Below are positions 1-64,000 of a stretch of 64,000 nt of DNA, piece by piece. Position numbers and translations under genes: made by a program. The stretch's first letter is position 1. Each line of letters starts with the position of its first letter. The DNA is from Fulvivirga lutea. Its GTDB lineage: Bacteria > Bacteroidota > Bacteroidia > Cytophagales > Cyclobacteriaceae. The notes beneath the pieces are model-generated. The model had not been told where the DNA came from. It saw only the letters and a program-made list of their open reading frames with translations, and did not search any database. Where the stretch lies: NCBI RefSeq assembly GCF_017068455.1, contig NZ_CP070608.1, positions 3,453,488-3,517,487 of the forward strand. Reading direction: 5' to 3'.

Positions 1-42
1 GTGTAGGCAATTATATTTATTGAAATCATTAATTATTCAATT

Positions 43-777
43 ATGAAATCAATAATATATACTGCTTTATTATTAACAATAAGCCACTTCTCATTCGGCT
101 TTGGGCCTGATGTAACTCATGAAACAATTGAATTAGCTGAATTTTCGGCTATTTATGTCAATTCAGGATATACTGTTTATTTAAAGCAATCCAATAAACA
201 AGAAGTGAGAGTAGAAGCCCTTTCTGAGATTTTTGACTTGACCAAGTTTGAGGTAGAAAATGGCATTCTCCACATTAACATAGAAAGAAAACCAAAAGAC
301 CCTGATGCAAGTATTTGGGCAAAAATTGATGATATTAAAATAGCTCCTACCATGAATGTGTATATCAGTGTGAGGGATATTAGCACAATAAGAGTAAATG
401 GTAGCGGAAAGGTAATTTCTGAAAATTCGCTTGCATCAAACACTTTAGATTTAGCCATTGCGGGCTCAGGCAGCATGAATCTGGATGTGAAAGGTAAAGA
501 AATTACCACCCAGTTATCAGGTAGTGGAGATATTAAACTGAAGGGCTATGCCACCTCCAATAACATTACCATGAGCGGTAGTGGCTCTATTCATGCCTTT
601 GAGTGCGATTTACAATATGCAGAAGTGGAACAAAGTGGATCTGGTATATGCGAAATAACAGTGACTGAAGAACTAGAAGCCAAAGTCTACGGTAGTGGAA
701 GTATCAAACACAAAGGTTCTACCAAGTCAGTTACTAAAAAGGTGTATGGTAGCGGTGAGATTGATAGGGCTTATTGA
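43..777 (+). CDS. Secreted DUF2807 (GIN-type) beta-helix protein
   Basis: This 244-residue protein begins with a Sec signal peptide (about residues 1-19, ending in SFG). The rest looks like the DUF2807 'putative auto-transporter adhesin, head GIN domain' family common in Bacteroidota. An SGSG or GSG motif recurs about every 18-22 residues from residue 118 onward (NGSGK, AGSGS, SGSGD, SGSGS, QSGSG, YGSGS, YGSGE), as expected for turns of a right-handed beta-helix. It is probably exported to the periplasm or cell surface. The molecular role of the family is not established. No promoter is visible in the 42 bases available upstream. The family call is from the repeat pattern and length. Confidence 0.85.
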   Translation: MKSIIYTALLLTISHFSFGFGPDVTHETIELAEFSAIYVNSGYTVYLKQSNKQEVRVEALSEIFDLTKFEVENGILHINIERKPKDPDASIWAKIDDIKIAPTMNVYISVRDISTIRVNGSGKVISENSLASNTLDLAIAGSGSMNLDVKGKEITTQLSGSGDIKLKGYATSNNITMSGSGSIHAFECDLQYAEVEQSGSGICEITVTEELEAKVYGSGSIKHKGSTKSVTKKVYGSGEIDRAY

Positions 778-797
778 AATATATTGAAAATTTACTA

Positions 798-827
798 TTG
801 ATATAACAATCATTATTTATAGTATTG
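798..827 (+). promoter_or_regulatory. Candidate Bacteroidota-type promoter for the lipoprotein gene
   Basis: TTG at 798-800, a 19-base spacer, then TAGTATTG at 820-827 (one mismatch to TAnnTTTG), about 24 bases before the start codon at 852. Confidence 0.5.
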
Positions 828-851
828 CCGCTATTTTAAAAAATGCTATAA

Positions 852-2051
852 ATGTATACAAGATCACTAATACCCTGTATAATCACCATATTTGTATCAC
901 TTTTACTGATATCCTGTAGTGACGATGAAAGTGAAGTTATCCCTCCAATTGAAAAAGAAGTTTTACCTTCGATAGCTACTGTTATTCCAGACTATGGATT
1001 TAATGGAGACACAATTGAAGTTCATTTAGAGAACTATAATGGTTCTAAAATCGAAAGTGTATTAATAGATGATAAAATCACCAATATAATTTCTGTCAGA
1101 GATAGTATAATTAAAATAGAGGTTCCAATTTTTAACGATGGGAAACAAAGTTCAATAAAAGTTAAAACAGATACTTTGGAATTGGAATACTCAAGAACAT
1201 TCACAGTTTTTGATTTCAAATATCTATCATCAAATATACCTTCACATCTAACTCCAAAAGACACAGTTACACTATATGGTAATTATTTAAATTTAAATTC
1301 AGAAAAGTATAATTTAAACTTCCAGTCCAATGGAAAAATTGTAGGGGCCTTTAATATTTTAAGTATTACCTCTGACTCTATAACAGCTGTTCCAAATCTC
1401 ACAAATAGATATTATGAAAATTCTACAATAGCCCTCACCAGCAGCTTAGCAAGCTATTCTGTAGCAGAAGATGTTGTCTTGTTGGCTTATTTTAAATTTC
1501 ATAATCATTATGGTTTGCCATTTACTCCAGGTGGAAGAATAATTGTTGGTAAATTTGGTGGCGCATCAACTCAAGCTCCTAGGCTGAAAGTAGGTGACTA
1601 TGAAGTTAATTCATACGCTAATTGGGGTAATGAATATCATTTTCATTTACCTCCAAATTTATTGCCATTTCGAAATTACACAATTAATCTCATTTCAAAT
1701 GACAACTTTGAAGACCAACCATTCAGTCAAGAATATAGTACAATCCTTATCAACGAGGGTGTTTATGATCACTCTCCTAAAGTAGTTAATAGCGGCACTT
1801 ACATACCCGAGTTAGTTTTCGCTTTAGAACACGATTATTTACAATACAGAAGTGAAGAATTCTATTTAAAAAATCAAGAAACCCTTGAAATTATTGAATT
1901 AGAAAGGACTGGCACTAGAACGATTAATAATCTACAGGGCCTTTTGTTCAAGGGAGTTACTGTACCAGAATCTGGTGTTTATGATGTGCATTTAGTAATT
2001 AACGGATATGAGCTTGTACATAAAAATGAAGGTACAATAACTTTTAATTAA
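852..2051 (+). CDS. IPT/TIG-like domain lipoprotein, hypothetical
   Basis: The 399-residue product has an SPII signal sequence with lipobox LLISC near residues 18-22 followed by acidic residues (SDDESE). The first 120 residues read like an IPT/TIG immunoglobulin-like domain ('PDYGFNGDTIEVHLENY', alternating beta strands). The remainder is beta-rich without recognisable catalytic motifs. It is probably an outer-membrane-anchored lipoprotein. Its stop codon overlaps by four bases that of the convergent metallophosphoesterase gene. It is more AT-rich than its neighbours. Function is unknown; the TIG assignment is moderate. Confidence 0.7.
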   Translation: MYTRSLIPCIITIFVSLLLISCSDDESEVIPPIEKEVLPSIATVIPDYGFNGDTIEVHLENYNGSKIESVLIDDKITNIISVRDSIIKIEVPIFNDGKQSSIKVKTDTLELEYSRTFTVFDFKYLSSNIPSHLTPKDTVTLYGNYLNLNSEKYNLNFQSNGKIVGAFNILSITSDSITAVPNLTNRYYENSTIALTSSLASYSVAEDVVLLAYFKFHNHYGLPFTPGGRIIVGKFGGASTQAPRLKVGDYEVNSYANWGNEYHFHLPPNLLPFRNYTINLISNDNFEDQPFSQEYSTILINEGVYDHSPKVVNSGTYIPELVFALEHDYLQYRSEEFYLKNQETLEIIELERTGTRTINNLQGLLFKGVTVPESGVYDVHLVINGYELVHKNEGTITFN

Positions 2052-3295
2052 GCTTTACGCTTCAAAGTAATCACCGTCAATTCAGGTGGCATGCCTACTC
2101 TACCCGGGTAGCCAATATAGCCAAAACCTCTGTTCACATAAAGGTGTTGATTGCCTTCTGTGTATAAATCTGCCCATTGTTTGTAGGCATATTGGGAAGG
2201 ACTCCATTTAAAGTCGCCTATTTCAACGCCAAACTGAAAGCCATGGGTATGGCCGGCAAACATCACATCTATATCAGGGTATTTTTGTCTCACCTGGGCA
2301 TCCCAATGGCTCGGATCATGAGAAAGCAATAATTTAACCGCTGCCTCTTCAGAGCCAGCATAGGCTTTATCTAAATCGCCATATTTGGCAAAACGCCCGG
2401 CACCCCAATTTTCATTACCCAGAATTGCAATTTTCTCCCCACCTAGTTCAATGATTCTGTTTTCATTCATCAACAAATCATAGTTCATCAATCGGTGGGC
2501 TTCTTTTAAGTCTTCGAAATTCTGAGCCTTTGCCTTTGCCGAATCCCAGTTGGTATAGTCACCATAATCATGATTACCGGTAACCGAATAAACCCCTAAT
2601 GGTGCCTTGAGTTTATCAAAAATATTAATATAGTCCTTTACTTCATCTGATTCGTTATTCACTAAATCACCAGTAAAAAACATCAGATCAGGCTTTTCAC
2701 GCATCATCATTTCCACCCCTCCTTTAACAGCTGTTTTATTAAAAAAACTACCCGAGTGGATATCTGATACTTGTCCGATGGTTATCCCATCAAATGGTTT
2801 TGGCAAATTAGGAAGGTAAATTGTTTTTCTCCGTATTCTGTAATCATGTGCTCCTGAGATAATACCCCAGCTCATGGCAACTAAAGGAAGCGTACCTGCA
2901 ACCATCGCAGTCTTAGCCAAAAACTCCGACCTTGGAATACTATTTCCTTCACCAGAAGGACTAGGGTTTTGAAATTGCGTAGCTATCCATTTACCCAAAC
3001 GAACAATATCTCCACTCAATAAAAATAGAGCAGCGAACAGCTTAGAAAAATAGTTAATGAAAATACCTGTAAAAATCAGACTGCGAGTCTGACCTTTCAG
3101 GAAATACGGGTTTCCGAAATTGTAAAATAGGATAACAAAAAAAGTTAATCCAGTTAATCCCCAAAATGTGTATTTAATGCCATTTCTAATGGGCTGGCTT
3201 AAATTTCTGGCAGCTAGCATTGCTCCTTGATAGACGTAGTAGTCTATAGCAAAGAGTATTGCCAGTAAAATCGATATAACGATGAGTTTATTCAA
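2048..3295 (-). CDS. Membrane-anchored metallophosphoesterase
   Basis: A 415-residue protein with about three N-terminal membrane segments (residues 3-20, 42-60, 72-95), then a hydrophobic stretch at 127-147 and a calcineurin-like phosphoesterase domain. The metal-binding motifs are all present: D178-x-H180, G209-D210, G240-N241-H242-D243, H326, and G348-H349-T-H351. This matches the YkuE/YaeI-type family, some members of which hydrolyse lipid-linked phosphates. The substrate here is not known. It lies 55 bases downstream of the RND pump gene on the same strand, with a hairpin between them, so co-transcription is uncertain. Confidence 0.88.
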   Translation of the reverse strand: MNKLIVISILLAILFAIDYYVYQGAMLAARNLSQPIRNGIKYTFWGLTGLTFFVILFYNFGNPYFLKGQTRSLIFTGIFINYFSKLFAALFLLSGDIVRLGKWIATQFQNPSPSGEGNSIPRSEFLAKTAMVAGTLPLVAMSWGIISGAHDYRIRRKTIYLPNLPKPFDGITIGQVSDIHSGSFFNKTAVKGGVEMMMREKPDLMFFTGDLVNNESDEVKDYINIFDKLKAPLGVYSVTGNHDYGDYTNWDSAKAKAQNFEDLKEAHRLMNYDLLMNENRIIELGGEKIAILGNENWGAGRFAKYGDLDKAYAGSEEAAVKLLLSHDPSHWDAQVRQKYPDIDVMFAGHTHGFQFGVEIGDFKWSPSQYAYKQWADLYTEGNQHLYVNRGFGYIGYPGRVGMPPELTVITLKRKA

Positions 3296-3309
3296 AATTG
3301 GGTATCGTA

Positions 3310-3338
3310 AGAAGGTGAAGCTATTAACCTCACCTTCT
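3310..3338 (-). other. Intergenic hairpin between RND gene and metallophosphoesterase gene
   Basis: Perfect 9-bp inverted repeat AGAAGGTGA / TCACCTTCT with an 11-base loop. There is no T-tract on the minus strand after it, so it may be an mRNA processing or stability element rather than a terminator. Confidence 0.45.
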
Positions 3339-3350
3339 GTAAATTGTTAT

Positions 3351-6300
3351 TTATACAGTAGCACTTAACTTCTTGGCTGCTCTGTCCTTCGCTCTTTGAT
3401 ATATCCAGAATTTCAATCTGTATACAATGGTAAAGAGAACAGGAACAATAATTAGGGTTAAGAAAGTGGCTACAATCAAACCAAAGATTACTGTCCAGGC
3501 TAAAGGTCCCCAGAATATCACGTTATCTCCACCAAAGTAAATCTGCGGATCAAACTCACTGAAAAGCGAGAAGAAGTCGATATTTAAACCAATGGCCAAT
3601 GGTATTAAACCAAGGACAGTGGTGATGGCTGTAAGTATTACAGGTCTAAGCCTTGCCTTACCACCTCTAATTACAATTTCTTTCACTGTATCTTTTTCAA
3701 GCATTTCATCTTCGTCAATTTTCAAATCATGCTTTTTTCTATCAATGAGTAATTGTGTGTAGTCTAGCAATACCACCCCATTGTTTACCACAATACCTGC
3801 CAATGAGATAATTCCCATCATGGTCATCATAATAACGAATGACCAACCGGTAATCATTAAACCACCAAACACACCTATAAAGCTTAAGAATATAGCCAGC
3901 ATAATGATGATTGGCTTAGAGATACCACCAAATTGGAATACAAGAATGAGCATTATTAAACCTAAACCGCTAAAGAAGGCGCCCATTAAAAAGGCCATTT
4001 GTTTGTTCTGCTCTTCGATCTGTCCTGTATAATCAATCTTTACTCCTTTTGGCAAATCTTTGAAGCTTTCCATCTCTTTCTGGATATCAGAAACAATAGC
4101 ACCGGCATCGGTGTAACCTGGTTGAAGACCTGAATACACAGTTACCACTCTTTTTGTATCTCTGTGTTTGATGGCGCTAAAGGCAGAGGTATTCTTTTGT
4201 TCAGCTACTGCCGATACAGGAACCTCCATGATCTGACCATTAGCCTGATCTCTGAAAATGATCTTTTGATCAAACAAGGCGCTTTTATCGTACCTGTTTT
4301 CTTCGTTGAAGCGAACGTTAATATCATAATCTTCACCATCTAACTTATAGATACCTGCCTTCTCACCAAAAAGTGATCTTCTTAATTGGCTCCCCACTTG
4401 TCCTACAGCAACTCCTAACTCACCTGCTTTCTTTCTATCTACTACCACTTGCATCGATGGTTTGCCTTTGTTCACATCTATCTTAAGTTCTTCTATTCCC
4501 GCTATGTTCTTTGCGTTAATAAAGTTTCTCATTCGCTCTGCGGTATTGATGAGTTCATCATAATCATCACCCTCTAATTCAATGTTAATTGGATAGCCAG
4601 CTGGCGGACCAACAGGATCTTTCTCTACTGATATAGAAACTCCCGGGTAAATTCCTTTTAACCCTTCCTGAATTTTCTGTCTGAGCTTTTCAGAATCCTT
4701 TCCTCTCCTGAATTTAAATTCTCTCATCGAGGTAGTGATCTTAGCTCTATGTGGCATTTCCGCAGATGAACCTCCATCAGTCATTGGATTACCAGCACCT
4801 TCACCCACCTGAGAAACTGAAGATTCCACTAAGAAATTATAGCCATCGTCTTTGTATTCAGGATCATCGATAATGGAATACACTCTATCCTCAATGGCTT
4901 TTGTTATTTCATTTGTTTTTTCGATGGCTGTACCTTGAGGGTATTCGATGTAAACAATAATCTGCTTCGGAGTATTATCTGGGAAAAACTCCACCTTGGT
5001 TCTTTGGCTTGCTAACGATGCTCCAAACAACATGAATACCACAATTAGTAATAAGAACGTTAAGCTGGAATACCAATACACATTATTTCCTCTTACAGCA
5101 TGGGCAAGGCGTCTTTCATACCAGTTTTCAAATTTCACTAACGTTTTACGTTGGAATCTATCTGCGGATTTTTTGATCACATATTTATAAACCCAGAAAA
5201 GGAAAACATTGAAGAGCATTAATGTGCCCAGTCCCTTCATATCTCCTCCGAATATTAAAATAAGAGTACCGATACTTCCTAGAATGGCTGTCAATCGCCA
5301 CAACTGCTTTTTACTTAGTACCTTTTTACCTACTTCCATAAATTGAGATACCAACATTGAGTTCATGAAAATTGCTACGAATAAAGATGAACCCAGTACT
5401 ACTGATAGTGTAATCGGGAAGAAAATCATAAACTCTCCCATCATACCTGGCCACATTCCTAATGGAACAAACGCAGCAACCGTTGTAGCAGTAGATATGA
5501 TAATTGGAAAAGCAATTTCACCAATTCCTTTCTTTGCAGCCTGAACCCTCGATAGCCCCTCTTCTTCCATTAATCGGTATACATTCTCCACTACCACAAT
5601 ACCGTTATCTACTAGCATTCCAAGCCCCATAATCAGACCGAAAAGTATCATGGTATTTAACGTGTACCCTAAAGCTGATAAAATGGTGAACGACATGAAC
5701 ATAGACATAGGAATGGCAAACCCAACGAACAAGGCATTTCTAAATCCTAAGAAAAACATTAAAACAGTTACCACCAGGATAATACCGAATATGATATTAT
5801 TTACCAGATCCTGTACCTGGTTCAATGTTTTAGACGAAGAGTCATTAGAAATGGTAATTGTAAGATCCTGAGGAAAAACATCTGCCTGAGCATCTTTAAT
5901 TATTTCACGAATAGCATCCGCAGCAATAATCATGTTCTTACCAGATCTTTTCTTCACATCCAGCATCACAACACTCTCACCGTACTCTCTGGCAAACGTG
6001 GTTTTGTCCTCCTCTGTAAATGAAACATCCGCAATATCTTTGATGTAAACGGGGCTATTATTTTGGTGCTTGACCACAAAATTCTCAAGTTCCTCAGGCG
6101 ATTCAATTTCACCTAAAACTCGAATGGTTCTTCTTTGTCCGCTACTCTTAATATTGCCTGCAGACATGGTCATATTACCATTATTAATTGCTTGTAGGAT
6201 ATTATCGAAACTTACTTGGGCTGCCATCATTTTATAGATATCAACCGCTACTTCTATTTCCTTTTCCTGAGCTCCACGAATATCTGCAGCTTTAATTTGA

Positions 6301-6845
6301 GGTAAGTCCTCTATTTCTTCCTGAAGATATTCCGCAAATTCCTTGAGCTTCTGAACAGGATAATCACCAGAAATATTGATGTTCATAATAGGCATTTCTT
6401 CCGAAAGCCTTAAGTCAAAAACATTGGGTTCTACTTTTGCGCCATTGAAAAGCGGCCAATCTTCACTAGCCTTCTCACTGTCTACTTCATCTTTCACTTT
6501 CTGTTTGGCCTCTTCAACAGTAATCTCCTCATCGAACTCCACAGTAATGATAGAATAGTCTTCCTGCGATGTTGAAAGAATTTCGACCACGTTACTGATG
6601 TTTTTCACTTTATCCTCTAAAGGATCAGTGATTAGACGTTCTATATCTTCAGCAGTGTTACCCGGAAATGGCGTGCTAATGTAAATTTTAGTTTCCTTTA
6701 CTTCAGGAAAATCTTCCCTTGGCATATCAAAATAGGACGATACACCCACAAAAAGGAAGATGGCAATCATCACATATATCACAGAGGCATTATCAATTGC
6801 CCATGACGATAATTTGAATTCCTTATTTACTTTTTTGTCTTCCAT
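3351..6845 (-). CDS. RND-family efflux transporter, AcrB/MexB-type inner membrane pump
   Basis: An 1164-residue inner-membrane proton-driven pump. The first membrane helix (about residues 17-37) is followed by a porter domain, the GxxxD region of TM4 ('GLGMLVDNGIVVVENVYR') and the second-half equivalent ('ISLAGIVVNNGVVLLDY'). It is longer than typical AcrB (about 1040 residues). The extra length includes a segment between TM6 and the second half (about residues 500-580) with two additional hydrophobic stretches. It is the last of tetR-tolC-MFP-RND, with 4 bases between the MFP stop and its start. Substrate is unknown; multidrug, lipid or metal export are all possible, though no heavy-metal signature was seen. 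Confidence 0.92.
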   Translation of the reverse strand: MEDKKVNKEFKLSSWAIDNASVIYVMIAIFLFVGVSSYFDMPREDFPEVKETKIYISTPFPGNTAEDIERLITDPLEDKVKNISNVVEILSTSQEDYSIITVEFDEEITVEEAKQKVKDEVDSEKASEDWPLFNGAKVEPNVFDLRLSEEMPIMNINISGDYPVQKLKEFAEYLQEEIEDLPQIKAADIRGAQEKEIEVAVDIYKMMAAQVSFDNILQAINNGNMTMSAGNIKSSGQRRTIRVLGEIESPEELENFVVKHQNNSPVYIKDIADVSFTEEDKTTFAREYGESVVMLDVKKRSGKNMIIAADAIREIIKDAQADVFPQDLTITISNDSSSKTLNQVQDLVNNIIFGIILVVTVLMFFLGFRNALFVGFAIPMSMFMSFTILSALGYTLNTMILFGLIMGLGMLVDNGIVVVENVYRLMEEEGLSRVQAAKKGIGEIAFPIIISTATTVAAFVPLGMWPGMMGEFMIFFPITLSVVLGSSLFVAIFMNSMLVSQFMEVGKKVLSKKQLWRLTAILGSIGTLILIFGGDMKGLGTLMLFNVFLFWVYKYVIKKSADRFQRKTLVKFENWYERRLAHAVRGNNVYWYSSLTFLLLIVVFMLFGASLASQRTKVEFFPDNTPKQIIVYIEYPQGTAIEKTNEITKAIEDRVYSIIDDPEYKDDGYNFLVESSVSQVGEGAGNPMTDGGSSAEMPHRAKITTSMREFKFRRGKDSEKLRQKIQEGLKGIYPGVSISVEKDPVGPPAGYPINIELEGDDYDELINTAERMRNFINAKNIAGIEELKIDVNKGKPSMQVVVDRKKAGELGVAVGQVGSQLRRSLFGEKAGIYKLDGEDYDINVRFNEENRYDKSALFDQKIIFRDQANGQIMEVPVSAVAEQKNTSAFSAIKHRDTKRVVTVYSGLQPGYTDAGAIVSDIQKEMESFKDLPKGVKIDYTGQIEEQNKQMAFLMGAFFSGLGLIMLILVFQFGGISKPIIIMLAIFLSFIGVFGGLMITGWSFVIMMTMMGIISLAGIVVNNGVVLLDYTQLLIDRKKHDLKIDEDEMLEKDTVKEIVIRGGKARLRPVILTAITTVLGLIPLAIGLNIDFFSLFSEFDPQIYFGGDNVIFWGPLAWTVIFGLIVATFLTLIIVPVLFTIVYRLKFWIYQRAKDRAAKKLSATV

Positions 6846-6849
6846 GAAA

Positions 6850-8052
6850 TTACTTTCTAATTACTTTAACCTCCTGTCCGTCCTTCACGCTTCTCGCTCC
6901 TTCTTTAATGATATTATCTCCTGAATTGAGTCCGGTAGTAACTTCTACCATATCTCCCTGAGTTTTACCAGTTTGAATAATTACCTTATTTGCCGTGGCG
7001 ATACTTTCACCATTAAGTTTCGAAGCAACATAGGCATATTGCTCTCCATCTGAATTTTCAGATATTACACTTTGTGGTATTAAAATCGCTTTTGGATTAT
7101 TATAGTCGTTAATTTCTACTTTGGCAGTTAAGTTAGGTTTAACCAATCCGTTCATAGCTGGCACAGGTACCTCGATAACAAATGATCTGTTATTTGGATT
7201 TATGTAATTACTGGTTTGCCTTACTTTAGATTCAATGGTTTTACCTAATACGGGAAAATGAACTTTGGCCTTTTTACCGGGAACAATACTAGAGATGTAT
7301 GTTTCTGGAACAGATATTTCCACATACATATCAGATAGATTTACAATTCTAAAAATCTCAGAACCTGGCCCAGGAGCAACAACAGTACCCTGATCTTTAA
7401 TAACATTGTCTATCACACCATTAAATGGAGCTCTAATGTTAAACTTGCTCAATTGGCTTTCAAATTGATTAACAGTGTTTTGCTGTGCCTCGTAATTTGC
7501 TTTGGCCTGAAGGTATTGTATCTCCGTACCTATTTTCTGCTCCCACAGTCTTTTTTGCCTTTCAAAGGTTGTTTTGGCCAAAGAAAGTTGAGTTTTTAAT
7601 TGTGCCAATTGGCTGCTCATTCCACCATCATCTATTCTGGCTAATAATTGACCTTTAGACACTTTATCACCTTCTGTAACATAAACAGCCAAAAGTGTTC
7701 CTGCCATTTCAGGATATATCAAAACATTCTGCTTGGTAGTTACATCACCCTGTAATTGAATAAAGTGATTAAAGTCTTCAAGTTTAGTTTCGAATGTAGT
7801 TACTAAAGGCAGCTTTTTATTGGTATCGTTAGCTACAATAAAAGCATCTAATTCAGCAATTTGCTTTTCTATCTCTTTTTGTTGTTCAGAAAGAGCCTTC
7901 TTTTTAGCTCTTACATCTTCTATATTTCCTGATGCTACAATAGCCTGAACAGATTCATCGCCACCACCACATGCAGCAAATAGCGCAGCAAATAATATTA
8001 AAATTGGTAATTGAAATTTCATAGTTGTTGTATGTCTAGGGTAGTTTTTCAT
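6850..8052 (-). CDS. RND efflux periplasmic adaptor (membrane fusion protein), lipoprotein
   Basis: The 400-residue HlyD/AcrA-family adaptor links the inner-membrane pump to the TolC channel. It has a coiled coil near residues 45-70, a split biotinyl-lipoyl domain ('VLIYPEMAGTLLAVYVTEGD' and 'RAPFNGVIDNVI'), an alpha hairpin between these halves, and C-terminal beta-barrel domains. The start used overlaps the tolC stop by four bases (ATGA). An internal Met at residue 11 (8022) would give a cleaner lipoprotein signal ending FAAC-GGG, so that start is a real alternative. Confidence 0.92.
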   Translation of the reverse strand: MKNYPRHTTTMKFQLPILILFAALFAACGGGDESVQAIVASGNIEDVRAKKKALSEQQKEIEKQIAELDAFIVANDTNKKLPLVTTFETKLEDFNHFIQLQGDVTTKQNVLIYPEMAGTLLAVYVTEGDKVSKGQLLARIDDGGMSSQLAQLKTQLSLAKTTFERQKRLWEQKIGTEIQYLQAKANYEAQQNTVNQFESQLSKFNIRAPFNGVIDNVIKDQGTVVAPGPGSEIFRIVNLSDMYVEISVPETYISSIVPGKKAKVHFPVLGKTIESKVRQTSNYINPNNRSFVIEVPVPAMNGLVKPNLTAKVEINDYNNPKAILIPQSVISENSDGEQYAYVASKLNGESIATANKVIIQTGKTQGDMVEVTTGLNSGDNIIKEGARSVKDGQEVKVIRK

Positions 8053-9380
8053 TTGTTAAGTTGTCCGTAAGCCTTTTCTAATTCCACTTTGGCTACCAAA
8101 GCAGAATACAAGGCATCGTAATAATTGGTTTGAGCTTCTTTATAGTCCGCATCAGCATTGGTAACTTCTATATTAGAACCTACACCTTCCTGATACTTTA
8201 TTTTAGCTACATCATAAATCTCTTCTGCTAATTCAGTATTTTCTTTCTGAGCAACCATGTTATCAATGGCTGTTTCAAGTTTGATTTTAGCCTGACGAAT
8301 CTCCAGATCAATCGAGTTTTCCAGCATATCAAATGACTGTTCAATTTGTTTGGCCTGAATTCTATTTTTTTGGATTCTATTACTTTTCAAAAACCCATCA
8401 AATATTGGCATACTTAAAGTCACACCCAGTGTTCCAAAATTAAGCCACCTGTCGCCATCAAATAATTCGTTTGACTCACCTGTTTGCGTATTATAGCCAT
8501 AAGAGAAATTTGCGTAAAGTGCTGGTAGATATTGAACACGGTTATTCTTCATATCCAGGTTAACCAGGGCTAAATTGGTTTGTAATTGTGAGTATTCAAT
8601 TCGATTATTATAATCAAATTCAGTTTTATCAATCACTGTGAATTCAACCTCTTCAAGCTTATCAGACAAGGTTATTTGTTCAGTCAATTTCATACCCATC
8701 TGAAACTTCAATAAATCTCTGCTTAGATCAAGAAGTTGTTTTGTATTGTCAATCTGTACTTTAAGGTTGTTATGCTGAACTTTTATTCTGCTCACATCAA
8801 TCTTTTCAGCAAAGCCACTTTCGTACATGGCTTGTGTTTCTGTTAATAGTGTATCAAGTCTTCCAAGGTTAACTTCAAGTAATTCATAGCGCTCCTCATT
8901 CACAAGCACATTATAGTAGGCTTTTGATACAGCTTCAATAACATCTATTTGGGTCTTTATATGATCCTTTGTTGAAAGCTCTTTATAAGTTTTAGCAGCC
9001 TGCAGACCCACGAAAAATGAACCATCAAAAAGTAATTGGCGTGCGCTTAAAGCAATATTACCATCATAAGCCTGACCAAAGGCAAACTGAACCTCATCGC
9101 CCTCATTAGCATTAGGGTCAAATATTGTTGCCGGTAATAATGACTTCTGTAATTCGTAGTTATAATTCAATCCAGAGTTAATATTCACTTGTGGTAAACC
9201 ACGCGCCACAGTTTCTCTAACTTGCGCATCGGCTATATCCTTCTCAAACTCTGCGTTCTTGGCATTTTGATTATTCGTTAGAGCATAATCAATGCATTCC
9301 TGCAAGGTATACCCATTATCCTGAGCCCGTCCTTGAGCTACAGAAACAAAAAGAAATACTATTAATAGTAACTGTCTCAT
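8049..9380 (-). CDS. TolC-family outer membrane efflux protein
   Basis: A 443-residue outer-membrane channel with signal peptide MRQLLLIVFLFVSVAQGRA. It shows the two-fold TolC repeat of long alpha-hairpins with beta segments ('YTLQECIDYALTNNQNAKNA' near the N-terminus, 'VTLSMPIFDGFLKSNRIQK' in the second half). It forms the exit duct of the tripartite pump encoded by the next two genes. It starts two bases after the tetR stop and overlaps the MFP start by four bases, so it is translationally coupled in the operon. Confidence 0.92.
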   Translation of the reverse strand: MRQLLLIVFLFVSVAQGRAQDNGYTLQECIDYALTNNQNAKNAEFEKDIADAQVRETVARGLPQVNINSGLNYNYELQKSLLPATIFDPNANEGDEVQFAFGQAYDGNIALSARQLLFDGSFFVGLQAAKTYKELSTKDHIKTQIDVIEAVSKAYYNVLVNEERYELLEVNLGRLDTLLTETQAMYESGFAEKIDVSRIKVQHNNLKVQIDNTKQLLDLSRDLLKFQMGMKLTEQITLSDKLEEVEFTVIDKTEFDYNNRIEYSQLQTNLALVNLDMKNNRVQYLPALYANFSYGYNTQTGESNELFDGDRWLNFGTLGVTLSMPIFDGFLKSNRIQKNRIQAKQIEQSFDMLENSIDLEIRQAKIKLETAIDNMVAQKENTELAEEIYDVAKIKYQEGVGSNIEVTNADADYKEAQTNYYDALYSALVAKVELEKAYGQLNK

Positions 9381-9382
9381 TA

Positions 9383-10003
9383 TTAATTTTCTGCTTTTAG
9401 TGCTTGTTGTAAATATTTATCGTAGAGTTCTTTTCCCTTGGGCGTTACAATTCCATGAACAAAGTGATCAAAAAATAGTAACTGTAATTCTTTGAAGTTG
9501 AACTGATCTTTTGGGTAAACGGTCTCATCAAAAGCTAATTGGACTTCCTCAACTCTCAATCTGGCCAGTGCCTCTGGATTAATCTCTTTTCTGTAATACC
9601 CTTCCTTTACACCGCGCTCCAAATTAGTCTGAACCTGATTTTTTATGTACTCATTTTTAAATTTTGTCCACATCTCCCATGCCTTTGGATGATACTTCTG
9701 TAAATCAAACAGCAGGGAAGGATTCATATCTTTAAAGTCCTTTCGCATGCACTTAGAAACTTTTGATAATTCCTCCAGAGCATTTTCACTTTCCTTAAAA
9801 ACCTCGTCATACTCCTGCTTATTCATATCCATATGCAGTTTCAAAGAAAGTGATACAATCTCATTCTTATCTTTATAATATTGATAGATCGTTTTCTTTG
9901 AAATTGATAAGTGTCTGGCAATGTCATCCATTGATACACTCCTAATTCCATATTTATGGAATAACTCTGCTGCCCCTGCAATAATTTTTTCTTCTATATT
10001 CAT
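9383..10003 (-). CDS. TetR/AcrR-family transcriptional regulator
   Basis: The 206-residue protein has a typical N-terminal TetR helix-turn-helix: 'AAELFHKYGIRSVSMDDIA' then 'LSISKKTIYQYYKDKNEIV' at about residues 11-50. The variable C-terminal ligand and dimer domain follows. It is the first gene of the efflux operon and so probably represses tolC-MFP-RND and itself until an inducer binds. A promoter and an inverted repeat that could be its operator lie directly upstream at 10023-10059. The ligand is unknown. Confidence 0.92.
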   Translation of the reverse strand: MNIEEKIIAGAAELFHKYGIRSVSMDDIARHLSISKKTIYQYYKDKNEIVSLSLKLHMDMNKQEYDEVFKESENALEELSKVSKCMRKDFKDMNPSLLFDLQKYHPKAWEMWTKFKNEYIKNQVQTNLERGVKEGYYRKEINPEALARLRVEEVQLAFDETVYPKDQFNFKELQLLFFDHFVHGIVTPKGKELYDKYLQQALKAEN

Positions 10004-10022
10004 TGTTTTCTCCTCACGCCTG

Positions 10023-10053
10023 CAAAACTATGGAAACTATAATTATCCCCAAA
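10023..10053 (-). promoter_or_regulatory. Promoter of the tetR-efflux operon
   Basis: On the minus strand: TTTG (10050-10053), a 19-base spacer, and TAGTTTTG (10023-10030). This matches the Bacteroidota TTTG-N19-TAnnTTTG consensus exactly, and lies 20 bases from the tetR start. Confidence 0.75.
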
Positions 10054-10059
10054 GTTTCC
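10032..10059. promoter_or_regulatory. Candidate TetR operator (inverted repeat)
   Basis: GGAAACT (10032-10038) and AGTTTCC (10053-10059) form a perfect 7-bp inverted repeat with a 14-base spacer, lying between and over the -7 and -33 elements. Location favours autorepression by the adjacent TetR protein; binding is inferred. Confidence 0.5.
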
Positions 10060-10145
10060 TGAGTTTCTACGAATAAAATTTTTGAAGGTTACTGATATTC
10101 TAAAAAAATTTATTTCACAGTTCATTAAAGCTATATTAGCATACT

Positions 10146-10949
10146 ATGGCTGGGCATATATTTAAGATTGACAATCATGTTTTACATTATTACCGTTATG
10201 GCAATGGCGCTAAATATATGTTGGCATTTCATGGTTTTGGCTTAACGGGTGAATGCTTCAAGCCAATTTGTGAGGTTTTAAAAAAAGAATACACAATAAT
10301 TAGCTTTGACCTTTTTTACCACGGCAAAAGCCATTGGGGCACACCTGATAGAAAGCTTACCAAGAAGTATTGGAATAAACTTTTAGCTACTTTTTTAAAA
10401 GAGTTAGATATTGATAACTTCTCAATACTTGCTTTTAGCCTTGGTGGTAAATTTGCTCTTGCCACACTTGAACAGTTTCCTAAACGAGTAAATGAAATGA
10501 TGATGCTGGCTCCTGATGGCATTCAAACACAGATTTGGTATAATTTGGCTACCTACCCTGTTGCCTTCCAAACCTATTTCAAGAGTATGATTGTAAAACC
10601 AAATCGGTTTTTTAACATTCTCGATTTAATAAAAAAAATGGGTTTGTTAGATAAAGGAATATCCAAATTTGCCGCCAGCCAAATGAATTCGATAAAAAAA
10701 AGGCGCAGAGTATATTACTCCTGGGTAGTGTTTAAGGATTTAACATTCGATCTCAAAAAGATCGCTCAACTCATAAATGAAAATAATATTGGTTTTACCA
10801 TGTACTTAGGCGCGTATGATAAGATCATAACAAAAGAGGGTATGAAGAAATTAACCTCCAAACTAAAAACACAGGAAACAAAAGTGTTAGATTGCGGCCA
10901 TAATAACCTTATTGACCATACGGCTGCATTTTTAGATCAAAATCGTTAG
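10146..10949 (+). CDS. Alpha/beta hydrolase
   Basis: A 267-residue cytoplasmic alpha/beta-hydrolase fold protein. The oxyanion-loop HG motif is HGFGLTGE (residues 29-36). The nucleophile elbow is F-S98-L-G-G. The acid is probably the Asp in LGAYDKI (about 223) and the base the His in DCGHNN near residue 250. There is no signal peptide. It is divergent from the efflux operon and shares its intergenic region, but nothing ties its function to the pump. The substrate is not predictable. Confidence 0.85.
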   Translation: MAGHIFKIDNHVLHYYRYGNGAKYMLAFHGFGLTGECFKPICEVLKKEYTIISFDLFYHGKSHWGTPDRKLTKKYWNKLLATFLKELDIDNFSILAFSLGGKFALATLEQFPKRVNEMMMLAPDGIQTQIWYNLATYPVAFQTYFKSMIVKPNRFFNILDLIKKMGLLDKGISKFAASQMNSIKKRRRVYYSWVVFKDLTFDLKKIAQLINENNIGFTMYLGAYDKIITKEGMKKLTSKLKTQETKVLDCGHNNLIDHTAAFLDQNR

Positions 10950-10982
10950 TTTTCCACCTTAATCCATTAACACTTTTTAAAC

Positions 10983-11348
10983 GTGAATAGCAGAGTAAGA
11001 AATCATTTAATTTTTTTAGCAAAAAAAGGTGATTCACCAATACCTTACAGAAGACTAATAAACCAAACTGAGCTTGGGCTGAACATGGATATTAAACATG
11101 AAAAACAGCTTCTCGGAGAGATTTTAGATGAAATATCTGAAGATGAGCACGAAGCGGGTCGCCCCCTATTAAGTGCGATGGTTCAGGACAAAAGAAATGG
11201 CCAGGGCGATAGATTTTTTAAACTTTGCGAGCGCCTTGAGATGGGAGAATGGAAAGATTTAAAAAAGGATGAAGACTTCAGGGATGAACAAATTGCCAAG
11301 TGTCATGAATTTTGGCAAAATGAAGAAAATTATAAGAAGTATTTTTAG
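10983..11348 (+). CDS. Small conserved hypothetical protein, GTG start
   Basis: A 121-residue soluble protein starting at GTG (10983). The middle carries 'ISEDEHEAGRPLLSAMV', then 'GQGDRFFKLCERL' and a C-terminal 'CHEFWQNEENYKKYF'. I have seen this arrangement (E-H-E-x-GRPLLSA, a G-x-G-FF step, an FW near the end) in short uncharacterised proteins from diverse bacteria and phages, but know no experimental function. It starts 33 bases after the hydrolase stop and is probably co-transcribed with it. Confidence 0.7.
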   Translation: MNSRVRNHLIFLAKKGDSPIPYRRLINQTELGLNMDIKHEKQLLGEILDEISEDEHEAGRPLLSAMVQDKRNGQGDRFFKLCERLEMGEWKDLKKDEDFRDEQIAKCHEFWQNEENYKKYF

Positions 11349-11360
11349 CTAGAAAAAAAC

Positions 11361-11368
11361 TACTTTTG
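11361..11368 (+). promoter_or_regulatory. -7 promoter element of purL
   Basis: TACTTTTG matches TAnnTTTG exactly, 37 bases upstream of the purL ATG. No clear TTTG -33 element is seen. Confidence 0.6.
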
Positions 11369-11401
11369 CGGGTGTAAAAATTCAGCTATCGAAACCCGCA
11401 A
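11366..11401. promoter_or_regulatory. 8-bp inverted repeat overlapping purL promoter
   Basis: TTGCGGGT (11366-11373) and ACCCGCAA (11394-11401) are perfect inverted repeats 20 bases apart, ending 4 bases before the start codon. The left arm overlaps the -7 element, so it would act as a DNA operator more readily than as an RNA hairpin. No known regulator is assigned. Confidence 0.45.
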
Positions 11402-11405
11402 TTTC

Positions 11406-14400
11406 ATGATTAAATTTTTCCGCAATCGCAATCACACAGTTTACGCGGTAGGAATCAAAAACGACTTTTCAGCAGAAGATTTAAGTAAGCTAGTTTGGCT
11501 TTTTGGTGAAGCAGAGCCACTAAAAGAGACTACACTAAATAACCAGTTCGTAGGTCCCCGAAAGGAGATGGTTACTCCCTGGAGTACTAATGCTGTTGAG
11601 ATTACCCAGAATATGGGTATTTCAGGTATCCAACGAATTGAAGAGTTTATCCCTTACAATTCAGAAGATGAGTTCGATCCTATGCTACAAGTATTATACA
11701 AGCAGTTGGATCAGAACATTTTCACAATAGACAAAGCACCAGAACCTGTTTTAGAAATTGACGACATAGCTGCATTCAATCTTAAAGAAGGTTTGGCACT
11801 GAGCGAAGAGGAGATTACATACCTGAATGGAGTAGCTGAACAATTAGGCAGAAAATTAACAGACTCTGAAGTATTCGGATTCTCTCAGGTAAATTCCGAG
11901 CATTGCAGACATAAAATATTCAACGGCACATTTATTATTGATGGTAAGGAACAACCTTTATCTCTATTTAAATGGATCAAGAAAACGTCCGAAACACATC
12001 CGAATTATATAGTATCGGCCTATAAGGATAATGTTGCTTTTGTAAAAGGACCAAAAGCTGAGCAATTCGCTCCTAAAACTCAAAACAAAGCCGATTTTTT
12101 CGAAACCAAAGAAATTGACACTGTCATCAGCTTAAAAGCTGAAACACATAACTTCCCTACTACTGTTGAGCCATTTAATGGTGCTGCCACTGGGTCGGGT
12201 GGGGAAATAAGAGATAGACTAGCGGGTGGCAAGGGTAGTTTGCCTTTAGCAGGCACTGCAGTTTATATGACTTCGTATTCCAGATTAGAAGAAGGAAGAA
12301 ATTGGGAGAAAGGTATGCCAGAAAGAAAGTGGTTGTATCAAACTCCGATGGATATTCTTATCAAAGCTTCTGATGGAGCTTCTGATTTTGGAAATAAATT
12401 CGGTCAGCCATTAATCTGTGGTAGTGTATTAACGTTTGAGCATTCTGAGAATGGCAAAGAGTATGGCTATGATAAGGTAATTATGCAGGCTGGTGGTATA
12501 GGCTTTGGAAAAGAAAAAGATGCTAAAAAAGATACCCCTGAAAAAGGCGATAGAATAGTAATACTTGGTGGAGATAATTATCGCATTGGAATGGGCGGTG
12601 GTGCTGTGTCATCAGTGGCAACTGGCGAGTTTGGCAATAGTATCGAGTTAAATGCCATCCAGAGATCTAATCCTGAAATGCAAAAAAGAGCCATGAACGC
12701 AATTAGGGCTATGCAGGAAAGTGATGTGAATCCGATTGTTTCCATCCACGATCATGGTGCAGGTGGCCACTTAAATTGCCTTTCTGAGCTTGTTGAAGAA
12801 ACAGGTGGTTCGATAGACATTAAAAAATTACCAGTAGGTGATCCTACTTTATCCGACAAGGAAATTGCAGGTAATGAATCACAAGAGCGTATGGGCCTTG
12901 TGATGAAGAAAAAAGATATAGCCACTTTAAGAGAAGTGGCCGACAGAGAACGCTCACCCATGTATGATGTAGGTGAAGTTACTGGCGATCATCACTTTAA
13001 GTTTGAAAATAAAGAAACCGGCAAAAATGCCATTGATTGGGAGTTGTCGCATATGTTTGGCTCTTCACCTAAAACTATTCTTGAAGATAAATCTCAGAAT
13101 TCAGGATTTAGTGACGTTGAATACAGCATAAGTGACATTCCAACATACATTAAAGAAGTACTTCAGCTTGAAGCTGTGGCATGTAAAGATTGGTTAACTA
13201 ACAAAGTAGACCGCTCTGTAACAGGAAAAGTAGCCACGCAACAAACTACGGGTGCCATTCAATTGCCACTAAATAATGTGGCTGTAATGGCCATTGATTA
13301 CAAAGGAAGAAAAGGTGTAGCCACCTCCATGGGGCACGCACCAATTTCTGCTTTGGTAGACCCAAAAGCGGGCTCACAGCTTTCTATCGCTGAGTCTTTA
13401 ACCAACCTGGTTTGGGCTCCCCTATCTCATGGGTTAAAAGGTGTCTCGCTAAGCGCCAACTGGATGTGGCCAGCAAAAAATGAAGGTGAAAATGCACGAC
13501 TTTATGAAGCCGTGAAAAGTGTTAGTGAATTTGCGATAGCATTAGGAATTAATATTCCTACAGGTAAGGATTCACTTTCAATGACGCAAAAATACCCTGA
13601 TGGTAAAACTATATATTCACCAGGCACGGTTATTATCAGCACAGTAGCAGAGGTAAGTGATATAACCAAAACCATCAGCCCCAACCTTAAAAAAACAGCG
13701 GGATCAGAATTGCTTTATATTGATCTTTCTGGGAGCTCATTTGAATTAGGTGGAAGTTCTTTCGCGCAAACAAGAAACAAGTTAGGCTCAAAATCACCGA
13801 GAATTGAAAGTGCAGACTATTTTTCTAAGTGTTTTCAATCGATTCAAACATTAATTACACAAGGCCAGATTCTGTCAGGTCATGATATTTCTGCAGGAGG
13901 AATGCTGACTGCATTACTTGAAATGACTTTTGCAAATGTAAAAGGCGGTCTAGATATCAATTTAAATGAAATTGAAGAAAGCGATTTAGTTAAGATTTTA
14001 TTTAGCGAACAACCAGGTTTGCTTATCGAAATTGAAAAAGGATCAGCAGCTATTGATATACTCAAAAAAGATGGAATTAAGTATCATTTAATTGGCTCAA
14101 CTACTGAAAATAGGCAGCTTGAGATTACAAAAAATGCTGATCAATTGAATTTTGATATTAATGAACTTCGCGATGTATGGTACAAAACCTCACATCTGCT
14201 CGATAGAAAACAAAGTGGTGTGAAGCATGCAGATCAACGCTTTGAAAATTACAAGGTGCAGCCGCTTTCGTACCAGTTTCCAAACAACTTTAAAGGAACT
14301 TTAAATAATTTTGGTATTGATATCAACAGAAAAGGAAATTCAGGAATAAAAGGTGCCATCATCCGCGAAAAAGGAGTAAATGGCGATAGAGAAATGGCCT

Positions 14401-15092
14401 GGGCAATGCATTTGGCTGGTTTCGATGTAAAAGACATTCATATGACTGATCTCATTTCAGGTAGAGAAGATTTATCTGATGTAAATATGATTGCTTTTGT
14501 TGGAGGATTCTCCAACTCAGATGTTCTTGGTTCTGCCAAAGGTTGGGCCGGTGCCTTTTTATACAATGAAAAAGCTAAAATAGCCTTAGAGAAATTTTAT
14601 GCCAGAAAAGACACATTAAGTTTAGGAGTGTGCAACGGCTGCCAGTTAATGATGGAATTGGGTCTACTCTACCCTGAACTAAGCAATCACCCGAAAATGC
14701 ATCATAATGGCTCTGGCAAGTTCGAGTCTGCCTTTATAAATGTAGATATTCCTAAAAACAACTCTGTAATGCTCGAAACACTTTCAAATAGCAAACTCGG
14801 TGTTTGGCTAGCTCATGGTGAAGGCAGATTTATATTACCTCAAAATGAAGATGCATACAATATAGTATCAACATATTCTTATAAGAGCTACCCAGGCAAC
14901 CCCAATGATAGTGATTACGCAGCCGCTGCAGTTTGTTCAAAAGATGGCAGACATTTAGCTATTATGCCTCATTTAGAAAGATCAATATATCCTTACAATT
15001 GGCCTGATTATCCTTCTGATAGACAAGATGAAGTATCGCCTTGGATTGAAGCCTTTGTAAATGCCCGAAAATGGGTAGAGAAAAATTGTTAA
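11406..15092 (+). CDS. purL: Phosphoribosylformylglycinamidine synthase, long single-chain form
   Basis: A 1228-residue FGAM synthase converting FGAR, glutamine and ATP to FGAM in de novo purine synthesis. The length matches the fused PurL of proteobacteria and Bacteroidota rather than the PurS/PurQ/PurL split form. Visible features are the N-terminal PurS-like domain, the FGAR-binding region with 'SQVNSEHCRHKIFNG', the glycine-rich 'AATGSGGEIRDRLAGGKGS', and a C-terminal glutaminase domain with nucleophile Cys in 'LGVCNGCQLM' and the His/Glu region 'MPHLERSIYP'. It is monocistronic by context, preceded by its own promoter and an inverted repeat. Confidence 0.97.
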   Translation: MIKFFRNRNHTVYAVGIKNDFSAEDLSKLVWLFGEAEPLKETTLNNQFVGPRKEMVTPWSTNAVEITQNMGISGIQRIEEFIPYNSEDEFDPMLQVLYKQLDQNIFTIDKAPEPVLEIDDIAAFNLKEGLALSEEEITYLNGVAEQLGRKLTDSEVFGFSQVNSEHCRHKIFNGTFIIDGKEQPLSLFKWIKKTSETHPNYIVSAYKDNVAFVKGPKAEQFAPKTQNKADFFETKEIDTVISLKAETHNFPTTVEPFNGAATGSGGEIRDRLAGGKGSLPLAGTAVYMTSYSRLEEGRNWEKGMPERKWLYQTPMDILIKASDGASDFGNKFGQPLICGSVLTFEHSENGKEYGYDKVIMQAGGIGFGKEKDAKKDTPEKGDRIVILGGDNYRIGMGGGAVSSVATGEFGNSIELNAIQRSNPEMQKRAMNAIRAMQESDVNPIVSIHDHGAGGHLNCLSELVEETGGSIDIKKLPVGDPTLSDKEIAGNESQERMGLVMKKKDIATLREVADRERSPMYDVGEVTGDHHFKFENKETGKNAIDWELSHMFGSSPKTILEDKSQNSGFSDVEYSISDIPTYIKEVLQLEAVACKDWLTNKVDRSVTGKVATQQTTGAIQLPLNNVAVMAIDYKGRKGVATSMGHAPISALVDPKAGSQLSIAESLTNLVWAPLSHGLKGVSLSANWMWPAKNEGENARLYEAVKSVSEFAIALGINIPTGKDSLSMTQKYPDGKTIYSPGTVIISTVAEVSDITKTISPNLKKTAGSELLYIDLSGSSFELGGSSFAQTRNKLGSKSPRIESADYFSKCFQSIQTLITQGQILSGHDISAGGMLTALLEMTFANVKGGLDINLNEIEESDLVKILFSEQPGLLIEIEKGSAAIDILKKDGIKYHLIGSTTENRQLEITKNADQLNFDINELRDVWYKTSHLLDRKQSGVKHADQRFENYKVQPLSYQFPNNFKGTLNNFGIDINRKGNSGIKGAIIREKGVNGDREMAWAMHLAGFDVKDIHMTDLISGREDLSDVNMIAFVGGFSNSDVLGSAKGWAGAFLYNEKAKIALEKFYARKDTLSLGVCNGCQLMMELGLLYPELSNHPKMHHNGSGKFESAFINVDIPKNNSVMLETLSNSKLGVWLAHGEGRFILPQNEDAYNIVSTYSYKSYPGNPNDSDYAAAAVCSKDGRHLAIMPHLERSIYPYNWPDYPSDRQDEVSPWIEAFVNARKWVEKNC

Positions 15093-15142
15093 TTAGTAAT
15101 GAAAATATTTATACAAGGATTTACTTTTTAATTTTTTCAGTA

Positions 15143-15150
15143 TACATTTG
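15143..15150 (+). promoter_or_regulatory. -7 promoter element of tRNA-Gln
   Basis: TACATTTG, an exact TAnnTTTG match, lies 28 bases upstream of the mature tRNA 5' end. Confidence 0.6.
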
Positions 15151-15178
15151 CAATCCCAAATTAAAGGGGAAGCAAGAA

Positions 15179-15251
15179 TGCCCGATGGTGTAACTGGCAA
15201 CACGTCTGGTTTTGGTCCAGAAGAGTCTAGGTTCGAGCCCTAGTCGGGCAA
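15179..15251 (+). tRNA. tRNA-Gln (anticodon TTG)
   Basis: A complete 73-base cloverleaf. The acceptor stem is TGCCCGA/TCGGGCA (15179-15185 with 15244-15250) with discriminator A. The anticodon arm is TCTGG-TTTTGGT-CCAGA with TTG at positions 34-36, decoding CAA. The T arm is CTAGG-TTCGAGC-CCTAG. The CCA end is not encoded. It sits alone between purL and prs and is followed by a strong terminator. Confidence 0.96.
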
Positions 15252-15260
15252 CTTAAAAGG

Positions 15261-15291
15261 GCGATCCCGAAAGTTCTCGGGATCGCTTTTT
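15261..15291 (+). terminator. Rho-independent terminator after tRNA-Gln
   Basis: Perfect 10-bp stem GCGATCCCGA/TCGGGATCGC with a 6-base loop followed by TTTTT. Confidence 0.9.
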
Positions 15292-15310
15292 ATTTAATAA
15301 AAAATACGAT

Positions 15311-16243
15311 ATGTCATCGGTAAAAATATTTTCAGGCCACGCAACTAAGTATTTAGCTGAAAAGATTGCACAATCTTACGGTAAACCACTTGGTGAAGTG
15401 ACTCATCAAACGTTTAGTGATGGTGAGATGTGCCCCTATTTTTCCGAGTCTGTAAGAGGCTGTGACGTATTTATTATTCAATCTACTTTCCCACCTGCTG
15501 ACAACTTCATGGAGTTGTTGCTATTAATTGATGGGGCCAAAAGAGCAAGTGCCAAATATGTAACTGTGGTAGTTCCATATTTTGGTTATGCCAGACAAGA
15601 TAGAAAAGATAAGCCTAGGGTTGCCATTGCTGCTAAGTTGATGGCAAATCTTTTAACAGCCGCAGGTGCAGACAGAATTATGACATGCGACCTTCATGCT
15701 GACCAAATTCAAGGATTTTTTGATATTCCGCTAGATCACCTTGACGGAACATCGATATTCATACCTTACCTAAGATCTCTGAACCTTGATAATATCATGT
15801 TTGCTTCTCCTGACGTAGGAGGTGTAAAAAGAACCAGAGCATTTGCTAAGTTCTTTGATGCGGAGATGGTAGTGTGCGATAAGCACAGAAAAAGAGCGAA
15901 CGAAGTAGCATCTATGAGATTGATAGGAGATGTTGAAGGTAAAGATGTTATTATGGTAGACGACCTGATTGATACAGGTGGTACTATGTGTAAGGCTGCC
16001 GCGCTATTGAAAGAAAAAGGAGCTGCCTCCGTGAGAGCCGTTGTTACTCATGGTGTACTTTCCGGAAAAGCGTATGAAAACATTGAAAATTCTGTATTAG
16101 AAGAATTGGTGATAACGGATTCACTTCCATTGAGAGGTCAATCATCAAAAATTAAAGTATTAACTATAGCTGATCTTTTTGCAAAAGCAATAAGAAAGAT
16201 TCATGATCACGAATCAATCAGCTCATTATTTATTCAAGCGTAA
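15311..16243 (+). CDS. prs: Ribose-phosphate pyrophosphokinase (PRPP synthetase)
   Basis: A 310-residue enzyme transferring pyrophosphate from ATP to ribose 5-phosphate to make PRPP, for nucleotide, histidine and NAD synthesis. It shows the flexible-loop and ATP motif 'YARQDRKDKPR', the 'TCDLHADQIQGFF' segment, and the PRPP-binding loop 'VMVDDLIDTGGTM'. The length matches class I enzymes. It starts 20 bases after the tRNA terminator and is 21 bases upstream of rplY, with which it probably forms an operon, as in many Bacteroidota. Confidence 0.97.
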   Translation: MSSVKIFSGHATKYLAEKIAQSYGKPLGEVTHQTFSDGEMCPYFSESVRGCDVFIIQSTFPPADNFMELLLLIDGAKRASAKYVTVVVPYFGYARQDRKDKPRVAIAAKLMANLLTAAGADRIMTCDLHADQIQGFFDIPLDHLDGTSIFIPYLRSLNLDNIMFASPDVGGVKRTRAFAKFFDAEMVVCDKHRKRANEVASMRLIGDVEGKDVIMVDDLIDTGGTMCKAAALLKEKGAASVRAVVTHGVLSGKAYENIENSVLEELVITDSLPLRGQSSKIKVLTIADLFAKAIRKIHDHESISSLFIQA

Positions 16244-16264
16244 TTATTAACTAAATATACTATT

Positions 16265-16927
16265 ATGAAAACAGTTGAGATTATAGGGTATAACAGAGCA
16301 AATCTCGGCAAATCTGAAGCCAAGAGGCTTAGAGCTGAAGGCTACGTACCATGTGTAATTTATGGTGGAGAAGAGCAAGTTCATTTTTATGCGCCTGCAA
16401 TTCTTTTTAGAGAATTGATTTACACAGATCAAGCACACTTTGTTCATTTGAACATTGAAGGAAGAGAGTTTGAAGCTATCCTTCAAGACGCACAATTTCA
16501 CCCAGTAAGTGAAATTCTTTTACACGTTGACTTCTTGCAAATGTTTGCTGGAAAAACTATCAAAATGAACATCCCTGTTCACTTCGAAGGTAACTCTCCA
16601 GGAGTAGCAAAAGGTGGTACGTTAATTAAGAAAAGAAGACATTTGGCAGTTAAAGCACTTCCAAAAGACTTACCTGAATTTATTACAGTTGATCTATCTA
16701 AACTTGATTTTGGTAGAGCACTTAAAGTAGGTGAGATCGAAGAAAACAACTTCGAAATCTTAGATTCAAAAATTGCCTCTGTAGCTGTGGTTGAAATACC
16801 TAGAGCTCTTAGAGGTAAGACTGACGATGAAGAGGAAGAAGAAGGAGTTGAAGAAGGTGCAGAAGGTGCTGAGGCTCCTGCAGCTGAAGGAGGAGAAGCT
16901 CCAGCAGAAGAGGGAAGCGAATCATAA
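16265..16927 (+). CDS. rplY: 50S ribosomal protein L25 / general stress protein Ctc
   Basis: A 220-residue long-form L25 (CTC type) binding 5S rRNA. The N-terminal L25 domain (about residues 1-90, with 'EAKRLRAEGYVPCVIYG') is followed by the TL5-type C-terminal beta domain ('IKMNIPVHFEGNSPGVAKGG'). The last 35 residues are a low-complexity Glu/Ala/Gly/Pro tail, acidic and probably disordered. It follows prs by 21 bases and ends before a strong terminator. Confidence 0.95.
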   Translation: MKTVEIIGYNRANLGKSEAKRLRAEGYVPCVIYGGEEQVHFYAPAILFRELIYTDQAHFVHLNIEGREFEAILQDAQFHPVSEILLHVDFLQMFAGKTIKMNIPVHFEGNSPGVAKGGTLIKKRRHLAVKALPKDLPEFITVDLSKLDFGRALKVGEIEENNFEILDSKIASVAVVEIPRALRGKTDDEEEEEGVEEGAEGAEAPAAEGGEAPAEEGSES

Positions 16928-16950
16928 TCCTTACTTTTTAGAAAATTTAG

Positions 16951-16985
16951 AATCCTGCCTTGATAATTCAAGGCAGGATTTTTTT
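16951..16985 (+). terminator. Rho-independent terminator after prs-rplY
   Basis: Perfect 13-bp stem (16951-16963 with 16968-16980), TAAT loop and T-tract through 16985. Confidence 0.93.
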
Positions 16986-16996
16986 ATTTTACTACT

Positions 16997-17557
16997 ATGA
17001 AATATTTAATTGTCGGACTGGGAAATATTGGTGCAGAGTATGAGCTAACAAGGCATAATATTGGCTTTTTAGTACTCGATAAGTTGGCTGATGACCATGA
17101 TGAATCGTTTAAAACAGAACGCTACGCCAGCACGTGTTTAATAAAGCATAAAGGACGGCAGCTGCACTTGATTAAGCCAACAACCTACATGAACCTAAGT
17201 GGCAAAGCCGTTAACTATTGGATGAATGAGCTAAAGATTTCGAAAGAAAATATTTTGGTGATTGTAGATGATATTGCACTACCTTTTGGCAGTCTGAGAA
17301 TGCGAGGTAAAGGCAGCTCTGCAGGACATAACGGCTTAAAGAATATTGAAGATTTAACTGGTGGACAAGATTACGCCCGCCTGAAGTTTGGCATCGGCAA
17401 TAATTTCCATAAAGGTCATCAGGTGGATTATGTGCTAAGCAACTTTAAAAATGAAGAGTTTAAAGCCTTGCCACAATATATCGACAAGGCTAATGATATG
17501 ATTCTCTCTTTCAGTACAGCTGGTTTAGCGCGCACAATGACACAGTTTAACGACTAA
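16997..17557 (+). CDS. pth: Peptidyl-tRNA hydrolase
   Basis: A 186-residue cytoplasmic enzyme that releases peptides from prematurely dissociated peptidyl-tRNA. Signature residues are N10 in 'GLGNIGAEY', the catalytic H20 in 'LTRHNIGF', the motif 'PTTYMNLSG' with its conserved Asn, and Asp in 'VDDIALPFG'. '[14 protein letters not shown]' is also typical. It lies 12 bases downstream of the rplY terminator, and its stop overlaps by four bases that of convergent metG. Confidence 0.97.
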
Positions 17558-19605
17558 CTAATCTGAGAGCCGGGCGCAACTTTTCCTGATGGCTCCATAA
17601 ACTGTAATTTACCATCTTTATCTTCTGCCATCAGAATCATTCCCTGAGACTCCTCTCCCATGATCTTGCGTGGCGCAAGGTTAATTAGAATTGTCACTTG
17701 CTTGCCAACCACCTCTTCAGGACTAAAATGCTGCGCTATACCGCTCAATACTGTTCGTTTATCCAAGCCCGTATCTACTTTGAGTTTTAATAGTTTCTTA
17801 GATTTTGGTACAGATTCCGCTTCAAGTATTGTACCTACTCGCAGATCCATTTTCATAAAATCATCGAATACTATTTCTTCTTTAGCAGGATTTGCCGGAG
17901 CATTTTCCATCTCGTTTTGTTTTTTAGTGTTTTCTAATTTTTGTATTTGCTGCTCTACCACTTGGTCCTCAATCTTTTCAAATAATAACTCTGCCTTATT
18001 TATTTCATGACCATTTTTTAAAATATCAGCTTTCCCAGCCTCATTCCACTTAAGTGTCTCCAAGTTTAGCATATTGCCAAGTTTCAACATGGATTTTGGT
18101 AGAAAAGGCTCTCCAATTATGGTAAGGTTGGCTACAACCTGAAGCGCAATATTCATAATTGTTTTTACCCGCTCTTCATCTTCTTTTATCAGTTTCCAAG
18201 GTTCAGTATCAGCCAAATATTTATTGCCCGTTCTGGCTACATCAATAAATTCAGCCATAGCTTCTCTGAATCGGAAATTTTTAATCGACTTTTCAATCTT
18301 TTGAGGAGCTTCTTTTAATACTTGTAATACATTTTCATCTATATCAAACAGCTTTCCACATTCAGGAATTTTACCGTTATAGTATTTATGAGTAAGAACC
18401 AGAGCCCTATTAATGAAGTTACCGAGTATCGCAACTAGTTCATTATTATTTCTTGCCTGAAAATCCTTCCATGTAAAGTCATTATCCTTAGTTTCAGGAG
18501 CATTTGAGCATAATGCATAGCGCAGCACATCTTCTTTACCCGGAAATTCTTCTAAATATTCGTGCAGCCAAACAGCCCAATTTTTTGAGGTGCTTATTTT
18601 ATTACCCTCCAAATTCAAAAATTCATTGGCCGGAACATTATCAGGTAGAATAAAGTCTCCATCAGCCTTCAAAATTGTGGGGAAGATAATGCAGTGAAAT
18701 ACAATATTATCCTTACCAATAAAGTGTACCAATTTGGTATCATTACTCTTCCAGTATGGCTCCCAATCTTTGCCTTTTGCTTTCGCCCACTCTTTAGTTG
18801 CTGATATATATCCTATTGGCGCATCAAACCATACATATAAGACCTTACCTTCTGCTCCTTCCACAGGAACCTTCACGCCCCAATCCAAATCGCGCGTCAT
18901 AGCTCTTGGCATCAATCCATTGTCTAACCAAGATTTACATTGACCATATACGTTTGATTTCCACTCTTTGTGATCTTCGAGAATCCATTCTTTAAGCCAG
19001 CTTTCGTATTTATTCATTGGCAAGTACCAATGCTTTGTATCCTTCTTAACAGGTGCAGCCCCACTTAAAGCAGAGCGCGGGTTAATTAATTCTGATGGAC
19101 TTAAAGAAGATCCGCATTTCTCGCACTGATCGCCATAAGCGTTCTCATTTTTACAATTAGGGCAAGTACCAATAATATATCTGTCAGCTAAAAACTGTTG
19201 ATTTTCTTCATCATAATATTGCGAGGAGGTTTGCTCTTCGAATACCCCATTGTCGAACATCTTTTTAAAGATAGCCGATGATGTTTCATGATGTGTTTTA
19301 GATGAAGTTCTTGAATAGATATCGAAGTCAATACCAAATTTTTCAAAAGACTCTTTAATCATGTGATGATACTTGTCAACTACTTGCTGTGGTGTAATTC
19401 CATCTTTTTTAGCCCTTAAAGTTATGGCTACACCGTGTTCATCCGAACCACAAACAAATGCCACATCTTCTCCCTTGCTTCGTAGATACCTGACATAAAT
19501 ATCTGATGGTACATAAACGCCCGCCAAGTGACCAATATGAACGGGACCATTAGCGTATGGAAGTGCCGCTGTTACAGTATATCTTTTGAAATCTTTATTC
19601 TTCAT
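17554..19605 (-). CDS. metG: Methionyl-tRNA synthetase
   Basis: A 683-residue class I synthetase charging tRNA-Met. HIGH is present as H23-I-G-H26. The zinc knuckle Cys pairs are '[17 protein letters not shown]' near residues 149-165. The KMSKS loop is the variant '[10 protein letters not shown]'. A C-terminal EMAP/Trbp111-type tRNA-binding domain (about 578-683, '[20 protein letters not shown]') gives the dimeric E. coli-like architecture. A TATCTTTG promoter element lies just upstream. Confidence 0.97.
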
Positions 19606-19626
19606 TTAGCTCTATCTTTCAGGGCA

Positions 19627-19634
19627 CAAAGATA
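19627..19634 (-). promoter_or_regulatory. -7 promoter element of metG
   Basis: TATCTTTG on the minus strand, an exact TAnnTTTG match, 22 bases upstream of the metG start. Confidence 0.6.
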
Positions 19635-19658
19635 GAAGATTGAAGGTAATTGAACAGG

Positions 19659-21758
19659 TTATGTTAATGGTAAGGTTATTTTAAAATGGGTATGGTTTTT
19701 ATCATCAAGGAGAGCAATATTACCACCCAGTTTTAATATCGATTGTTTTACAATATATAAGCCTAAACCAAGTGTTCTGTGTTGCAGCGCAGATTTTTTG
19801 AAAAGCTCAAAAACATCACCTAATTCACTCTTAACGCTAGCACTGCCTTCATCAACAACGTCAATGATGATATTACTATCATCACTATCAATTAATATAT
19901 CAATGGCCTTCTCCAGGTTAGTATCACCCCTCATTTTTAGAATGCTTTGAATGAGATTAAAAAAGATTAAATCCATCAAAGCACTGTCAGACACCATTGG
20001 TTTATCCAGCTTAATATCCAGCTTCACATTAATGCTTTCATCGCCTTCTATCTTTTTATTCTGTTTAATGCACTCTGAAATAATTTTCTTGATGTGTATC
20101 TCATCTAGATTCAATTCCAAGTTAGATATTTCACTAATCGTTTTGAGTCGGGTTAGTATTGCATTTAGGTCTAAAGCCGAACTGTACAATTTCTGAAAAT
20201 ACTCAGAAGCCTTTTTCTCCTTTATGTCGAGAAGTGCCACATGGCACATTCCTAATAGCGTGGCTAAAGGCCCCTTAATGTCGTGAGATGATTTATAAAT
20301 AAAATTATCCAACTCAATATTTGCCAGCATCAGCTGATCATTCTTTTCCTTCAAGAGATCTGACTTTTCTTCCACAGATGACTTTAGCCGTTTGTTGTAT
20401 TCTTCCAATTTTTCATTCTGGGCTTTAATCAATGCCTGCGCCCTTTCCAACGCACTATTTTTTTCTTCAAGAGATTCTTTCTGGGCTTCAATTTCTTCAT
20501 TCTGCACTGAAATTTCTATGTTTCTAATCTTCAGAGTTGCATTTTTCTTTCTATTAATTCTAAGCTGATTATAGACTACAACAACCAGCAAAACAATAAG
20601 AATAATAACTGCTATGAGCACCATAACAAACCGTTTGTTAGCGGTTAATTGCTTGTCCTTTTTTGCCAATAGTTGTTGATTTTCTTCATCTTGAATTTCT
20701 AATTGAATAGAAGCAAGATTCCTGGCCAAGTTTTCATTAAACAATGTATCACGCAACTGTAATAGTTTAGTCTGATATTCAAATGCCTTTGATTTATCAT
20801 TGATCTCAGAATAGATTTCTACATACTGTTCCAGATTATCGAACATTCTGTCTTTAGCTCCAATTTCAATAGCGATACTCTGACTTTGATTCAATAGCTC
20901 AATAGCACTATCGTAATTGTGCTTATATAATGCCTGTTTACTCTGTAAATAAAGTATTTCTGAAATTCCTCTTTTGTCACCTATCGTGCTACGCAATTCA
21001 GCTGATTTACTTAAATAGCCATTTGCCTTCTCATAATCTGATTTCCGCTGATATATCTGGCCCAGCCCGGCATACGTAACGGATTTCCAGTACTTATTAT
21101 CAACATCAACAGCCAGCGACAATTGAAAATAGTGCTCAGCTCTGGGTAGATTATTTTCACGCAGGTAAGTATTTGCAGTGTTGTTTTGGGAATACAAGAT
21201 TAGATCTTTGTCATTTTGACTTTCCGCTACCTCAAGTGCTTCCAAAAAATACGCACGAGCCTTTTTGTAATCCTTCAACCGCTCGTAGACAAGGCCAATA
21301 TTATTTAAAGTAGTACCTAAGCCATATTCTTGTCCAATAGCCCGTTTCAAACTCAAAGACCTTAATAGATATTCTAACGCATTCTGATAGGATCCCAAGC
21401 TATAATTGGCTAACCCTAAGTTGTTTAAGGCATTATTCACCAATTCCTGATTCTCAATTTCCTTAGCTATTTTGAGTGCTTTGTCATTATAAACTATAAC
21501 AGAATCATAATCACCTAAATAATAGTAGGCACCTCCAATAAGTCTTAATGAAATACATATTAACTCTTGATCGTCTGTAAGTTTAGATAACCTATAAGCT
21601 TCGTAGGCATAGTTTATTGCACTATCTGGGTAATTAAGCCATAAGTTAATTGTACGCTGATTTAGTGAATCAATTTTTTGTTTTAACTGCTCGTTTTGCC
21701 CATTAGAATGAATGGAAAAAGTAAATACAATGAAGAGAAATAAGCCTAATTTTCTCAT
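19659..21758 (-). CDS. TPR sensor histidine kinase with degenerate ATPase domain
   Basis: A 699-residue membrane protein: signal peptide (1-20), periplasmic TPR array (about 35-330, e.g. 'LNNLGLANYSLGSYQNALEY'), one membrane helix (377-396), a long coiled coil (410-480), then a HisKA-like dimerisation segment with H492 in SSHDIKGP. The HATPase domain is eroded. In the N-box, N601-L-I-Q-S605 has Ser in place of the second Asn. In the G1 box, DEGSA (636-640) has Ala in place of the second Gly. LGLGL of G2 (663-667) remains. It lies 59 bases downstream of an intact paralogue. No response regulator is adjacent. It may be a pseudokinase or a phosphoacceptor partner. Confidence 0.88.
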   Translation of the reverse strand: MRKLGLFLFIVFTFSIHSNGQNEQLKQKIDSLNQRTINLWLNYPDSAINYAYEAYRLSKLTDDQELICISLRLIGGAYYYLGDYDSVIVYNDKALKIAKEIENQELVNNALNNLGLANYSLGSYQNALEYLLRSLSLKRAIGQEYGLGTTLNNIGLVYERLKDYKKARAYFLEALEVAESQNDKDLILYSQNNTANTYLRENNLPRAEHYFQLSLAVDVDNKYWKSVTYAGLGQIYQRKSDYEKANGYLSKSAELRSTIGDKRGISEILYLQSKQALYKHNYDSAIELLNQSQSIAIEIGAKDRMFDNLEQYVEIYSEINDKSKAFEYQTKLLQLRDTLFNENLARNLASIQLEIQDEENQQLLAKKDKQLTANKRFVMVLIAVIILIVLLVVVVYNQLRINRKKNATLKIRNIEISVQNEEIEAQKESLEEKNSALERAQALIKAQNEKLEEYNKRLKSSVEEKSDLLKEKNDQLMLANIELDNFIYKSSHDIKGPLATLLGMCHVALLDIKEKKASEYFQKLYSSALDLNAILTRLKTISEISNLELNLDEIHIKKIISECIKQNKKIEGDESINVKLDIKLDKPMVSDSALMDLIFFNLIQSILKMRGDTNLEKAIDILIDSDDSNIIIDVVDEGSASVKSELGDVFELFKKSALQHRTLGLGLYIVKQSILKLGGNIALLDDKNHTHFKITLPLT

Positions 21759-21817
21759 TGAAAGAGCTTGACATATTGTAGAAAGATATCAAAAAACCCT
21801 TATAATACCAACCTCAA

Positions 21818-23899
21818 TTATATAAGTGAAATGGTCATTCTAAATTTTGTATGACTTTGTTCGGTTTTTGTAACTTCAATCTCACCTTCCAGTTTATCAA
21901 CAGCTAGCTTTACTAGGTAGAGTCCCATGCCAGCTGAGTCTTGTATTTCAGATGTTTTTGAAAAAATATCGAAAATCTGGTCCGATATAGAATCGTTAAT
22001 TCCCAGACCATTATCAACCACCTCAAAAACCAATTGATTATCATTTTTTATGAATGATATTTCAATAAAACTCGACACCTTTTCTGAAGGATCATGGAAT
22101 TTAAATGCATTGTTAATGATATTCGAAACAATAATTTTCAGTAACTCAGGATCACTGGTAACATGTAAATGCTCTTCGCCCTTTATTAATACATTTATTT
22201 CTTTCTTGATGTAGCCAATCTTGTTCTCATCTACAATATCAATAACTAACTGACTGAAATCAAAGTCTTCCTTTGTGGGTAGTGAGTTATTTATCTGATT
22301 GACAATCAATAATTTAGACAATATTCTATTGAGTTTTGAAGCCGTTTTACTCAGCTTCTGAAAATAGTCAACAGACATGGTATCCTTAATATCCATTAAG
22401 GCAATATTGCATATACCTTGTAGCGTGGCTAATGGTCCCCGAATGTCATGCGATGTTTTGTATATGAAGTTGTCTAGCTCGTGGTTAGACTTGATTAGGG
22501 CAGCATTTGATGCGCGCAATTCTTCCGTTCGTTCTTTTACACGTTCTTCAAGTTCAGAATTAAGGTCAACCAGTTTTCTATTCTGCTCCTCGATAGTGTC
22601 ATTAGCCTTTCTTAATCTTCTATTTACCCTTTTACGTACATTGTTATTCCTGTAAAGAAGTATTACAACCAAGGCAGTAAGAACAGAAATAACCACTGCC
22701 AAAAACAATAATGTTGTACGTCTGTTGATCTCTTTATTTTGAAGCTCTATAATTTCAAGATTTTCACGCTCTTCAAAATCCACCTGAATTTGCAAAAGGT
22801 TCTTAGCTATTACTTCATTGAGAATTTCATTGCTTACTGAATCATACAGGACTTGGTATTGATAGGCTTCTTTATATTTTTTTTGCGCAAAAGATATTTT
22901 AGCGTATTCTCTATAATTATTCTGAACCATTCTGGGTGTTCTAGCCTCAACAGCAATATTATGGCTTGAATCCAAGTAGTCGGTAGCCTTTGAGAATTCT
23001 TCCATATCAATATAAATGGTAGCTAAATTATTGTATATAGAAGCCCTCTTTATTCTAAAGTCATTTTTTCTTGCTATTTGAAGGGCCGTTAGATAGCTAG
23101 TCTTTGCTTTTTCGATGTCTTTGAAATACTGTAGACAAATACCCTTTCCCAAGTAGGCTTCCACTAAAATCAACTCCGAACATTGTTCGCTGCAATTCTC
23201 TATGGTTCTATTGAAATAGGAAAGTGCATCCTGGTATCTACCTAAGCCTATATAGGTTAAACCCATATTAGTGTAAGTACCATACACACTACTAAATTCC
23301 TCCTCTTCTTCTATTTGTTTAGATCTTTCAAAATAAATCAAAGCCTTATTATAGTCATTGAGCTGATAGTAGACCAGACCTATATTATTACAAGCGATCG
23401 CAATAGCTTCCTTATCTCCTTCCTCTTCACGTAGTTTCAAAGATTCAAAATGATATCGCAGAGCTAAATCAAATTTAGAAATTGAATAATAAGTTAGTGC
23501 CAAACCATTCAATGAAGCTTTTTCTCTATCCCTAATACCATTTATCCGCGCAGATTTAAGGGCAGCTTGATAATGAATAAGTGCCTCTTGAAAATTTCCG
23601 GCATTTTTATTTACATATGCGATGGCATATTCTGCCCTTACGTAATTTAAACTATCACCTAATTTTTTGGCGAGATCACTAGCTCTATTGGCTATTAATA
23701 GTGCGCTATCTAAATTGTCCAGCTTAGATACAAACAAGTCCATCAAAATAGACGGCTGCTCATTCACCGGTACGGTATTCAATTTATTTAATAATGAATC
23801 GGCTTTATTATTAGAAAAAAGGCATGTAGGCACAAATAATAACAGAACTAAGAATAATCTTTTAGAAATAATATCAAACACCTGTAAGCTTCTAGCCAT
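21818..23899 (-). CDS. TPR sensor histidine kinase
   Basis: A 693-residue kinase: N-terminal signal or anchor (about 14-29), periplasmic TPR repeats (about 85-345), membrane helix (396-416), coiled coil (425-475), HisKA-like segment with H484 in TSHDIRGP, and an intact HATPase with N593/N597 in the N-box, D629-N-G-L-G633, the F-box-like IFDIF, and GMGL (657-660). It is paralogous to the next gene downstream ('LDNFIYKTSHDIRGPLATL' against LDNFIYKSSHDIKGPLATL). It is an orphan kinase with no regulator gene nearby. Two micro-peptide genes lie upstream on the opposite strand, beginning about 217 bases away. The TPR domain suggests peptide or protein sensing, by inference. Confidence 0.92.
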   Translation of the reverse strand: MARSLQVFDIISKRLFLVLLLFVPTCLFSNNKADSLLNKLNTVPVNEQPSILMDLFVSKLDNLDSALLIANRASDLAKKLGDSLNYVRAEYAIAYVNKNAGNFQEALIHYQAALKSARINGIRDREKASLNGLALTYYSISKFDLALRYHFESLKLREEEGDKEAIAIACNNIGLVYYQLNDYNKALIYFERSKQIEEEEEFSSVYGTYTNMGLTYIGLGRYQDALSYFNRTIENCSEQCSELILVEAYLGKGICLQYFKDIEKAKTSYLTALQIARKNDFRIKRASIYNNLATIYIDMEEFSKATDYLDSSHNIAVEARTPRMVQNNYREYAKISFAQKKYKEAYQYQVLYDSVSNEILNEVIAKNLLQIQVDFEERENLEIIELQNKEINRRTTLLFLAVVISVLTALVVILLYRNNNVRKRVNRRLRKANDTIEEQNRKLVDLNSELEERVKERTEELRASNAALIKSNHELDNFIYKTSHDIRGPLATLQGICNIALMDIKDTMSVDYFQKLSKTASKLNRILSKLLIVNQINNSLPTKEDFDFSQLVIDIVDENKIGYIKKEINVLIKGEEHLHVTSDPELLKIIVSNIINNAFKFHDPSEKVSSFIEISFIKNDNQLVFEVVDNGLGINDSISDQIFDIFSKTSEIQDSAGMGLYLVKLAVDKLEGEIEVTKTEQSHTKFRMTISLI

Positions 23900-24115
23900 A
23901 ATTAACCAGCATTGTATCTTTTAATATTCCAAATTTGACTAACCAACTATTACAAGGATGTGATGATTCATATTATCATTTATTATTCCTAAGGCCCACT
24001 TGTTGAGGTGGAGGGAACGTGAATATAATTAATGTATTCATTAAATCCATATTGAGTGAAATTCTCAATTAACTAAAATGAACTATAAACCAACTAAAAT
24101 TAAAGACTAAAAATC

Positions 24116-24259
24116 ATGAAAAAATCATTACTGAAATTACTTGCCGTGTTAATGTTGACTGGTACCCTTTATTCTTGCTCAGAAGAGGAAATTAACCCTT
24201 CCGATGACCTTAACAGCAAAAAAACAGAAGGTGTAACAAAAGATGACGGCACATTTTAA
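24116..24259 (+). CDS. Micro-lipoprotein (47 aa) with C-terminal GVTKDDGTF
   Basis: A short ORF: ATG at 24116, then a hydrophobic signal (KSLLKLLAVLMLTGTLYSC) whose Cys21 fits a lipobox, followed by only 26 residues rich in Glu, Asp, Ser and Lys and ending GVTKDDGTF. It is 18 bases upstream of a second tiny ORF with a matching C-terminal nonapeptide (GIVKEDASF). Reality as a gene is supported by the well-formed export signal, the tandem partner and the shared tail. Function is unknown; a secreted peptide signal or small surface lipopeptide is possible. Confidence 0.6.
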   Translation: MKKSLLKLLAVLMLTGTLYSCSEEEINPSDDLNSKKTEGVTKDDGTF

Positions 24260-24277
24260 AATATAAATTTTACCACT

Positions 24278-24436
24278 ATGAAATCTAAAATATTAATTAC
24301 CGCAGTGATTGTTGCAATCTTAGGATCGTTTGCTTTTATCACTATCGAAAAAACTCAATTTGAGAAAAAAGAACAAAGTGTTCAATCTACCAATGAACCT
24401 TTGAGTGGAATTGTGAAAGAAGACGCTTCTTTCTAA
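24278..24436 (+). CDS. Micro-exported peptide (52 aa) with C-terminal GIVKEDASF
   Basis: A 52-residue ORF with an N-terminal hydrophobic signal or anchor (about residues 4-23), a charged linker (EKTQFEKKEQSVQ) and the C-terminus GIVKEDASF. This tail aligns without gaps with the preceding micro-ORF (G, K, D and F identical; V/I, D/E, G/A and T/S conservative). No lipobox Cys is present, unlike the first. The pair looks like a tandem duplication with diverged leader and conserved tail. A hairpin at 24513-24538 follows and could end the transcript. Function is unknown. Confidence 0.6.
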   Translation: MKSKILITAVIVAILGSFAFITIEKTQFEKKEQSVQSTNEPLSGIVKEDASF

Positions 24437-24512
24437 GCAAATATTACTTTCTCCACTTTTTTCTGTTGTTCCCCGCACATGCAGAACAGGTTCTTTTTGC
24501 TCCAATTATAAA

Positions 24513-24538
24513 AAAAGTGCAACAAAAATTGCACTTTT
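24513..24538. terminator. Weak bidirectional terminator-like hairpin
   Basis: Perfect 10-bp stem AAAAGTGCAA/TTGCACTTTT with loop CAAAAA. The U-rich tail is only the stem's own TTTT, so efficiency is doubtful. Confidence 0.5.
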
Positions 24539-24559
24539 CGGATAAAACCTTACATTCAA

Positions 24560-24600
24560 ACTGGGTTTGCGTGATTAAAAATATATTACGTGAACCCAGT
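24560..24600. promoter_or_regulatory. 13-bp inverted repeat upstream of the typA promoter
   Basis: ACTGGGTTTGCGT (24560-24572) pairs with ACGTGAACCCAGT (24588-24600), with two G-U positions and a 15-base AT-rich loop. It ends just before the TTG/TAGCTTTG promoter elements and has no T-tract. It could be an operator or a structured RNA end. Confidence 0.4.
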
Positions 24601-24621
24601 TCTTGTCTTATGTAATTTATC

Positions 24622-24629
24622 TAGCTTTG
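24622..24629 (+). promoter_or_regulatory. -7 promoter element of typA
   Basis: TAGCTTTG, an exact TAnnTTTG match, 17 bases upstream of the typA ATG; a TTG lies 16 bases further upstream (24603-24605). Confidence 0.6.
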
Positions 24630-24646
24630 CAGCTTAATTTCAAAGC

Positions 24647-26458
24647 ATGCAAAATATTCGAAATGTAGCTATAATTGCCCACGTAGATCATGGCAAAACT
24701 ACACTAGTTGACAAAATCATCCACGCCTCTAAAATTCTTAGAGAAAATCAGGAAACTGATGATTTGATTCTTGATGATGGTGATCTTGAAAAAGAAAGAG
24801 GTATTACAATTACATCCAAAAACGTATCTGTAAGATATAAGGATGTGAAAATAAATATTATTGACACCCCTGGTCACTCCGATTTTGGTGGTGAAGTGGA
24901 AAGGGTTCTTAAAATGGCCGATGGTGTATTACTATTGGTAGATGCATTTGAGGGACCAATGCCACAAACACGTTTTGTGCTGAGCAAAGCACTAGCACTA
25001 GGCTTAAAACCAATAGTAGTTGTTAACAAAGTTGACAAAGAAAACTGCAGACCTGATGAAGTACATGAGCAGGTTTTTGATTTGATGTTTAACCTGGATG
25101 CTACAGAAGATCAGCTTGACTTCCCAACCTTCTACGGTTCTTCAAAACATGGTTGGATGAGCTCTGACTGGAAAAAACCAACGGATAATATCTTTGAACT
25201 ATTGGATGGTATTATAGAGCATATACCTCCGGCTCCTTCTAAAGAAGGTGTTCCTCAAATGCGAATTACTTCTCTCGACTTTTCATCCTTCGTTGGTAGA
25301 ATAGCTATTGGTAGAGTGGCTCAGGGAACTATAAAAGAGGGTGCTAACCTTGGTATCTGTAAAAAAGATGGTTCTGTAAAAAAGATAAAAATTAAGGAAG
25401 TACACGTTTTTGAAGGTTTAGGTAAAAAGAGAGTTACTGAAGTTGGATCAGGCGATATATGTGCGTTAGTAGGAATTGAAGACTTTGAGCTTGGAGATAC
25501 CGTTACTGACTATGAAAAACCTGAACCATTGCCAAGAATTGCTATTGATGAGCCTACTATGAGTATGCTTTTTACTATCAACAACTCACCATTCTTTGGT
25601 AAGGAAGGCAAGTTTGTAACTTCAAGACACTTAAGAGACAGGTTGTTCAAAGAGACTGAGAAAAACCTGGCTCTAAGAGTACAAACGACTGGTTCTGAAG
25701 ATAAATTCAATGTATTTGGTAGAGGAATTCTTCACTTGTCTGTTTTAATCGAAACAATGAGAAGAGAGGGCTATGAGTTACAAGTTGGCCAGCCACAAGT
25801 ATTATTCAAAGAAATTGATGGTGTTCGTCATGAGCCCATAGAACATCTTGTTGTTGATGTTCCTGAAGAATTTGCCGGTAAAGTAATTGAGTTAGTGAGT
25901 GCCAAAAAAGGCGAAATGACTATCATGGAGCCTAAAGGTGATTTACAACATTTGGAGTTTGACATTCCAGCAAGAGGATTGATTGGTTTGAGAAACAACG
26001 TATTAACAGCTTCTGGTGGCGAAGCAATTATGACGCACCGTTTTAAAGAGTACGCACCATATAAAGGCAACATACCTGGTAGAATTAATGGATCCTTGAT
26101 TTCTATGGAATCTGGACCGGGCACAGCATACTCAATTGACAAACTTCAAGACAGAGGTGTATTCTTTGTTGATCCGGGAGAAGATTTATACACAGGACAA
26201 GTAATTGGAGAACATTCTAGAGATAATGATCTGGTTGTAAATATTCAGAAAGGAAAGAAGCTAACAAATATGAGAGCATCAGGGTCTGATAACAATGCTA
26301 AAATTGCCCCTGCAAAGAAATTCTCATTAGAAGAAGCTATGGAATACATCCAGAAGGATGAATACCTGGAAATAACGCCAAAATCAATTCGTATGCGTAA
26401 GATTTATCTTGACGAAAACGAACGAAAGAGACACAGTAATAAAGAAGCTAACGCATAA
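24647..26458 (+). CDS. typA: Ribosome-associated translational GTPase TypA/BipA
   Basis: A 603-residue translational GTPase acting in ribosome assembly and stress or low-temperature growth. It has the G1 motif 'AHVDHGKTTL' (residues 11-20), switch I with 'EKERGITI', G3 DTPGH, G4 NKVD, then EF-G-like domains II, III and V and the BipA-specific C-terminal domain ending in 'ITPKSIRMRKIYLDENERKR'. The length is the family norm. It is monocistronic, with a promoter upstream and a bidirectional terminator immediately downstream. Confidence 0.97.
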   Translation: MQNIRNVAIIAHVDHGKTTLVDKIIHASKILRENQETDDLILDDGDLEKERGITITSKNVSVRYKDVKINIIDTPGHSDFGGEVERVLKMADGVLLLVDAFEGPMPQTRFVLSKALALGLKPIVVVNKVDKENCRPDEVHEQVFDLMFNLDATEDQLDFPTFYGSSKHGWMSSDWKKPTDNIFELLDGIIEHIPPAPSKEGVPQMRITSLDFSSFVGRIAIGRVAQGTIKEGANLGICKKDGSVKKIKIKEVHVFEGLGKKRVTEVGSGDICALVGIEDFELGDTVTDYEKPEPLPRIAIDEPTMSMLFTINNSPFFGKEGKFVTSRHLRDRLFKETEKNLALRVQTTGSEDKFNVFGRGILHLSVLIETMRREGYELQVGQPQVLFKEIDGVRHEPIEHLVVDVPEEFAGKVIELVSAKKGEMTIMEPKGDLQHLEFDIPARGLIGLRNNVLTASGGEAIMTHRFKEYAPYKGNIPGRINGSLISMESGPGTAYSIDKLQDRGVFFVDPGEDLYTGQVIGEHSRDNDLVVNIQKGKKLTNMRASGSDNNAKIAPAKKFSLEEAMEYIQKDEYLEITPKSIRMRKIYLDENERKRHSNKEANA

Positions 26459-26460
26459 AA

Positions 26461-26486
26461 AAAGCCCCAAATGGGGCTTTTTTTTT
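26461..26486. terminator. Bidirectional terminator between typA and bioB
   Basis: 8-bp stem AAAGCCCC/GGGGCTTT with AAAT loop, a long T-tract on the plus strand and an A-tract (26457-26463) giving a U-tract on the minus strand, so it serves both convergent genes. Confidence 0.92.
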
Positions 26487-26505
26487 ATGATATCTTAATT
26501 AAGGA

Positions 26506-27501
26506 CTATACACCTGGTATTTGTTCAAACTTCACTGAAGCCTCTCCTTTAAAGGCCTTTCTTGGCTTCAAGTTAAGTGTTTGGAACATCTCCTTATCCA
26601 CAACGGTATCCGGATTTGGTGTCGTAAGCAACTTGTCGCCCGCAAATATTGAATTGGCTCCTGCCATAAAGCATAAAGCCTGTTCTTCCATATTCATTCT
26701 TACTCTACCCGCTGACAAGCGAACCATTGCCTTAGGCATAATAATTCTTGCCGTGGCAATCATTCTGATCATCTCCCAAACAGATACTCTTGGTTGTTCT
26801 TCTAATGGCGTGCCCTCTACTGGCACCAAAGCATTTACAGGCACTGACTCTGGATGCTCCGGTAATGTTGCCAGTGTGTGAAGCATTCCTATCCTATCGC
26901 CCTCACTTTCTCCAAGACCTATTATACCGCCTGAACACACAGAAATCTTTGCATTTCTAACGTTCTCCAAAGTGTCCAAACGATCATCATACGTTCTAGT
27001 AGATATTATTTCCTCATAGTGCTCCTCGCTGGTATCCAAATTATGATTATAAGCATACAGCCCAGCATCTTTCAATTTTAAAGCCTGCTCCTCCGTTAAC
27101 ATTCCTAAAGTACAGCAAACTTCCATACCCATAGAGTTAACGCCTTTCACCATATCCAACACTCTATCGAAGTCTTTATTATCACGCACCTCTCTCCATG
27201 CTGCGCCCATACAAAAACGAGTGCTGCCGGAATCCTTTGCTTCTTTCGCTTTAGCTAATACCTCTTCGGTAGGTAGCAATTTATGTACCTTAACATCGGT
27301 ATGATATCTTGCAGCCTGTGGGCAATATGCGCAATCCTCTGGGCAGCCGCCAGTTTTCACTGATAAAAGGGTACACACCTGCACTTCCTGTGCATCATTA
27401 TTTTCTCTGTGTACAGTTGCTGCTTTATATATTAAATCTAGTATTGGAGAATTATATATCTCTTCAATTTCTTCTCTTGTCCAGTTGTTTCTAATTTCCA
27501 T
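26506..27501 (-). CDS. bioB: Biotin synthase
   Basis: A 331-residue radical-SAM enzyme inserting sulfur into dethiobiotin. The [4Fe-4S] SAM cluster motif is C53-PED-C57-AY-C60. The family signatures '[12 protein letters not shown]' and '[12 protein letters not shown]' are present, and the auxiliary-cluster Cys and Arg ligands are plausible ('LSAGRVRM'). The length is standard. It is isolated from other bio genes here, but its product feeds the biotin carrier AccB encoded at 47.9 kb. It lies 44 bases downstream of sppA on the same strand. Confidence 0.97.
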
Positions 27502-27545
27502 AAGGTCAAAATAAAAGGATTATATTCAATTGATGGAGGAAAGTT

Positions 27546-29285
27546 TTAATTTATTTCCATCTCAATTGGAAACCTTGCCTGAGCACCTTCAAAATGCTTT
27601 ATTTTTTCAATTGATTTAATGTATGGATACAGCTCTCCAACTTCAGATTTTACCATGCTGGTTTTTGCCTGACCTTCTAAATCTTGAATCAGTTTTTCAA
27701 AGAAAGGCTTAGATTCCGGATAATATTTAAGTTTATAATCATCTGTAATACCTGCCTTTTCAGCAGCAATTTGAATGGCATCGTCATACGTTCCGAGCAA
27801 GTCTATCAAACCATTCTCTTTTGCTTGTACACCTGTCCAAACCCTTCCTGAGGCAACTTTTTTAATATCTTCTACAGACATGCCTCTTCCCTCCGCGGCC
27901 TTGGAAACGAAAGTATCATAATTTTGCTCCAAACTTTTTTGAAAGATAGACTTCTCTGCATCTGTTAATGATCTCGTCACTGTTAAAATCCCTGAGTATT
28001 CACCCGTTGCTACTTCATCATGCGTGATGCCGATTCGATCTTCAAGCAATCCTGAAAAATTAAAAAGCATACCAAAAATACCTATCGAACCCGTAATAGT
28101 ATTGGGCTGCGCAACAATGGTGTCACAAGGCATCGCCAGATAATAACCACCTGAGGTCGCATAATCTCCCATAGAAGCAATAACAGGCTTTTCTTTCTTA
28201 GCCAGTTCTATTTCACGCCACATAACATCAGATGCTAAAAATGCACCCCCAAGTGAATTTACTCGCATTACAATGGCTTTTACCGATTTATCCTTTCTTG
28301 CCTCACGGATAAGCTTAGCAAATTTGTCTGACCCCACAGTATTCTCATCACCTTTACCCATTACAATATCTCCCTCTGCTACGATCACTGCAATCTTATT
28401 CGTGGTGTTTTTATAGTTACTAAATGTGGTTTTGTAATTCTTGTATGAAACTAGTTCTGGTTCATCAACTTCAGCTGCGCTACTCAAATTAGCCAAGAGT
28501 TCATCCTCATAAATGATTTCATCTATTAATTTTTGCTCAACAGCATCGATAGCTTCCCGCACTGTCATCTTTGCGGACATTTCCTTTAGCTGTGGAAGCT
28601 CTATGCCCCTGGACTCTGATATATCGGCCAGCATCTTATTATTTAGTCCATCTAACAACTCTGTAAGTTGCAGCTCATTTTCTGGACTTAAGTCCTTTCT
28701 GATAAAAGGTTCAACGGCACTCTTATACTCCCCTACTCTAAAAACTTGAGGCTCAATCCCGAATTTATCAAACATGCCCTTGTAAAAAGTTACATTAGCA
28801 CTTAGCCCGTTCAATTCCAATTGTCCTGCAGGGTTTAAATAAATTTTATCAGCCACACTAGCTAAGTAATAGGCACCTTCAGTGTAGTATTCTGCATAAG
28901 AGTATATAAACTTACCCGACTTTTTAAATTCCACGAGTTCATGGCGAACTTCCGAAAGAGTAGCCATACCACCTATAAAATATTCTACTTCAAGATAGAT
29001 ACCCTTAATCTTACTATCTGATGCAGCATTTTTAATAACTTCTTTTAACTTATTCAGTCCCATAGAGCTGCTTTCACCAAACGCTCCAATTTCTTCCAAT
29101 GGGTTATCAATTTCCTGTTCTGTTACAGGTTTATTTAATTTTAGATGAAGGATTGAATTATCCTCCAAAACGTATTTTTCACTCTCAGAAAGAGAAGATA
29201 CAATGCCTACAACTAAAAATATAGCTATGAAGCTAAATATAAAGAGGCCAATGAGAGTAGATAAAATATTCTTTAAGAAGTTCAT
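27546..29285 (-). CDS. sppA: Signal peptide peptidase SppA, 67-kDa type
   Basis: A 579-residue inner-membrane protease degrading cleaved signal peptides, with its active site facing the periplasm. An N-terminal anchor (about residues 8-30) precedes two ClpP-like domains. The Ser/Lys dyad is visible: K188 in VGEYKSAVEPF from the first domain and S378 in YATSGGYYLA from the second, matching E. coli K209 and S409. A TAAATTTG promoter element lies 20 bases upstream, and folK is divergent. Confidence 0.95.
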   Translation of the reverse strand: MNFLKNILSTLIGLFIFSFIAIFLVVGIVSSLSESEKYVLEDNSILHLKLNKPVTEQEIDNPLEEIGAFGESSSMGLNKLKEVIKNAASDSKIKGIYLEVEYFIGGMATLSEVRHELVEFKKSGKFIYSYAEYYTEGAYYLASVADKIYLNPAGQLELNGLSANVTFYKGMFDKFGIEPQVFRVGEYKSAVEPFIRKDLSPENELQLTELLDGLNNKMLADISESRGIELPQLKEMSAKMTVREAIDAVEQKLIDEIIYEDELLANLSSAAEVDEPELVSYKNYKTTFSNYKNTTNKIAVIVAEGDIVMGKGDENTVGSDKFAKLIREARKDKSVKAIVMRVNSLGGAFLASDVMWREIELAKKEKPVIASMGDYATSGGYYLAMPCDTIVAQPNTITGSIGIFGMLFNFSGLLEDRIGITHDEVATGEYSGILTVTRSLTDAEKSIFQKSLEQNYDTFVSKAAEGRGMSVEDIKKVASGRVWTGVQAKENGLIDLLGTYDDAIQIAAEKAGITDDYKLKYYPESKPFFEKLIQDLEGQAKTSMVKSEVGELYPYIKSIEKIKHFEGAQARFPIEMEIN

Positions 29286-29304
29286 ATGTATAAGAATTAA
29301 GCTT

Positions 29305-29312
29305 CAAATTTA
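29305..29312 (-). promoter_or_regulatory. -7 promoter element of sppA
   Basis: TAAATTTG on the minus strand, an exact TAnnTTTG match, 20 bases upstream of the sppA start. Confidence 0.55.
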
Positions 29313-29362
29313 CTTACTGTAACGCTTTATTAATAACTGAGTATTATATTTTTAGTATTTAA

Positions 29363-29848
29363 ATGATGATCGGAAAATATCTGTTGTTAGGGACAAATTT
29401 GGGTGATAAAAAAGCGAATATTTATAATGCACATCAAGCACTTTCCAAAGTATGTACTATAAAACGAAAATCAGCATTATACGAAACGGCCGCATGGGGT
29501 AAAACTGACCAGCCTTCTTTCTATAATCAAATAGTAGAAATAGAAACTAACCTTAATGCCGAAGAACTGCTCAGCCAAATTTTGGCAATAGAAACAAAAC
29601 TTGGAAGAATACGATTTGAAAAGTGGGGTGAGCGCGTTATTGATATTGATATTTTATACTACGATGACTTAACAGTTAATAAAGATGAGTTACAAATTCC
29701 ACATCCCGGAATAGCTGATAGAAAGTTCACATTAGTGCCATTGGTAGAGTTGGCAGCTGATTTGATCAACCCCAGTACAGGTTTGTCTAACAAAGAAATG
29801 TTAGAAAAACTGCACGACACTTCTAAAGTTGAGAAGGTCGTGCAGTGA
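29363..29848 (+). CDS. folK: 6-hydroxymethyl-7,8-dihydropterin pyrophosphokinase
   Basis: A 161-residue HPPK of folate synthesis, moving pyrophosphate from ATP to hydroxymethyldihydropterin. Signatures are 'LLGTNLGDKKANIYNA' at the start, 'YNQIVEIETNL', the RxxxWGxRxIDIDILYY motif at about residues 85-100 with the Mg-binding Asp residues, and 'PHPGIADRKFTLVPL'. The last 12 codons encode a long hairpin which on the other strand is the terminator of convergent fabD (see 29805-29845). Starts at 29363 or 29366 are equivalent. Confidence 0.96.
   Translation: MMIGKYLLLGTNLGDKKANIYNAHQALSKVCTIKRKSALYETAAWGKTDQPSFYNQIVEIETNLNAEELLSQILAIETKLGRIRFEKWGERVIDIDILYYDDLTVNKDELQIPHPGIADRKFTLVPLVELAADLINPSTGLSNKEMLEKLHDTSKVEKVVQ
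29805..29845 (-). terminator. fabD terminator embedded in the 3' end of folK
   Basis: CTGCACGAC (29810-29818) and GTCGTGCAG (29837-29845) pair perfectly. An inner CTTCT/AGAAG stem adds five pairs beside one bulged base, with a 7-base loop. On the minus strand five T follow (29809-29805), beginning 8 bases past the fabD stop. All of it lies inside folK codons. Confidence 0.8.
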
Positions 29849-29852
29849 GAAT

Positions 29853-30725
29853 TTATATACTTCTAACTTCTACTTCCGGAGCTATCTTTTTAACAAGACC
29901 TTGCAATACTTTACCTGGTCCGGATTCAATAAATTCAGTAGCACCATCATTCACCATATTCTGAACAGATTGTGTCCATCTAACAGGGGCAGTCAATTGG
30001 GAAATCAGATTTTTCTTTATTTCATCGACATCAGAAGACGGTTGCGCGTTCACATTCTGATAAACAGGACATATCGGCTTATTAAAAGCTGTGTTCTCAA
30101 TGGCTGAAGCCAACTCTGTTCTGGCCGGCTCCATTAGTGGAGAGTGGAATGCACCACCTACAGGAAGTGGAAGTGCTCTTTTCGCGCCAGCTTCCTTCAT
30201 TTTCTCACAAGCAATTTCGATTCCTTTGTTAGAGCCTGAAATAACTAGCTGTCCCGGACAATTATAATTAGCTGCCACCACTACCTCATCAATAGAAGAA
30301 CAAACATCCTCAACAACTTTATCATCCAATCCTAAAATAGCAGCCATCGTTGATGGGTTTATCTCACAGGCTTTCTGCATAGCCAGGGCACGCTGATAAA
30401 CCAGCTTCAAACCGTCTTCAAAATTTAGAGTTTGGTTAGATACTAATGCTGAAAATTCACCTAGTGAATGCCCTGCAACCATATCAGGCTTAAAGCCTTC
30501 TGTTGTAAGAGCCAGAATAACTGAGTGAAGAAAAACAGCCGGTTGAGTTACTTTAGTTTGCTTGAGTTCATCTGCTGTGCCCTCAAACATGATATCAGTA
30601 ATATTAAATCCAAGAATTTGGTTAGCCTTGTCAAATAGTTCTTTGGCTTTCGGGTTTGATTCGTATAATTCTTTACCCATTCCACTAAACTGGGCACCCT
30701 GCCCCGGGAATACATATGCTTTCAT
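29853..30725 (-). CDS. fabD: Malonyl-CoA:ACP transacylase
   Basis: A 290-residue cytoplasmic enzyme loading malonyl groups onto ACP for fatty acid elongation. It has the N-terminal 'FPGQGAQFSGMG', nucleophile S87 in GHSLGE, the binding Arg in 'YQRALAMQ', catalytic His in 'GGAFHSPLM', and a C-terminal 'ESGPGKVLQGLVKKI'. Length and motifs are canonical. It lies 39 bases downstream of the DCC-family gene and is convergent with folK; its terminator lies within folK. Confidence 0.97.
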   Translation of the reverse strand: MKAYVFPGQGAQFSGMGKELYESNPKAKELFDKANQILGFNITDIMFEGTADELKQTKVTQPAVFLHSVILALTTEGFKPDMVAGHSLGEFSALVSNQTLNFEDGLKLVYQRALAMQKACEINPSTMAAILGLDDKVVEDVCSSIDEVVVAANYNCPGQLVISGSNKGIEIACEKMKEAGAKRALPLPVGGAFHSPLMEPARTELASAIENTAFNKPICPVYQNVNAQPSSDVDEIKKNLISQLTAPVRWTQSVQNMVNDGATEFIESGPGKVLQGLVKKIAPEVEVRSI

Positions 30726-30764
30726 ATTTATTAGTTAAAGGTTAGTCTGAATTAGGTGCCAAAA

Positions 30765-31202
30765 CTAATTATTTTGATACCCTTCTAAAAATCTCAGTTT
30801 TAGATTTGGATCTGGCATGCGGCATGTATCTCGTTTACCGAATAGTTTATACCTGTTCTTAGCTATCACTGAATAAACAAAATCAGTAAAAAAAAGTGGC
30901 AGCACTCGAAAGTAAGAAATGAACCGTACCCAACCTTTTAGTCTTCTGGCAATATAAAAAACTGCTTGGCTTTTACTTAGTATTTTACGATCAGAGGTGA
31001 GTACTAGGATGTACTCAAAAGACTTAGTATGCTCCTTACCTAGCAATTTCTGGGCATTTGGTGATTGCAAAGATTCGAAAACAAAATACGCTTCTTTATC
31101 CCGTTTTAAGATAAAATCAACAGCACCATTGCATAAGTTACAAACTCCATCAAAGAATATAATTGGTTTGTCTGGAAGGGTTACCTCACGAGATGTATCC
31201 AT
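30765..31202 (-). CDS. DCC-family (DUF393) putative thiol-disulfide oxidoreductase
   Basis: A 145-residue protein with the family's diagnostic N-terminal motif FFDGVCNLCNG (C21-x-x-C24). The C-terminal half is hydrophobic and basic ('GWVRFISYFRVLPLFFTDFVYSVIAKNRY'), as in other DUF393 members. Redox activity is assumed from the CxxC and has not been shown for most of the family. Its start overlaps the end of the upstream T9SS cargo gene by 22 bases, suggesting translational coupling or read-through expression. Confidence 0.85.
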   Translation of the reverse strand: MDTSREVTLPDKPIIFFDGVCNLCNGAVDFILKRDKEAYFVFESLQSPNAQKLLGKEHTKSFEYILVLTSDRKILSKSQAVFYIARRLKGWVRFISYFRVLPLFFTDFVYSVIAKNRYKLFGKRDTCRMPDPNLKLRFLEGYQNN

Positions 31203-34189
31203 CCTTTATATTGCTTCGTTGATTTTGTTGGATCTACTAAATCAAATGTAACGTCCGCTGAATAGTAATAAACCCCAGAAGGAAGTTCAGTTCCATCATC
31301 CGATTTACCGTCCCAATTAATCAGTATAGAATTCTCTGTGCCAGCTGTTCCGGTGTAGGTGTATACATTATTACCCCAACGGTTGTAAACCGAAAATTCA
31401 ACTCTTCGAACAAACCTGGCGCATTTAGTAGCATCTACTTCCCCGCAACCTCCACTGCCATCTTCACCAATAATATCTCCACCACTGCTGTAGGCGCTAA
31501 ATACATCGTTACAACCATCATTATTGCCAGGTGTGAAAACATTAGGTAATTCGTAATACGGGCAATTATCCACGCAGAACGTATTACTGAATTCACTCAG
31601 GTTACCCGATCGATCTACTGCCCTTACCTGATAACAACCCTTGAATGAAGGTAGGTTTTCGTGTAAATATGTGGTATCTGCTACTTCAGCAATTAACTCA
31701 AAGCTTGCAGCTGTTGTAGGTGCATAATACACCTGATAAACGCGTACATCATTTTCACATTCACCTACAAACTCCGTTGTCCAAGATATCTGATTTTCAA
31801 AATCATTAAAATCGCAACTACTCGTTGCAATGAAGTCTTCACAAGTTCTTCCTACCAGCGAAACCACCGGTGCGCAAGGCGCAATAGAGTCACTCGGCTG
31901 AGCACAAATGATCTGTGAGAAATTTAGTTGTGGGCTATTGATAGCAGGATTACCATACGTACCTTTTGTGAGCACTCGGTAACAGTAAACTTGTTCGTCT
32001 GATAAATTGACTGAATCAGTGAATGAAAATCCGTACTGCGTAACGTCTAAGTTTTCCAATAAAGTAAACTGATCCTGAGATTGCCCTTCTAAACCTCTAA
32101 ATATAAGATGCTCACTATCTTCTGGAGGTGAAATAATGGTATTCGACCATGGCACCACAGCAGCCCAATCGAGTTGTATTCTACCAAACTGAGGCGTTAC
32201 TTCCAGCCTTACAGCTGAAGCCGAGGCAGACATAATTTCGTCTGTACCTGTTGAAGCAGTAGGGTCCAATAAAGCCACCTGATAATTATAAACCTTGCCA
32301 TCTGTATCCAGATTTGTATCTCTAAAACCTAAACTATCTAATCCTAAACCATTCACTTCCGCTATTTGCTGATAATTACCACCAGCGAAGCCTTCCGCCC
32401 TGTAAATTCTATAAACAGGGTCTGCCGGGAATGTCCCCAATTCAAATGGAGCTCGCCAGGCAAGCACAATCTCACCATTGGTTTCACTAGTTTCCTCTAC
32501 AGTAACGTGTGTGATAATTGGTGTATCTGCAGGAACAAATTCAAAGCATAATTCCTGAGATACTATACTTTCACCACCTGGCACGTCAGGAAATTTAGCC
32601 ACTAATCTGTAACAATATTTAGCTGCCGCAGCCAATTGAGTATCTCTGTAGGTCGTAGTTGTAGGACTGGTCTCCGCGATTAAAGAATAACCCGCGTTTT
32701 CTCTAATGCCTGTCTCACATTCATCAGGTTCATATGGGTTTGAATCTACACGTCTCCACACCTGAATTAATTCAGCATTCTGACAAAAATAAGGTGACCA
32801 ATCGAGTCTGATTCCTTGTCCGTCCTGTTGAATATTATTCAAGTCAGGACTTGGCCCTACAACGGTAATATTCCAAGTAGCGAAGCTTACCAGTTTTGGA
32901 CCTTGAGGTGGATTATCAGTAATCTTAAATACAACAGAATACGGTTGGTCTCTTATGTCAAGACATTCTGTGTCCCAATTAAATTGCATTTGAGCGGGAG
33001 GTATTGAAGGCACAAATACTGATGGGTCTGGAGAAACCGTTGCACCCAGTTCTTCAATAACCTGTGAGAATGCCTCAATCTTAACATTATGCCCATCGGG
33101 GTCTGTCCCCAATATAATTTCATTAATAGATTCGCCAGCCTCCACACATATATCCTCAGGAATTGTAAGTTCTGGTCTTTCATTATCACAATCCTCAACA
33201 ATAATTTGCATGTCTCTGGTAACAAAGCCCAACAAACGCCATGCCCCTGAAATGAACCGGTATTCTTTTACAATAAAAGCAATATTATATTCACCAATTG
33301 CCCCTGGCGCGTTCCACTCAATTTCACCTGTTACAGGATCAATTCTAAAGAAAGGCGGACCATCACCAGTCTCATTACCGGTATTAAAATTTTGATAAAA
33401 AACACTTGAAGCAGGATCAACATAGGCAGCTACGTTTGTTCCAACATCTTTTTTAGGAGTAACTAATTCAAAGGAAATGCTATCGCCATCAGGATCGAAA
33501 GCACCTGGATTGTGAAAGAAAGCTACACCTGAACAAGCTCTGTCAATTGGCGGTATTAGCAACTCTGGTGTGTTGTTACATCCAAAAAATGGATCAATCC
33601 TAATCTCTGTTTCGAGGTAAAATCTTGTGTTAACTGAGTTACCGTTTTCAATATTTAAAACACCTGCATTTCTATTGGCTTCGACATAACTGATTGTAAA
33701 CTTACCGTTCGAACCGTATGTATGCCTGATAGTAAATGCAGCTTTACTAACATCAGCGCCTAAATCTTCACTTATTGGTTCTACTCTTGTACTACCATCT
33801 GCATTCCAAAAAACGTGGGTATTATTTTGTATTTCAGGTAAACCTGGAGGTGTTCTTTCAGATAAAAAATAATCGTCAGGGTCTGACTCATCACCGAATC
33901 TTAATTCACCCATCCCAAACAATACAGGGTCAACAGGGCCACTATCTGTGTAAACTATTATGGTTATTTCAAATGTACGACCCTCACAATCAACTCTTTT
34001 TACAATGATTTCTCCTGCTCTTAAGTGTGTAGCATGAACATTGGAAAATAGTGACAGGCCAAACAACAACACCAAGCTTAAAAAAATATTTCGTATCAAT
34101 TTTTTAGTATTAATAGTAAAATGTTTTAGTCTGATGTGATTCGTGTGATGTTTTGAGAACACTAAATTAAGTGAATTAGTTACAAACAT
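31181..34189 (-). CDS. T9SS type B sorting-domain secreted protein with Ig/FnIII-like repeats
   Basis: A 1002-residue secreted protein. The N-terminus is a long signal peptide with a hydrophobic core at about 35-52, ending VHA-THLRAG. The 'THLRAGEI' region and 'DPDGDSISFELVTP' resemble cadherin/Ig-like surface proteins of Bacteroidota, and several fibronectin-III-like segments follow. The last about 90 residues form a gliding-motility-associated type B CTD: 'LPNVFTPGNNDGCNDVF', 'VYNRWGNNVY', 'WDGKSDDG', 'LPSGVYYY'. It is therefore predicted to be exported by the type IX system and surface-attached. The N-terminal 30 residues before the hydrophobic core may be an over-extended start. It is divergent from the next gene. 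Confidence 0.9.
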   Translation of the reverse strand: MFVTNSLNLVFSKHHTNHIRLKHFTINTKKLIRNIFLSLVLLFGLSLFSNVHATHLRAGEIIVKRVDCEGRTFEITIIVYTDSGPVDPVLFGMGELRFGDESDPDDYFLSERTPPGLPEIQNNTHVFWNADGSTRVEPISEDLGADVSKAAFTIRHTYGSNGKFTISYVEANRNAGVLNIENGNSVNTRFYLETEIRIDPFFGCNNTPELLIPPIDRACSGVAFFHNPGAFDPDGDSISFELVTPKKDVGTNVAAYVDPASSVFYQNFNTGNETGDGPPFFRIDPVTGEIEWNAPGAIGEYNIAFIVKEYRFISGAWRLLGFVTRDMQIIVEDCDNERPELTIPEDICVEAGESINEIILGTDPDGHNVKIEAFSQVIEELGATVSPDPSVFVPSIPPAQMQFNWDTECLDIRDQPYSVVFKITDNPPQGPKLVSFATWNITVVGPSPDLNNIQQDGQGIRLDWSPYFCQNAELIQVWRRVDSNPYEPDECETGIRENAGYSLIAETSPTTTTYRDTQLAAAAKYCYRLVAKFPDVPGGESIVSQELCFEFVPADTPIITHVTVEETSETNGEIVLAWRAPFELGTFPADPVYRIYRAEGFAGGNYQQIAEVNGLGLDSLGFRDTNLDTDGKVYNYQVALLDPTASTGTDEIMSASASAVRLEVTPQFGRIQLDWAAVVPWSNTIISPPEDSEHLIFRGLEGQSQDQFTLLENLDVTQYGFSFTDSVNLSDEQVYCYRVLTKGTYGNPAINSPQLNFSQIICAQPSDSIAPCAPVVSLVGRTCEDFIATSSCDFNDFENQISWTTEFVGECENDVRVYQVYYAPTTAASFELIAEVADTTYLHENLPSFKGCYQVRAVDRSGNLSEFSNTFCVDNCPYYELPNVFTPGNNDGCNDVFSAYSSGGDIIGEDGSGGCGEVDATKCARFVRRVEFSVYNRWGNNVYTYTGTAGTENSILINWDGKSDDGTELPSGVYYYSADVTFDLVDPTKSTKQYKGWIHLVR

Positions 34190-34258
34190 CTATTAAACTT
34201 TGATAATAGCAAATATCGTGCTCATTCTTTACCTATTTTTGAGTAAGATTAAATCGCT

Positions 34259-34501
34259 ATGAGAATTGTTAAAGAATTGGTTAAGTCAGATATCAAGATT
34301 TCAATCTTTAGTTGGAACGGTAAGTACTTATTAAAGTTTGAGCAAGGCGACATTGAGCAAACCTATAAAATCGATGAATACGATATTATTTCTGAAGATG
34401 ATTTAGATAAATTAATAACAGATGAATTTTTAAAGGATTTGCAACAGCAATTCATAACTATGAATAAAATGTTTACTAAACATTCTGAACATATTTTATG
34501 A
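34259..34501 (+). CDS. Small hypothetical protein (80 aa)
   Basis: An 80-residue acidic soluble protein ('SDIKISIFSWNGKYLLKFEQGDIEQTYKIDEYDI'), probably an alpha/beta fold with a C-terminal helix. There is no signal or cysteine motif. Its stop overlaps the next gene's start by four bases (ATGA), so the pair is translationally coupled. I do not recognise a characterised family, though short proteins of this look are common in Cytophagales. Confidence 0.75.
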   Translation: MRIVKELVKSDIKISIFSWNGKYLLKFEQGDIEQTYKIDEYDIISEDDLDKLITDEFLKDLQQQFITMNKMFTKHSEHIL

Positions 34502-35163
34502 GCAACCTAAAAAGTGCTAAATGTTATTTGGGTGAGGAGGGCGATGAAAACAATAGCTGTTTTATTAGTAATGAAAGCCTAACCGTAATTAAGAATTCTA
34601 AAAAGAACACCTTCCCTCTTGAGTGGGTAAAGCAAGTTTATTTTAAAGAAAAGATATTTTTAATTCCCATTGTATTTGGTGGAATATCAGCATCATTGTC
34701 TGCATTAGCTCTTTTTCAATACTATTTCAACCCATGGCTTATGCTGAGCATCTTGTTTGCTTCAACTTTGGTTGTATACTATGGAATTCAGGGTGGTACT
34801 GCTCTTGTAGTTGTTACACCTATTAAGGAGTATGACTTTTTTTTAAAGCAGGTTTCAGATAATTTAAAAGCCTTTGTGGCATACATCACTGCGACAATAT
34901 CAGGAATTGAAACAAGCTATTTTATTGAACTCACTGAGGAGCAAGAGAAAACAATACAGGAGAAGAGTGAGCTGCAACTACCAGAAAATGGCTTTCCGCT
35001 AAGTACTTCCAAACGAAAAAGTCATTCTGCTGTTTTCCAGATACTATTTGATGAGCCTACTTTTGAGATCAGATATCAAAAAGATAATGGAGGTCAATTA
35101 AGTCCTGTAATTTTTGGAACATTAAAAATGGAATCACTACGGAAAATTGAAATGGCTGATTGA
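34498..35163 (+). CDS. Hypothetical membrane protein with two TM segments
   Basis: A 221-residue protein with two adjacent membrane helices (about 53-73 and 78-98) in the first half and a soluble, mostly polar C-terminal region. The first 45 residues ('CYLGEEGDENNSCFISNESLTVIKNSKKNTFPLEWVKQVYF') resemble a PH-like beta segment, an arrangement seen in some bacterial PH-domain membrane proteins. This is only an impression. It is coupled to the preceding 80-residue gene. Function is unknown. Confidence 0.75.
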   Translation: MSNLKSAKCYLGEEGDENNSCFISNESLTVIKNSKKNTFPLEWVKQVYFKEKIFLIPIVFGGISASLSALALFQYYFNPWLMLSILFASTLVVYYGIQGGTALVVVTPIKEYDFFLKQVSDNLKAFVAYITATISGIETSYFIELTEEQEKTIQEKSELQLPENGFPLSTSKRKSHSAVFQILFDEPTFEIRYQKDNGGQLSPVIFGTLKMESLRKIEMAD

Positions 35164-35174
35164 TTTGTTTCTAT

Positions 35175-35182
35175 TATATTTG
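35175..35182 (+). promoter_or_regulatory. -7 promoter element of the acyltransferase-gpsA operon
   Basis: TATATTTG, an exact TAnnTTTG match, 18 bases upstream of the start at 35201. Confidence 0.6.
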
Positions 35183-35200
35183 ACGTTCAACCGTGTCTAA

Positions 35201-36901
35201 ATGAAGCTTAACGAAGGGAATACAAAGAGTAAAAAGAAAAGGAAGAATTACAAGCCGATACTTTCAGGCACAAAGGAGTGGCCTGTAGTAAGGCTGGCCA
35301 ATAATAGAAAGCAATTTATAGAAAGTGTGGTTGAGGAGACATTCGAAAGAATGCTTGAATCAAACCCTGGAAACAATGAAATTCGGGAAGAATTACAGAC
35401 AACCCTTCATCGTGAGCTTCTTAGAATCACAAAAAACCCATGGAAGGTTGATCCTGCCGATGATAAGTCCTTTTGGAATAACGTAAAAAACGAGTTGGTT
35501 GAGCTATCGGGTGATAGCAATTCTAATGAAAAAGAGAAGGAGATTCTTAAAACAATCATTAGAAGATACGCGAATGAAATTGCCGGTAACTTCAAAAAAA
35601 CACGTTATAGGCTTGCTCGCGAAATTATAAAGTTTGGGTTTGCCCGATTATTAAATGCAACAAGAGTTAAACGTTTCGGAGCATTTTTCAGAAGCCAGTA
35701 TACTTTGAATGACAAAATTCAAATTGTAGGGAAAGCCAAGCAGCTCCGTAAATTGGCCAAAGTTGGTACGGTAGTAATGGTTCCTACACATTTTAGCAAC
35801 CTCGATTCTATTCTGATAGGATGGATTATTCATGTATTGGGTTTGCCTGCGTTTATTTACGGAGCAGGATTAAACCTTTTTAATATCAAGATATTAGCTT
35901 ATTTCATGAATAGTCTAGGAGCTTATAAGGTGGATAGGCGAAAGAAAAACCCTATTTATCTTCAAACGCTTAAGGCCTATTCTACTATGGCCCTGAAGGA
36001 AGGAGCTCATAGCTTGTTCTTCCCGGGAGGAACAAGGTCAAGATCAGGTCAGATTGAATCATCCTTAAAATTGGGTTTGTTGGGTACGGCAATGGAAGCA
36101 CAGCGCTCCATATTTATTGATCACCCAAATAGGGATGGCAAGAAGATTTTTATTGTTCCCGTAACCATTAATTACAACTTCGTTTTAGAAGCACCTAGCT
36201 TGATCAAGGATTATCTGGCTCACACCGGCCAGGAAAAATTCTATGTGGAAAGTGATGTTTATTCCTCTTCTTACAATATGATCAAATTCATGTTCAAGTT
36301 CTTCACTAAAGGTTCCGACATTTCAGTTTCCATTGGTAGAGGCATGGATTTATTAGGCAACTATGTAGATGAAAAGGGCAATAGCATTGACAAGCAGGGA
36401 AGGTTTATAGATACCAGAGATTATTTTACAACCAATGGAGTAATTACTGAAGACAAGCAAAGAGAATCGGAATATACTCGAAGGCTTGCAGAGATAATTG
36501 TTAAAGAATTTCACAGAATCAACAGGGTATTTGCGAGCCATCTGGTAGCATTCGTAGCCTTCAGAATATGGCGCAAAAGATATGAAAAACTTGATTTGTA
36601 TGACTTTTTAAGGCTTCCAGAGGAAGATATGTTTATTGAATACGAAGAATTTGAAGAAGCCTTTAATAAAACAAAAGCTGCTGTTTTAAAGCTTAAAAAG
36701 AAAAAGAAACTGAATGTGGCCAGCCACATGAAAAATACTACTGATGTATTAATTAAAAGCGGCATTGATAACGTAGGGATGTATCACAATAGAAGGCCAC
36801 TTTTAATGAACAAAAAGAAACAAATAATTACAAAAGACCTGATTACTCTGTATTACTACCACAATCGAATGCATGGTTATGACCTCGAAAAAGTTATCTA
36901 A
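35201..36901 (+). CDS. PlsB-like glycerol-3-phosphate/lysophosphatidate acyltransferase
   Basis: A 566-residue acyltransferase of the PlsC/PlsB superfamily. The catalytic HX4D motif is H197-FSNL-D202. The phosphate-binding motif is FPGGTRSRSG (274-283), closer to the PlsB form (GGRSRTG) than to PlsC's FPEGTRS. A 'VPVTINYNF' block follows near 313. It is far longer than PlsC and shorter than E. coli PlsB (about 800), with basic N- and C-terminal extensions and no strong membrane helices. It overlaps the downstream gpsA by 29 bases, so glycerol-3-phosphate acylation is the favoured role. PlsX, encoded at 45.3 kb, supplies the alternative PlsX/PlsY route. Confidence 0.88.
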   Translation: MKLNEGNTKSKKKRKNYKPILSGTKEWPVVRLANNRKQFIESVVEETFERMLESNPGNNEIREELQTTLHRELLRITKNPWKVDPADDKSFWNNVKNELVELSGDSNSNEKEKEILKTIIRRYANEIAGNFKKTRYRLAREIIKFGFARLLNATRVKRFGAFFRSQYTLNDKIQIVGKAKQLRKLAKVGTVVMVPTHFSNLDSILIGWIIHVLGLPAFIYGAGLNLFNIKILAYFMNSLGAYKVDRRKKNPIYLQTLKAYSTMALKEGAHSLFFPGGTRSRSGQIESSLKLGLLGTAMEAQRSIFIDHPNRDGKKIFIVPVTINYNFVLEAPSLIKDYLAHTGQEKFYVESDVYSSSYNMIKFMFKFFTKGSDISVSIGRGMDLLGNYVDEKGNSIDKQGRFIDTRDYFTTNGVITEDKQRESEYTRRLAEIIVKEFHRINRVFASHLVAFVAFRIWRKRYEKLDLYDFLRLPEEDMFIEYEEFEEAFNKTKAAVLKLKKKKKLNVASHMKNTTDVLIKSGIDNVGMYHNRRPLLMNKKKQIITKDLITLYYYHNRMHGYDLEKVI

Positions 36902-37934
36902 CAAACCCGTAGGTGTTATTGGTGCAGGTAGCTTTGGTATTGCCATAGCCAATATATTAGCACAAAATGTTGAGGTGCTACTTTATGCACGAGACCCGGA
37001 AGTAATTAAAAAAATTGCGAACACTAAGGAGCACAGGGGGCAAAAAATGCATACTAATGTGACTGCCACTGGAGATTTAAGCTATATTGCTAGCAGCTGC
37101 AATGTTTTGTTTCCCATAGTTCCTTCATCTGCATTCAGGGAAATGATGCAGCAATTATCTCCCTACCTGCATCCCTATCATATATTAATTCATGGAACCA
37201 AAGGCTTAGACATTTCACTCCCTAAAGGTCAAACGATTGATACTGTAAAATCCCTCGCCCGGGAAGATGTTCGCACTATGAGTGAGGTGATCATGGATGA
37301 AAGTGTTGTAGTTCGTGTTGGTTGTTTGGCAGGGCCCAATCTGGCCAAAGAATTATATGCAGGACAGCCTGCAGCAACTGTCGTTGCCAGCCACTTTGAT
37401 GAAGTTATTGATGCAGGTGAACGACTCCTCAGAAATGACTTATTTCAGGTGTATAGCAATAAAGACCTTATTGGTATTGAACTAGCAGGTGTTTTAAAAA
37501 ATATTATTGCCATTGCCTCTGGAGTGTTAAGCGGTATGGGACATGGAGAAAATGCCAAAGGACTATTAATTAGCCGAGGTATGGTTGAGATGATCTATCT
37601 GGGCAAAGCGATGGGAGGTGATGTTACTGCTTTTCTAGGGCTGGCAGGAATCGGAGATTTAGTAGCCACATGCAATAGTACGCTCAGTCGAAACTTTACC
37701 GTGGGTTATAAACTTGCCCAGGGAATGAGTTTAGATGAAATATTACAGTCGATGGAAGAGGTGGCTGAAGGTGTGAATACTATTAAGATTGTAAAGAAAA
37801 TAATAGACCACCAAAAAGTTAGGGCTCCCATTACGGAAGCCCTTCATGAAGTTTTATTTGAAGGGTTATCTGTTGAAAGAGCTATAAACATGCTCATGAG
37901 ATACCCTTACAATGTAGATATTGATTTTATTTAA
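36873..37934 (+). CDS. gpsA: Glycerol-3-phosphate dehydrogenase [NAD(P)+]
   Basis: A 353-residue cytoplasmic enzyme reducing dihydroxyacetone phosphate to sn-glycerol 3-phosphate for phospholipid synthesis. It shows the N-terminal Rossmann motif 'GVIGAGSFGIAIAN', the 'GTKGLD' block, catalytic Lys in 'LAGVLKNIIAIASG', and 'GLAGIGDLVATCNSTLSRN' with the substrate-binding Arg. It starts within the acyltransferase gene (29-base overlap; ATG at 36873 or 36879), so it makes the substrate of its operon partner. Its 3' end overlaps by eight bases that of the convergent HIT gene. Confidence 0.96.
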   Translation: MVMTSKKLSNKPVGVIGAGSFGIAIANILAQNVEVLLYARDPEVIKKIANTKEHRGQKMHTNVTATGDLSYIASSCNVLFPIVPSSAFREMMQQLSPYLHPYHILIHGTKGLDISLPKGQTIDTVKSLAREDVRTMSEVIMDESVVVRVGCLAGPNLAKELYAGQPAATVVASHFDEVIDAGERLLRNDLFQVYSNKDLIGIELAGVLKNIIAIASGVLSGMGHGENAKGLLISRGMVEMIYLGKAMGGDVTAFLGLAGIGDLVATCNSTLSRNFTVGYKLAQGMSLDEILQSMEEVAEGVNTIKIVKKIIDHQKVRAPITEALHEVLFEGLSVERAINMLMRYPYNVDIDFI

Positions 37935-38325
37935 TCCCTTGTCTTATTTTTTCAGCCACTTTGCTTAGCTCCTCATTAGATGGATTCAGCTTAGGTCTGG
38001 TGAAGTTAATATCATCCATAGTATTAAGCGGTACAAGATGCACGTGAGTATGCGGTACTTCCAAACCAATAACCGCTACCCCTACTCTCTTACAAGGAAT
38101 TGCCTTTTCAACCGCTTTAGCTACTTTTTTGGCAAAAATCATTAAGCCTTCAAGCTGGGCATCTTCCAAATCGAATATATAATCCACCTCTCTTTTAGGT
38201 ATTACAAGGCAATGCCCATGAACAAGCGGATTAATATCAAGAAATGCAATGTAAGTATCGTCCTCTGCCACAATATGGCCAGGAATCTCTCTGTTGATTA
38301 TTTTAGAAAATATCGTTGACATCAA
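37927..38325 (-). CDS. HIT-family nucleotide-binding/hydrolase protein
   Basis: A 132-residue Hint/PKCI-type protein. The N-terminal 'IFSKIINREIPGHIVAEDD' block and C-terminal histidine triad H-T-H-V-H-L-V are canonical. Such proteins hydrolyse adenosine phosphoramidates or related nucleotides. The physiological substrate here is unknown. It overlaps greA's stop by four bases and so forms a greA-HIT operon, an arrangement seen in other Bacteroidota. Confidence 0.93.
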   Translation of the reverse strand: MMSTIFSKIINREIPGHIVAEDDTYIAFLDINPLVHGHCLVIPKREVDYIFDLEDAQLEGLMIFAKKVAKAVEKAIPCKRVGVAVIGLEVPHTHVHLVPLNTMDDINFTRPKLNPSNEELSKVAEKIRQGIK

Positions 38326-38795
38326 ATGCCTATTTCAAGTATTTCAAAATCTATTTCTCCACCCGGAGTCTGAATTTTAGCCTTTTGGCCAGCTTTCTTA
38401 CCTAACAACCCCTTACCTATAGGCGATTGTACTGATATTTTGCTTGCTTTCAAATCAGCTTCTTCTTCAGAAACAAGTGTATAAGTAAACACTGCTCCGT
38501 TTTTTGGATTTTTTATTTTCACCTTAGAAAGAATCGAAACTTTTGAAGTATCGATGGTGGTTTCATCAATTACTCTTGCATTACCAACTACTTCTTCTAA
38601 TTGAGCAATTTTAGCTTCCAAGTGTCCCTGAGCATCTTTCGCTGCATCATATTCCGCATTCTCACTTAAATCTCCTTTATCTCTAGCCTCTGCTATTTGC
38701 TTGGCAATATCTGATCTGCCCTTAGTCTTAAGTTCGTTTAGTTCATTTTTTAATTTATCTAAACCCTCTTTCGTATAATACGCAACGTTTCCCAT
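38322..38795 (-). CDS. greA: Transcription elongation factor GreA
   Basis: A 157-residue factor that rescues backtracked RNA polymerase by stimulating transcript cleavage. The N-terminal coiled coil carries the tip acidic residues in 'GDLSENAEYDAAKDAQ'. The C-terminal FKBP-like domain ends with 'SPIGKGLLGKKAGQKAKIQTPGG'. Length is standard. Its leader contains a hairpin (38829-38851) about 34 bases upstream of the start, and the promoter is a near-perfect consensus at 38878-38907. Confidence 0.97.
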   Translation of the reverse strand: MGNVAYYTKEGLDKLKNELNELKTKGRSDIAKQIAEARDKGDLSENAEYDAAKDAQGHLEAKIAQLEEVVGNARVIDETTIDTSKVSILSKVKIKNPKNGAVFTYTLVSEEEADLKASKISVQSPIGKGLLGKKAGQKAKIQTPGGEIDFEILEIGI

Positions 38796-38828
38796 GTGAT
38801 AAAAAATAAATACCTATTAAAAAGAAAT

Positions 38829-38851
38829 AAACGGCCACAGCGCAACCGTTT
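38829..38851 (-). promoter_or_regulatory. Hairpin in the greA leader
   Basis: AAACGG and CCGTTT pair around an 11-base loop in the about 80-base greA leader. On the minus strand the hairpin is followed by a T-rich stretch (ATTTCTTTTT), so it could act as an attenuator. The stem is short. Confidence 0.35.
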
Positions 38852-38877
38852 TTATTGTGTTAAACATTTAAGAAACA

Positions 38878-38907
38878 CAAAGTTAACGTATTATTAACGA
38901 ATCCAAA
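38878..38907 (-). promoter_or_regulatory. Promoter of greA-HIT
   Basis: On the minus strand: TTTG (38904-38907), 18-base spacer, TAACTTTG (38878-38885). Both elements match the Bacteroidota consensus exactly. Confidence 0.75.
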
Positions 38908-38912
38908 AGGAT

Positions 38913-39755
38913 TTATTTACCAACTAGCTCAGGAACATTTGATTTTATCTGATTGAGAATTTCCTCATCAAATTGCGCTAAATACAATGTTTTCGCTTTT
39001 GTTAATTGCTCGATGGTTAAACCCTTTGCCCCTCTAAGATCGGCCTTGTACAAACTGGCATTTTCGAAATCTGCACCTGTTAGATAGCAGCCGCGCATAT
39101 CGGCTTCCATCAGAAAAGCATTTTTGAAGTTTGATTTGATTAGGAAAGCATTATTCAATTTGGCCTTAATCAAATAGGCATCTTTGAAATTGGCTCCACT
39201 GGCATAAGCACCCGTTAAATCCGCCTGGTTCAAATTGGAGTTTTCCAGATTAGTTTGATTCAAACGTGTATTTTGAAGATTAGTCTCAATTAAAAACCCA
39301 TTGGACATATCTGCAGAATTGAGATTGGAACTGGCCAGGTTTACGTAGTTTAAGTTAGTTCTTGATAGGTGACAGTTTACCAGGTTTATCTCATGAATAT
39401 TATGGCGATTCAACCTTTTAATATTACCAACTGTACGGAATGCAGCTTCTTCAGATTCCCATAAACGGAAATCGTCAATTTCATCTTTGTAAGTACGGAT
39501 ACGCTGGCGCATCTCGCCATTCTTATTCAGCCAAAATATTAAAATACCAATAACCGCGATATCGAAAAGCATACCATGAGCCTCTGCCATTACCTGAGCA
39601 AAGAATGAGTCGAAATCTGCGAAATAGTATTTTAAACTAAAACCAATAACAACTAGCGCAAGTATTACAAGTACTATTGAGGACGTGAGTATTGGTTTTT
39701 CTATGATAGAATTTACATACTCTTCTAATCGTTTCCGTTGGTTTTCACCTATCAT
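38913..39755 (-). CDS. Membrane-anchored pentapeptide repeat protein
   Basis: A 280-residue protein with two N-terminal membrane helices (about 22-48 and 57-77), then a pentapeptide-repeat beta-helix (about 110-255) of A(D/N)LXX-type units such as 'LNQTNLENSNLNQADLTGAY' and 'ANFKDAYLIKAKLNNAFLIK'. The repeat domain probably lies in the cytoplasm as a binding scaffold. The gene stands alone between greA and the rsmA operon. It is not of Qnr type, given the anchor. Function is unknown. Confidence 0.9.
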   Translation of the reverse strand: MIGENQRKRLEEYVNSIIEKPILTSSIVLVILALVVIGFSLKYYFADFDSFFAQVMAEAHGMLFDIAVIGILIFWLNKNGEMRQRIRTYKDEIDDFRLWESEEAAFRTVGNIKRLNRHNIHEINLVNCHLSRTNLNYVNLASSNLNSADMSNGFLIETNLQNTRLNQTNLENSNLNQADLTGAYASGANFKDAYLIKAKLNNAFLIKSNFKNAFLMEADMRGCYLTGADFENASLYKADLRGAKGLTIEQLTKAKTLYLAQFDEEILNQIKSNVPELVGK

Positions 39756-39857
39756 ATAATGTGGGAATACTTACCTAATGTCTATATTACTAAAATGATC
39801 TTCAAATTAAAAGCACAACTGTATAAAAAGGTAACTAATTTAATCTATATCAGATAA

Positions 39858-40793
39858 TTAAAGATCATCTAATTTAGCCTTTAGCTTCTTTACAATAACC
39901 TCATTAATTTGACGGTATGACTCGTAAGACCAACCCGCCACATGCGGTGTAAGTATCACGTTTGATAGCCCTCTGAGCTTATCAAAATCTTGCTGCTGAT
40001 CTTTATTCAGTAAGTTAATTTTCTCATTCTCAAGCACATCTAATGCAGCCCCCAGTATCTTACCTGAATGAAGCCCTTGTATCAAATCACTCAATTTAAG
40101 GACTTCCCCTCTGGAAGTATTCAGTAACCAAATAGCTTTCTTAAACTTAGATATGAAGCCTTTATTAATCATAAAGGATGTCTCTTCAGTTAAAGGAACG
40201 TGTATACTTAACATGTCTGTTTCCTCAAAGAGCTGATCTAATGTTACTTCAACAATATTCTCTTGACTGAATCCGGTCTTATACTTATCATAAACGCAAA
40301 CCTTGTTTACAAGATGCTTGAACTTATGAGCAACGGCCGATCCCATATATCCATAACCAATAATTCCCAGGTTCTTATCTTTCAACTCATGCCCTCGATT
40401 ACCTTCTCTATCCCATTTACCACTTCTAACTTCGTTATCTGATTTTACAATATTATTGATCAGGCTGAATGCTGCCCCTAAACAATGCTCTGCAACGGCA
40501 TTTCTGTTACCCTCAGGTGCATTAATAATCTCTATTCCACGTTTTTCTATCTCCTTAACATCCAAATTATCTATTCCGGCACCCGCCCTGCATATAAATT
40601 TTAAGTTATTAGCAGATTCTAGTATCTCTTTGTCTATGAATAGCTTACTTCTAACTACCAATCCGTGATAATTACCTATCGTTTGAACAATCTCCTCTTT
40701 GGTGATCTTTGGATCGTAGTGAGGCTCTATTCCAATGCTTTTCAGAAGGGGTACAATAGAATCATGCATTTCATCTATAATCAGAAACTTCAT
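39858..40793 (-). CDS. D-2-hydroxyacid dehydrogenase, SerA-like short form
   Basis: A 311-residue NAD-dependent D-2-hydroxyacid dehydrogenase. It has GxGxxG (GYGYMG) at about 146-151, catalytic Arg in NTSRGEVL, Glu in 'DVLENE' and His in 'TPHVAGW'. 'RAGAGIDNLD' is the usual substrate-side signature of phosphoglycerate dehydrogenases. It lacks the C-terminal ACT or ASB regulatory domains, so it resembles unregulated short PGDHs. 3-Phosphoglycerate is likely but not certain. It is 7 bases downstream of mgtE in an operon. Confidence 0.88.
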   Translation of the reverse strand: MKFLIIDEMHDSIVPLLKSIGIEPHYDPKITKEEIVQTIGNYHGLVVRSKLFIDKEILESANNLKFICRAGAGIDNLDVKEIEKRGIEIINAPEGNRNAVAEHCLGAAFSLINNIVKSDNEVRSGKWDREGNRGHELKDKNLGIIGYGYMGSAVAHKFKHLVNKVCVYDKYKTGFSQENIVEVTLDQLFEETDMLSIHVPLTEETSFMINKGFISKFKKAIWLLNTSRGEVLKLSDLIQGLHSGKILGAALDVLENEKINLLNKDQQQDFDKLRGLSNVILTPHVAGWSYESYRQINEVIVKKLKAKLDDL

Positions 40794-40800
40794 TGGTTTA

Positions 40801-42159
40801 CTAGATTAATAAATGAACAATGTAAAAATAAATAGCAAGACCTAACAGGTCATTGGTAGTTGTAATAAAAGGGCCTGAAGCAAGTGCCGGATTAAACCCG
40901 ACCTTGTTTAACAGTATTGGCGTTACCGTACCCAAAAATGAAGCAATTAAAACAACAAAAAATAATGCCATTGAAACTATAATTGATAGGTTGCCTTCAC
41001 CACCGGTTAGCAAATTAAAGCCATACACCATCAATGAAAGAACGAGTCCATTTATTATGGCTACTAACAACACCTTGCCTAGCCTTTTAAACATGCTACC
41101 TCCAAAAACAGATGGGTTAGCCAAACTTTGAACAACAATTGATGAGGATTGAATACCCACATTACCACCAGTAGCCTGAATAAGAGGAATGAAAAAAGCG
41201 ATAGCAGTTATCCTCATTAATTCCTCCTCAAAAACACCTATGAATTTCGCACTTATGAATCCTCCAATTACACCCACAATAAGCCAAGGCAACCTGGCTT
41301 TTGTTAAATCCCAAACGCTATCATCTTCCTCCACATCTCCGGCAATACCCGACATGATATTACGCTCTTCTTCTGCAAGTTCTGTAATTACATCCACCAC
41401 GTCATCAATGGTAATGCGCCCTAATAGCTTGCCTTGCACATTTACAACAGGTACCGCATCCAAATCATATTTGCTCATTATCTGGGCTACCTCTTCTTCA
41501 GACATGTAAGTCTCTACTGAAATAATATCTGACTCATAGATATCGGAGATTTTGGTTTTATCATCAGCAAGAATGATTCTTTTCAGTGACACTCTACCAA
41601 GCAACTTCCCTTCATTATCAACCACATATACAGAATAAACTTTCTGAACATTTTCGGCTTGCCTTCTAATCTCTTCAATACACTGAACAACTGTCCAGTT
41701 CAGGTTAGCCTTAATAAGCTCCTTAGCCATCAAGCCACCGGCCACATCCTCTTCGTATCTTAAAAGGTCTAATATATTAGCCTCTTTTTCAGAATTGTCA
41801 ATTCCTGCAATTACTTCTTCCCGTTCCTTTACCGACAGTTCATTCAGGATATCTACGGCATCATCTGAATCAAGATGGTTAACAATTTCGGTTATCTCAC
41901 CTGGTTCGAATGACTTTAAGAATCGCTCCCTTATATCTTCATCCAGATCATTAATAATCTCGGCCTTAACTTCTGATGGCAGTAGATCTAAAACATACTT
42001 TGAATCTTCTGCATTGAACTCATATAGCAGAGTGGAAATGTCTGCCGGGTTAATACCTGTAAGCGACTGTTGAATAAACTCCACATCCCTCCCATTAACC
42101 GCCTCCTGAAAGCGCTCTCTGTATTCATTCGATAGCTCAAACTGTATTACCTGCTCCAC
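40801..42159 (-). CDS. mgtE: Magnesium transporter MgtE
   Basis: A 452-residue Mg2+ channel. The cytoplasmic N domain of helical repeats ('INPADISTLLYEF', 'HLDSDDAVDILNEL') is followed by a CBS pair (about 135-255, e.g. 'MSEEEVAQIMSKYDLDAVPVVN') and five membrane helices (about 290-450) with 'PLIQATGGNVGIQSS' and 'GPFITTTNDLLGLAIYF' around the pore. The domains act as a Mg2+-sensing gate in characterised homologues. It overlaps rsmA by 13 bases. Confidence 0.96.
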   Translation of the reverse strand: MEQVIQFELSNEYRERFQEAVNGRDVEFIQQSLTGINPADISTLLYEFNAEDSKYVLDLLPSEVKAEIINDLDEDIRERFLKSFEPGEITEIVNHLDSDDAVDILNELSVKEREEVIAGIDNSEKEANILDLLRYEEDVAGGLMAKELIKANLNWTVVQCIEEIRRQAENVQKVYSVYVVDNEGKLLGRVSLKRIILADDKTKISDIYESDIISVETYMSEEEVAQIMSKYDLDAVPVVNVQGKLLGRITIDDVVDVITELAEEERNIMSGIAGDVEEDDSVWDLTKARLPWLIVGVIGGFISAKFIGVFEEELMRITAIAFFIPLIQATGGNVGIQSSSIVVQSLANPSVFGGSMFKRLGKVLLVAIINGLVLSLMVYGFNLLTGGEGNLSIIVSMALFFVVLIASFLGTVTPILLNKVGFNPALASGPFITTTNDLLGLAIYFYIVHLLI

Positions 42160-42923
42160 TTTTCTATTTGTTTAGTGAGATCTACAAATTCGTTCACTGA
42201 CAGTGTTTCTGCCCTTCTGTTTAGAATATCTAATTCAATAACCTGCGGTGGTAAATTTAGTGGTTTTAAAGCGTTGCGCAATGTCTTACGTCTGTTTTGA
42301 AAACCCTGCTTTACCACACTTTTAAATAACACTTCATCACAGTCTAAGTTTTCATTTTTATTTCTTACCAGACTAATTACACCAGACCTTACTTTAGGAG
42401 GTGGATCAAATACATGAGCTTCTACAGAGAATAAATAGTTGATGTTATAATACGCCTGCAACAAAACGCTAAGTATCCCATAATCCTTATTTCCGGGAGG
42501 TGATGCCAACCTTTTAGCTACCTCATATTGAAGCATGCCTACCACGCATTTGACTCTATCTTTATGCTCTAATATTTTAAAAAAAATTTGAGATGAGATA
42601 TTGTAAGGGAAATTACCAATAATATTTACATCAGAAGCGGATGTAAATTCTATTCCTTGCTTTAGAAAATCGCCAAAATAAATACGGCCATGTAAATCAG
42701 GAAAGTTTGATTCTAAATAATCTATCGATTCTTTGTCAAGATCTACAAGGTGAAGCTGCTCTGGGTATTTTTTGATAAGATACTTTGTAAGTACTCCGGT
42801 GCCTGGACCAATCTCTAAAACATCTCCTTTAACATAGACATCTGAGAAGGAGTCTACTATGCGCGAAGCAATGTTCTCATCTTTTAAAAAATGTTGTCCT
42901 AGATGTTTTTTGGCTTTGACCAT
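42147..42923 (-). CDS. rsmA: 16S rRNA (adenine1518/1519-N6) dimethyltransferase
   Basis: A 258-residue KsgA/RsmA methyltransferase modifying two adjacent adenines of helix 45 late in 30S assembly. It has 'KKHLGQHFLKDENIA' near the start, the SAM motif 'LEIGPGTGVLT', and the catalytic NLPY motif as NFPYNIS near residue 103. The C-terminal 'VKQGFQNRRKTLRNALK' is also typical. It is the first gene of the rsmA-mgtE-dehydrogenase operon and divergent from pdxA. Confidence 0.96.
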   Translation of the reverse strand: MVKAKKHLGQHFLKDENIASRIVDSFSDVYVKGDVLEIGPGTGVLTKYLIKKYPEQLHLVDLDKESIDYLESNFPDLHGRIYFGDFLKQGIEFTSASDVNIIGNFPYNISSQIFFKILEHKDRVKCVVGMLQYEVAKRLASPPGNKDYGILSVLLQAYYNINYLFSVEAHVFDPPPKVRSGVISLVRNKNENLDCDEVLFKSVVKQGFQNRRKTLRNALKPLNLPPQVIELDILNRRAETLSVNEFVDLTKQIEKWSR

Positions 42924-42992
42924 TCATTTTCAATGATTAGAAAATAATTTAACTTGCACACTAATTACAAGTCGAGTAAAGATATTAAAATA

Positions 42993-44021
42993 ATGAGTAG
43001 TAATCCCAAGGGAGAAAACAAACCGAGAATAGGAATAACCATTGGCGATGTTAATGGAATTGGGCCGGAGGTGATTATTAAAGCATTAGACGATAGCAGA
43101 ATCTTAAATCAGTTTATTCCCGTTGTTTTTGGTTCTACAAAGGTGTTGTCTTATTACAGAAAGGCCTTTGATGTGAATGACTTCAATTATTCACAATATC
43201 GCGGTGACAAATACCACACTAACAAAGTAAACGTGGTTAACTGCTGGGAAGAAATGATTGAGATAAATGCTGGTCAGGAGACACCCGAAGCAGGAGCAGC
43301 TGCACTTCAGGCCCTAAAAAAATCAGTGGAATATCTTAAGAATGGAGATATTGATGCAGTTGTAACTGCGCCAATAAGTAAGAATAATATCCAATCACAC
43401 GAGTTCAAATTCCCCGGCCATACAGAGTTTTACACATCAAGTTTTGATGCCAAAGAGAGCCTCATGTTTTTAACCAATGGTGGACTAAGAGTTGGCGTAG
43501 TAACTGGTCATATTCCTCTTAAAGAAGTGAGCCAAAAGCTTACCAAGGAAAAAGTTATGTCCAAGCTTTCAGTTATGGAAGAATCGCTAAGAAAAGATTT
43601 TGGGTTGGGTAAACCACGAATTGCTGTATTGGGGCTTAATCCGCATGCAGGTGAGAATGGGTTACTGGGCGATGAAGATGAAAAAGTGATTCAACCAGCA
43701 ATAGCAGAATTCAAAAACAGGGGCAAGCTAGTTTTTGGGCCTTTTCCGGCTGATGGTTTCTTTGGCAAAGGTGATTATTCGAAGTTCGATGGAATACTGG
43801 CCATGTATCACGACCAAGGACTTATTCCATTTAAAACTCTCGCTTTTAATACAGGTGTAAACTTCACTGCAGGGTTACCGATTATTAGAACCTCACCCGA
43901 CCATGGCACTGCTTTTGATATTGCCGGAAAAGGGCTGGCTGATGCTTCTTCGATGCGCGAAGCAATTTTTGCAGCCTATGATATCTACAAAAACAGAATG
44001 GAACATCAGCCTAAATCGTAA
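42993..44021 (+). CDS. pdxA: 4-hydroxythreonine-4-phosphate dehydrogenase
   Basis: A 342-residue PdxA oxidising 4-phosphohydroxy-L-threonine in pyridoxal phosphate synthesis. Signatures are 'ITIGDVNGIGPEVIIKAL', the metal-binding His residues in 'FPGHTEFY' and 'MYHDQGLIP', and 'IRTSPDHGTAFDIAGKG'. An in-frame TTG at 42954 would extend it by 13 residues, but ATG 42993 fits the family start and leaves room for a promoter in the divergent region with rsmA. Other pdx genes are not in the window. Confidence 0.95.
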   Translation: MSSNPKGENKPRIGITIGDVNGIGPEVIIKALDDSRILNQFIPVVFGSTKVLSYYRKAFDVNDFNYSQYRGDKYHTNKVNVVNCWEEMIEINAGQETPEAGAAALQALKKSVEYLKNGDIDAVVTAPISKNNIQSHEFKFPGHTEFYTSSFDAKESLMFLTNGGLRVGVVTGHIPLKEVSQKLTKEKVMSKLSVMEESLRKDFGLGKPRIAVLGLNPHAGENGLLGDEDEKVIQPAIAEFKNRGKLVFGPFPADGFFGKGDYSKFDGILAMYHDQGLIPFKTLAFNTGVNFTAGLPIIRTSPDHGTAFDIAGKGLADASSMREAIFAAYDIYKNRMEHQPKS

Positions 44022-44101
44022 AAATCTACTAGTTATTAATATAGTTGTTTAATATTCTACAAATCTACTATCTTTAGGCGCCTAGTGCGACCAACTAAAT
44101 C

Positions 44102-44488
44102 ATGGATATAATCACCAGAAAACAGTTAAATATACTTATACAGCTGGCTAACTCAGATAAGCACTTCTCAAATTTAGAAAGAGAAAAAATTTACGAGATT
44201 GCCAGAATGAGAAATTTCCCTGAATCTGAGGTAAAGAACTTAATTATTAATCCTGAGCCCATTGGCTCATTTGGCGCATTATCTGAAACTCAAAAATTTG
44301 AGTACTTATATACCTGCATAGATTTAATGTTAGTAGATCAAAAGATATTTGACAGTGAAATAACTTTTTGCAGAGATATCGCAATAAAGCTTGGGTTCAA
44401 GCAAGATGTAGTTGATTTCCTGAAGGAAGAAATCTATAAGCATCCTAAGGATTCTTTAAAATCGATGCTTTTGAAAGAATATACCTGA
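44102..44488 (+). CDS. TerB-like helical protein
   Basis: A 128-residue all-helical protein resembling the TerB/tellurite-resistance-like family: 'QLANSDKHFSNLEREKIYEIAR', then 'QKFEYLYTCIDLMLVDQKIFDSEITFCRDIAIKLGF'. Acidic positions in these helices would bind metal ions in TerB. Many such Bacteroidota proteins are unlinked to tellurite resistance, and no other ter gene is seen. A TATCTTTA element with a TTG 21 bases before it (44045-44076) may be its promoter. Confidence 0.75.
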   Translation: MDIITRKQLNILIQLANSDKHFSNLEREKIYEIARMRNFPESEVKNLIINPEPIGSFGALSETQKFEYLYTCIDLMLVDQKIFDSEITFCRDIAIKLGFKQDVVDFLKEEIYKHPKDSLKSMLLKEYT

Positions 44489-44531
44489 TAAAAGGTATAA
44501 ATGAATCTTTTATAATTAAGAATTATCTTAT

Positions 44532-44539
44532 TAACTTTG
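44532..44539 (+). promoter_or_regulatory. -7 promoter element of the DUF177-rpmF-plsX-fabH operon
   Basis: TAACTTTG, an exact TAnnTTTG match, 25 bases upstream of the ATG at 44565. Confidence 0.6.
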
Positions 44540-44564
44540 CAACCTTAATTTGGAAGGGAGTGGT

Positions 44565-45080
44565 ATGAATGCGCTAGACAGATTCCATATTGATATTTTC
44601 AAACTTAGTAATTCAACTCACACGTATGAGTTTGAATTCAATGATAAGTTCTTTGCTGAGATTGAAAATAGCATTGTAGAAAAAGGTGCTGGTAATATCC
44701 ATATCACGCTCGAGAAAAATGAATCGTTCATAAAGATGACGATTAAAATCACTGGAAAAATTGAATTGACCTGTGATAGAAGTTTAGATCTCTTTGACTT
44801 TCCTCTAAATGTAGATAAGGAAATTATCTTCAAATACGGGGAAGAAGAAATAGAATTGGATGACAACATTGTTATGATAACCCGAGATACTCAGCGTTTA
44901 AACTTAGCGCAATATATCTACGAGTTTATCGGATTAGAGATTCCAATGAAAAAACTTCATCCTAGATTCGATAATGAAAGTGAAGAAGATGAAATGGTGT
45001 ATACTGACGAGGTAAAGGATAATGAAGATGACAGTGAAACAACTGATCCGCGTTGGGAAGCATTAAAGAAATTAAAGTAA
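44565..45080 (+). CDS. YceD/DUF177 family protein
   Basis: A 171-residue protein of the DUF177 (YceD) family, almost always encoded just before rpmF and linked to 23S rRNA processing or accumulation in plants and bacteria. It shows 'GKIELTCDRSLDLFDFPL', the usual Cys-containing core, and an acidic C-terminal tail ending 'DPRWEALKKLK', a typical signature. A TTG at 44550 is in frame, but ATG 44565 is preferred because it is preceded by a purine-rich GGAAGGGAG and lies at a normal distance from the promoter. Confidence 0.9.
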   Translation: MNALDRFHIDIFKLSNSTHTYEFEFNDKFFAEIENSIVEKGAGNIHITLEKNESFIKMTIKITGKIELTCDRSLDLFDFPLNVDKEIIFKYGEEEIELDDNIVMITRDTQRLNLAQYIYEFIGLEIPMKKLHPRFDNESEEDEMVYTDEVKDNEDDSETTDPRWEALKKLK

Positions 45081-45108
45081 GAATTGAATAATTAAATAAT
45101 AGAATAAG

Positions 45109-45300
45109 ATGGCTCATCCTAAGAGAAAGATCTCGAAATCTAGAAGAGACAAGAGAAGAACGCATTACAAAGCAGAAGCTAAACAATTAGCTGTTTGCCC
45201 AACTACTGGCGAGTTTCATTTACCACACAGAGCATTCTGGTTAGAAGGCAAACTTTACTACAAAGGTAAAGTTGTCATGGAGAAAGAAGTTCTAGCATAA
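45109..45300 (+). CDS. rpmF: 50S ribosomal protein L32
   Basis: A 63-residue L32. '[20 protein letters not shown]' is the conserved basic N-terminus, and '[15 protein letters not shown]' carries the single Cys and turn region. It lies 28 bases after DUF177 and 10 bases before plsX, the classic DUF177-rpmF-plsX-fabH order that links ribosome and membrane-lipid synthesis. Confidence 0.97.
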
Positions 45301-45310
45301 TTCTTTGCTC

Positions 45311-46252
45311 GTGAAAATTGCATTAGATGCAATGGGCGGAGATTTTGCACCGGACAGTACTGTCAAAGGTGCAGGGCTGGCTGCCAAAGAACTACCCGAA
45401 GGAGTAACATTAGTTCTTATCGGGGATGAAAATGTTATCAATGGCAAGCTGGAAGAATTTAATATAAATGAATCCAACATTGAGGTATTTCATGCCTCAG
45501 ATGTTATTGACATGGGAGAGCACCCCACAAAGGCGCTCTCACAAAAACCTGAAGCCAGCATTCCTGTTGGCTTTGGTCTATTAAAGAAAGGCTTGGTAAA
45601 TGCATTTGCCAGCGCTGGTAATACCGGTGCTATGCATGTAGGTGCCATGTTTACCATCAAAACCATTGAAGGTATTATCAGGCCCGGGATAGCCGGCTTT
45701 ATGCCGAAAGAAGCGGGTGGTTTTGGTGTGATCATGGATGTAGGTGCCAATGCAGATTGCAAACCTGACGTACTACATCAGTTTGGCCAAATAGCATCTC
45801 TTTATGCCAAACACGTTTTTGAAATAGAAAAACCTAAGGTTGGATTGATGAACCTGGGTGAAGAAGAACAAAAGGGTACCTTACTTACTCAAGCAGCTCA
45901 TCAATTATTCAAACTTGACAAAAGTCTAAACTTTATTGGTAATATTGAGGGTCGTGATTTATTCAATGACAAAGCAGATGTAATAGTTTGCGATGGATTT
46001 ACGGGCAATGTCATCTTAAAAATGGCTGAGTCCTTCTTTGATATGTTACAGACTCGAAATATAAAAGACCCCTATTTCGATAGATTTAATTACGAAGCAA
46101 TAGGCGGAAGCCCTATTTTGGGTGTGAATGGAAATGTGGTGATAGGCCACGGTGTTTCCAGCCCGGAAGCAATCAAGAATATGTTGCTACTATCATTAAA
46201 AATGGCAGAGGCTAATATTCACTTGAAGATTAAAGAAAAGATTGGAGAATAA
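45311..46252 (+). CDS. plsX: Phosphate acyltransferase PlsX
   Basis: A 313-residue enzyme converting acyl-ACP to acyl-phosphate for phospholipid synthesis. The start is taken at GTG 45311, giving the family N-terminus '[13 protein letters not shown]'; a TTG at 45305 is in frame but leaves two non-conserved residues. Other signatures are '[16 protein letters not shown]', '[12 protein letters not shown]', 'VDGFTGN'-like '[12 protein letters not shown]' and a C-terminal '[13 protein letters not shown]'. It sits between rpmF and fabH. Confidence 0.96.
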
Positions 46253-46262
46253 AATTTAAACT

Positions 46263-47258
46263 ATGGCTAAAATTCGAGCCGCTATAACTGGTGTTCATGG
46301 GTACGTTCCTGATTATGTATTAACAAATCAGGAGCTTGAGACAATGGTAGACACCAATGACGAATGGATTACCTCCAGAACTGGAATTAAAGAACGTAGA
46401 ATTCTTAAAGGTGAAGGCAAAGGCACTTCCGTAATTGGCACTGAAGCAGCCAAGGGTTTGCTTGAGAAAACTAATACTAATCCGGAAGATATCGATCTGA
46501 TTATTTTTGCCACGATTACACCTGATATGGTCTTCCCGGCAACAGCTAATTTAGTAGCCGCTGAAATTGGTGCCGTGAATGCGTTTGGATTTGACATGGG
46601 TGCAGCATGCTCCGGGTTTATCTATGCCTTGACTACAGGTGCTCAATTTATTGAAGCCGGAACCTACAAAAAAGTATTAGTTCTTGGTGCTGATAAAATG
46701 TCTTCTATTATTGACTATGAAGACAGAACAACCTGCATCATTTTTGGTGATGGTGGCGGAGCCGTTTTATTAGAGCCAAGTGAAGATGAAAACGGTATTA
46801 TCGATGCTATTCACAAGAGTGATGGCAAAGGAGCTGAATTTTTAAAGATGAAAGCTGGTGGAAGTGCCTACCCGGCCACAGTTGAAACCGTAATGGCTAA
46901 AGAACATTATGCTCGTCAGGACGGAGCTACAGTTTTTAAATTTGCAGTAACAAATATGGCCGATTATGCTGCCAAAATCATGGAGCGCAATAATCTAAGT
47001 GCAGATGATGTAGATTGGTTAGTGGCACACCAGGCCAATAAAAGAATCATTGACGCTACGGCTAACAGAATGGGCGTTACTGATGATAAAGTAATGATGA
47101 ATATCGAAAAATATGGTAACACTACCAGTGGAACCATTCCATTGTTACTTTGGGACTATGAGAAAAAGCTTAAGAAAGGTGATAATCTTGTACTCGCTGC
47201 TTTTGGCGGAGGTTTCACCTGGGGCTCCATTTATTTAAAATGGGCTTATAATTCTTAA
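46263..47258 (+). CDS. fabH: 3-oxoacyl-ACP synthase III (FabH)
   Basis: A 331-residue ketoacyl synthase III starting fatty acid synthesis by condensing an acyl-CoA primer with malonyl-ACP. The Cys-His-Asn triad is visible: C116 in '[11 protein letters not shown]', His in 'VAHQANKRI', Asn in the '[10 protein letters not shown]' block. Only 10 bases separate it from plsX. It is followed by efp, which has its own promoter-like sequence. Confidence 0.96.
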
Positions 47259-47262
47259 TGCA

Positions 47263-47292
47263 TTGCTTATAAAAAACTGATTTGTAACTTTA
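47263..47292 (+). promoter_or_regulatory. Candidate promoter of efp-accB-accC
   Basis: TTG (47263-47265), 19-base spacer, TAACTTTA (47285-47292; last base differs from TAnnTTTG), 19 bases upstream of the efp ATG. Confidence 0.5.
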
Positions 47293-47311
47293 ATTTTTTA
47301 AAATTTAACTA

Positions 47312-47878
47312 ATGGCAACTACAGCCGATTTTAAAAATGGATTGTGTCTGGAATATAACAACGACTTATATACAATCGTTGAGTTCCAGCATGTGAAGCC
47401 TGGTAAAGGGCCAGCCTTTGTTAGAACAAAGCTCAAAAGCCTTACATCTGGTAAAGTAATCGAAAATACGTTTTCAGCAGGTCATAAAGTAGTAACTGCG
47501 AGAATTGAAAGACGTCCGCATCAATTTCTTTATAAGGACGAAATGGGATATCATCTAATGGATGCTTCAACTTTTGAGCAGACTTTTGTTAGCGAAGGAG
47601 CCATAGAAAATGCGCAACTAATGAAAGAAGGCCAGCAGGTAGATGTTCTTTATCATGCGGAAAAAGAAGAGGTTATCGGATGCGAGCTTCCTCAATTTGT
47701 GGAGCTAGAAGTGACATATACTGAACCGGGGTTAAAAGGTGATACCGCTACTAATGCAACAAAACCTGCAACTTTAGAAACTGGTGCAGAAATACAAGTG
47801 CCTTTATTTATTAACGAAGGCGATAAGATTAAAATAGAGACAACAAGTAATTCATATTACGAAAGAGTAAAATCATAA
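47312..47878 (+). CDS. efp: Translation elongation factor P
   Basis: A 188-residue EF-P that relieves ribosome stalling at polyproline stretches. It comprises a KOW-like domain I, with the tip lysine K32 in 'HVKPGKGPAFVRTK', then two OB domains ('YKDEMGYHLMDASTFEQ', 'INEGDKIKIETTSNSYYERVKS'). K32 is the residue that would be modified. No epmA, epmB or earP genes are seen in the window. The AccB linker encoded next door contains Ala-Pro runs but no polyproline. Confidence 0.96.
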   Translation: MATTADFKNGLCLEYNNDLYTIVEFQHVKPGKGPAFVRTKLKSLTSGKVIENTFSAGHKVVTARIERRPHQFLYKDEMGYHLMDASTFEQTFVSEGAIENAQLMKEGQQVDVLYHAEKEEVIGCELPQFVELEVTYTEPGLKGDTATNATKPATLETGAEIQVPLFINEGDKIKIETTSNSYYERVKS

Positions 47879-47890
47879 ATTTCAACCATC

Positions 47891-47910
47891 GCCTTAATTA
47901 AAATTAAGGC
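47891..47910. other. Compact hairpin between efp and accB
   Basis: Perfect GCCTTAAT/ATTAAGGC stem with 4-base loop, 17 bases before the accB start. There is no T-tract after it, so it is unlikely to be a simple terminator. It could be a processing site or operator. Confidence 0.45.
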
Positions 47911-47927
47911 CTATAAAACGATTAAGA

Positions 47928-48413
47928 ATGAAAACAAAGGAAATAAGAGATCTAATTGACTTCATTTCACAGTCTGGTCTTAATGAGGTGAAGATTGAAA
48001 CTGAGGAGTTAAAATTATCTATCAAAAGAGACCCTGATGTTAAAACACAGGTTGTAGAAAGCAGTGTTGTTTCAGCATCGGCTCCGGCTGCACCAGCACC
48101 TAGTGCTGCTCCGGCACCTGCTGCTGCTTCGGCACCAGCGCCAGCCTCTGCCCCTGCATCATCAGAAGGCAATTATGTAGAAGTTAAATCACCAATGATT
48201 GGTACATTCTACAGATCTTCTAATCCTGACTCGCCTGCATTCGTAAATGTTGGAGACAAAGTGGAAAAAGGTCAGACATTATGTATTGTAGAAGCGATGA
48301 AGTTATTCAATGAAATTGAATCTGATGTTTCTGGCACTATCGTAAAGGTGGTAGCAGAAAACGCTTCTCCTGTAGAATATGATCAGGTACTATTCTTAGT
48401 AGACCCTTCATAA
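47928..48413 (+). CDS. accB: Biotin carboxyl carrier protein of acetyl-CoA carboxylase
   Basis: A 161-residue BCCP. It has an N-terminal region, an Ala/Pro/Ser-rich flexible linker (about 48-80, built of AP and SAP units) and a C-terminal biotinyl domain with biotin-accepting K125 in VEAMKLFNE. It carries carboxybiotin between AccC and the carboxyltransferase. It is followed by accC after 54 bases. The accA/accD genes are not in the window. Biotin comes from a pathway that includes BioB (26.5 kb). Confidence 0.96.
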   Translation: MKTKEIRDLIDFISQSGLNEVKIETEELKLSIKRDPDVKTQVVESSVVSASAPAAPAPSAAPAPAAASAPAPASAPASSEGNYVEVKSPMIGTFYRSSNPDSPAFVNVGDKVEKGQTLCIVEAMKLFNEIESDVSGTIVKVVAENASPVEYDQVLFLVDPS

Positions 48414-48467
48414 TTTTTCGATCTCCGGAGGATCATAAGTTATTTATAACCTTAAATTCGAAAGATT

Positions 48468-49820
48468 GTGTTTAAAAAAATATTAATAGCTAACAGAGGA
48501 GAGATTGCTTTGCGCGTGATAAGAACGTGTAAAGAGATGGGTATTAAAACAGTAGCCGTTTATTCTACTGCCGATAGAGAAAGCCTGCATGTACGCTTTG
48601 CAGATGAGGCCGTATGTATTGGAAAAGCACCCAGTAAAGACTCCTATTTAAATATTCCTAACCTGATTGCTGCCGCAGAAATTACGAATGCAGACGCCAT
48701 ACACCCTGGTTATGGTTTCCTTTCCGAAAACGCTGAATTCAGTGCTGTTTGTCAGGAATATGGCATCAAGTTTATTGGAGCTTCACCCGACATGATTGAC
48801 AAAATGGGTGACAAGGCAACGGCAAAAGCCACGATGAAAAAAGCAGGTGTACCAACTATCCCTGGTTCTGATGGTTTGCTTAAATCTGTAGAAGAGGGTA
48901 AGAAAATTGCGCAGAAGATTAAGTATCCTGTAATACTTAAAGCAACTGCCGGTGGTGGTGGCCGAGGTATGCGTATTGTCAAAGATGAATCAGGTTTTGA
49001 AAAAGCATGGAATGATGCAAAGCAAGAATCTGGTGCAGCCTTTGGAAACGATGGACTTTACCTAGAAAAATTTGTCGAAGAGCCCCGTCACGTAGAAATA
49101 CAAATTGTAGGTGATAAAAGAGGTAAAGCTTGCCATTTATCTGAAAGAGATTGCTCTATTCAGAGAAGACACCAAAAATTATTAGAAGAAACTCCATCTC
49201 CAGTAATGAGTAAATTCAAAAAGCTGAGAGATAAAATGGGTGACGCAGCCGTTAAAGCTGCTGAGGCCATAAAATATGAAGGTGCAGGAACTGTTGAGTT
49301 TTTAGTTGACAAGAACGGAGATTTCTACTTCATGGAAATGAATACCCGTATTCAGGTAGAACACCCTATTACTGAAGAGGTTACTGATTACGATTTGATT
49401 AAAGAGCAAATTAAAGTAGCTGCAGGAATTACTATTTCTGGCAAAAACTACACTCCTAACCTTTTTGCGATGGAATGTAGAATTAATGCAGAAGATCCAG
49501 CTAATGGTTTTAGACCATCACCAGGAAAGATTACCAATCTGCATTTGCCAGGCGGTCACGGTGTAAGAGTGGATAGCCACGTGTATGCCGGATATACTAT
49601 TCCTCCAAATTACGACTCAATGATTGCTAAGCTTATTGTAAGCGGCCAGTCAAGAGAAGAAGTAATTACAAGAATGAAAAGAGCGTTAAGTGAATTCGTT
49701 ATTGAAGGAATTAAAACAACTATCCCTTTCCATTTAAAGTTAATGGACGATAAGAAGTTCCAGTCTGGTGATTTCACCACTGCTTTTATGGATACTTTTG
49801 ATATGAGCGGTATTCAATAA
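48468..49820 (+). CDS. accC: Biotin carboxylase subunit of acetyl-CoA carboxylase
   Basis: A 450-residue ATP-grasp enzyme carboxylating BCCP. The start codon is GTG (48468), giving '[19 protein letters not shown]'. It shows the glycine-rich ATP loop '[14 protein letters not shown]', '[14 protein letters not shown]', '[16 protein letters not shown]' and catalytic '[18 protein letters not shown]'. Length matches E. coli AccC (449). It ends before a strong terminator, closing the efp-accB-accC unit. Confidence 0.97.
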
Positions 49821-49840
49821 ATAATTGAACTACAAGTAGG

Positions 49841-49870
49841 AGCCTCTTCACTTGATGGAGAGGCTTTTTT
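49841..49870 (+). terminator. Rho-independent terminator after accC
   Basis: Stem AGCCTCT/AGAGGCT extended by three inner pairs, loop CTTGA, followed by a T-tract to 49870. Confidence 0.9.
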
Positions 49871-49937
49871 ATTTTGCTAATGTCCCCTTTCATAATATTT
49901 CGGACTGATGTATCTTCATTATTCACTTTAATTGAAG

Positions 49938-52307
49938 ATGAGAAAAGAAATACGTTTACAGCACTCCATTTACATTATCTTTTTACTCTTAAGCCTAACA
50001 TTTTCATGCTCAAACTATGAAAATGAGATAGCTCAAGGCAGTAGCGTTGAAATTCCATATAAAAATGGTCAGTTAACCATTAGCGCCATCACGCAAGATA
50101 TTATCAATTTCAGATATTCTGATAGCCTCACTTATAGCGACAGGGACTATGCTCCTATTCTTACTTCATCAGTGAATTTACAAGTTGAAAAACAAGAAGA
50201 AAACTTAATCCTTAGTACTGAAAATGTTGAGCTCTTTGTTCAGCTCAAGCCATTCTCTATTAGTATACGCGATACTAACTCTACAGAAAAAGTACAGTTA
50301 ATATCACCTTATGGAAGAAATGGAGATACCACAAGCATTCAGTTCAAACTGAAAGAAAATGAAGCTATTTATGGAACAGGCGCCAGGGCTTTACCTTTAA
50401 ATAGAAGAGGTTATAAACTTGACATGTTCAACAAAGCGCATTACGCCTATCAAATGGGAAGTGAGTTATTGAACTACTGCATTCCACATATCACTTCATC
50501 CGAAAAGTATATGCTTCTGTTTGACAATCCTGCAAAAGGCTGGATGGATATTGGTAAAACCGTTGACGATGAATTAAACTTCTCAACGTTAGGCGGCAAC
50601 ATGTCTTATTACTTCATTAATGGAAGTTCTTACAATGACATGATTACCAAATATACTGAACTCACAGGCCGCCAGCAGCTCCCCCCTGTCTGGACATTCG
50701 GAAATTTGCAGTCTCGTTTTGGTTATCGAAATCAAAAGGAAGCCTCATCAATGCTGAACAAATCGCTGGAAGCTGGTTATCCTGTAGACGCCATGATTTT
50801 GGATATCTACTGGTTTGGCCCGGAGCTACAAGACGGACAAATGGGCAAATTAGATTGGGATGCAGAAAAATGGCCTGATCCGAAACAGATGATTGCTGAA
50901 TTTGAAGAAAATAATGTAAAAATCATCACCGTTTCAGAGCCGTTTTTCACTTTAAAGTCAGGGAGATTTGAAGAACTTGAGTCAAAAGGATTGCTGGCAA
51001 AAGACAGTACCGGAAATGCCATGCAAATACCATATTTCTACTTCGGTAAAACTGGTTTATTAGACATTTTCAATGATGATGCCCAACAATGGATATGGAA
51101 TCAGTATAAAAGAATGGATGAATACGGCATTGACGGCTGGTGGGTAGACTTGGGTGAGCCTGAAGTACACCCTGACGATATAATACATGTTAACGGGTTG
51201 GGAAAAGAAGTTCATGGAGCATATGGCCATGAATGGGCTAAAATGCTTTATGAAGGGTATGCAAGGGATTACCCAAATGAGCGACTTTTTCATATGGGCA
51301 GAGCGGGCTTTGCGGGCACACAGCGATATTCTCTCATCCCTTGGTCGGGGGATGTGAGCCGAACATGGTCCGGGTTAAGTGCGCAAATCCCAATTATGAC
51401 GGGCATTGGAATGAGTGGTATCGGGTACATGCACGCAGATGCCGGTGGCTTTTCTTTTGTAGAAAAAGCCGATCCTGAATTGTATACAAGATGGTTGCAA
51501 TTTGCTGTATTCACTCCTGTACTCAGGCCACATGCCGATGAAGTAGTTCCTCCAGAACCAGTTACCTGGCCTCAAGAAGTGCAGGAGAATGTAAAACCAG
51601 CCATTGAATTACGCTATAAAATGTTGCCCTATAATTACACACTCGCTTGGAAAAACATGACCTCGGGCATTCCAATGGCCAGACCAATGTTCATGGAATA
51701 TGAATCTATCCCTGATACGTTAATTAGTGAGTATATGTGGGGTGAGAATTTATTGGTAAGTCCAGTATTGCAGCCGGGTGAAGTTATTCATAAAACCTAC
51801 TTACCAGAAGGCGATTGGTACGATTTACACTTAAACAGCCAACGCAAGGGTAATCAATGGGTTGGAAAAACGTTGGCCAACGATCACATACCTGTATATG
51901 TTAAAGGTGGTAGTGTAATTGTTACCGCACCGGCCATGAAGAATACTGCTGAGTTTACTTCTGAGAATCTCAATTTCACTTATTACTACTCAGAAAATTC
52001 TAGTGAAAATGTCGTTTACTTTGATGATGGTAAAACAAAAGGTGCCTACAAAAAAGGTGAATATCATTTGATTAAGACTAATGTTCAGCCAAACCAAACC
52101 GGATTATCTATTGCTTTAAATGTAGAGGGCTCAGGGTATGTAAATTCTCCAGAAAATAGAAATATTAAGTTCAGTTTAATAGGTGTGCCAGTGCCTGACA
52201 ATATTATGATTGATGGTAAGGAAGCTGTTTTCAGCATGTCAGATAATGCTATTCTATTTAACCTATCTTTGAATAAGAATTCAACAATTGTTGTGAATTA
52301 CAAATAG
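49938..52307 (+). CDS. Glycoside hydrolase family 31 alpha-glucosidase-like lipoprotein
   Basis: A 789-residue exported GH31 enzyme. The N-terminus is an SPII signal with lipobox ending LTFSC. The galactose-mutarotase-like N domain and TIM barrel follow. The catalytic nucleophile is the Asp of 'WWVDLGEPEVH' (about residue 403), and the acid/base Asp lies in 'PWSGDVSRTWSGL'. 'HMGRAGFAGTQRY' and 'LRPHADE' are also GH31-like. It probably cleaves alpha-glycosides at the cell surface. A TTG at 49932 is in frame, but ATG 49938 is preferred. No SusC/SusD pair is nearby, unlike a typical polysaccharide utilization locus. Confidence 0.92.
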   Translation: MRKEIRLQHSIYIIFLLLSLTFSCSNYENEIAQGSSVEIPYKNGQLTISAITQDIINFRYSDSLTYSDRDYAPILTSSVNLQVEKQEENLILSTENVELFVQLKPFSISIRDTNSTEKVQLISPYGRNGDTTSIQFKLKENEAIYGTGARALPLNRRGYKLDMFNKAHYAYQMGSELLNYCIPHITSSEKYMLLFDNPAKGWMDIGKTVDDELNFSTLGGNMSYYFINGSSYNDMITKYTELTGRQQLPPVWTFGNLQSRFGYRNQKEASSMLNKSLEAGYPVDAMILDIYWFGPELQDGQMGKLDWDAEKWPDPKQMIAEFEENNVKIITVSEPFFTLKSGRFEELESKGLLAKDSTGNAMQIPYFYFGKTGLLDIFNDDAQQWIWNQYKRMDEYGIDGWWVDLGEPEVHPDDIIHVNGLGKEVHGAYGHEWAKMLYEGYARDYPNERLFHMGRAGFAGTQRYSLIPWSGDVSRTWSGLSAQIPIMTGIGMSGIGYMHADAGGFSFVEKADPELYTRWLQFAVFTPVLRPHADEVVPPEPVTWPQEVQENVKPAIELRYKMLPYNYTLAWKNMTSGIPMARPMFMEYESIPDTLISEYMWGENLLVSPVLQPGEVIHKTYLPEGDWYDLHLNSQRKGNQWVGKTLANDHIPVYVKGGSVIVTAPAMKNTAEFTSENLNFTYYYSENSSENVVYFDDGKTKGAYKKGEYHLIKTNVQPNQTGLSIALNVEGSGYVNSPENRNIKFSLIGVPVPDNIMIDGKEAVFSMSDNAILFNLSLNKNSTIVVNYK

Positions 52308-52312
52308 CTGCC

Positions 52313-52972
52313 TTGAGGATATCCATTATTATATTAATCATAGCCATTTCTGCTGTACCTTCTTTCGGCCAAAACAAATTGCTGCTTGAAACCGGAGGAT
52401 CGTTGTTTAGCTATTCAGGGGATATGGGTTCTTTTGATCAGGCTGGTGGTGGTTTTCATGTGGGAATTCGACTGAATAAAAAGCGCAAGCTAAATGGGTC
52501 TTTTCAGCTGATATTAGGGTCTGTAAGTGATGATGATCCGGAACAAGCCCCACCTACTCAAGCCGGAACTGTTGCACCTAATAAGTATTTTAAAACCAAT
52601 TTCTTTGGAGTGAACTATGCACTCAATTATCACTTTATTAAAAATGAGCGCTGGTGGATATACCTATCTCAAGGCATAGGATTTCTTCGTTTTACGCCCA
52701 AAGATGCCAACGGTCAAAGCCTTGTAAATGCCACCAACACTCGGAATGATGGTGAGGATTACAGAAATACATCAGCCTTTTTACCAACAAGTGTTGGAGC
52801 TATCTATTATCTATCGGGCAATGTTGGGCTCGGGATTTCACTGAGTATGTTAAACACAGCCACCGACTACCTCGATAATATTTCAGAGTTAGGAACATCG
52901 GGCAACGACAATATTTTTCAGGCAAAATTTTCGCTGATAATCCCATTACAAATAGCCGCAAAATCTGATTAG
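52313..52972 (+). CDS. Outer-membrane beta-barrel-like protein, TTG start
   Basis: A 219-residue protein with a signal peptide (RISIIILIIAISAVPSFG-QN) and a sequence of alternating strands ending in Phe-containing hydrophobic residues ('FQAKFSLIIPLQIAA'), as in small outer-membrane barrel proteins of Bacteroidota. Its only start giving the signal peptide is TTG 52313, five bases after the GH31 stop; the next Met lies well inside the mature protein. Operon membership with GH31 is likely. Function is unknown. Confidence 0.75.
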   Translation: MRISIIILIIAISAVPSFGQNKLLLETGGSLFSYSGDMGSFDQAGGGFHVGIRLNKKRKLNGSFQLILGSVSDDDPEQAPPTQAGTVAPNKYFKTNFFGVNYALNYHFIKNERWWIYLSQGIGFLRFTPKDANGQSLVNATNTRNDGEDYRNTSAFLPTSVGAIYYLSGNVGLGISLSMLNTATDYLDNISELGTSGNDNIFQAKFSLIIPLQIAAKSD

Positions 52973-52974
52973 TC

Positions 52975-53859
52975 ATGAGCCACTCTATCAACATAGCAGG
53001 ATTAGAAGAGTGGTATTCTAAAGGAAATTATTCCAATGTCAATAACCTGCGTGTCTTTCATATTCAGGAAGGTGAAGGACCTACTTTACTGTGCATTCAT
53101 GGTTTCCCCTCTTCGTCATGGGACTTTGCCCCCATCTGGCAAGAACTGACTAACCATTTTCATGTACTTTCTTTTGATCTCATTGGTTTAGGCAGATCGT
53201 CCAAACCAAATATGAAACTAACGGTTGCATTGCAGGCTGATATTATCGAGGGTTTATTTGAAAAGCTAGAGTTTACTGAGGCGCACATTTTGGCGCACGA
53301 TCTGGGCGATACAGTGGCGCAAGAGCTACTAGCCAGACAAAAGGAAGGGAGCACAAAAATCAATTGGCTTTCTTGTATTCTTTTGAATGGAGGTATTTTT
53401 CCAGAAACTCACCAACCTTTGTTCATTCAAAAACTGCTCATCTCGCCCATAGGTGGAATTATTGCTAATCTGTTTACCAAAAAAGCTTTCCGAAAAAATA
53501 TAACTGCCGTTTTTAGCAATGAGCATCCACCGAGTGATGAATTCATTGAAGGTACCTGGCAACTGATTATAGAACAAAATGGAATTAAGGCCATCCCAAG
53601 ATTAATCCGCTATATGGCGGAACGAGTTAAAAACCGGGAACGTTGGGTTCAACCTTTGCAAGAAGCAATCATACCCATACAATTGATTAATGGTGTGGAA
53701 GACCCAATTTCAGGGGCTCACATGGCAGGTCGGTTTGAAGAGGTAATACCAAACGCTCATGTGGTAAGAATACCAAACTCAGGGCACTATCCTCATATAG
53801 AAACGCCACAAGAGGTGCTAAAGGCGATATTTGAATTTCATTCCATTCAAGATGACTAG
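52975..53859 (+). CDS. Alpha/beta hydrolase, haloalkane dehalogenase/epoxide hydrolase-like
   Basis: A 294-residue cytoplasmic hydrolase. The oxyanion motif is IHGFPSSSWDF (41-51). The nucleophile elbow is AHDLGD (D109), so an Asp nucleophile as in dehalogenases and epoxide hydrolases rather than Ser. The likely acid is the Asp in 'GVEDPISG', the base the His in 'NSGHYPHIE'. Substrate is not predictable. It starts two bases after the barrel gene. Confidence 0.87.
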   Translation: MSHSINIAGLEEWYSKGNYSNVNNLRVFHIQEGEGPTLLCIHGFPSSSWDFAPIWQELTNHFHVLSFDLIGLGRSSKPNMKLTVALQADIIEGLFEKLEFTEAHILAHDLGDTVAQELLARQKEGSTKINWLSCILLNGGIFPETHQPLFIQKLLISPIGGIIANLFTKKAFRKNITAVFSNEHPPSDEFIEGTWQLIIEQNGIKAIPRLIRYMAERVKNRERWVQPLQEAIIPIQLINGVEDPISGAHMAGRFEEVIPNAHVVRIPNSGHYPHIETPQEVLKAIFEFHSIQDD

Positions 53860-54574
53860 CTACAACGTTGCGAATTTTCGGTTTATAAGAATCAATTGCC
53901 CTTCATGCAACGAGCAATATCAGTACACCAATGAGGGTACGGGCATTGACCCCGATGACCAATCTATAGAGCAATGGTCTTATGAAATCTATTCCAATAC
54001 AGAGGAGCAAGCCCTGTTGCCTATTATTGCCAAGTGCACGAATTGCTCGGCCTTTATCTGGCCTGAAATCAATGAAAATAGTGAGGTGAAAGTATTTGGT
54101 AATTCACAGGAAGCCTATCAGGCATTAAACGCAACCAAACGCCCTACATGGTTAAATGCACCTGATTATGTACAAGTCATACAAAATAATGATATCGATC
54201 GAAATAAAATTCAACTTCTTTTAGAAGAATTCTGGTTGGAGTGCTGTGCATCTTACAGAGTGACTTATGAATATGAAGAAGACTCTACTAAGTGCGAATG
54301 GCCGGTAGTGGATAATTTCAATATTTTAGAACAGTTTGTTCCTATGTTGGATGACAGCTCTGATCTATTAAAATTTGAAAAAGCTGATGTGTTGCGCGGT
54401 CTAGGGCGATTCACCGAAGCTCAAAAGCTATTTCGGCAAATCAGAGATTCTGAACTCACTGTGGCAAAGAAGTACTTGATTAAGATGTGCAAGAAGAAAA
54501 TAGCTTACCCTGTTGTGATACCAAAGAAGCAAAAAGGTTGGGGTTTTCTTACTTCGTTGTTTGGAGGTTGGTAG
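53852..54574 (+). CDS. Hypothetical protein with two CxxC zinc-ribbon-like pairs
   Basis: A 240-residue protein overlapping the preceding hydrolase by eight bases. The ATG at 53852 is preferred over an in-frame TTG at 53831. Two Cys pairs, C16-PS-C19 and C62-TN-C65, in 'RINCPSCNEQYQY' and 'IAKCTNCSAF', suggest a zinc ribbon or rubredoxin-like knuckle. A TPR-like helical region ('KADVLRGLGRFTEAQKLFRQI') follows near 190-215. The C-terminus 'KKQKGWGFLTSLFGGW' is basic and aromatic. Function is unknown. Confidence 0.75.
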   Translation: MTSYNVANFRFIRINCPSCNEQYQYTNEGTGIDPDDQSIEQWSYEIYSNTEEQALLPIIAKCTNCSAFIWPEINENSEVKVFGNSQEAYQALNATKRPTWLNAPDYVQVIQNNDIDRNKIQLLLEEFWLECCASYRVTYEYEEDSTKCEWPVVDNFNILEQFVPMLDDSSDLLKFEKADVLRGLGRFTEAQKLFRQIRDSELTVAKKYLIKMCKKKIAYPVVIPKKQKGWGFLTSLFGGW

Positions 54575-55133
54575 CTAACCTTTCTGTCGTAATTGAGAAA
54601 AGCGAATTAGGAAGACTCTCGCAATTTTTTTTCATTATCTTTCATTCTTGTAATAATTGTCAATAAGAGTCTTTAAAAATTGTTTGTTGAATAGTATTTC
54701 TTTTCGAAATTTAACCAAGGCCACTTCCTTTTCCTCTATATAAGACGGCCAGAAACATCAGCGGGTGAATGTTGGCCAAGAACTAGGAAGTAACCCTTTC
54801 AACGATTTGGCATGCTTAGCTTGTTTCAGCATCTAAGTAACCGAAAATCAATTTCAGGGTGACATTCCAAATTAGTTGGTTAATCCTTAGCCAACTTCAA
54901 TCAACCTCACCTATATCATATTCTGATTGTCCCAAGTTTAGATAAACGTGACGTAGAGATAATCAGTGTATAACAATCCAATTTAGATAAATTGACAATT
55001 TATAATTTCACGTTAGTATAATACTTCATCTCTAAAAAATAATTTTATATTAATATTATTTTCAAAAAGTACTATTTATATTAATTCAAATATTTTATTT
55101 AATATTCTAGCTAAGTATTATATTGTATTAATT
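54575..55133. other. 559-base gene-free region
   Basis: No ORF of note. 54591-54632 has a weak stem-loop (AATTGAGA with TCTC-GC-AATT) before eight T, a possible terminator. 54829-54836 and 54853-54863 contain CTTGTTTC and TTCAGGGTGAC fragments like degenerate Bacteroidota intergenic repeats. 'TTTAGATAAA' occurs near 54938 and TTTAGATAAAT again near 54981. The last about 115 bases are extremely AT-rich, as before a horizontally acquired gene, though this is only suggestive. Confidence 0.6.
54853..54877 (+). repeat. Imperfect 25-base direct repeat, copy 1
   Basis: Begins TTCAGGGTGAC and ends AAATTAGTT. Copy 2 at 57286-57310 matches 22 of 25 bases. The copies flank the TlpA-type lipoprotein gene. 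Confidence 0.65.
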
Positions 55134-57086
55134 ATGTCACCACATTCATTCAAAGAAAACAATTTTCTGTATTCGAAGTATTTGAGATTCTTAATACAAG
55201 TATTCCTACTCTCTGTCATATTATGCTCGTGTAAAAACTATGAGCGAATAGACGTTCCTTCAGAAATGAAAGGTCTGTGGTTTGAACAGTCAACGATGGA
55301 TTGGCTATTAAAAATTGATGAGGATTTAATTTTTTGGAAGAATAAAATTGAACCAATATTGAGGTTTGAAAAGTATAGTCAAACCTGTAGAATCAAAACT
55401 CCAACGCGAGTAATTGAATTCATTCATTCGAATAATTCAATAATCATTGATGGTGTTTTATTAACAAAAAATTTTCAAAAAGATAGCCGCTTACCAAAAA
55501 AATCTTCTCAAGTTATCAAAAATGGTACTGCGGTAATACAAGGTTATATTGAACAAGTTGACTCCGCAAGAGCAGGGTTACCTTTAACATTTTACACCAT
55601 GGATTTTATCTTAGGGACACAACATGAATATGCGACAGATATAGATTCAAGCGGATATTTTCATATCGTACTTGAAATTAATGGAACTCAGAATATTTAT
55701 CTAGGCGCTGAGTATTTTAATGATATAAGACAATTAATAATATCGCCAGGTGATACACTAACCATAAATATGCCGATGAGTGGGGAAATCGAAAATATTC
55801 ATTTTGCTGGAAACAACTCTTCTGCAAACTATGATATTTTCTATATGAATGAAATGCAATCAACCTATATACCATCTGCGAAAGAACAAGCTAGGGCACT
55901 AAAGTTGGAACCAATTCAATATGTTGATTTTAGGAGAGCATTTAGGGCTACACAGGAAAAGTTTCTAAAAGACTATTGTAATCAATCGAATTGTTCAGAA
56001 TTATTCAAAAAATGGTTTTTTGCGAATACTGAAATTAACTACTTCACAAAACTTCTTAATTTCAGCTGGGAGAGCATGAATTACGGTATTGGAAATGACA
56101 AGCGATTAACCGGTGATTTAAGAAATGAGTTTGAGATTCAATTTATTGATTCAATAAACGAAAATTCTAAAGCTTACGAATTATCTGCATCATATTTTGC
56201 TTTAATTAATGGTTTGGCAAATCACTTTTTAAATCGAAGCGAGGAAGATTTTAAAAAATACCGTCAATCAGAAATTAGATATATTTTAACCAATGAATTA
56301 TTAATAACAGAAGAGGAAAAGTCTTTCCTTAGAAGATTTAAAGATAATGGAATTGTAATAAGTAGCCTAAATCAATCAGACAAAGAGAAATGGTGGAGCA
56401 TTGAAGATAAGTTGGCTAATGATCTTCAAAAATACCGGCATAAGTCTAGTTATGAGAGCTTTCTAAGTCATTTTTTAGAAGCAAAAAACTCTAAAACTAG
56501 AGATTTACTTTTAACTCAATTTTTTTATCGAAACATTATAGAGTTGGAAGACTTTGAGAGAATGGAATGGGCTTACGAAAAAACATCATCGATTATCGAA
56601 AATCCCGATTATATAGAACACATAAAGGAATGGTATGAAAGTACAAAAAACCAAAAAAAACAAATTGATTCTTTAATGCTTTCGACCATGAAATTTGATG
56701 GAGATGGCCAAAGTCTGTTTGGCCACATAATCAATTATAACAGAGGTTTGGTCACTATTATTGACTTTTGGGCAACATGGTGCAAACCTTGCTTGACTGA
56801 TTTTGAAGCACAGAGGCAATTGAAAGAGGAAGCATCAAAAATTAAGTTTGTTTACCTTTGTGTCAACTCGAGTGAACGTAATTGGAATACTACTTTAATT
56901 AAATATAATCCCTTAGGTGATCACTATCTATTAAGTGCTAGACAATCCCATGAACTACAAGAATTTTATAATATAAGATCTTTTCCAAGTTACTTGTTAA
57001 TAGATAAAAAAGGTAAGATCCATCAAAATATACCTAGTCCAACAAGTAGAATTGAATTTCTTAAATATGTTGAAGGATTAAATTAA
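55134..57086 (+). CDS. TlpA-like thioredoxin-domain lipoprotein
   Basis: A 650-residue lipoprotein with lipobox LCSC near residues 31-34, a long N-terminal region (carrying a DUF4369-like 'VIQGYIEQVDSARAGLPLTFY' segment at about 135-220) and a C-terminal thioredoxin domain. The redox motif is W549-C550-K-P-C553, followed by the cis-Pro region 'IRSFPSYLLIDKKG'. It resembles the TlpA disulfide reductases of Bacteroidota that reduce periplasmic proteins. It is unusually AT-rich, is isolated by long non-coding flanks, and is bounded by an imperfect direct repeat. Confidence 0.88.
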   Translation: MSPHSFKENNFLYSKYLRFLIQVFLLSVILCSCKNYERIDVPSEMKGLWFEQSTMDWLLKIDEDLIFWKNKIEPILRFEKYSQTCRIKTPTRVIEFIHSNNSIIIDGVLLTKNFQKDSRLPKKSSQVIKNGTAVIQGYIEQVDSARAGLPLTFYTMDFILGTQHEYATDIDSSGYFHIVLEINGTQNIYLGAEYFNDIRQLIISPGDTLTINMPMSGEIENIHFAGNNSSANYDIFYMNEMQSTYIPSAKEQARALKLEPIQYVDFRRAFRATQEKFLKDYCNQSNCSELFKKWFFANTEINYFTKLLNFSWESMNYGIGNDKRLTGDLRNEFEIQFIDSINENSKAYELSASYFALINGLANHFLNRSEEDFKKYRQSEIRYILTNELLITEEEKSFLRRFKDNGIVISSLNQSDKEKWWSIEDKLANDLQKYRHKSSYESFLSHFLEAKNSKTRDLLLTQFFYRNIIELEDFERMEWAYEKTSSIIENPDYIEHIKEWYESTKNQKKQIDSLMLSTMKFDGDGQSLFGHIINYNRGLVTIIDFWATWCKPCLTDFEAQRQLKEEASKIKFVYLCVNSSERNWNTTLIKYNPLGDHYLLSARQSHELQEFYNIRSFPSYLLIDKKGKIHQNIPSPTSRIEFLKYVEGLN

Positions 57087-57246
57087 TTATAGTGTTCTTG
57101 GGAAAGTCTAAGACTTATGTACGAAATAAAAAGTAAGTCTGTGATCGATTAAAGGTCACAAGTCACAAACTTGCTCCAACTATGTTTATATTTATTCAGG
57201 TTATCATTGCGGAATCTATTAGCAATCTCATTTTTCAACCTTTGAA

Positions 57247-57310
57247 TGAGACCCTGAGTCCGCACCTGACCGGTCGGGCAGGAAGTTCAGGGTGACCTTT
57301 TAAATTAGTT
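57247..57310. repeat. Degenerate intergenic repeat with direct-repeat copy 2
   Basis: Contains AGACCCTGA at 57249-57257, then a GC-rich insert, then TTCAGGGTGAC (57286-57296) and AAATTAGTT (57302-57310). The outer segments resemble the 'AGACCCTGAA...TTCAGGGTGAC' intergenic repeats common in Bacteroidota. 57286-57310 is the direct-repeat copy 2. Confidence 0.55.
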
Positions 57311-57312
57311 TC

Positions 57313-57882
57313 TCACTCCTCGCCTTTCTCAATCAACTCCACCAACTCATTGTACCACTGCTCGCCATATTTGCGGATGAGCGGGTCTTTTAAGAATTTG
57401 TAGATTTCAACGCCTAGTTCCTTGCCGAAATCGCAGGCCGGGTTGCAGATATGCCAACGGTCGTAATTCAGGGCTTCAAATTCATCGTACTTTTTGGCGC
57501 GTATTGGATACAGGTGGCAGCTTATTGGTTTTTTAAAGTCCGTTTTGCCATCGTTATACGCTTCTTCAATACCACATTTTAAAATACCTTTATCATCATA
57601 CACGGCATAGGCGCATTCTGCTCCGCCAATAGTGGTCGTTGAATATTCACCATCTTCATCAAGCACATATTTACCTTCTTTTTCAATGGCTGCTATCCCC
57701 TCCTCCATTAAATATGGTTTCACTGCCTCATACGCATCTTCCAGTTTCTTAAGTTCGTCCAATTCCAAAGGCGCACCCAAATCACCCTCTACACAACATG
57801 CCCCCTTACACTTCTCCAGGTTGCAAACAAAAAACTTCTCTTTGATGTCGTCAGACAGGATTACTTTTCCGTGTTCTATCAT
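57313..57882 (-). CDS. DUF3109 family cysteine-rich protein
   Basis: A 189-residue soluble protein of the DUF3109 family. The Cys residues in '[21 protein letters not shown]' (near residues 18-32), '[24 protein letters not shown]', 'ISCHLYPIR' and '[11 protein letters not shown]' may bind an iron-sulfur cluster or zinc. Length is typical. The family function is unestablished. A TAGCTTTG promoter element lies 32 bases upstream, just before the heptamer array. Confidence 0.85.
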
Positions 57883-57914
57883 AATTCAATTAACAATGGG
57901 CAATGATCAATGAG

Positions 57915-57922
57915 CAAAGCTA
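57915..57922 (-). promoter_or_regulatory. -7 promoter element of the DUF3109 gene
   Basis: TAGCTTTG on the minus strand, an exact TAnnTTTG match, 32 bases upstream of the start; the heptamer array begins 19 bases further upstream. Confidence 0.6.
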
Positions 57923-57941
57923 CGGCATTTAACTCCAAGCT

Positions 57942-58088
57942 GCTAGTGGCTGGTGGCTGGTGGCTAGAGTCTGGTTACTAGCAACTAGAGACCAATAACC
58001 AGTAACCAGCGACCAATAACCAGTAACCAGCAACCAATAACCAGCAACCAGCAACCAGCAACCAGCAACCAGTAACTAGTGACCAGTA
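57942..58088. repeat. Heptamer repeat array with internal strand switch
   Basis: Twenty-one consecutive 7-base units in perfect phase. The right arm (57977-58088) is 16 units of ACCAGCA-type sequence, with variants ACCAGTA, ACCAATA and ACTAGTG. The left arm (57942-57976) is five units of the reverse complement type GCTGGTG/GCTAGTG. The switch in orientation falls at about 57976. It fills the intergenic space between DUF3109 and uvrD and could form a cruciform; the G-rich strand has GG runs every 2-3 bases. Confidence 0.85.
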
Positions 58089-58141
58089 ACTTTAATCACA
58101 GAAAACTTCAAGTCTCCGTAGTACAAACACATCAAATACCT

Positions 58142-58149
58142 TAGATTTG
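58142..58149 (+). promoter_or_regulatory. -7 promoter element of uvrD
   Basis: TAGATTTG, an exact TAnnTTTG match, 44 bases upstream of the uvrD start. Confidence 0.6.
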
Positions 58150-58193
58150 TTCCTTATCACATCATCAAATTTTACAGGGGATAGTTCGCGCGA

Positions 58194-60449
58194 ATGGAGT
58201 ATTTAGATAGCCTCAACGAACCACAACGAGAAGGAGTAGTTAACACAGAAGGGCCCACCATGCTAATAGCGGGTGCGGGGTCAGGAAAGACCAGAGTTCT
58301 TACGTATAGAATCGCATATCTGATTCAAAACAAAGGGGTTGATCCCTTTAATATTTTGGCACTTACTTTTACGAATAAGGCCGCCAAAGAAATGCGTGAT
58401 CGCATTGAAAGTGTAGTTGGCACTGAAGCCAGAAATCTGTGGATGGGTACATTCCACTCCGTTTTTGCCAGAATACTTAGAGCTGAAGCCGATAAGCTTG
58501 GCTACCCGAGCAACTTCACTATTTATGATGCAGATGATTCTAAGTCGTTAGTTAAAACAATCGTTAAAGAGCTTAACCTGGACGACAAGGTTTATAAACC
58601 CAATGTGGTTTTCAATAGAATATCAGGAGCTAAAAACCGCCTTATTTCATGGCGAGAATATTTGAGCAACCCCATCTATCAGGCCGATGATGAAAGCAAC
58701 ATGAAGCCTGAGTTGGGTAAGATCTATAAAATATATTCCGAGCGTTGTTTTAAAGCAGGCGCTATGGATTTTGATGATCTGCTTTTTAACACGAATGTGC
58801 TTTTCAAAGAGCATACGGATGTGCTCAACAAATACCAACAGCGTTTTCATTTTGTGATGGTAGATGAGTTTCAGGATACCAATATTTCGCAGTATCTGAT
58901 AACGAAAAGGCTGGCAGCGGTACGCCAAAACATTTGTGTGGTAGGTGATGATGCGCAGAGTATCTATGCTTTCCGTGGAGCCGATATTCAAAACATCTTG
59001 AATTTTGAAAAAGACTACCCTGATTTACGAGTAATCAAATTAGAACAGAATTACCGCTCTACTAAAACCATTGTAAACGCAGCTAACTCTGTAATCTTCA
59101 AAAATAAAGCCCAGCTAAAAAAGAACGTCTGGACAGATAATGACGAGGGTTCACTCATTGAGGTACTTCGTGCCAATTCAGATAACGAAGAAGGCAAGCT
59201 GGTAGCTTCAGCCATATTTGAAGATAAAATGCAGCATCAGGTAAAGAACAGTGACATCGCTATTCTTTACCGAACCAATAGCCAGTCGAGAGCCATGGAA
59301 GAGGCCTTGCGAAGAATGAATATTAAGTACAAAATTGTAGGTGGTCTGTCGTTCTACGCTCGTAAAGAGATTAAAGATATTATGGCCTACATGCGATTTG
59401 CCATCAACACCAATGATGAGCAGTCGTTTCGCAGAATTATCAATTACCCAAAACGTGGTATAGGAGATACTTCTGTAGATAAAATGGTGGTAGCTGCTAA
59501 TGATAATAATATTCCGTTATGGGAAGTATTAACGAACATTAACGCTATACTGCCGGGCCGGGCGGCCAATGCTGTTACTGATTTTGTAACGATGATCAAG
59601 CGATTTCAGATAGAGATTGGCAAGAAAGATGCCTTTGAAGCAGCCACTGAAATTGCCAAGCGTTCGGGCTTACTGCGTGATTTATATGAAGATAAAACTG
59701 TTGAAGGTCTAAATCGCTACGAAAACGTACAGGAATTACTAAATGCCGTAAAGGAATTTGTTGATGATCCTGAAAAAGAAGACAAATCCTTAGGTGCCTT
59801 CTTGCAAGAGGTAGCACTTTTAACTGGCGTTGATAATGATAAGGACGATGACAACGACAAAGTAACTCTCATGACCATTCACATGGCCAAAGGGTTGGAG
59901 TTTAAAAATGTGTACATCGTAGGTATGGAAGAAGACTTATTTCCATCACAAATGATGCTGAGCAGCCGAGCTGATTTAGAGGAAGAAAGAAGGTTATTTT
60001 ATGTGGCTATAACTCGTGCCGAGCACAAACTGGTTCTCTCTTACGCACTCAGCAGGTATCGTTTTGGGCGCTTAAAGAATTGCGAGCCAAGCCGATTTAT
60101 AGATGAGATTGACCCGAGCTTTATCAAAGTGAATGAGCGCTCGCGCCCAACAGAATCAGTAAATACCGGAGCAGGATATGCCAAAAGTTTTATTTCAGGA
60201 ATGAAAAAAACAACGGCCTCGCAACCGATAAAAAGAAAATCAGATTACAAACCATCACCCGACTTTGAACCGAGTGATACTTCCAATCTGCAAAGCGGAA
60301 TGAAAGTAGAACACCCGAAATTCGGCTATGGAATGGTTTCTGAGATAGATGAAAGCGGTGCAAACCGTAAAGCCAAAGTAAATTTTGATGACTTTGGTGA
60401 AAAAACATTATTACTTAGTTTTGCTAAACTTAAAATTCACACCAATTAA
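58194..60449 (+). CDS. uvrD: UvrD/PcrA-type superfamily 1A DNA helicase
   Basis: A 751-residue 3'-5' helicase of nucleotide excision and mismatch repair or replication. It has the Q motif 'LDSLNEPQREGVVNTEGP' at the N-terminus, Walker A GAGSGKT (about 27-33), Walker B 'VMVDEFQDTN', 'QNYRSTKTIVNAAN' (motif IV), 'MTIHMAKGLEF' (motif V) and 'RRLFYVAITRA' (motif VI). The C-terminal Tudor-like tail ('GMKVEHPKFGYGMVSEIDESG') is PcrA-typical. A palindrome TTCGCGCGAA overlaps the start codon. Confidence 0.95.
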   Translation: MEYLDSLNEPQREGVVNTEGPTMLIAGAGSGKTRVLTYRIAYLIQNKGVDPFNILALTFTNKAAKEMRDRIESVVGTEARNLWMGTFHSVFARILRAEADKLGYPSNFTIYDADDSKSLVKTIVKELNLDDKVYKPNVVFNRISGAKNRLISWREYLSNPIYQADDESNMKPELGKIYKIYSERCFKAGAMDFDDLLFNTNVLFKEHTDVLNKYQQRFHFVMVDEFQDTNISQYLITKRLAAVRQNICVVGDDAQSIYAFRGADIQNILNFEKDYPDLRVIKLEQNYRSTKTIVNAANSVIFKNKAQLKKNVWTDNDEGSLIEVLRANSDNEEGKLVASAIFEDKMQHQVKNSDIAILYRTNSQSRAMEEALRRMNIKYKIVGGLSFYARKEIKDIMAYMRFAINTNDEQSFRRIINYPKRGIGDTSVDKMVVAANDNNIPLWEVLTNINAILPGRAANAVTDFVTMIKRFQIEIGKKDAFEAATEIAKRSGLLRDLYEDKTVEGLNRYENVQELLNAVKEFVDDPEKEDKSLGAFLQEVALLTGVDNDKDDDNDKVTLMTIHMAKGLEFKNVYIVGMEEDLFPSQMMLSSRADLEEERRLFYVAITRAEHKLVLSYALSRYRFGRLKNCEPSRFIDEIDPSFIKVNERSRPTESVNTGAGYAKSFISGMKKTTASQPIKRKSDYKPSPDFEPSDTSNLQSGMKVEHPKFGYGMVSEIDESGANRKAKVNFDDFGEKTLLLSFAKLKIHTN

Positions 60450-60549
60450 GGTTACTTCATGAAATGAGTACAAGCAGATTATACCTTTCTAGTAAGTGAA
60501 GTAATAGTCTTGCGAATTGCATGTGACAGATAAAAAATAAACGATACAC

Positions 60550-61224
60550 ATGAATTATAATACCAGCCTAGAGCCGATTGTTCTTAAAGAATACGGCAGA
60601 AACGTCCAAATGCTTGTTGAGTATTTAAAAACGGTAAAAGACAAAGAAAAAAGAACCGAGCAAGCTCACGCATTGGTTGATCTAATGCGTCAGATAACGC
60701 CTTCCGTAAAAGAAACAACAGAAACCAACCAGAAACTATGGGATGATTTGTACATCATGGCTGATCTGGAAATCGAAATTGACGGCCCCTACCCTAAGCC
60801 TGAGGCTGAGATGATTAACAAGAAACCACAGAGAATGGGTTATTCTACAAATCATATCCGCTATAAGCACTACGGTAAGAATATCGAGTTATTGATTAAA
60901 GAGGCGATTAAGAAGGAAGATCCACAGGAAAAAGAAGAGGCTATCATCTACATCGGTAAACTCATGAAGAGTTTCTATGGCAGCTGGAACAAAGAAGTAA
61001 TTGATGATGCGGTAATCCTTGAAAACATTCAGACTATTTCAGGTGGTAAACTAGATATAGACTTAAGTAAAGTGAGAGAGGATAATTTGTTTGAAAAGCT
61101 TTATAAGGCTAAAACGAGAAAGTCGTACGAAGACAGAGAGCGCGAAAGTAACAGCCGTGGTGGTGGCGGTGGTAGAGGAAGAAACAATCGTAAAGGTGGT
61201 AGTTCTAGACGCAGAAGAAATTAA
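60550..61224 (+). CDS. DUF4290 family protein with Arg/Gly-rich tail
   Basis: A 224-residue protein of the Bacteroidota-specific DUF4290 family: 'YNTSLEPIVLKEYGRNVQML', then a mostly helical body. The last 25 residues are a basic tail (SNSRGGGGG, RGRNNRK, SSRRRRN) resembling RGG-type RNA-binding tails. Its stop abuts the murA ATG with no gap, so the two are translationally coupled. Function is unknown. The upstream region has an 8-bp inverted repeat (TTACTTCA at 60452, TGAAGTAA at 60497). Confidence 0.87.
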   Translation: MNYNTSLEPIVLKEYGRNVQMLVEYLKTVKDKEKRTEQAHALVDLMRQITPSVKETTETNQKLWDDLYIMADLEIEIDGPYPKPEAEMINKKPQRMGYSTNHIRYKHYGKNIELLIKEAIKKEDPQEKEEAIIYIGKLMKSFYGSWNKEVIDDAVILENIQTISGGKLDIDLSKVREDNLFEKLYKAKTRKSYEDRERESNSRGGGGGRGRNNRKGGSSRRRRN

Positions 61225-62535
61225 ATGAGTTCACTCAAGATTCAAGGAGGCGTCAAACTCCAAGGTGAGATTATTCCTCAAGGCGCCAAAAATGAAGCAC
61301 TACAAATTATAGCGGCTGTATTATTAAGCCCGGAACCTATCACAATAAATAAAATCCCAAATATCAGGGATGTAAACAAACTTATCGAGCTTGTTGGTGA
61401 TTTAGGTGCCAAAGTAGAAAAACTGGGTGAAGAGAGCTATCGTTTTACAGCCAAAGACCTTGATGTAGCCTTTCTTGAAACAGATGAATTTAAGACCAAA
61501 GCAGCCTCTTTAAGGGGATCAATAATGATTCTTGGGCCACTTTTGGCTCGTTATGGCTATGCTAAAATACCTAGGCCGGGTGGCGATAAAATAGGCCGTA
61601 GAAGGCTAGATACGCACTTTATTGGTTTTGAAAAACTGGGCGCAAAGTTCAACTATTCAAAAAAAGATGCCTTTTATAAAATAGATGCCTCTAACCTTCA
61701 AGGTTGCTACATGCATTTAGATGAGGCTTCTGTGACTGGAACTGCCAATATATTAATGGCCTCAGTATTAGCCAAAGGCACTACCACCATTTACAATGCA
61801 GCATGTGAGCCTTACATACAGCAATTGTGCAAGATGCTCAATCGTATGGGTGCTAAAATCAGTGGTATAGGATCAAACCTGCTACAAATTGAAGGAGTAG
61901 AAAAGTTAGGCGGTACTGAACATACTATGCTTCCTGATATGATTGAGGTAGGCAGTTTCATAGGTATGGCTGCGATGACCCAATCGGCAATAACTATTAA
62001 AGGAGCAGGTGTTGAGCATTTAGGGTTAATCCCTGACATTTTTAGAAGGCTTGGCATTCAACTCGAAATCAAAGGTGATGATATTCATGTGCCAGCCCAA
62101 GAGCGTTACGAAATAGATACTTTTATAGACGGTTCCATTTTAACCATTGCAGATGCTCCGTGGCCCGGCTTCACTCCTGACCTATTGAGTATCGTTTTGG
62201 TTACAGCCATTCAGGCCAAAGGCACAGTGCTCGTGCATCAGAAAATGTTTGAAAGTCGATTGTTCTTTGTTGATAAATTGATTGACATGGGTGCGCAGAT
62301 TATTCTTTGCGATCCACACAGAGCTACTGTGATTGGTATGGACAGAAAGCAACCTCTGAAAGGCATTAAAATGAGTTCACCTGATATCAGAGCCGGAGTT
62401 TCACTTCTAATTGCGGCATTATCAGCTGAAGGTGAAAGCATTATTTCTAATGTAGAGCAGATTGATAGAGGGTATCAGAACATTGATGCACGATTGAAAG
62501 CATTAGGTGCTCAGATCGAGCGAATTGAACAATAA
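61225..62535 (+). CDS. murA: UDP-N-acetylglucosamine 1-carboxyvinyltransferase, Asp at Cys115 position
   Basis: A 436-residue MurA catalysing the first committed step of peptidoglycan synthesis (PEP plus UDP-GlcNAc). It has the K22-N23 pair in 'AKNEAL', the Arg-rich 'RPGGDKIGRRRLDTHF' loop, and the conserved Asp in 'PGFTPDLLS'. The residue aligned with the usual catalytic Cys115 (GGC in most MurA) is D121, codon GAT at 61585-61587. This Asp form occurs naturally in mycobacteria and chlamydiae and makes MurA insensitive to fosfomycin. It is coupled to the preceding DUF4290 gene. Confidence 0.96.
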   Translation: MSSLKIQGGVKLQGEIIPQGAKNEALQIIAAVLLSPEPITINKIPNIRDVNKLIELVGDLGAKVEKLGEESYRFTAKDLDVAFLETDEFKTKAASLRGSIMILGPLLARYGYAKIPRPGGDKIGRRRLDTHFIGFEKLGAKFNYSKKDAFYKIDASNLQGCYMHLDEASVTGTANILMASVLAKGTTTIYNAACEPYIQQLCKMLNRMGAKISGIGSNLLQIEGVEKLGGTEHTMLPDMIEVGSFIGMAAMTQSAITIKGAGVEHLGLIPDIFRRLGIQLEIKGDDIHVPAQERYEIDTFIDGSILTIADAPWPGFTPDLLSIVLVTAIQAKGTVLVHQKMFESRLFFVDKLIDMGAQIILCDPHRATVIGMDRKQPLKGIKMSSPDIRAGVSLLIAALSAEGESIISNVEQIDRGYQNIDARLKALGAQIERIEQ

Positions 62536-62592
62536 GATTTTAAGTGTGTTCATTGGTTGGAAAATTATGAATCAACCATTATCTTGAACACT

Positions 62593-63411
62593 ATGGAAAT
62601 ATTTGATAAAGGAACTGACTACATGTCACAATATGCAATAGAATATGGCGTCCCTTTACTGAAGGCCATCGCCATTCTGGTTATAGGTATTTGGATTATA
62701 AAAGCCATTCGAAGAGGAGTAAGAAACAGTCTCTCGAAGAGTAATGTCGATGAATCGCTTCGTCCATTTTTAATTAGCTTACTCTATAATTCATTACTAA
62801 TACTGCTTATTCTCACTGCATTAAGCACATTAGGAGTACAGATGACTTCATTTGTAGCAATTATTGGTGCGGCAGGTTTAGCAATAGGACTTTCCCTTCA
62901 GGGTACATTACAAAATTTTGCAGGAGGAGTTATTTTATTAACACTTAGACCTTTTAAAGTAGGTGATTATATAGACGGTGCAGGGTATTCGGGAACTGTA
63001 CAATCAATACAAATTTTTCAGACATTGTTACTAACGCCAGATAACAAAAAAATAGTAATACCTAATGGTAAGTTAAGTAATGATGGAATTGTGAACTACA
63101 GTGCTGAAGATAAAAGAAGGGTGGACATGGTATTTGGTATTGGATATGGTGACGATATTAAAAAAGCCAAAGATATTTTAGTGAGGCTTTGCCAGGAAGA
63201 TGAAAGGGTTCTTGAGGAACCAGCATTCAGAGTGGATGTTAGCAGTCTGGGCGATAGTTCAGTGAATTTCAACGTTCGCCCTTGGGTTCAAACTTCTGAT
63301 TACTGGAACGTTTTTTGGGATTTCCAGGAGAAAGTGAAATTGACTTTCGATAAAGAAGGAATCAGCATTCCATTCCCTCAGAGAGATGTTCATATCTATA
63401 ATGAGAAATAA
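62593..63411 (+). CDS. MscS-family mechanosensitive channel
   Basis: A 272-residue small-conductance channel relieving hypo-osmotic stress. It has three membrane segments in its first about 115 residues, including the glycine/alanine-rich pore helix 'VAIIGAAGLAIGLSLQGTLQNFAGGVILL', then the cytoplasmic beta domain beginning 'RPFKVGDYIDGAGYSGTV' and a C-terminal 'EGISIPFPQRDVHIY'. The ATG at 62593 is preferred; an upstream TTG (62557) would extend it by 12 residues. It ends before a strong terminator. Confidence 0.94.
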   Translation: MEIFDKGTDYMSQYAIEYGVPLLKAIAILVIGIWIIKAIRRGVRNSLSKSNVDESLRPFLISLLYNSLLILLILTALSTLGVQMTSFVAIIGAAGLAIGLSLQGTLQNFAGGVILLTLRPFKVGDYIDGAGYSGTVQSIQIFQTLLLTPDNKKIVIPNGKLSNDGIVNYSAEDKRRVDMVFGIGYGDDIKKAKDILVRLCQEDERVLEEPAFRVDVSSLGDSSVNFNVRPWVQTSDYWNVFWDFQEKVKLTFDKEGISIPFPQRDVHIYNEK

Positions 63412-63431
63412 ATTTTAATAAATATTTAACT

Positions 63432-63467
63432 AAAGCCGTTCCAATTAAGATTTGGAACGGCTTTTTT
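63432..63467 (+). terminator. Rho-independent terminator after the MscS gene
   Basis: Perfect 13-bp stem (63432-63444 with 63452-63464), 7-base loop, T-tract to 63467. Confidence 0.93.
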
Positions 63468-63491
63468 ATTTCCGAATGATTAAATTAAAGC

Positions 63492-64000
63492 ATGAAAAGT
63501 AAACTTCTCCTCCCAGGGGTATCGTTTGTATTCCTGATTATCATATGCGTTGTTTCATTTAATCAAATCACCCCACCCGAGCCGGCCTTGCCCGGTTATA
63601 CTCCGGATAGTTACTCAGCCTATCGTGCTATTGAGCATTTAAAAATTGTCGCTAAAGAACCGCACGGCACAGGTACACCAGCACACAAACGAGTAAGGAA
63701 TTACATTTATGATCAGTGTAAAAAGCTTGGTGCCAAAATAAAAGTTCTTACCAACACAGGCATACAGTATCGAGGTGGTACCAATGTTACAGCAGGTACA
63801 GCCTATAATATTTTAGCAAAGCTAGAAGGCACTGATAACAGCAAAGCCGTTTTAGTGATGGGTCATTACGATTCACAGCCGAATACTCCCGGAGCTGGTG
63901 ACGATGGCTCTTCCATTGCCTCTATGTTGGAAGTAATGGAATTATTGGCAAAACAAGGCCCACTAAAGAATGACATCTACTTTTTAATGACTGATCAGGA
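63492..64000 (+). CDS. M28-family zinc peptidase, 5' part (runs off window)
   Basis: The ORF starts at ATG 63492 and is open to the window end (169 codons). An N-terminal hydrophobic anchor (about 5-22) is followed by 'RAIEHLKIVAKEPHGTGTPAHKRV'. The metal ligands of an M28 aminopeptidase are visible: His in VMGHYDSQ, Asp in 'GAGDDGSSIAS', and the catalytic/ligand Glu at the last complete codons (TDQE). It is probably membrane-bound and related to ER-metallopeptidase-like M28 proteins. The C-terminal part cannot be assessed. Confidence 0.88.
   Translation, partial: MKSKLLLPGVSFVFLIIICVVSFNQITPPEPALPGYTPDSYSAYRAIEHLKIVAKEPHGTGTPAHKRVRNYIYDQCKKLGAKIKVLTNTGIQYRGGTNVTAGTAYNILAKLEGTDNSKAVLVMGHYDSQPNTPGAGDDGSSIASMLEVMELLAKQGPLKNDIYFLMTDQ

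Follow-up and report, generated by a model that had tools for sequence, protein, structure and literature searches.

As a conserved unit of Fulvivirga and related Cyclobacteriaceae, one to four copies of a micropeptide gene (pep1), mostly accompanied by one or two copies of another (pep2), lie divergent from the gene of an orthologous histidine kinase with a TPR sensor domain (TPR-HK1). The peptides and this TPR domain are very probably functional partners, and between related cassettes they diverge together as a block beside a conserved kinase half. We hypothesize, with more confidence than doubt, that the C-terminal tails of pep1 and pep2 are the cognate ligands of the predicted periplasmic TPR domain of the adjacent kinase, and that the cassette is a kin-recognising pherotype locus. 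The cassette was analysed in Fulvivirga lutea, within a window (the whole stretch of 64,000 nucleotides under study), and in its relatives.

The cassette and its conservation

The features of the window are listed below.
19659..21758, minus strand: TPR-HK2, a second TPR kinase flanked by metG and TPR-HK1; not accompanied by its own peptides, present in only some relatives, outside the cassette
21818..23899, minus strand: TPR-HK1, putative cognate sensor kinase, 693 aa; TPR ~32-364 (predicted periplasmic), TM ~397-415, HisKA/HATPase ~471-693
23900..24115, no strand: intergenic/promoter region from which kinase and pep1 diverge; its counterpart falls within the divergent block in relatives
24116..24259, plus strand: pep1, 47-aa lipobox micropeptide, predicted mature from Cys21; tail EGVTKDDGTF
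24278..24436, plus strand: pep2, 52-aa micropeptide with a hydrophobic segment at its N-terminus; tail SGIVKEDASF
24512..24539, no strand: strong hairpin between pep2 and typA; fold z -4.9 on the plus strand, terminator-like on the minus strand only, role uncertain

Pep1 (MKKSLLKLLAVLMLTGTLYSC-SEEEINPSDDLNSKKTEGVTKDDGTF) carries the lipobox LYSC and looks like a lipoprotein, while pep2 (MKSKILITAVIVAILGSFAFITIEKTQFEKKEQSVQSTNEPLSGIVKEDASF) has a hydrophobic N-terminus (residues 5-19) and no lipobox. The two ORFs are 18 bases apart, 216 bases separate pep1 from the divergent TPR-HK1, and the ends GVTKDDGTF and GIVKEDASF share four identical residues (G, K, D and F). In the ORFs, their spacing and their tails the sequences agree with the original prediction, which had described, from the letters of the window alone, two neighbouring ORFs of 47 and 52 codons with export signals and matching tails. 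Neither peptide significantly matches a known peptide family in Pfam, where both lack a family at E<=0.01, or in NCBIfam, where the matches are weak (best E 0.0035) and far under the cut-offs. A sigma-70-type scan found 9 sites (3.2 in shuffles), from which no conclusion is drawn, since the promoter consensus of Bacteroidota differs from the sigma-70-type consensus.

Both kinases of the window have TPR repeats and HATPase_c above the Pfam cut-offs, with HisKA slightly below. In TPR-HK1 the TPR domain lies between hydrophobic segments at residues 10-28 and 397-415; an AlphaFold2 model (55-row alignment) predicts a helical TPR solenoid over ~32-364, with 10-residue mean pLDDT of 85-98 up to residue 360, followed by a long helix (368-426) that contains the second hydrophobic segment, and then the kinase. 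Among solved structures, Foldseek places the TPR domain closest to the TPR domains of LGN/Pins (E ~1e-13), many of them in partner complexes, and the other half of TPR-HK1 closest to histidine kinases. The prediction had linked the peptides to two neighbouring TPR kinases: both are indeed such kinases, but the link holds for TPR-HK1 only, and TPR-HK2 was rejected as a receptor because it is not conserved together with the peptides. TPR-HK2 also occurs in four other loci (L146, L147, L150 and L154).

The micropeptide ORFs are not chance frames, because homologues occupy the same place in many genomes. Among 58 relatives (the genome itself included), a pep2 search at E<=0.1 matched 15: 13 in the genus, G031, and, doubtfully, G020; a TPR-HK1-like match at E<=1e-100 was found in all 15 genus members and six others (partial in G003). 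Of 295 genomes of the family, 62 matched a pep2 profile at E<=0.01, and in 51 of these the match falls in a short frame at E<=2.1e-5; among the 11 weaker genomes, G307 and G315 show the expected gene order, which gives 53 genomes in 10 genera. Homologues with codon conservation, on which the prediction depended, are thus present in relatives: pooled over close orthologues (overlapping pairs, none with the window's own copies), pN/pS is 0.30 for pep1 and 0.22 for pep2, and 0.39 and 0.09 for their respective tails.

The pairing with TPR-HK1 holds from both sides, as the prediction of homologues near TPR kinases would have it. With the peptides as bait, TPR-HK1 lies divergent and less than 500 bases away in 37 of 40 loci, the other three starting at a contig end, and in 33 of the 37 the stretch fetched also includes metG. 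With the kinase alone as bait, the best 80 of at least 408 relatives gave 79 loci, many from MAGs, the named members belonging to Fulvivirga, Ohtaekwangia, Dawidia, Chryseolinea and their kin; among these best 80, the loci with at least 600 bases upstream carry pep1 in 66 of 68 cases and both peptides in 61, and the two without pep1 (L186, L223) best match TPR-HK2. Because the two bait sets overlap in many genomes and the HMMs were built from the peptide-bait set, an HMM-free rule was also applied (a divergent ORF of 35-65 aa with a lipobox-like Cys and an acidic start, at most 800 bases from the kinase). By this rule a pep1-like ORF is present in 62 of 67 kinase-bait loci (again from the best 80 of at least 408 relatives), in none of the 14 loci with sufficient flank among 30 fetched for kinases matching the FimS profile, and in none of five other TPR kinases of the window's genome (seven tried); the peptide profiles reached at best E 0.15 on 38 control loci. 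Some L numbers denote one place fetched twice (e.g. L142/L155, L139/L222, L210/L284), many loci are MAGs, and pair counts are not independent.

Among more distant kinases, pep1 occurs without pep2 in L210-L214, L283 and L286 (L284 coincides with L210), and L285 lacks both. Beyond the family, pep2 was pursued in 291 genomes of the order and set aside, the matches being weak and mostly to long ORFs; for three of them (L269-L271), no TPR kinase was recognised in the ORF lists. Extending the pairing to FimS-like kinases likewise proved negative at the 14 testable FimS-profile loci; kinases matching this profile occur in 48 of 149 genomes of the class at E<=1e-40, some by the kinase half only.

The recurrent neighbours of the cassette are metG, typA, bioB, sppA and the kinase, and the gene downstream varies by genus (typA, bioB or sppA). 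No immunity gene or transporter is a conserved neighbour. The cassette holds no processing protease or exporter, and no response regulator conservedly adjoins it, two points that count against a signalling reading. A receiver-domain protein lies near TPR-HK1 in a few species (L024, L025 and L031, by Pfam for L024 only) and, in L024 and L025, a ~130-aa protein of unknown family lies between the two; both are candidate partners. In one place fetched twice (L139/L222, genome G217), TPR-HK1 is represented by two overlapping ORFs of 345 and 352 aa, either a broken gene or a sequencing error. Additional TPR-HK1-related TPR proteins of ~490-540 aa, some in shorter pieces, are found near the cassette (L106 = L203, L137) or elsewhere in the genome (L290).

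Variation of the tails and the mosaic block

Variation was studied in 82 non-redundant cassettes, chosen from 113 in which the two peptides accompany a kinase of more than 600 aa, close species being retained; one of the 82 (L183), with pep2 truncated by the contig end, is kept in the array, codon, co-divergence and composition statistics. From its Cys, pep1 measures 19-37 aa (median 25); of the 82 cassettes, 78 have S, T, N, Q or A at position +2, 66 have at least two acids at +3..+5, and nine have at least two extra Cys after the lipobox Cys. The pep1 tails of L156, L157, L200, L190, L192 and L216 contain a Cys pair (e.g. DPCQFGGPGCK), perhaps closed by a disulfide.

Tandem pep1 copies occur in 25 of the 82 cassettes, and within these arrays the tails are far more uniform than the signal peptides: all copies agree in the last 12 residues in 19 arrays and in the signal peptide in two, with tail identity higher than signal-peptide identity in 22, lower in one and equal in two. 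Summed over all copy pairs, the tails differ by 277.7 synonymous and 122.3 nonsynonymous changes (pN/pS 0.14) and the signal peptides by 426.3 and 493.7 (pN/pS 0.40, leaving out pairs of unequal signal length). Six arrays (L109, L125, L130, L179, L207 and L209) contribute 120.3 of the 122.3 nonsynonymous tail differences, and the array tails of the related L184 and L185 show 39 synonymous and 0 nonsynonymous changes each. As the tails are kept despite synonymous changes, their identity is not merely a product of recent copying, and the earlier suggestion that selection acts on the tail is borne out. The unequal tails of six of the 25 arrays count against a signalling reading. Between cassettes, by comparison, pep1 is least conserved in its tail in every distance class, with a conservation of 0.59 at kinase distance <0.15 and 0.30 at 0.35-0.5. 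Unlike tails are also carried by two cassettes on one contig in L155 (= L142), L157, L192 and L216. L156 has a second cassette with a different tail beside the first, and only its pep1 is on the contig.

The ends of pep1 and pep2 change jointly. Within one cassette they are similar (ADGPY/EDQAY, against ADDAF/ADQAF in its sister; VSDRL/VSETRL, against VSDKF/VSESQF), and the last residue is shared by the two peptides in 32 of 82 cassettes. When partners were exchanged between 40 nearest-neighbour cassette pairs (L183 left out), last-residue similarity fell in 10, rose in one and was unchanged in 29 (sign p 0.006; 11 for and 0 against with L183 included). The same exchange over four residues gave 16 for and 7 against (p 0.047), and over eight residues, in the main pairing, a nonsignificant 17 for and 14 against (p 0.36; 18/14 including L183). 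Pairing by the kinase domain only gave 16/1, 20/7 and 26/9, and by the TPR only 10/1, 16/7 and 20/12, for one, four and eight residues. Changes of the last residue are associated as well, with both peptides changed in 14 pairs, pep1 only in 7, pep2 only in 4 and neither in 15 (Fisher p 0.004).

Across the cassette, the peptides follow the TPR half of the kinase and the kinase half follows metG. For 32 pairs at kinase-domain distance <0.15, the pep1 tail distance correlates with the TPR distance at rho 0.83 and with the kinase-domain distance at 0.25 (p 0.16, a rough value given overlapping pairs). In DNA identity, over the 68 close overlapping pairs with metG (71 in total), rho is 0.90 between peptides and TPR, 0.88 between kinase half and metG, and 0.41 between peptides and kinase half. 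Compared with the kinase half, the TPR is lower by more than 0.12 in 44 of the 71 pairs and higher by more than 0.04 in two; L183 is in none of the mosaic pairs.

The clearest case is L196 (Ohtaekwangia koreensis) against L169, where metG, sppA and fabD are 0.96-0.97 identical and the kinase half 0.96, versus 0.65 for the TPR (0.38-0.45 at third positions) and 0.61 for the peptides. Sliding identity in this pair is 0.92-1.00 outside and 0.45-0.74 across pep2-pep1-TPR; the right edge falls at kinase base 1050-1200, beside the TM, and on the left a barely alignable stretch extends beyond pep2 to about -1800. In L175/L161 it is 0.41-0.66 inside and 0.75-0.97 outside, and the edges fall near -750 and +1050. 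L185/L184 shows the opposite step at the kinase (TPR 0.93, peptides 0.97, kinase half 0.84, metG 0.83), but its left flank is also similar (0.87-0.97 from -3600 to -1950), so that the right edge alone is informative; L161/L137 is the other pair with the TPR above the kinase half. Considering the left stretch of L196/L169 and the left flank of L185/L184, the left edge of the block does not coincide with pep2 in every pair. In L160/L159, a control whose tails are equal, identity is maintained across peptides and TPR and drops only downstream of pep2. Since third positions are near saturation inside the block and near identity outside it, these patterns point to recombination as the source of the mosaic, very fast divergence being formally possible. 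Co-divergence of tails and TPR is itself suggestive only: partial-Mantel values over all pairs are 0.35 and 0.49 for the tails versus 0.22 and 0.24 for the signal peptides, and in sister pairs tails (0.76/0.64) show no clear excess over signal peptides (0.70/0.72) in following TPR divergence, so that this correlation alone indicates joint inheritance and nothing further.

Proposed mechanism and alternatives

From these patterns we infer how the tails are processed and bound, in which direction the signal runs and what it drives. Pep1 and pep2 would be exported propeptides whose C-terminal tails serve as ligands of the periplasmic TPR domain. Pep1 would be made as a lipoprotein, and it may stand on the cell surface, because its polar and acidic start (C-S/T-E-E-E) resembles the lipoprotein export signals SDDDD and SDDFE (available text of PMC5080379). 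Pep2 would be an N-terminally anchored or cleaved periplasmic peptide, acting as the membrane-tethered or secreted partner. Each peptide would expose or release a tail whose end is specific to the lineage; in the TPR groove this tail would alter kinase activity, and the response regulator would be encoded elsewhere in the genome. The peptide-plus-TPR block is apparently exchanged as one unit; kin recognition is suggested because tails and TPR domain change together, and because the tails are lineage-specific and unlike in neighbouring cassettes. On this footing the original proposal of a small signalling system, composed of a pro-peptide and a TPR kinase, is supported by the pairing, the tail homogeneity, the correlated ends and the mosaic, with binding and signalling as conjectural steps.

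That the signal passes between cells is a claim we hold only marginally above even. In one alternative, which we regard as unlikely, the cassette is a self-contained envelope sensor of a single cell: pep1 would report lipoprotein maturation or surface export with pep2 as a tethered co-ligand, and on failed export tails would build up in the periplasm, where they would act on the TPR kinase; ligand and receptor would be real in this case too. The build of pep1, a minimal lipoprotein with a start like an export signal, fits such a role, as does a cassette free of exporter and protease; lineage-specific tails, unlike tails in neighbouring cassettes and the joint divergence of peptides and sensor half on a conserved background are not what it predicts. 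It is a good deal less probable that the peptides are outputs controlled by the kinase, namely lipopeptides at the surface that serve structure or antagonism. Kinase and peptides do share the divergent region, and pep1 has tandem copies in 25 of 82 cassettes; yet the co-divergent block takes in the sensor half of the kinase and not its kinase half, and neither immunity gene nor transporter is among the conserved neighbours.

We give even less credence to an island made by fast evolution or hitch-hiking under an outside pressure (for example with the TPR as a phage or toxin target), with the peptides as passengers. The signal peptides of sister pairs, which track TPR divergence as well as the tails do, would suit it; the holding of tails through synonymous changes in most arrays and the joint change of the last residues of pep1 and pep2 argue against it. 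Short, tandem ORFs with hydrophobic N-termini also recall spurious or leader ORFs (an attenuator, a type I toxin or an sRNA), a reading largely refuted, and of almost vanishing probability, given the coding constraint and array behaviour, the variable downstream gene, and an Rfam search with two weak matches and none above the gathering score.

Peptide pheromones are known mainly in Gram-positives. A bolder form of the cognate-ligand hypothesis, which we advance as conceivable but somewhat doubtful, is a separate pheromone system of Gram-negative Bacteroidota, in which surface ribosomal lipopeptides are read by the periplasmic TPR kinases of kin, reached by contact, vesicles or tail shedding, and pherotypes spread by peptide-plus-TPR recombination. 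If this is true, the combination of micropeptide and extracytoplasmic TPR would form a signalling module of general use, given that related lipobox micropeptides in the genus are tied to a second TPR class with an XRE regulator. The literature searched, outside which most subscription papers lie, yielded no peptide-TPR kinase pair in Bacteroidota. Natural non-cognate pairs whose kinase halves are nearly identical, together with one receptor and two candidate ligands, make the hypothesis directly testable.

Known systems and a second micropeptide-TPR module

ComQXPA of Bacillus and agr of Staphylococcus resemble the cassette in that a small peptide gene lies beside a membrane histidine kinase in a polymorphic locus. 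The variable block of comQXP ends within the sensor half of comP, agr is a comparable polymorphic pherotype locus, and the sensors ComP and AgrC are polytopic membrane proteins. Here, too, peptide and sensor half co-vary and the kinase half is conserved; different are the Gram-negative host, the TPR solenoid sensor, the predicted lipoprotein pep1, the two peptide types and the lack of a peptide-modifying membrane enzyme (ComQ or AgrB) in the cassette, whose neighbours are those named above. In comQXP the polymorphism leaves comQ 65-70% identical in nucleotides between clusters (consulted portion of PMC4408185). The mosaic of the cassette resembles that of the comQXP and agr pherotype loci, and the system would work as they do, with other parts.

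In RRNPP(A) systems (Rap, Rgg, NprR, PlcR, PrgX), as described in the available parts of PMC10075063 and PMC9765709, a short exported propeptide adjoins a TPR receptor and the peptide lies in its concave groove, the receptors being described there as cytoplasmic and from Firmicutes. The cassette likewise has an adjoining short propeptide with an export signal, in the range of ~10-100 aa; unlike in RRNPPA systems, the TPR, joined to a histidine kinase and flanked by the two hydrophobic segments, is predicted to lie outside the inner membrane. FimS of Porphyromonas gingivalis has the architecture of TPR-HK1 (periplasmic TPR domain, TM, histidine kinase), and its signal is unknown according to the part of PMC11053733 available; TPR-HK1 scores 94.1 bits against the FimS model NF053520 of NCBIfam (cut-off 600), and the 14 testable FimS-profile loci differ in lacking the pep1-like ORF. 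In Bacteroidales RiPP clusters, as far as the accessible text of PMC10352776 goes, TPR-domain genes occur in two and a kinase/regulator pair in a third; these have double-glycine leaders, transporters and modifying enzymes, and no pair of lipobox micropeptide and TPR kinase. The LGN/Pins domains, the best structural match to the sensor, are eukaryotic and without a kinase, so that the likeness is one of fold only.

A further lipobox micropeptide (type 3, ~50 aa, e.g. ending LNTEGVNEGHDEGPGEF) is found in Fulvivirga with large genomes and in one further genus (five genomes). In all 15 loci fetched, a subset of the short-ORF matches (L028, L032, L033, L035, L039, L040 and L274-L282), it lies upstream of a TPR protein, and an XRE-type HTH gene adjoins the module in 13, the other two being short contigs; TPR and HTH were identified by Pfam for L033 only and by BLAST to L033/L280 for the rest. 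Each of the four TPR proteins examined has a TM at the C-terminus; a clear hydrophobic segment at the N-terminus is present in three. L035 carries a split and L039 a shortened TPR gene, and L275 and L282 are almost identical copies from a single genome.
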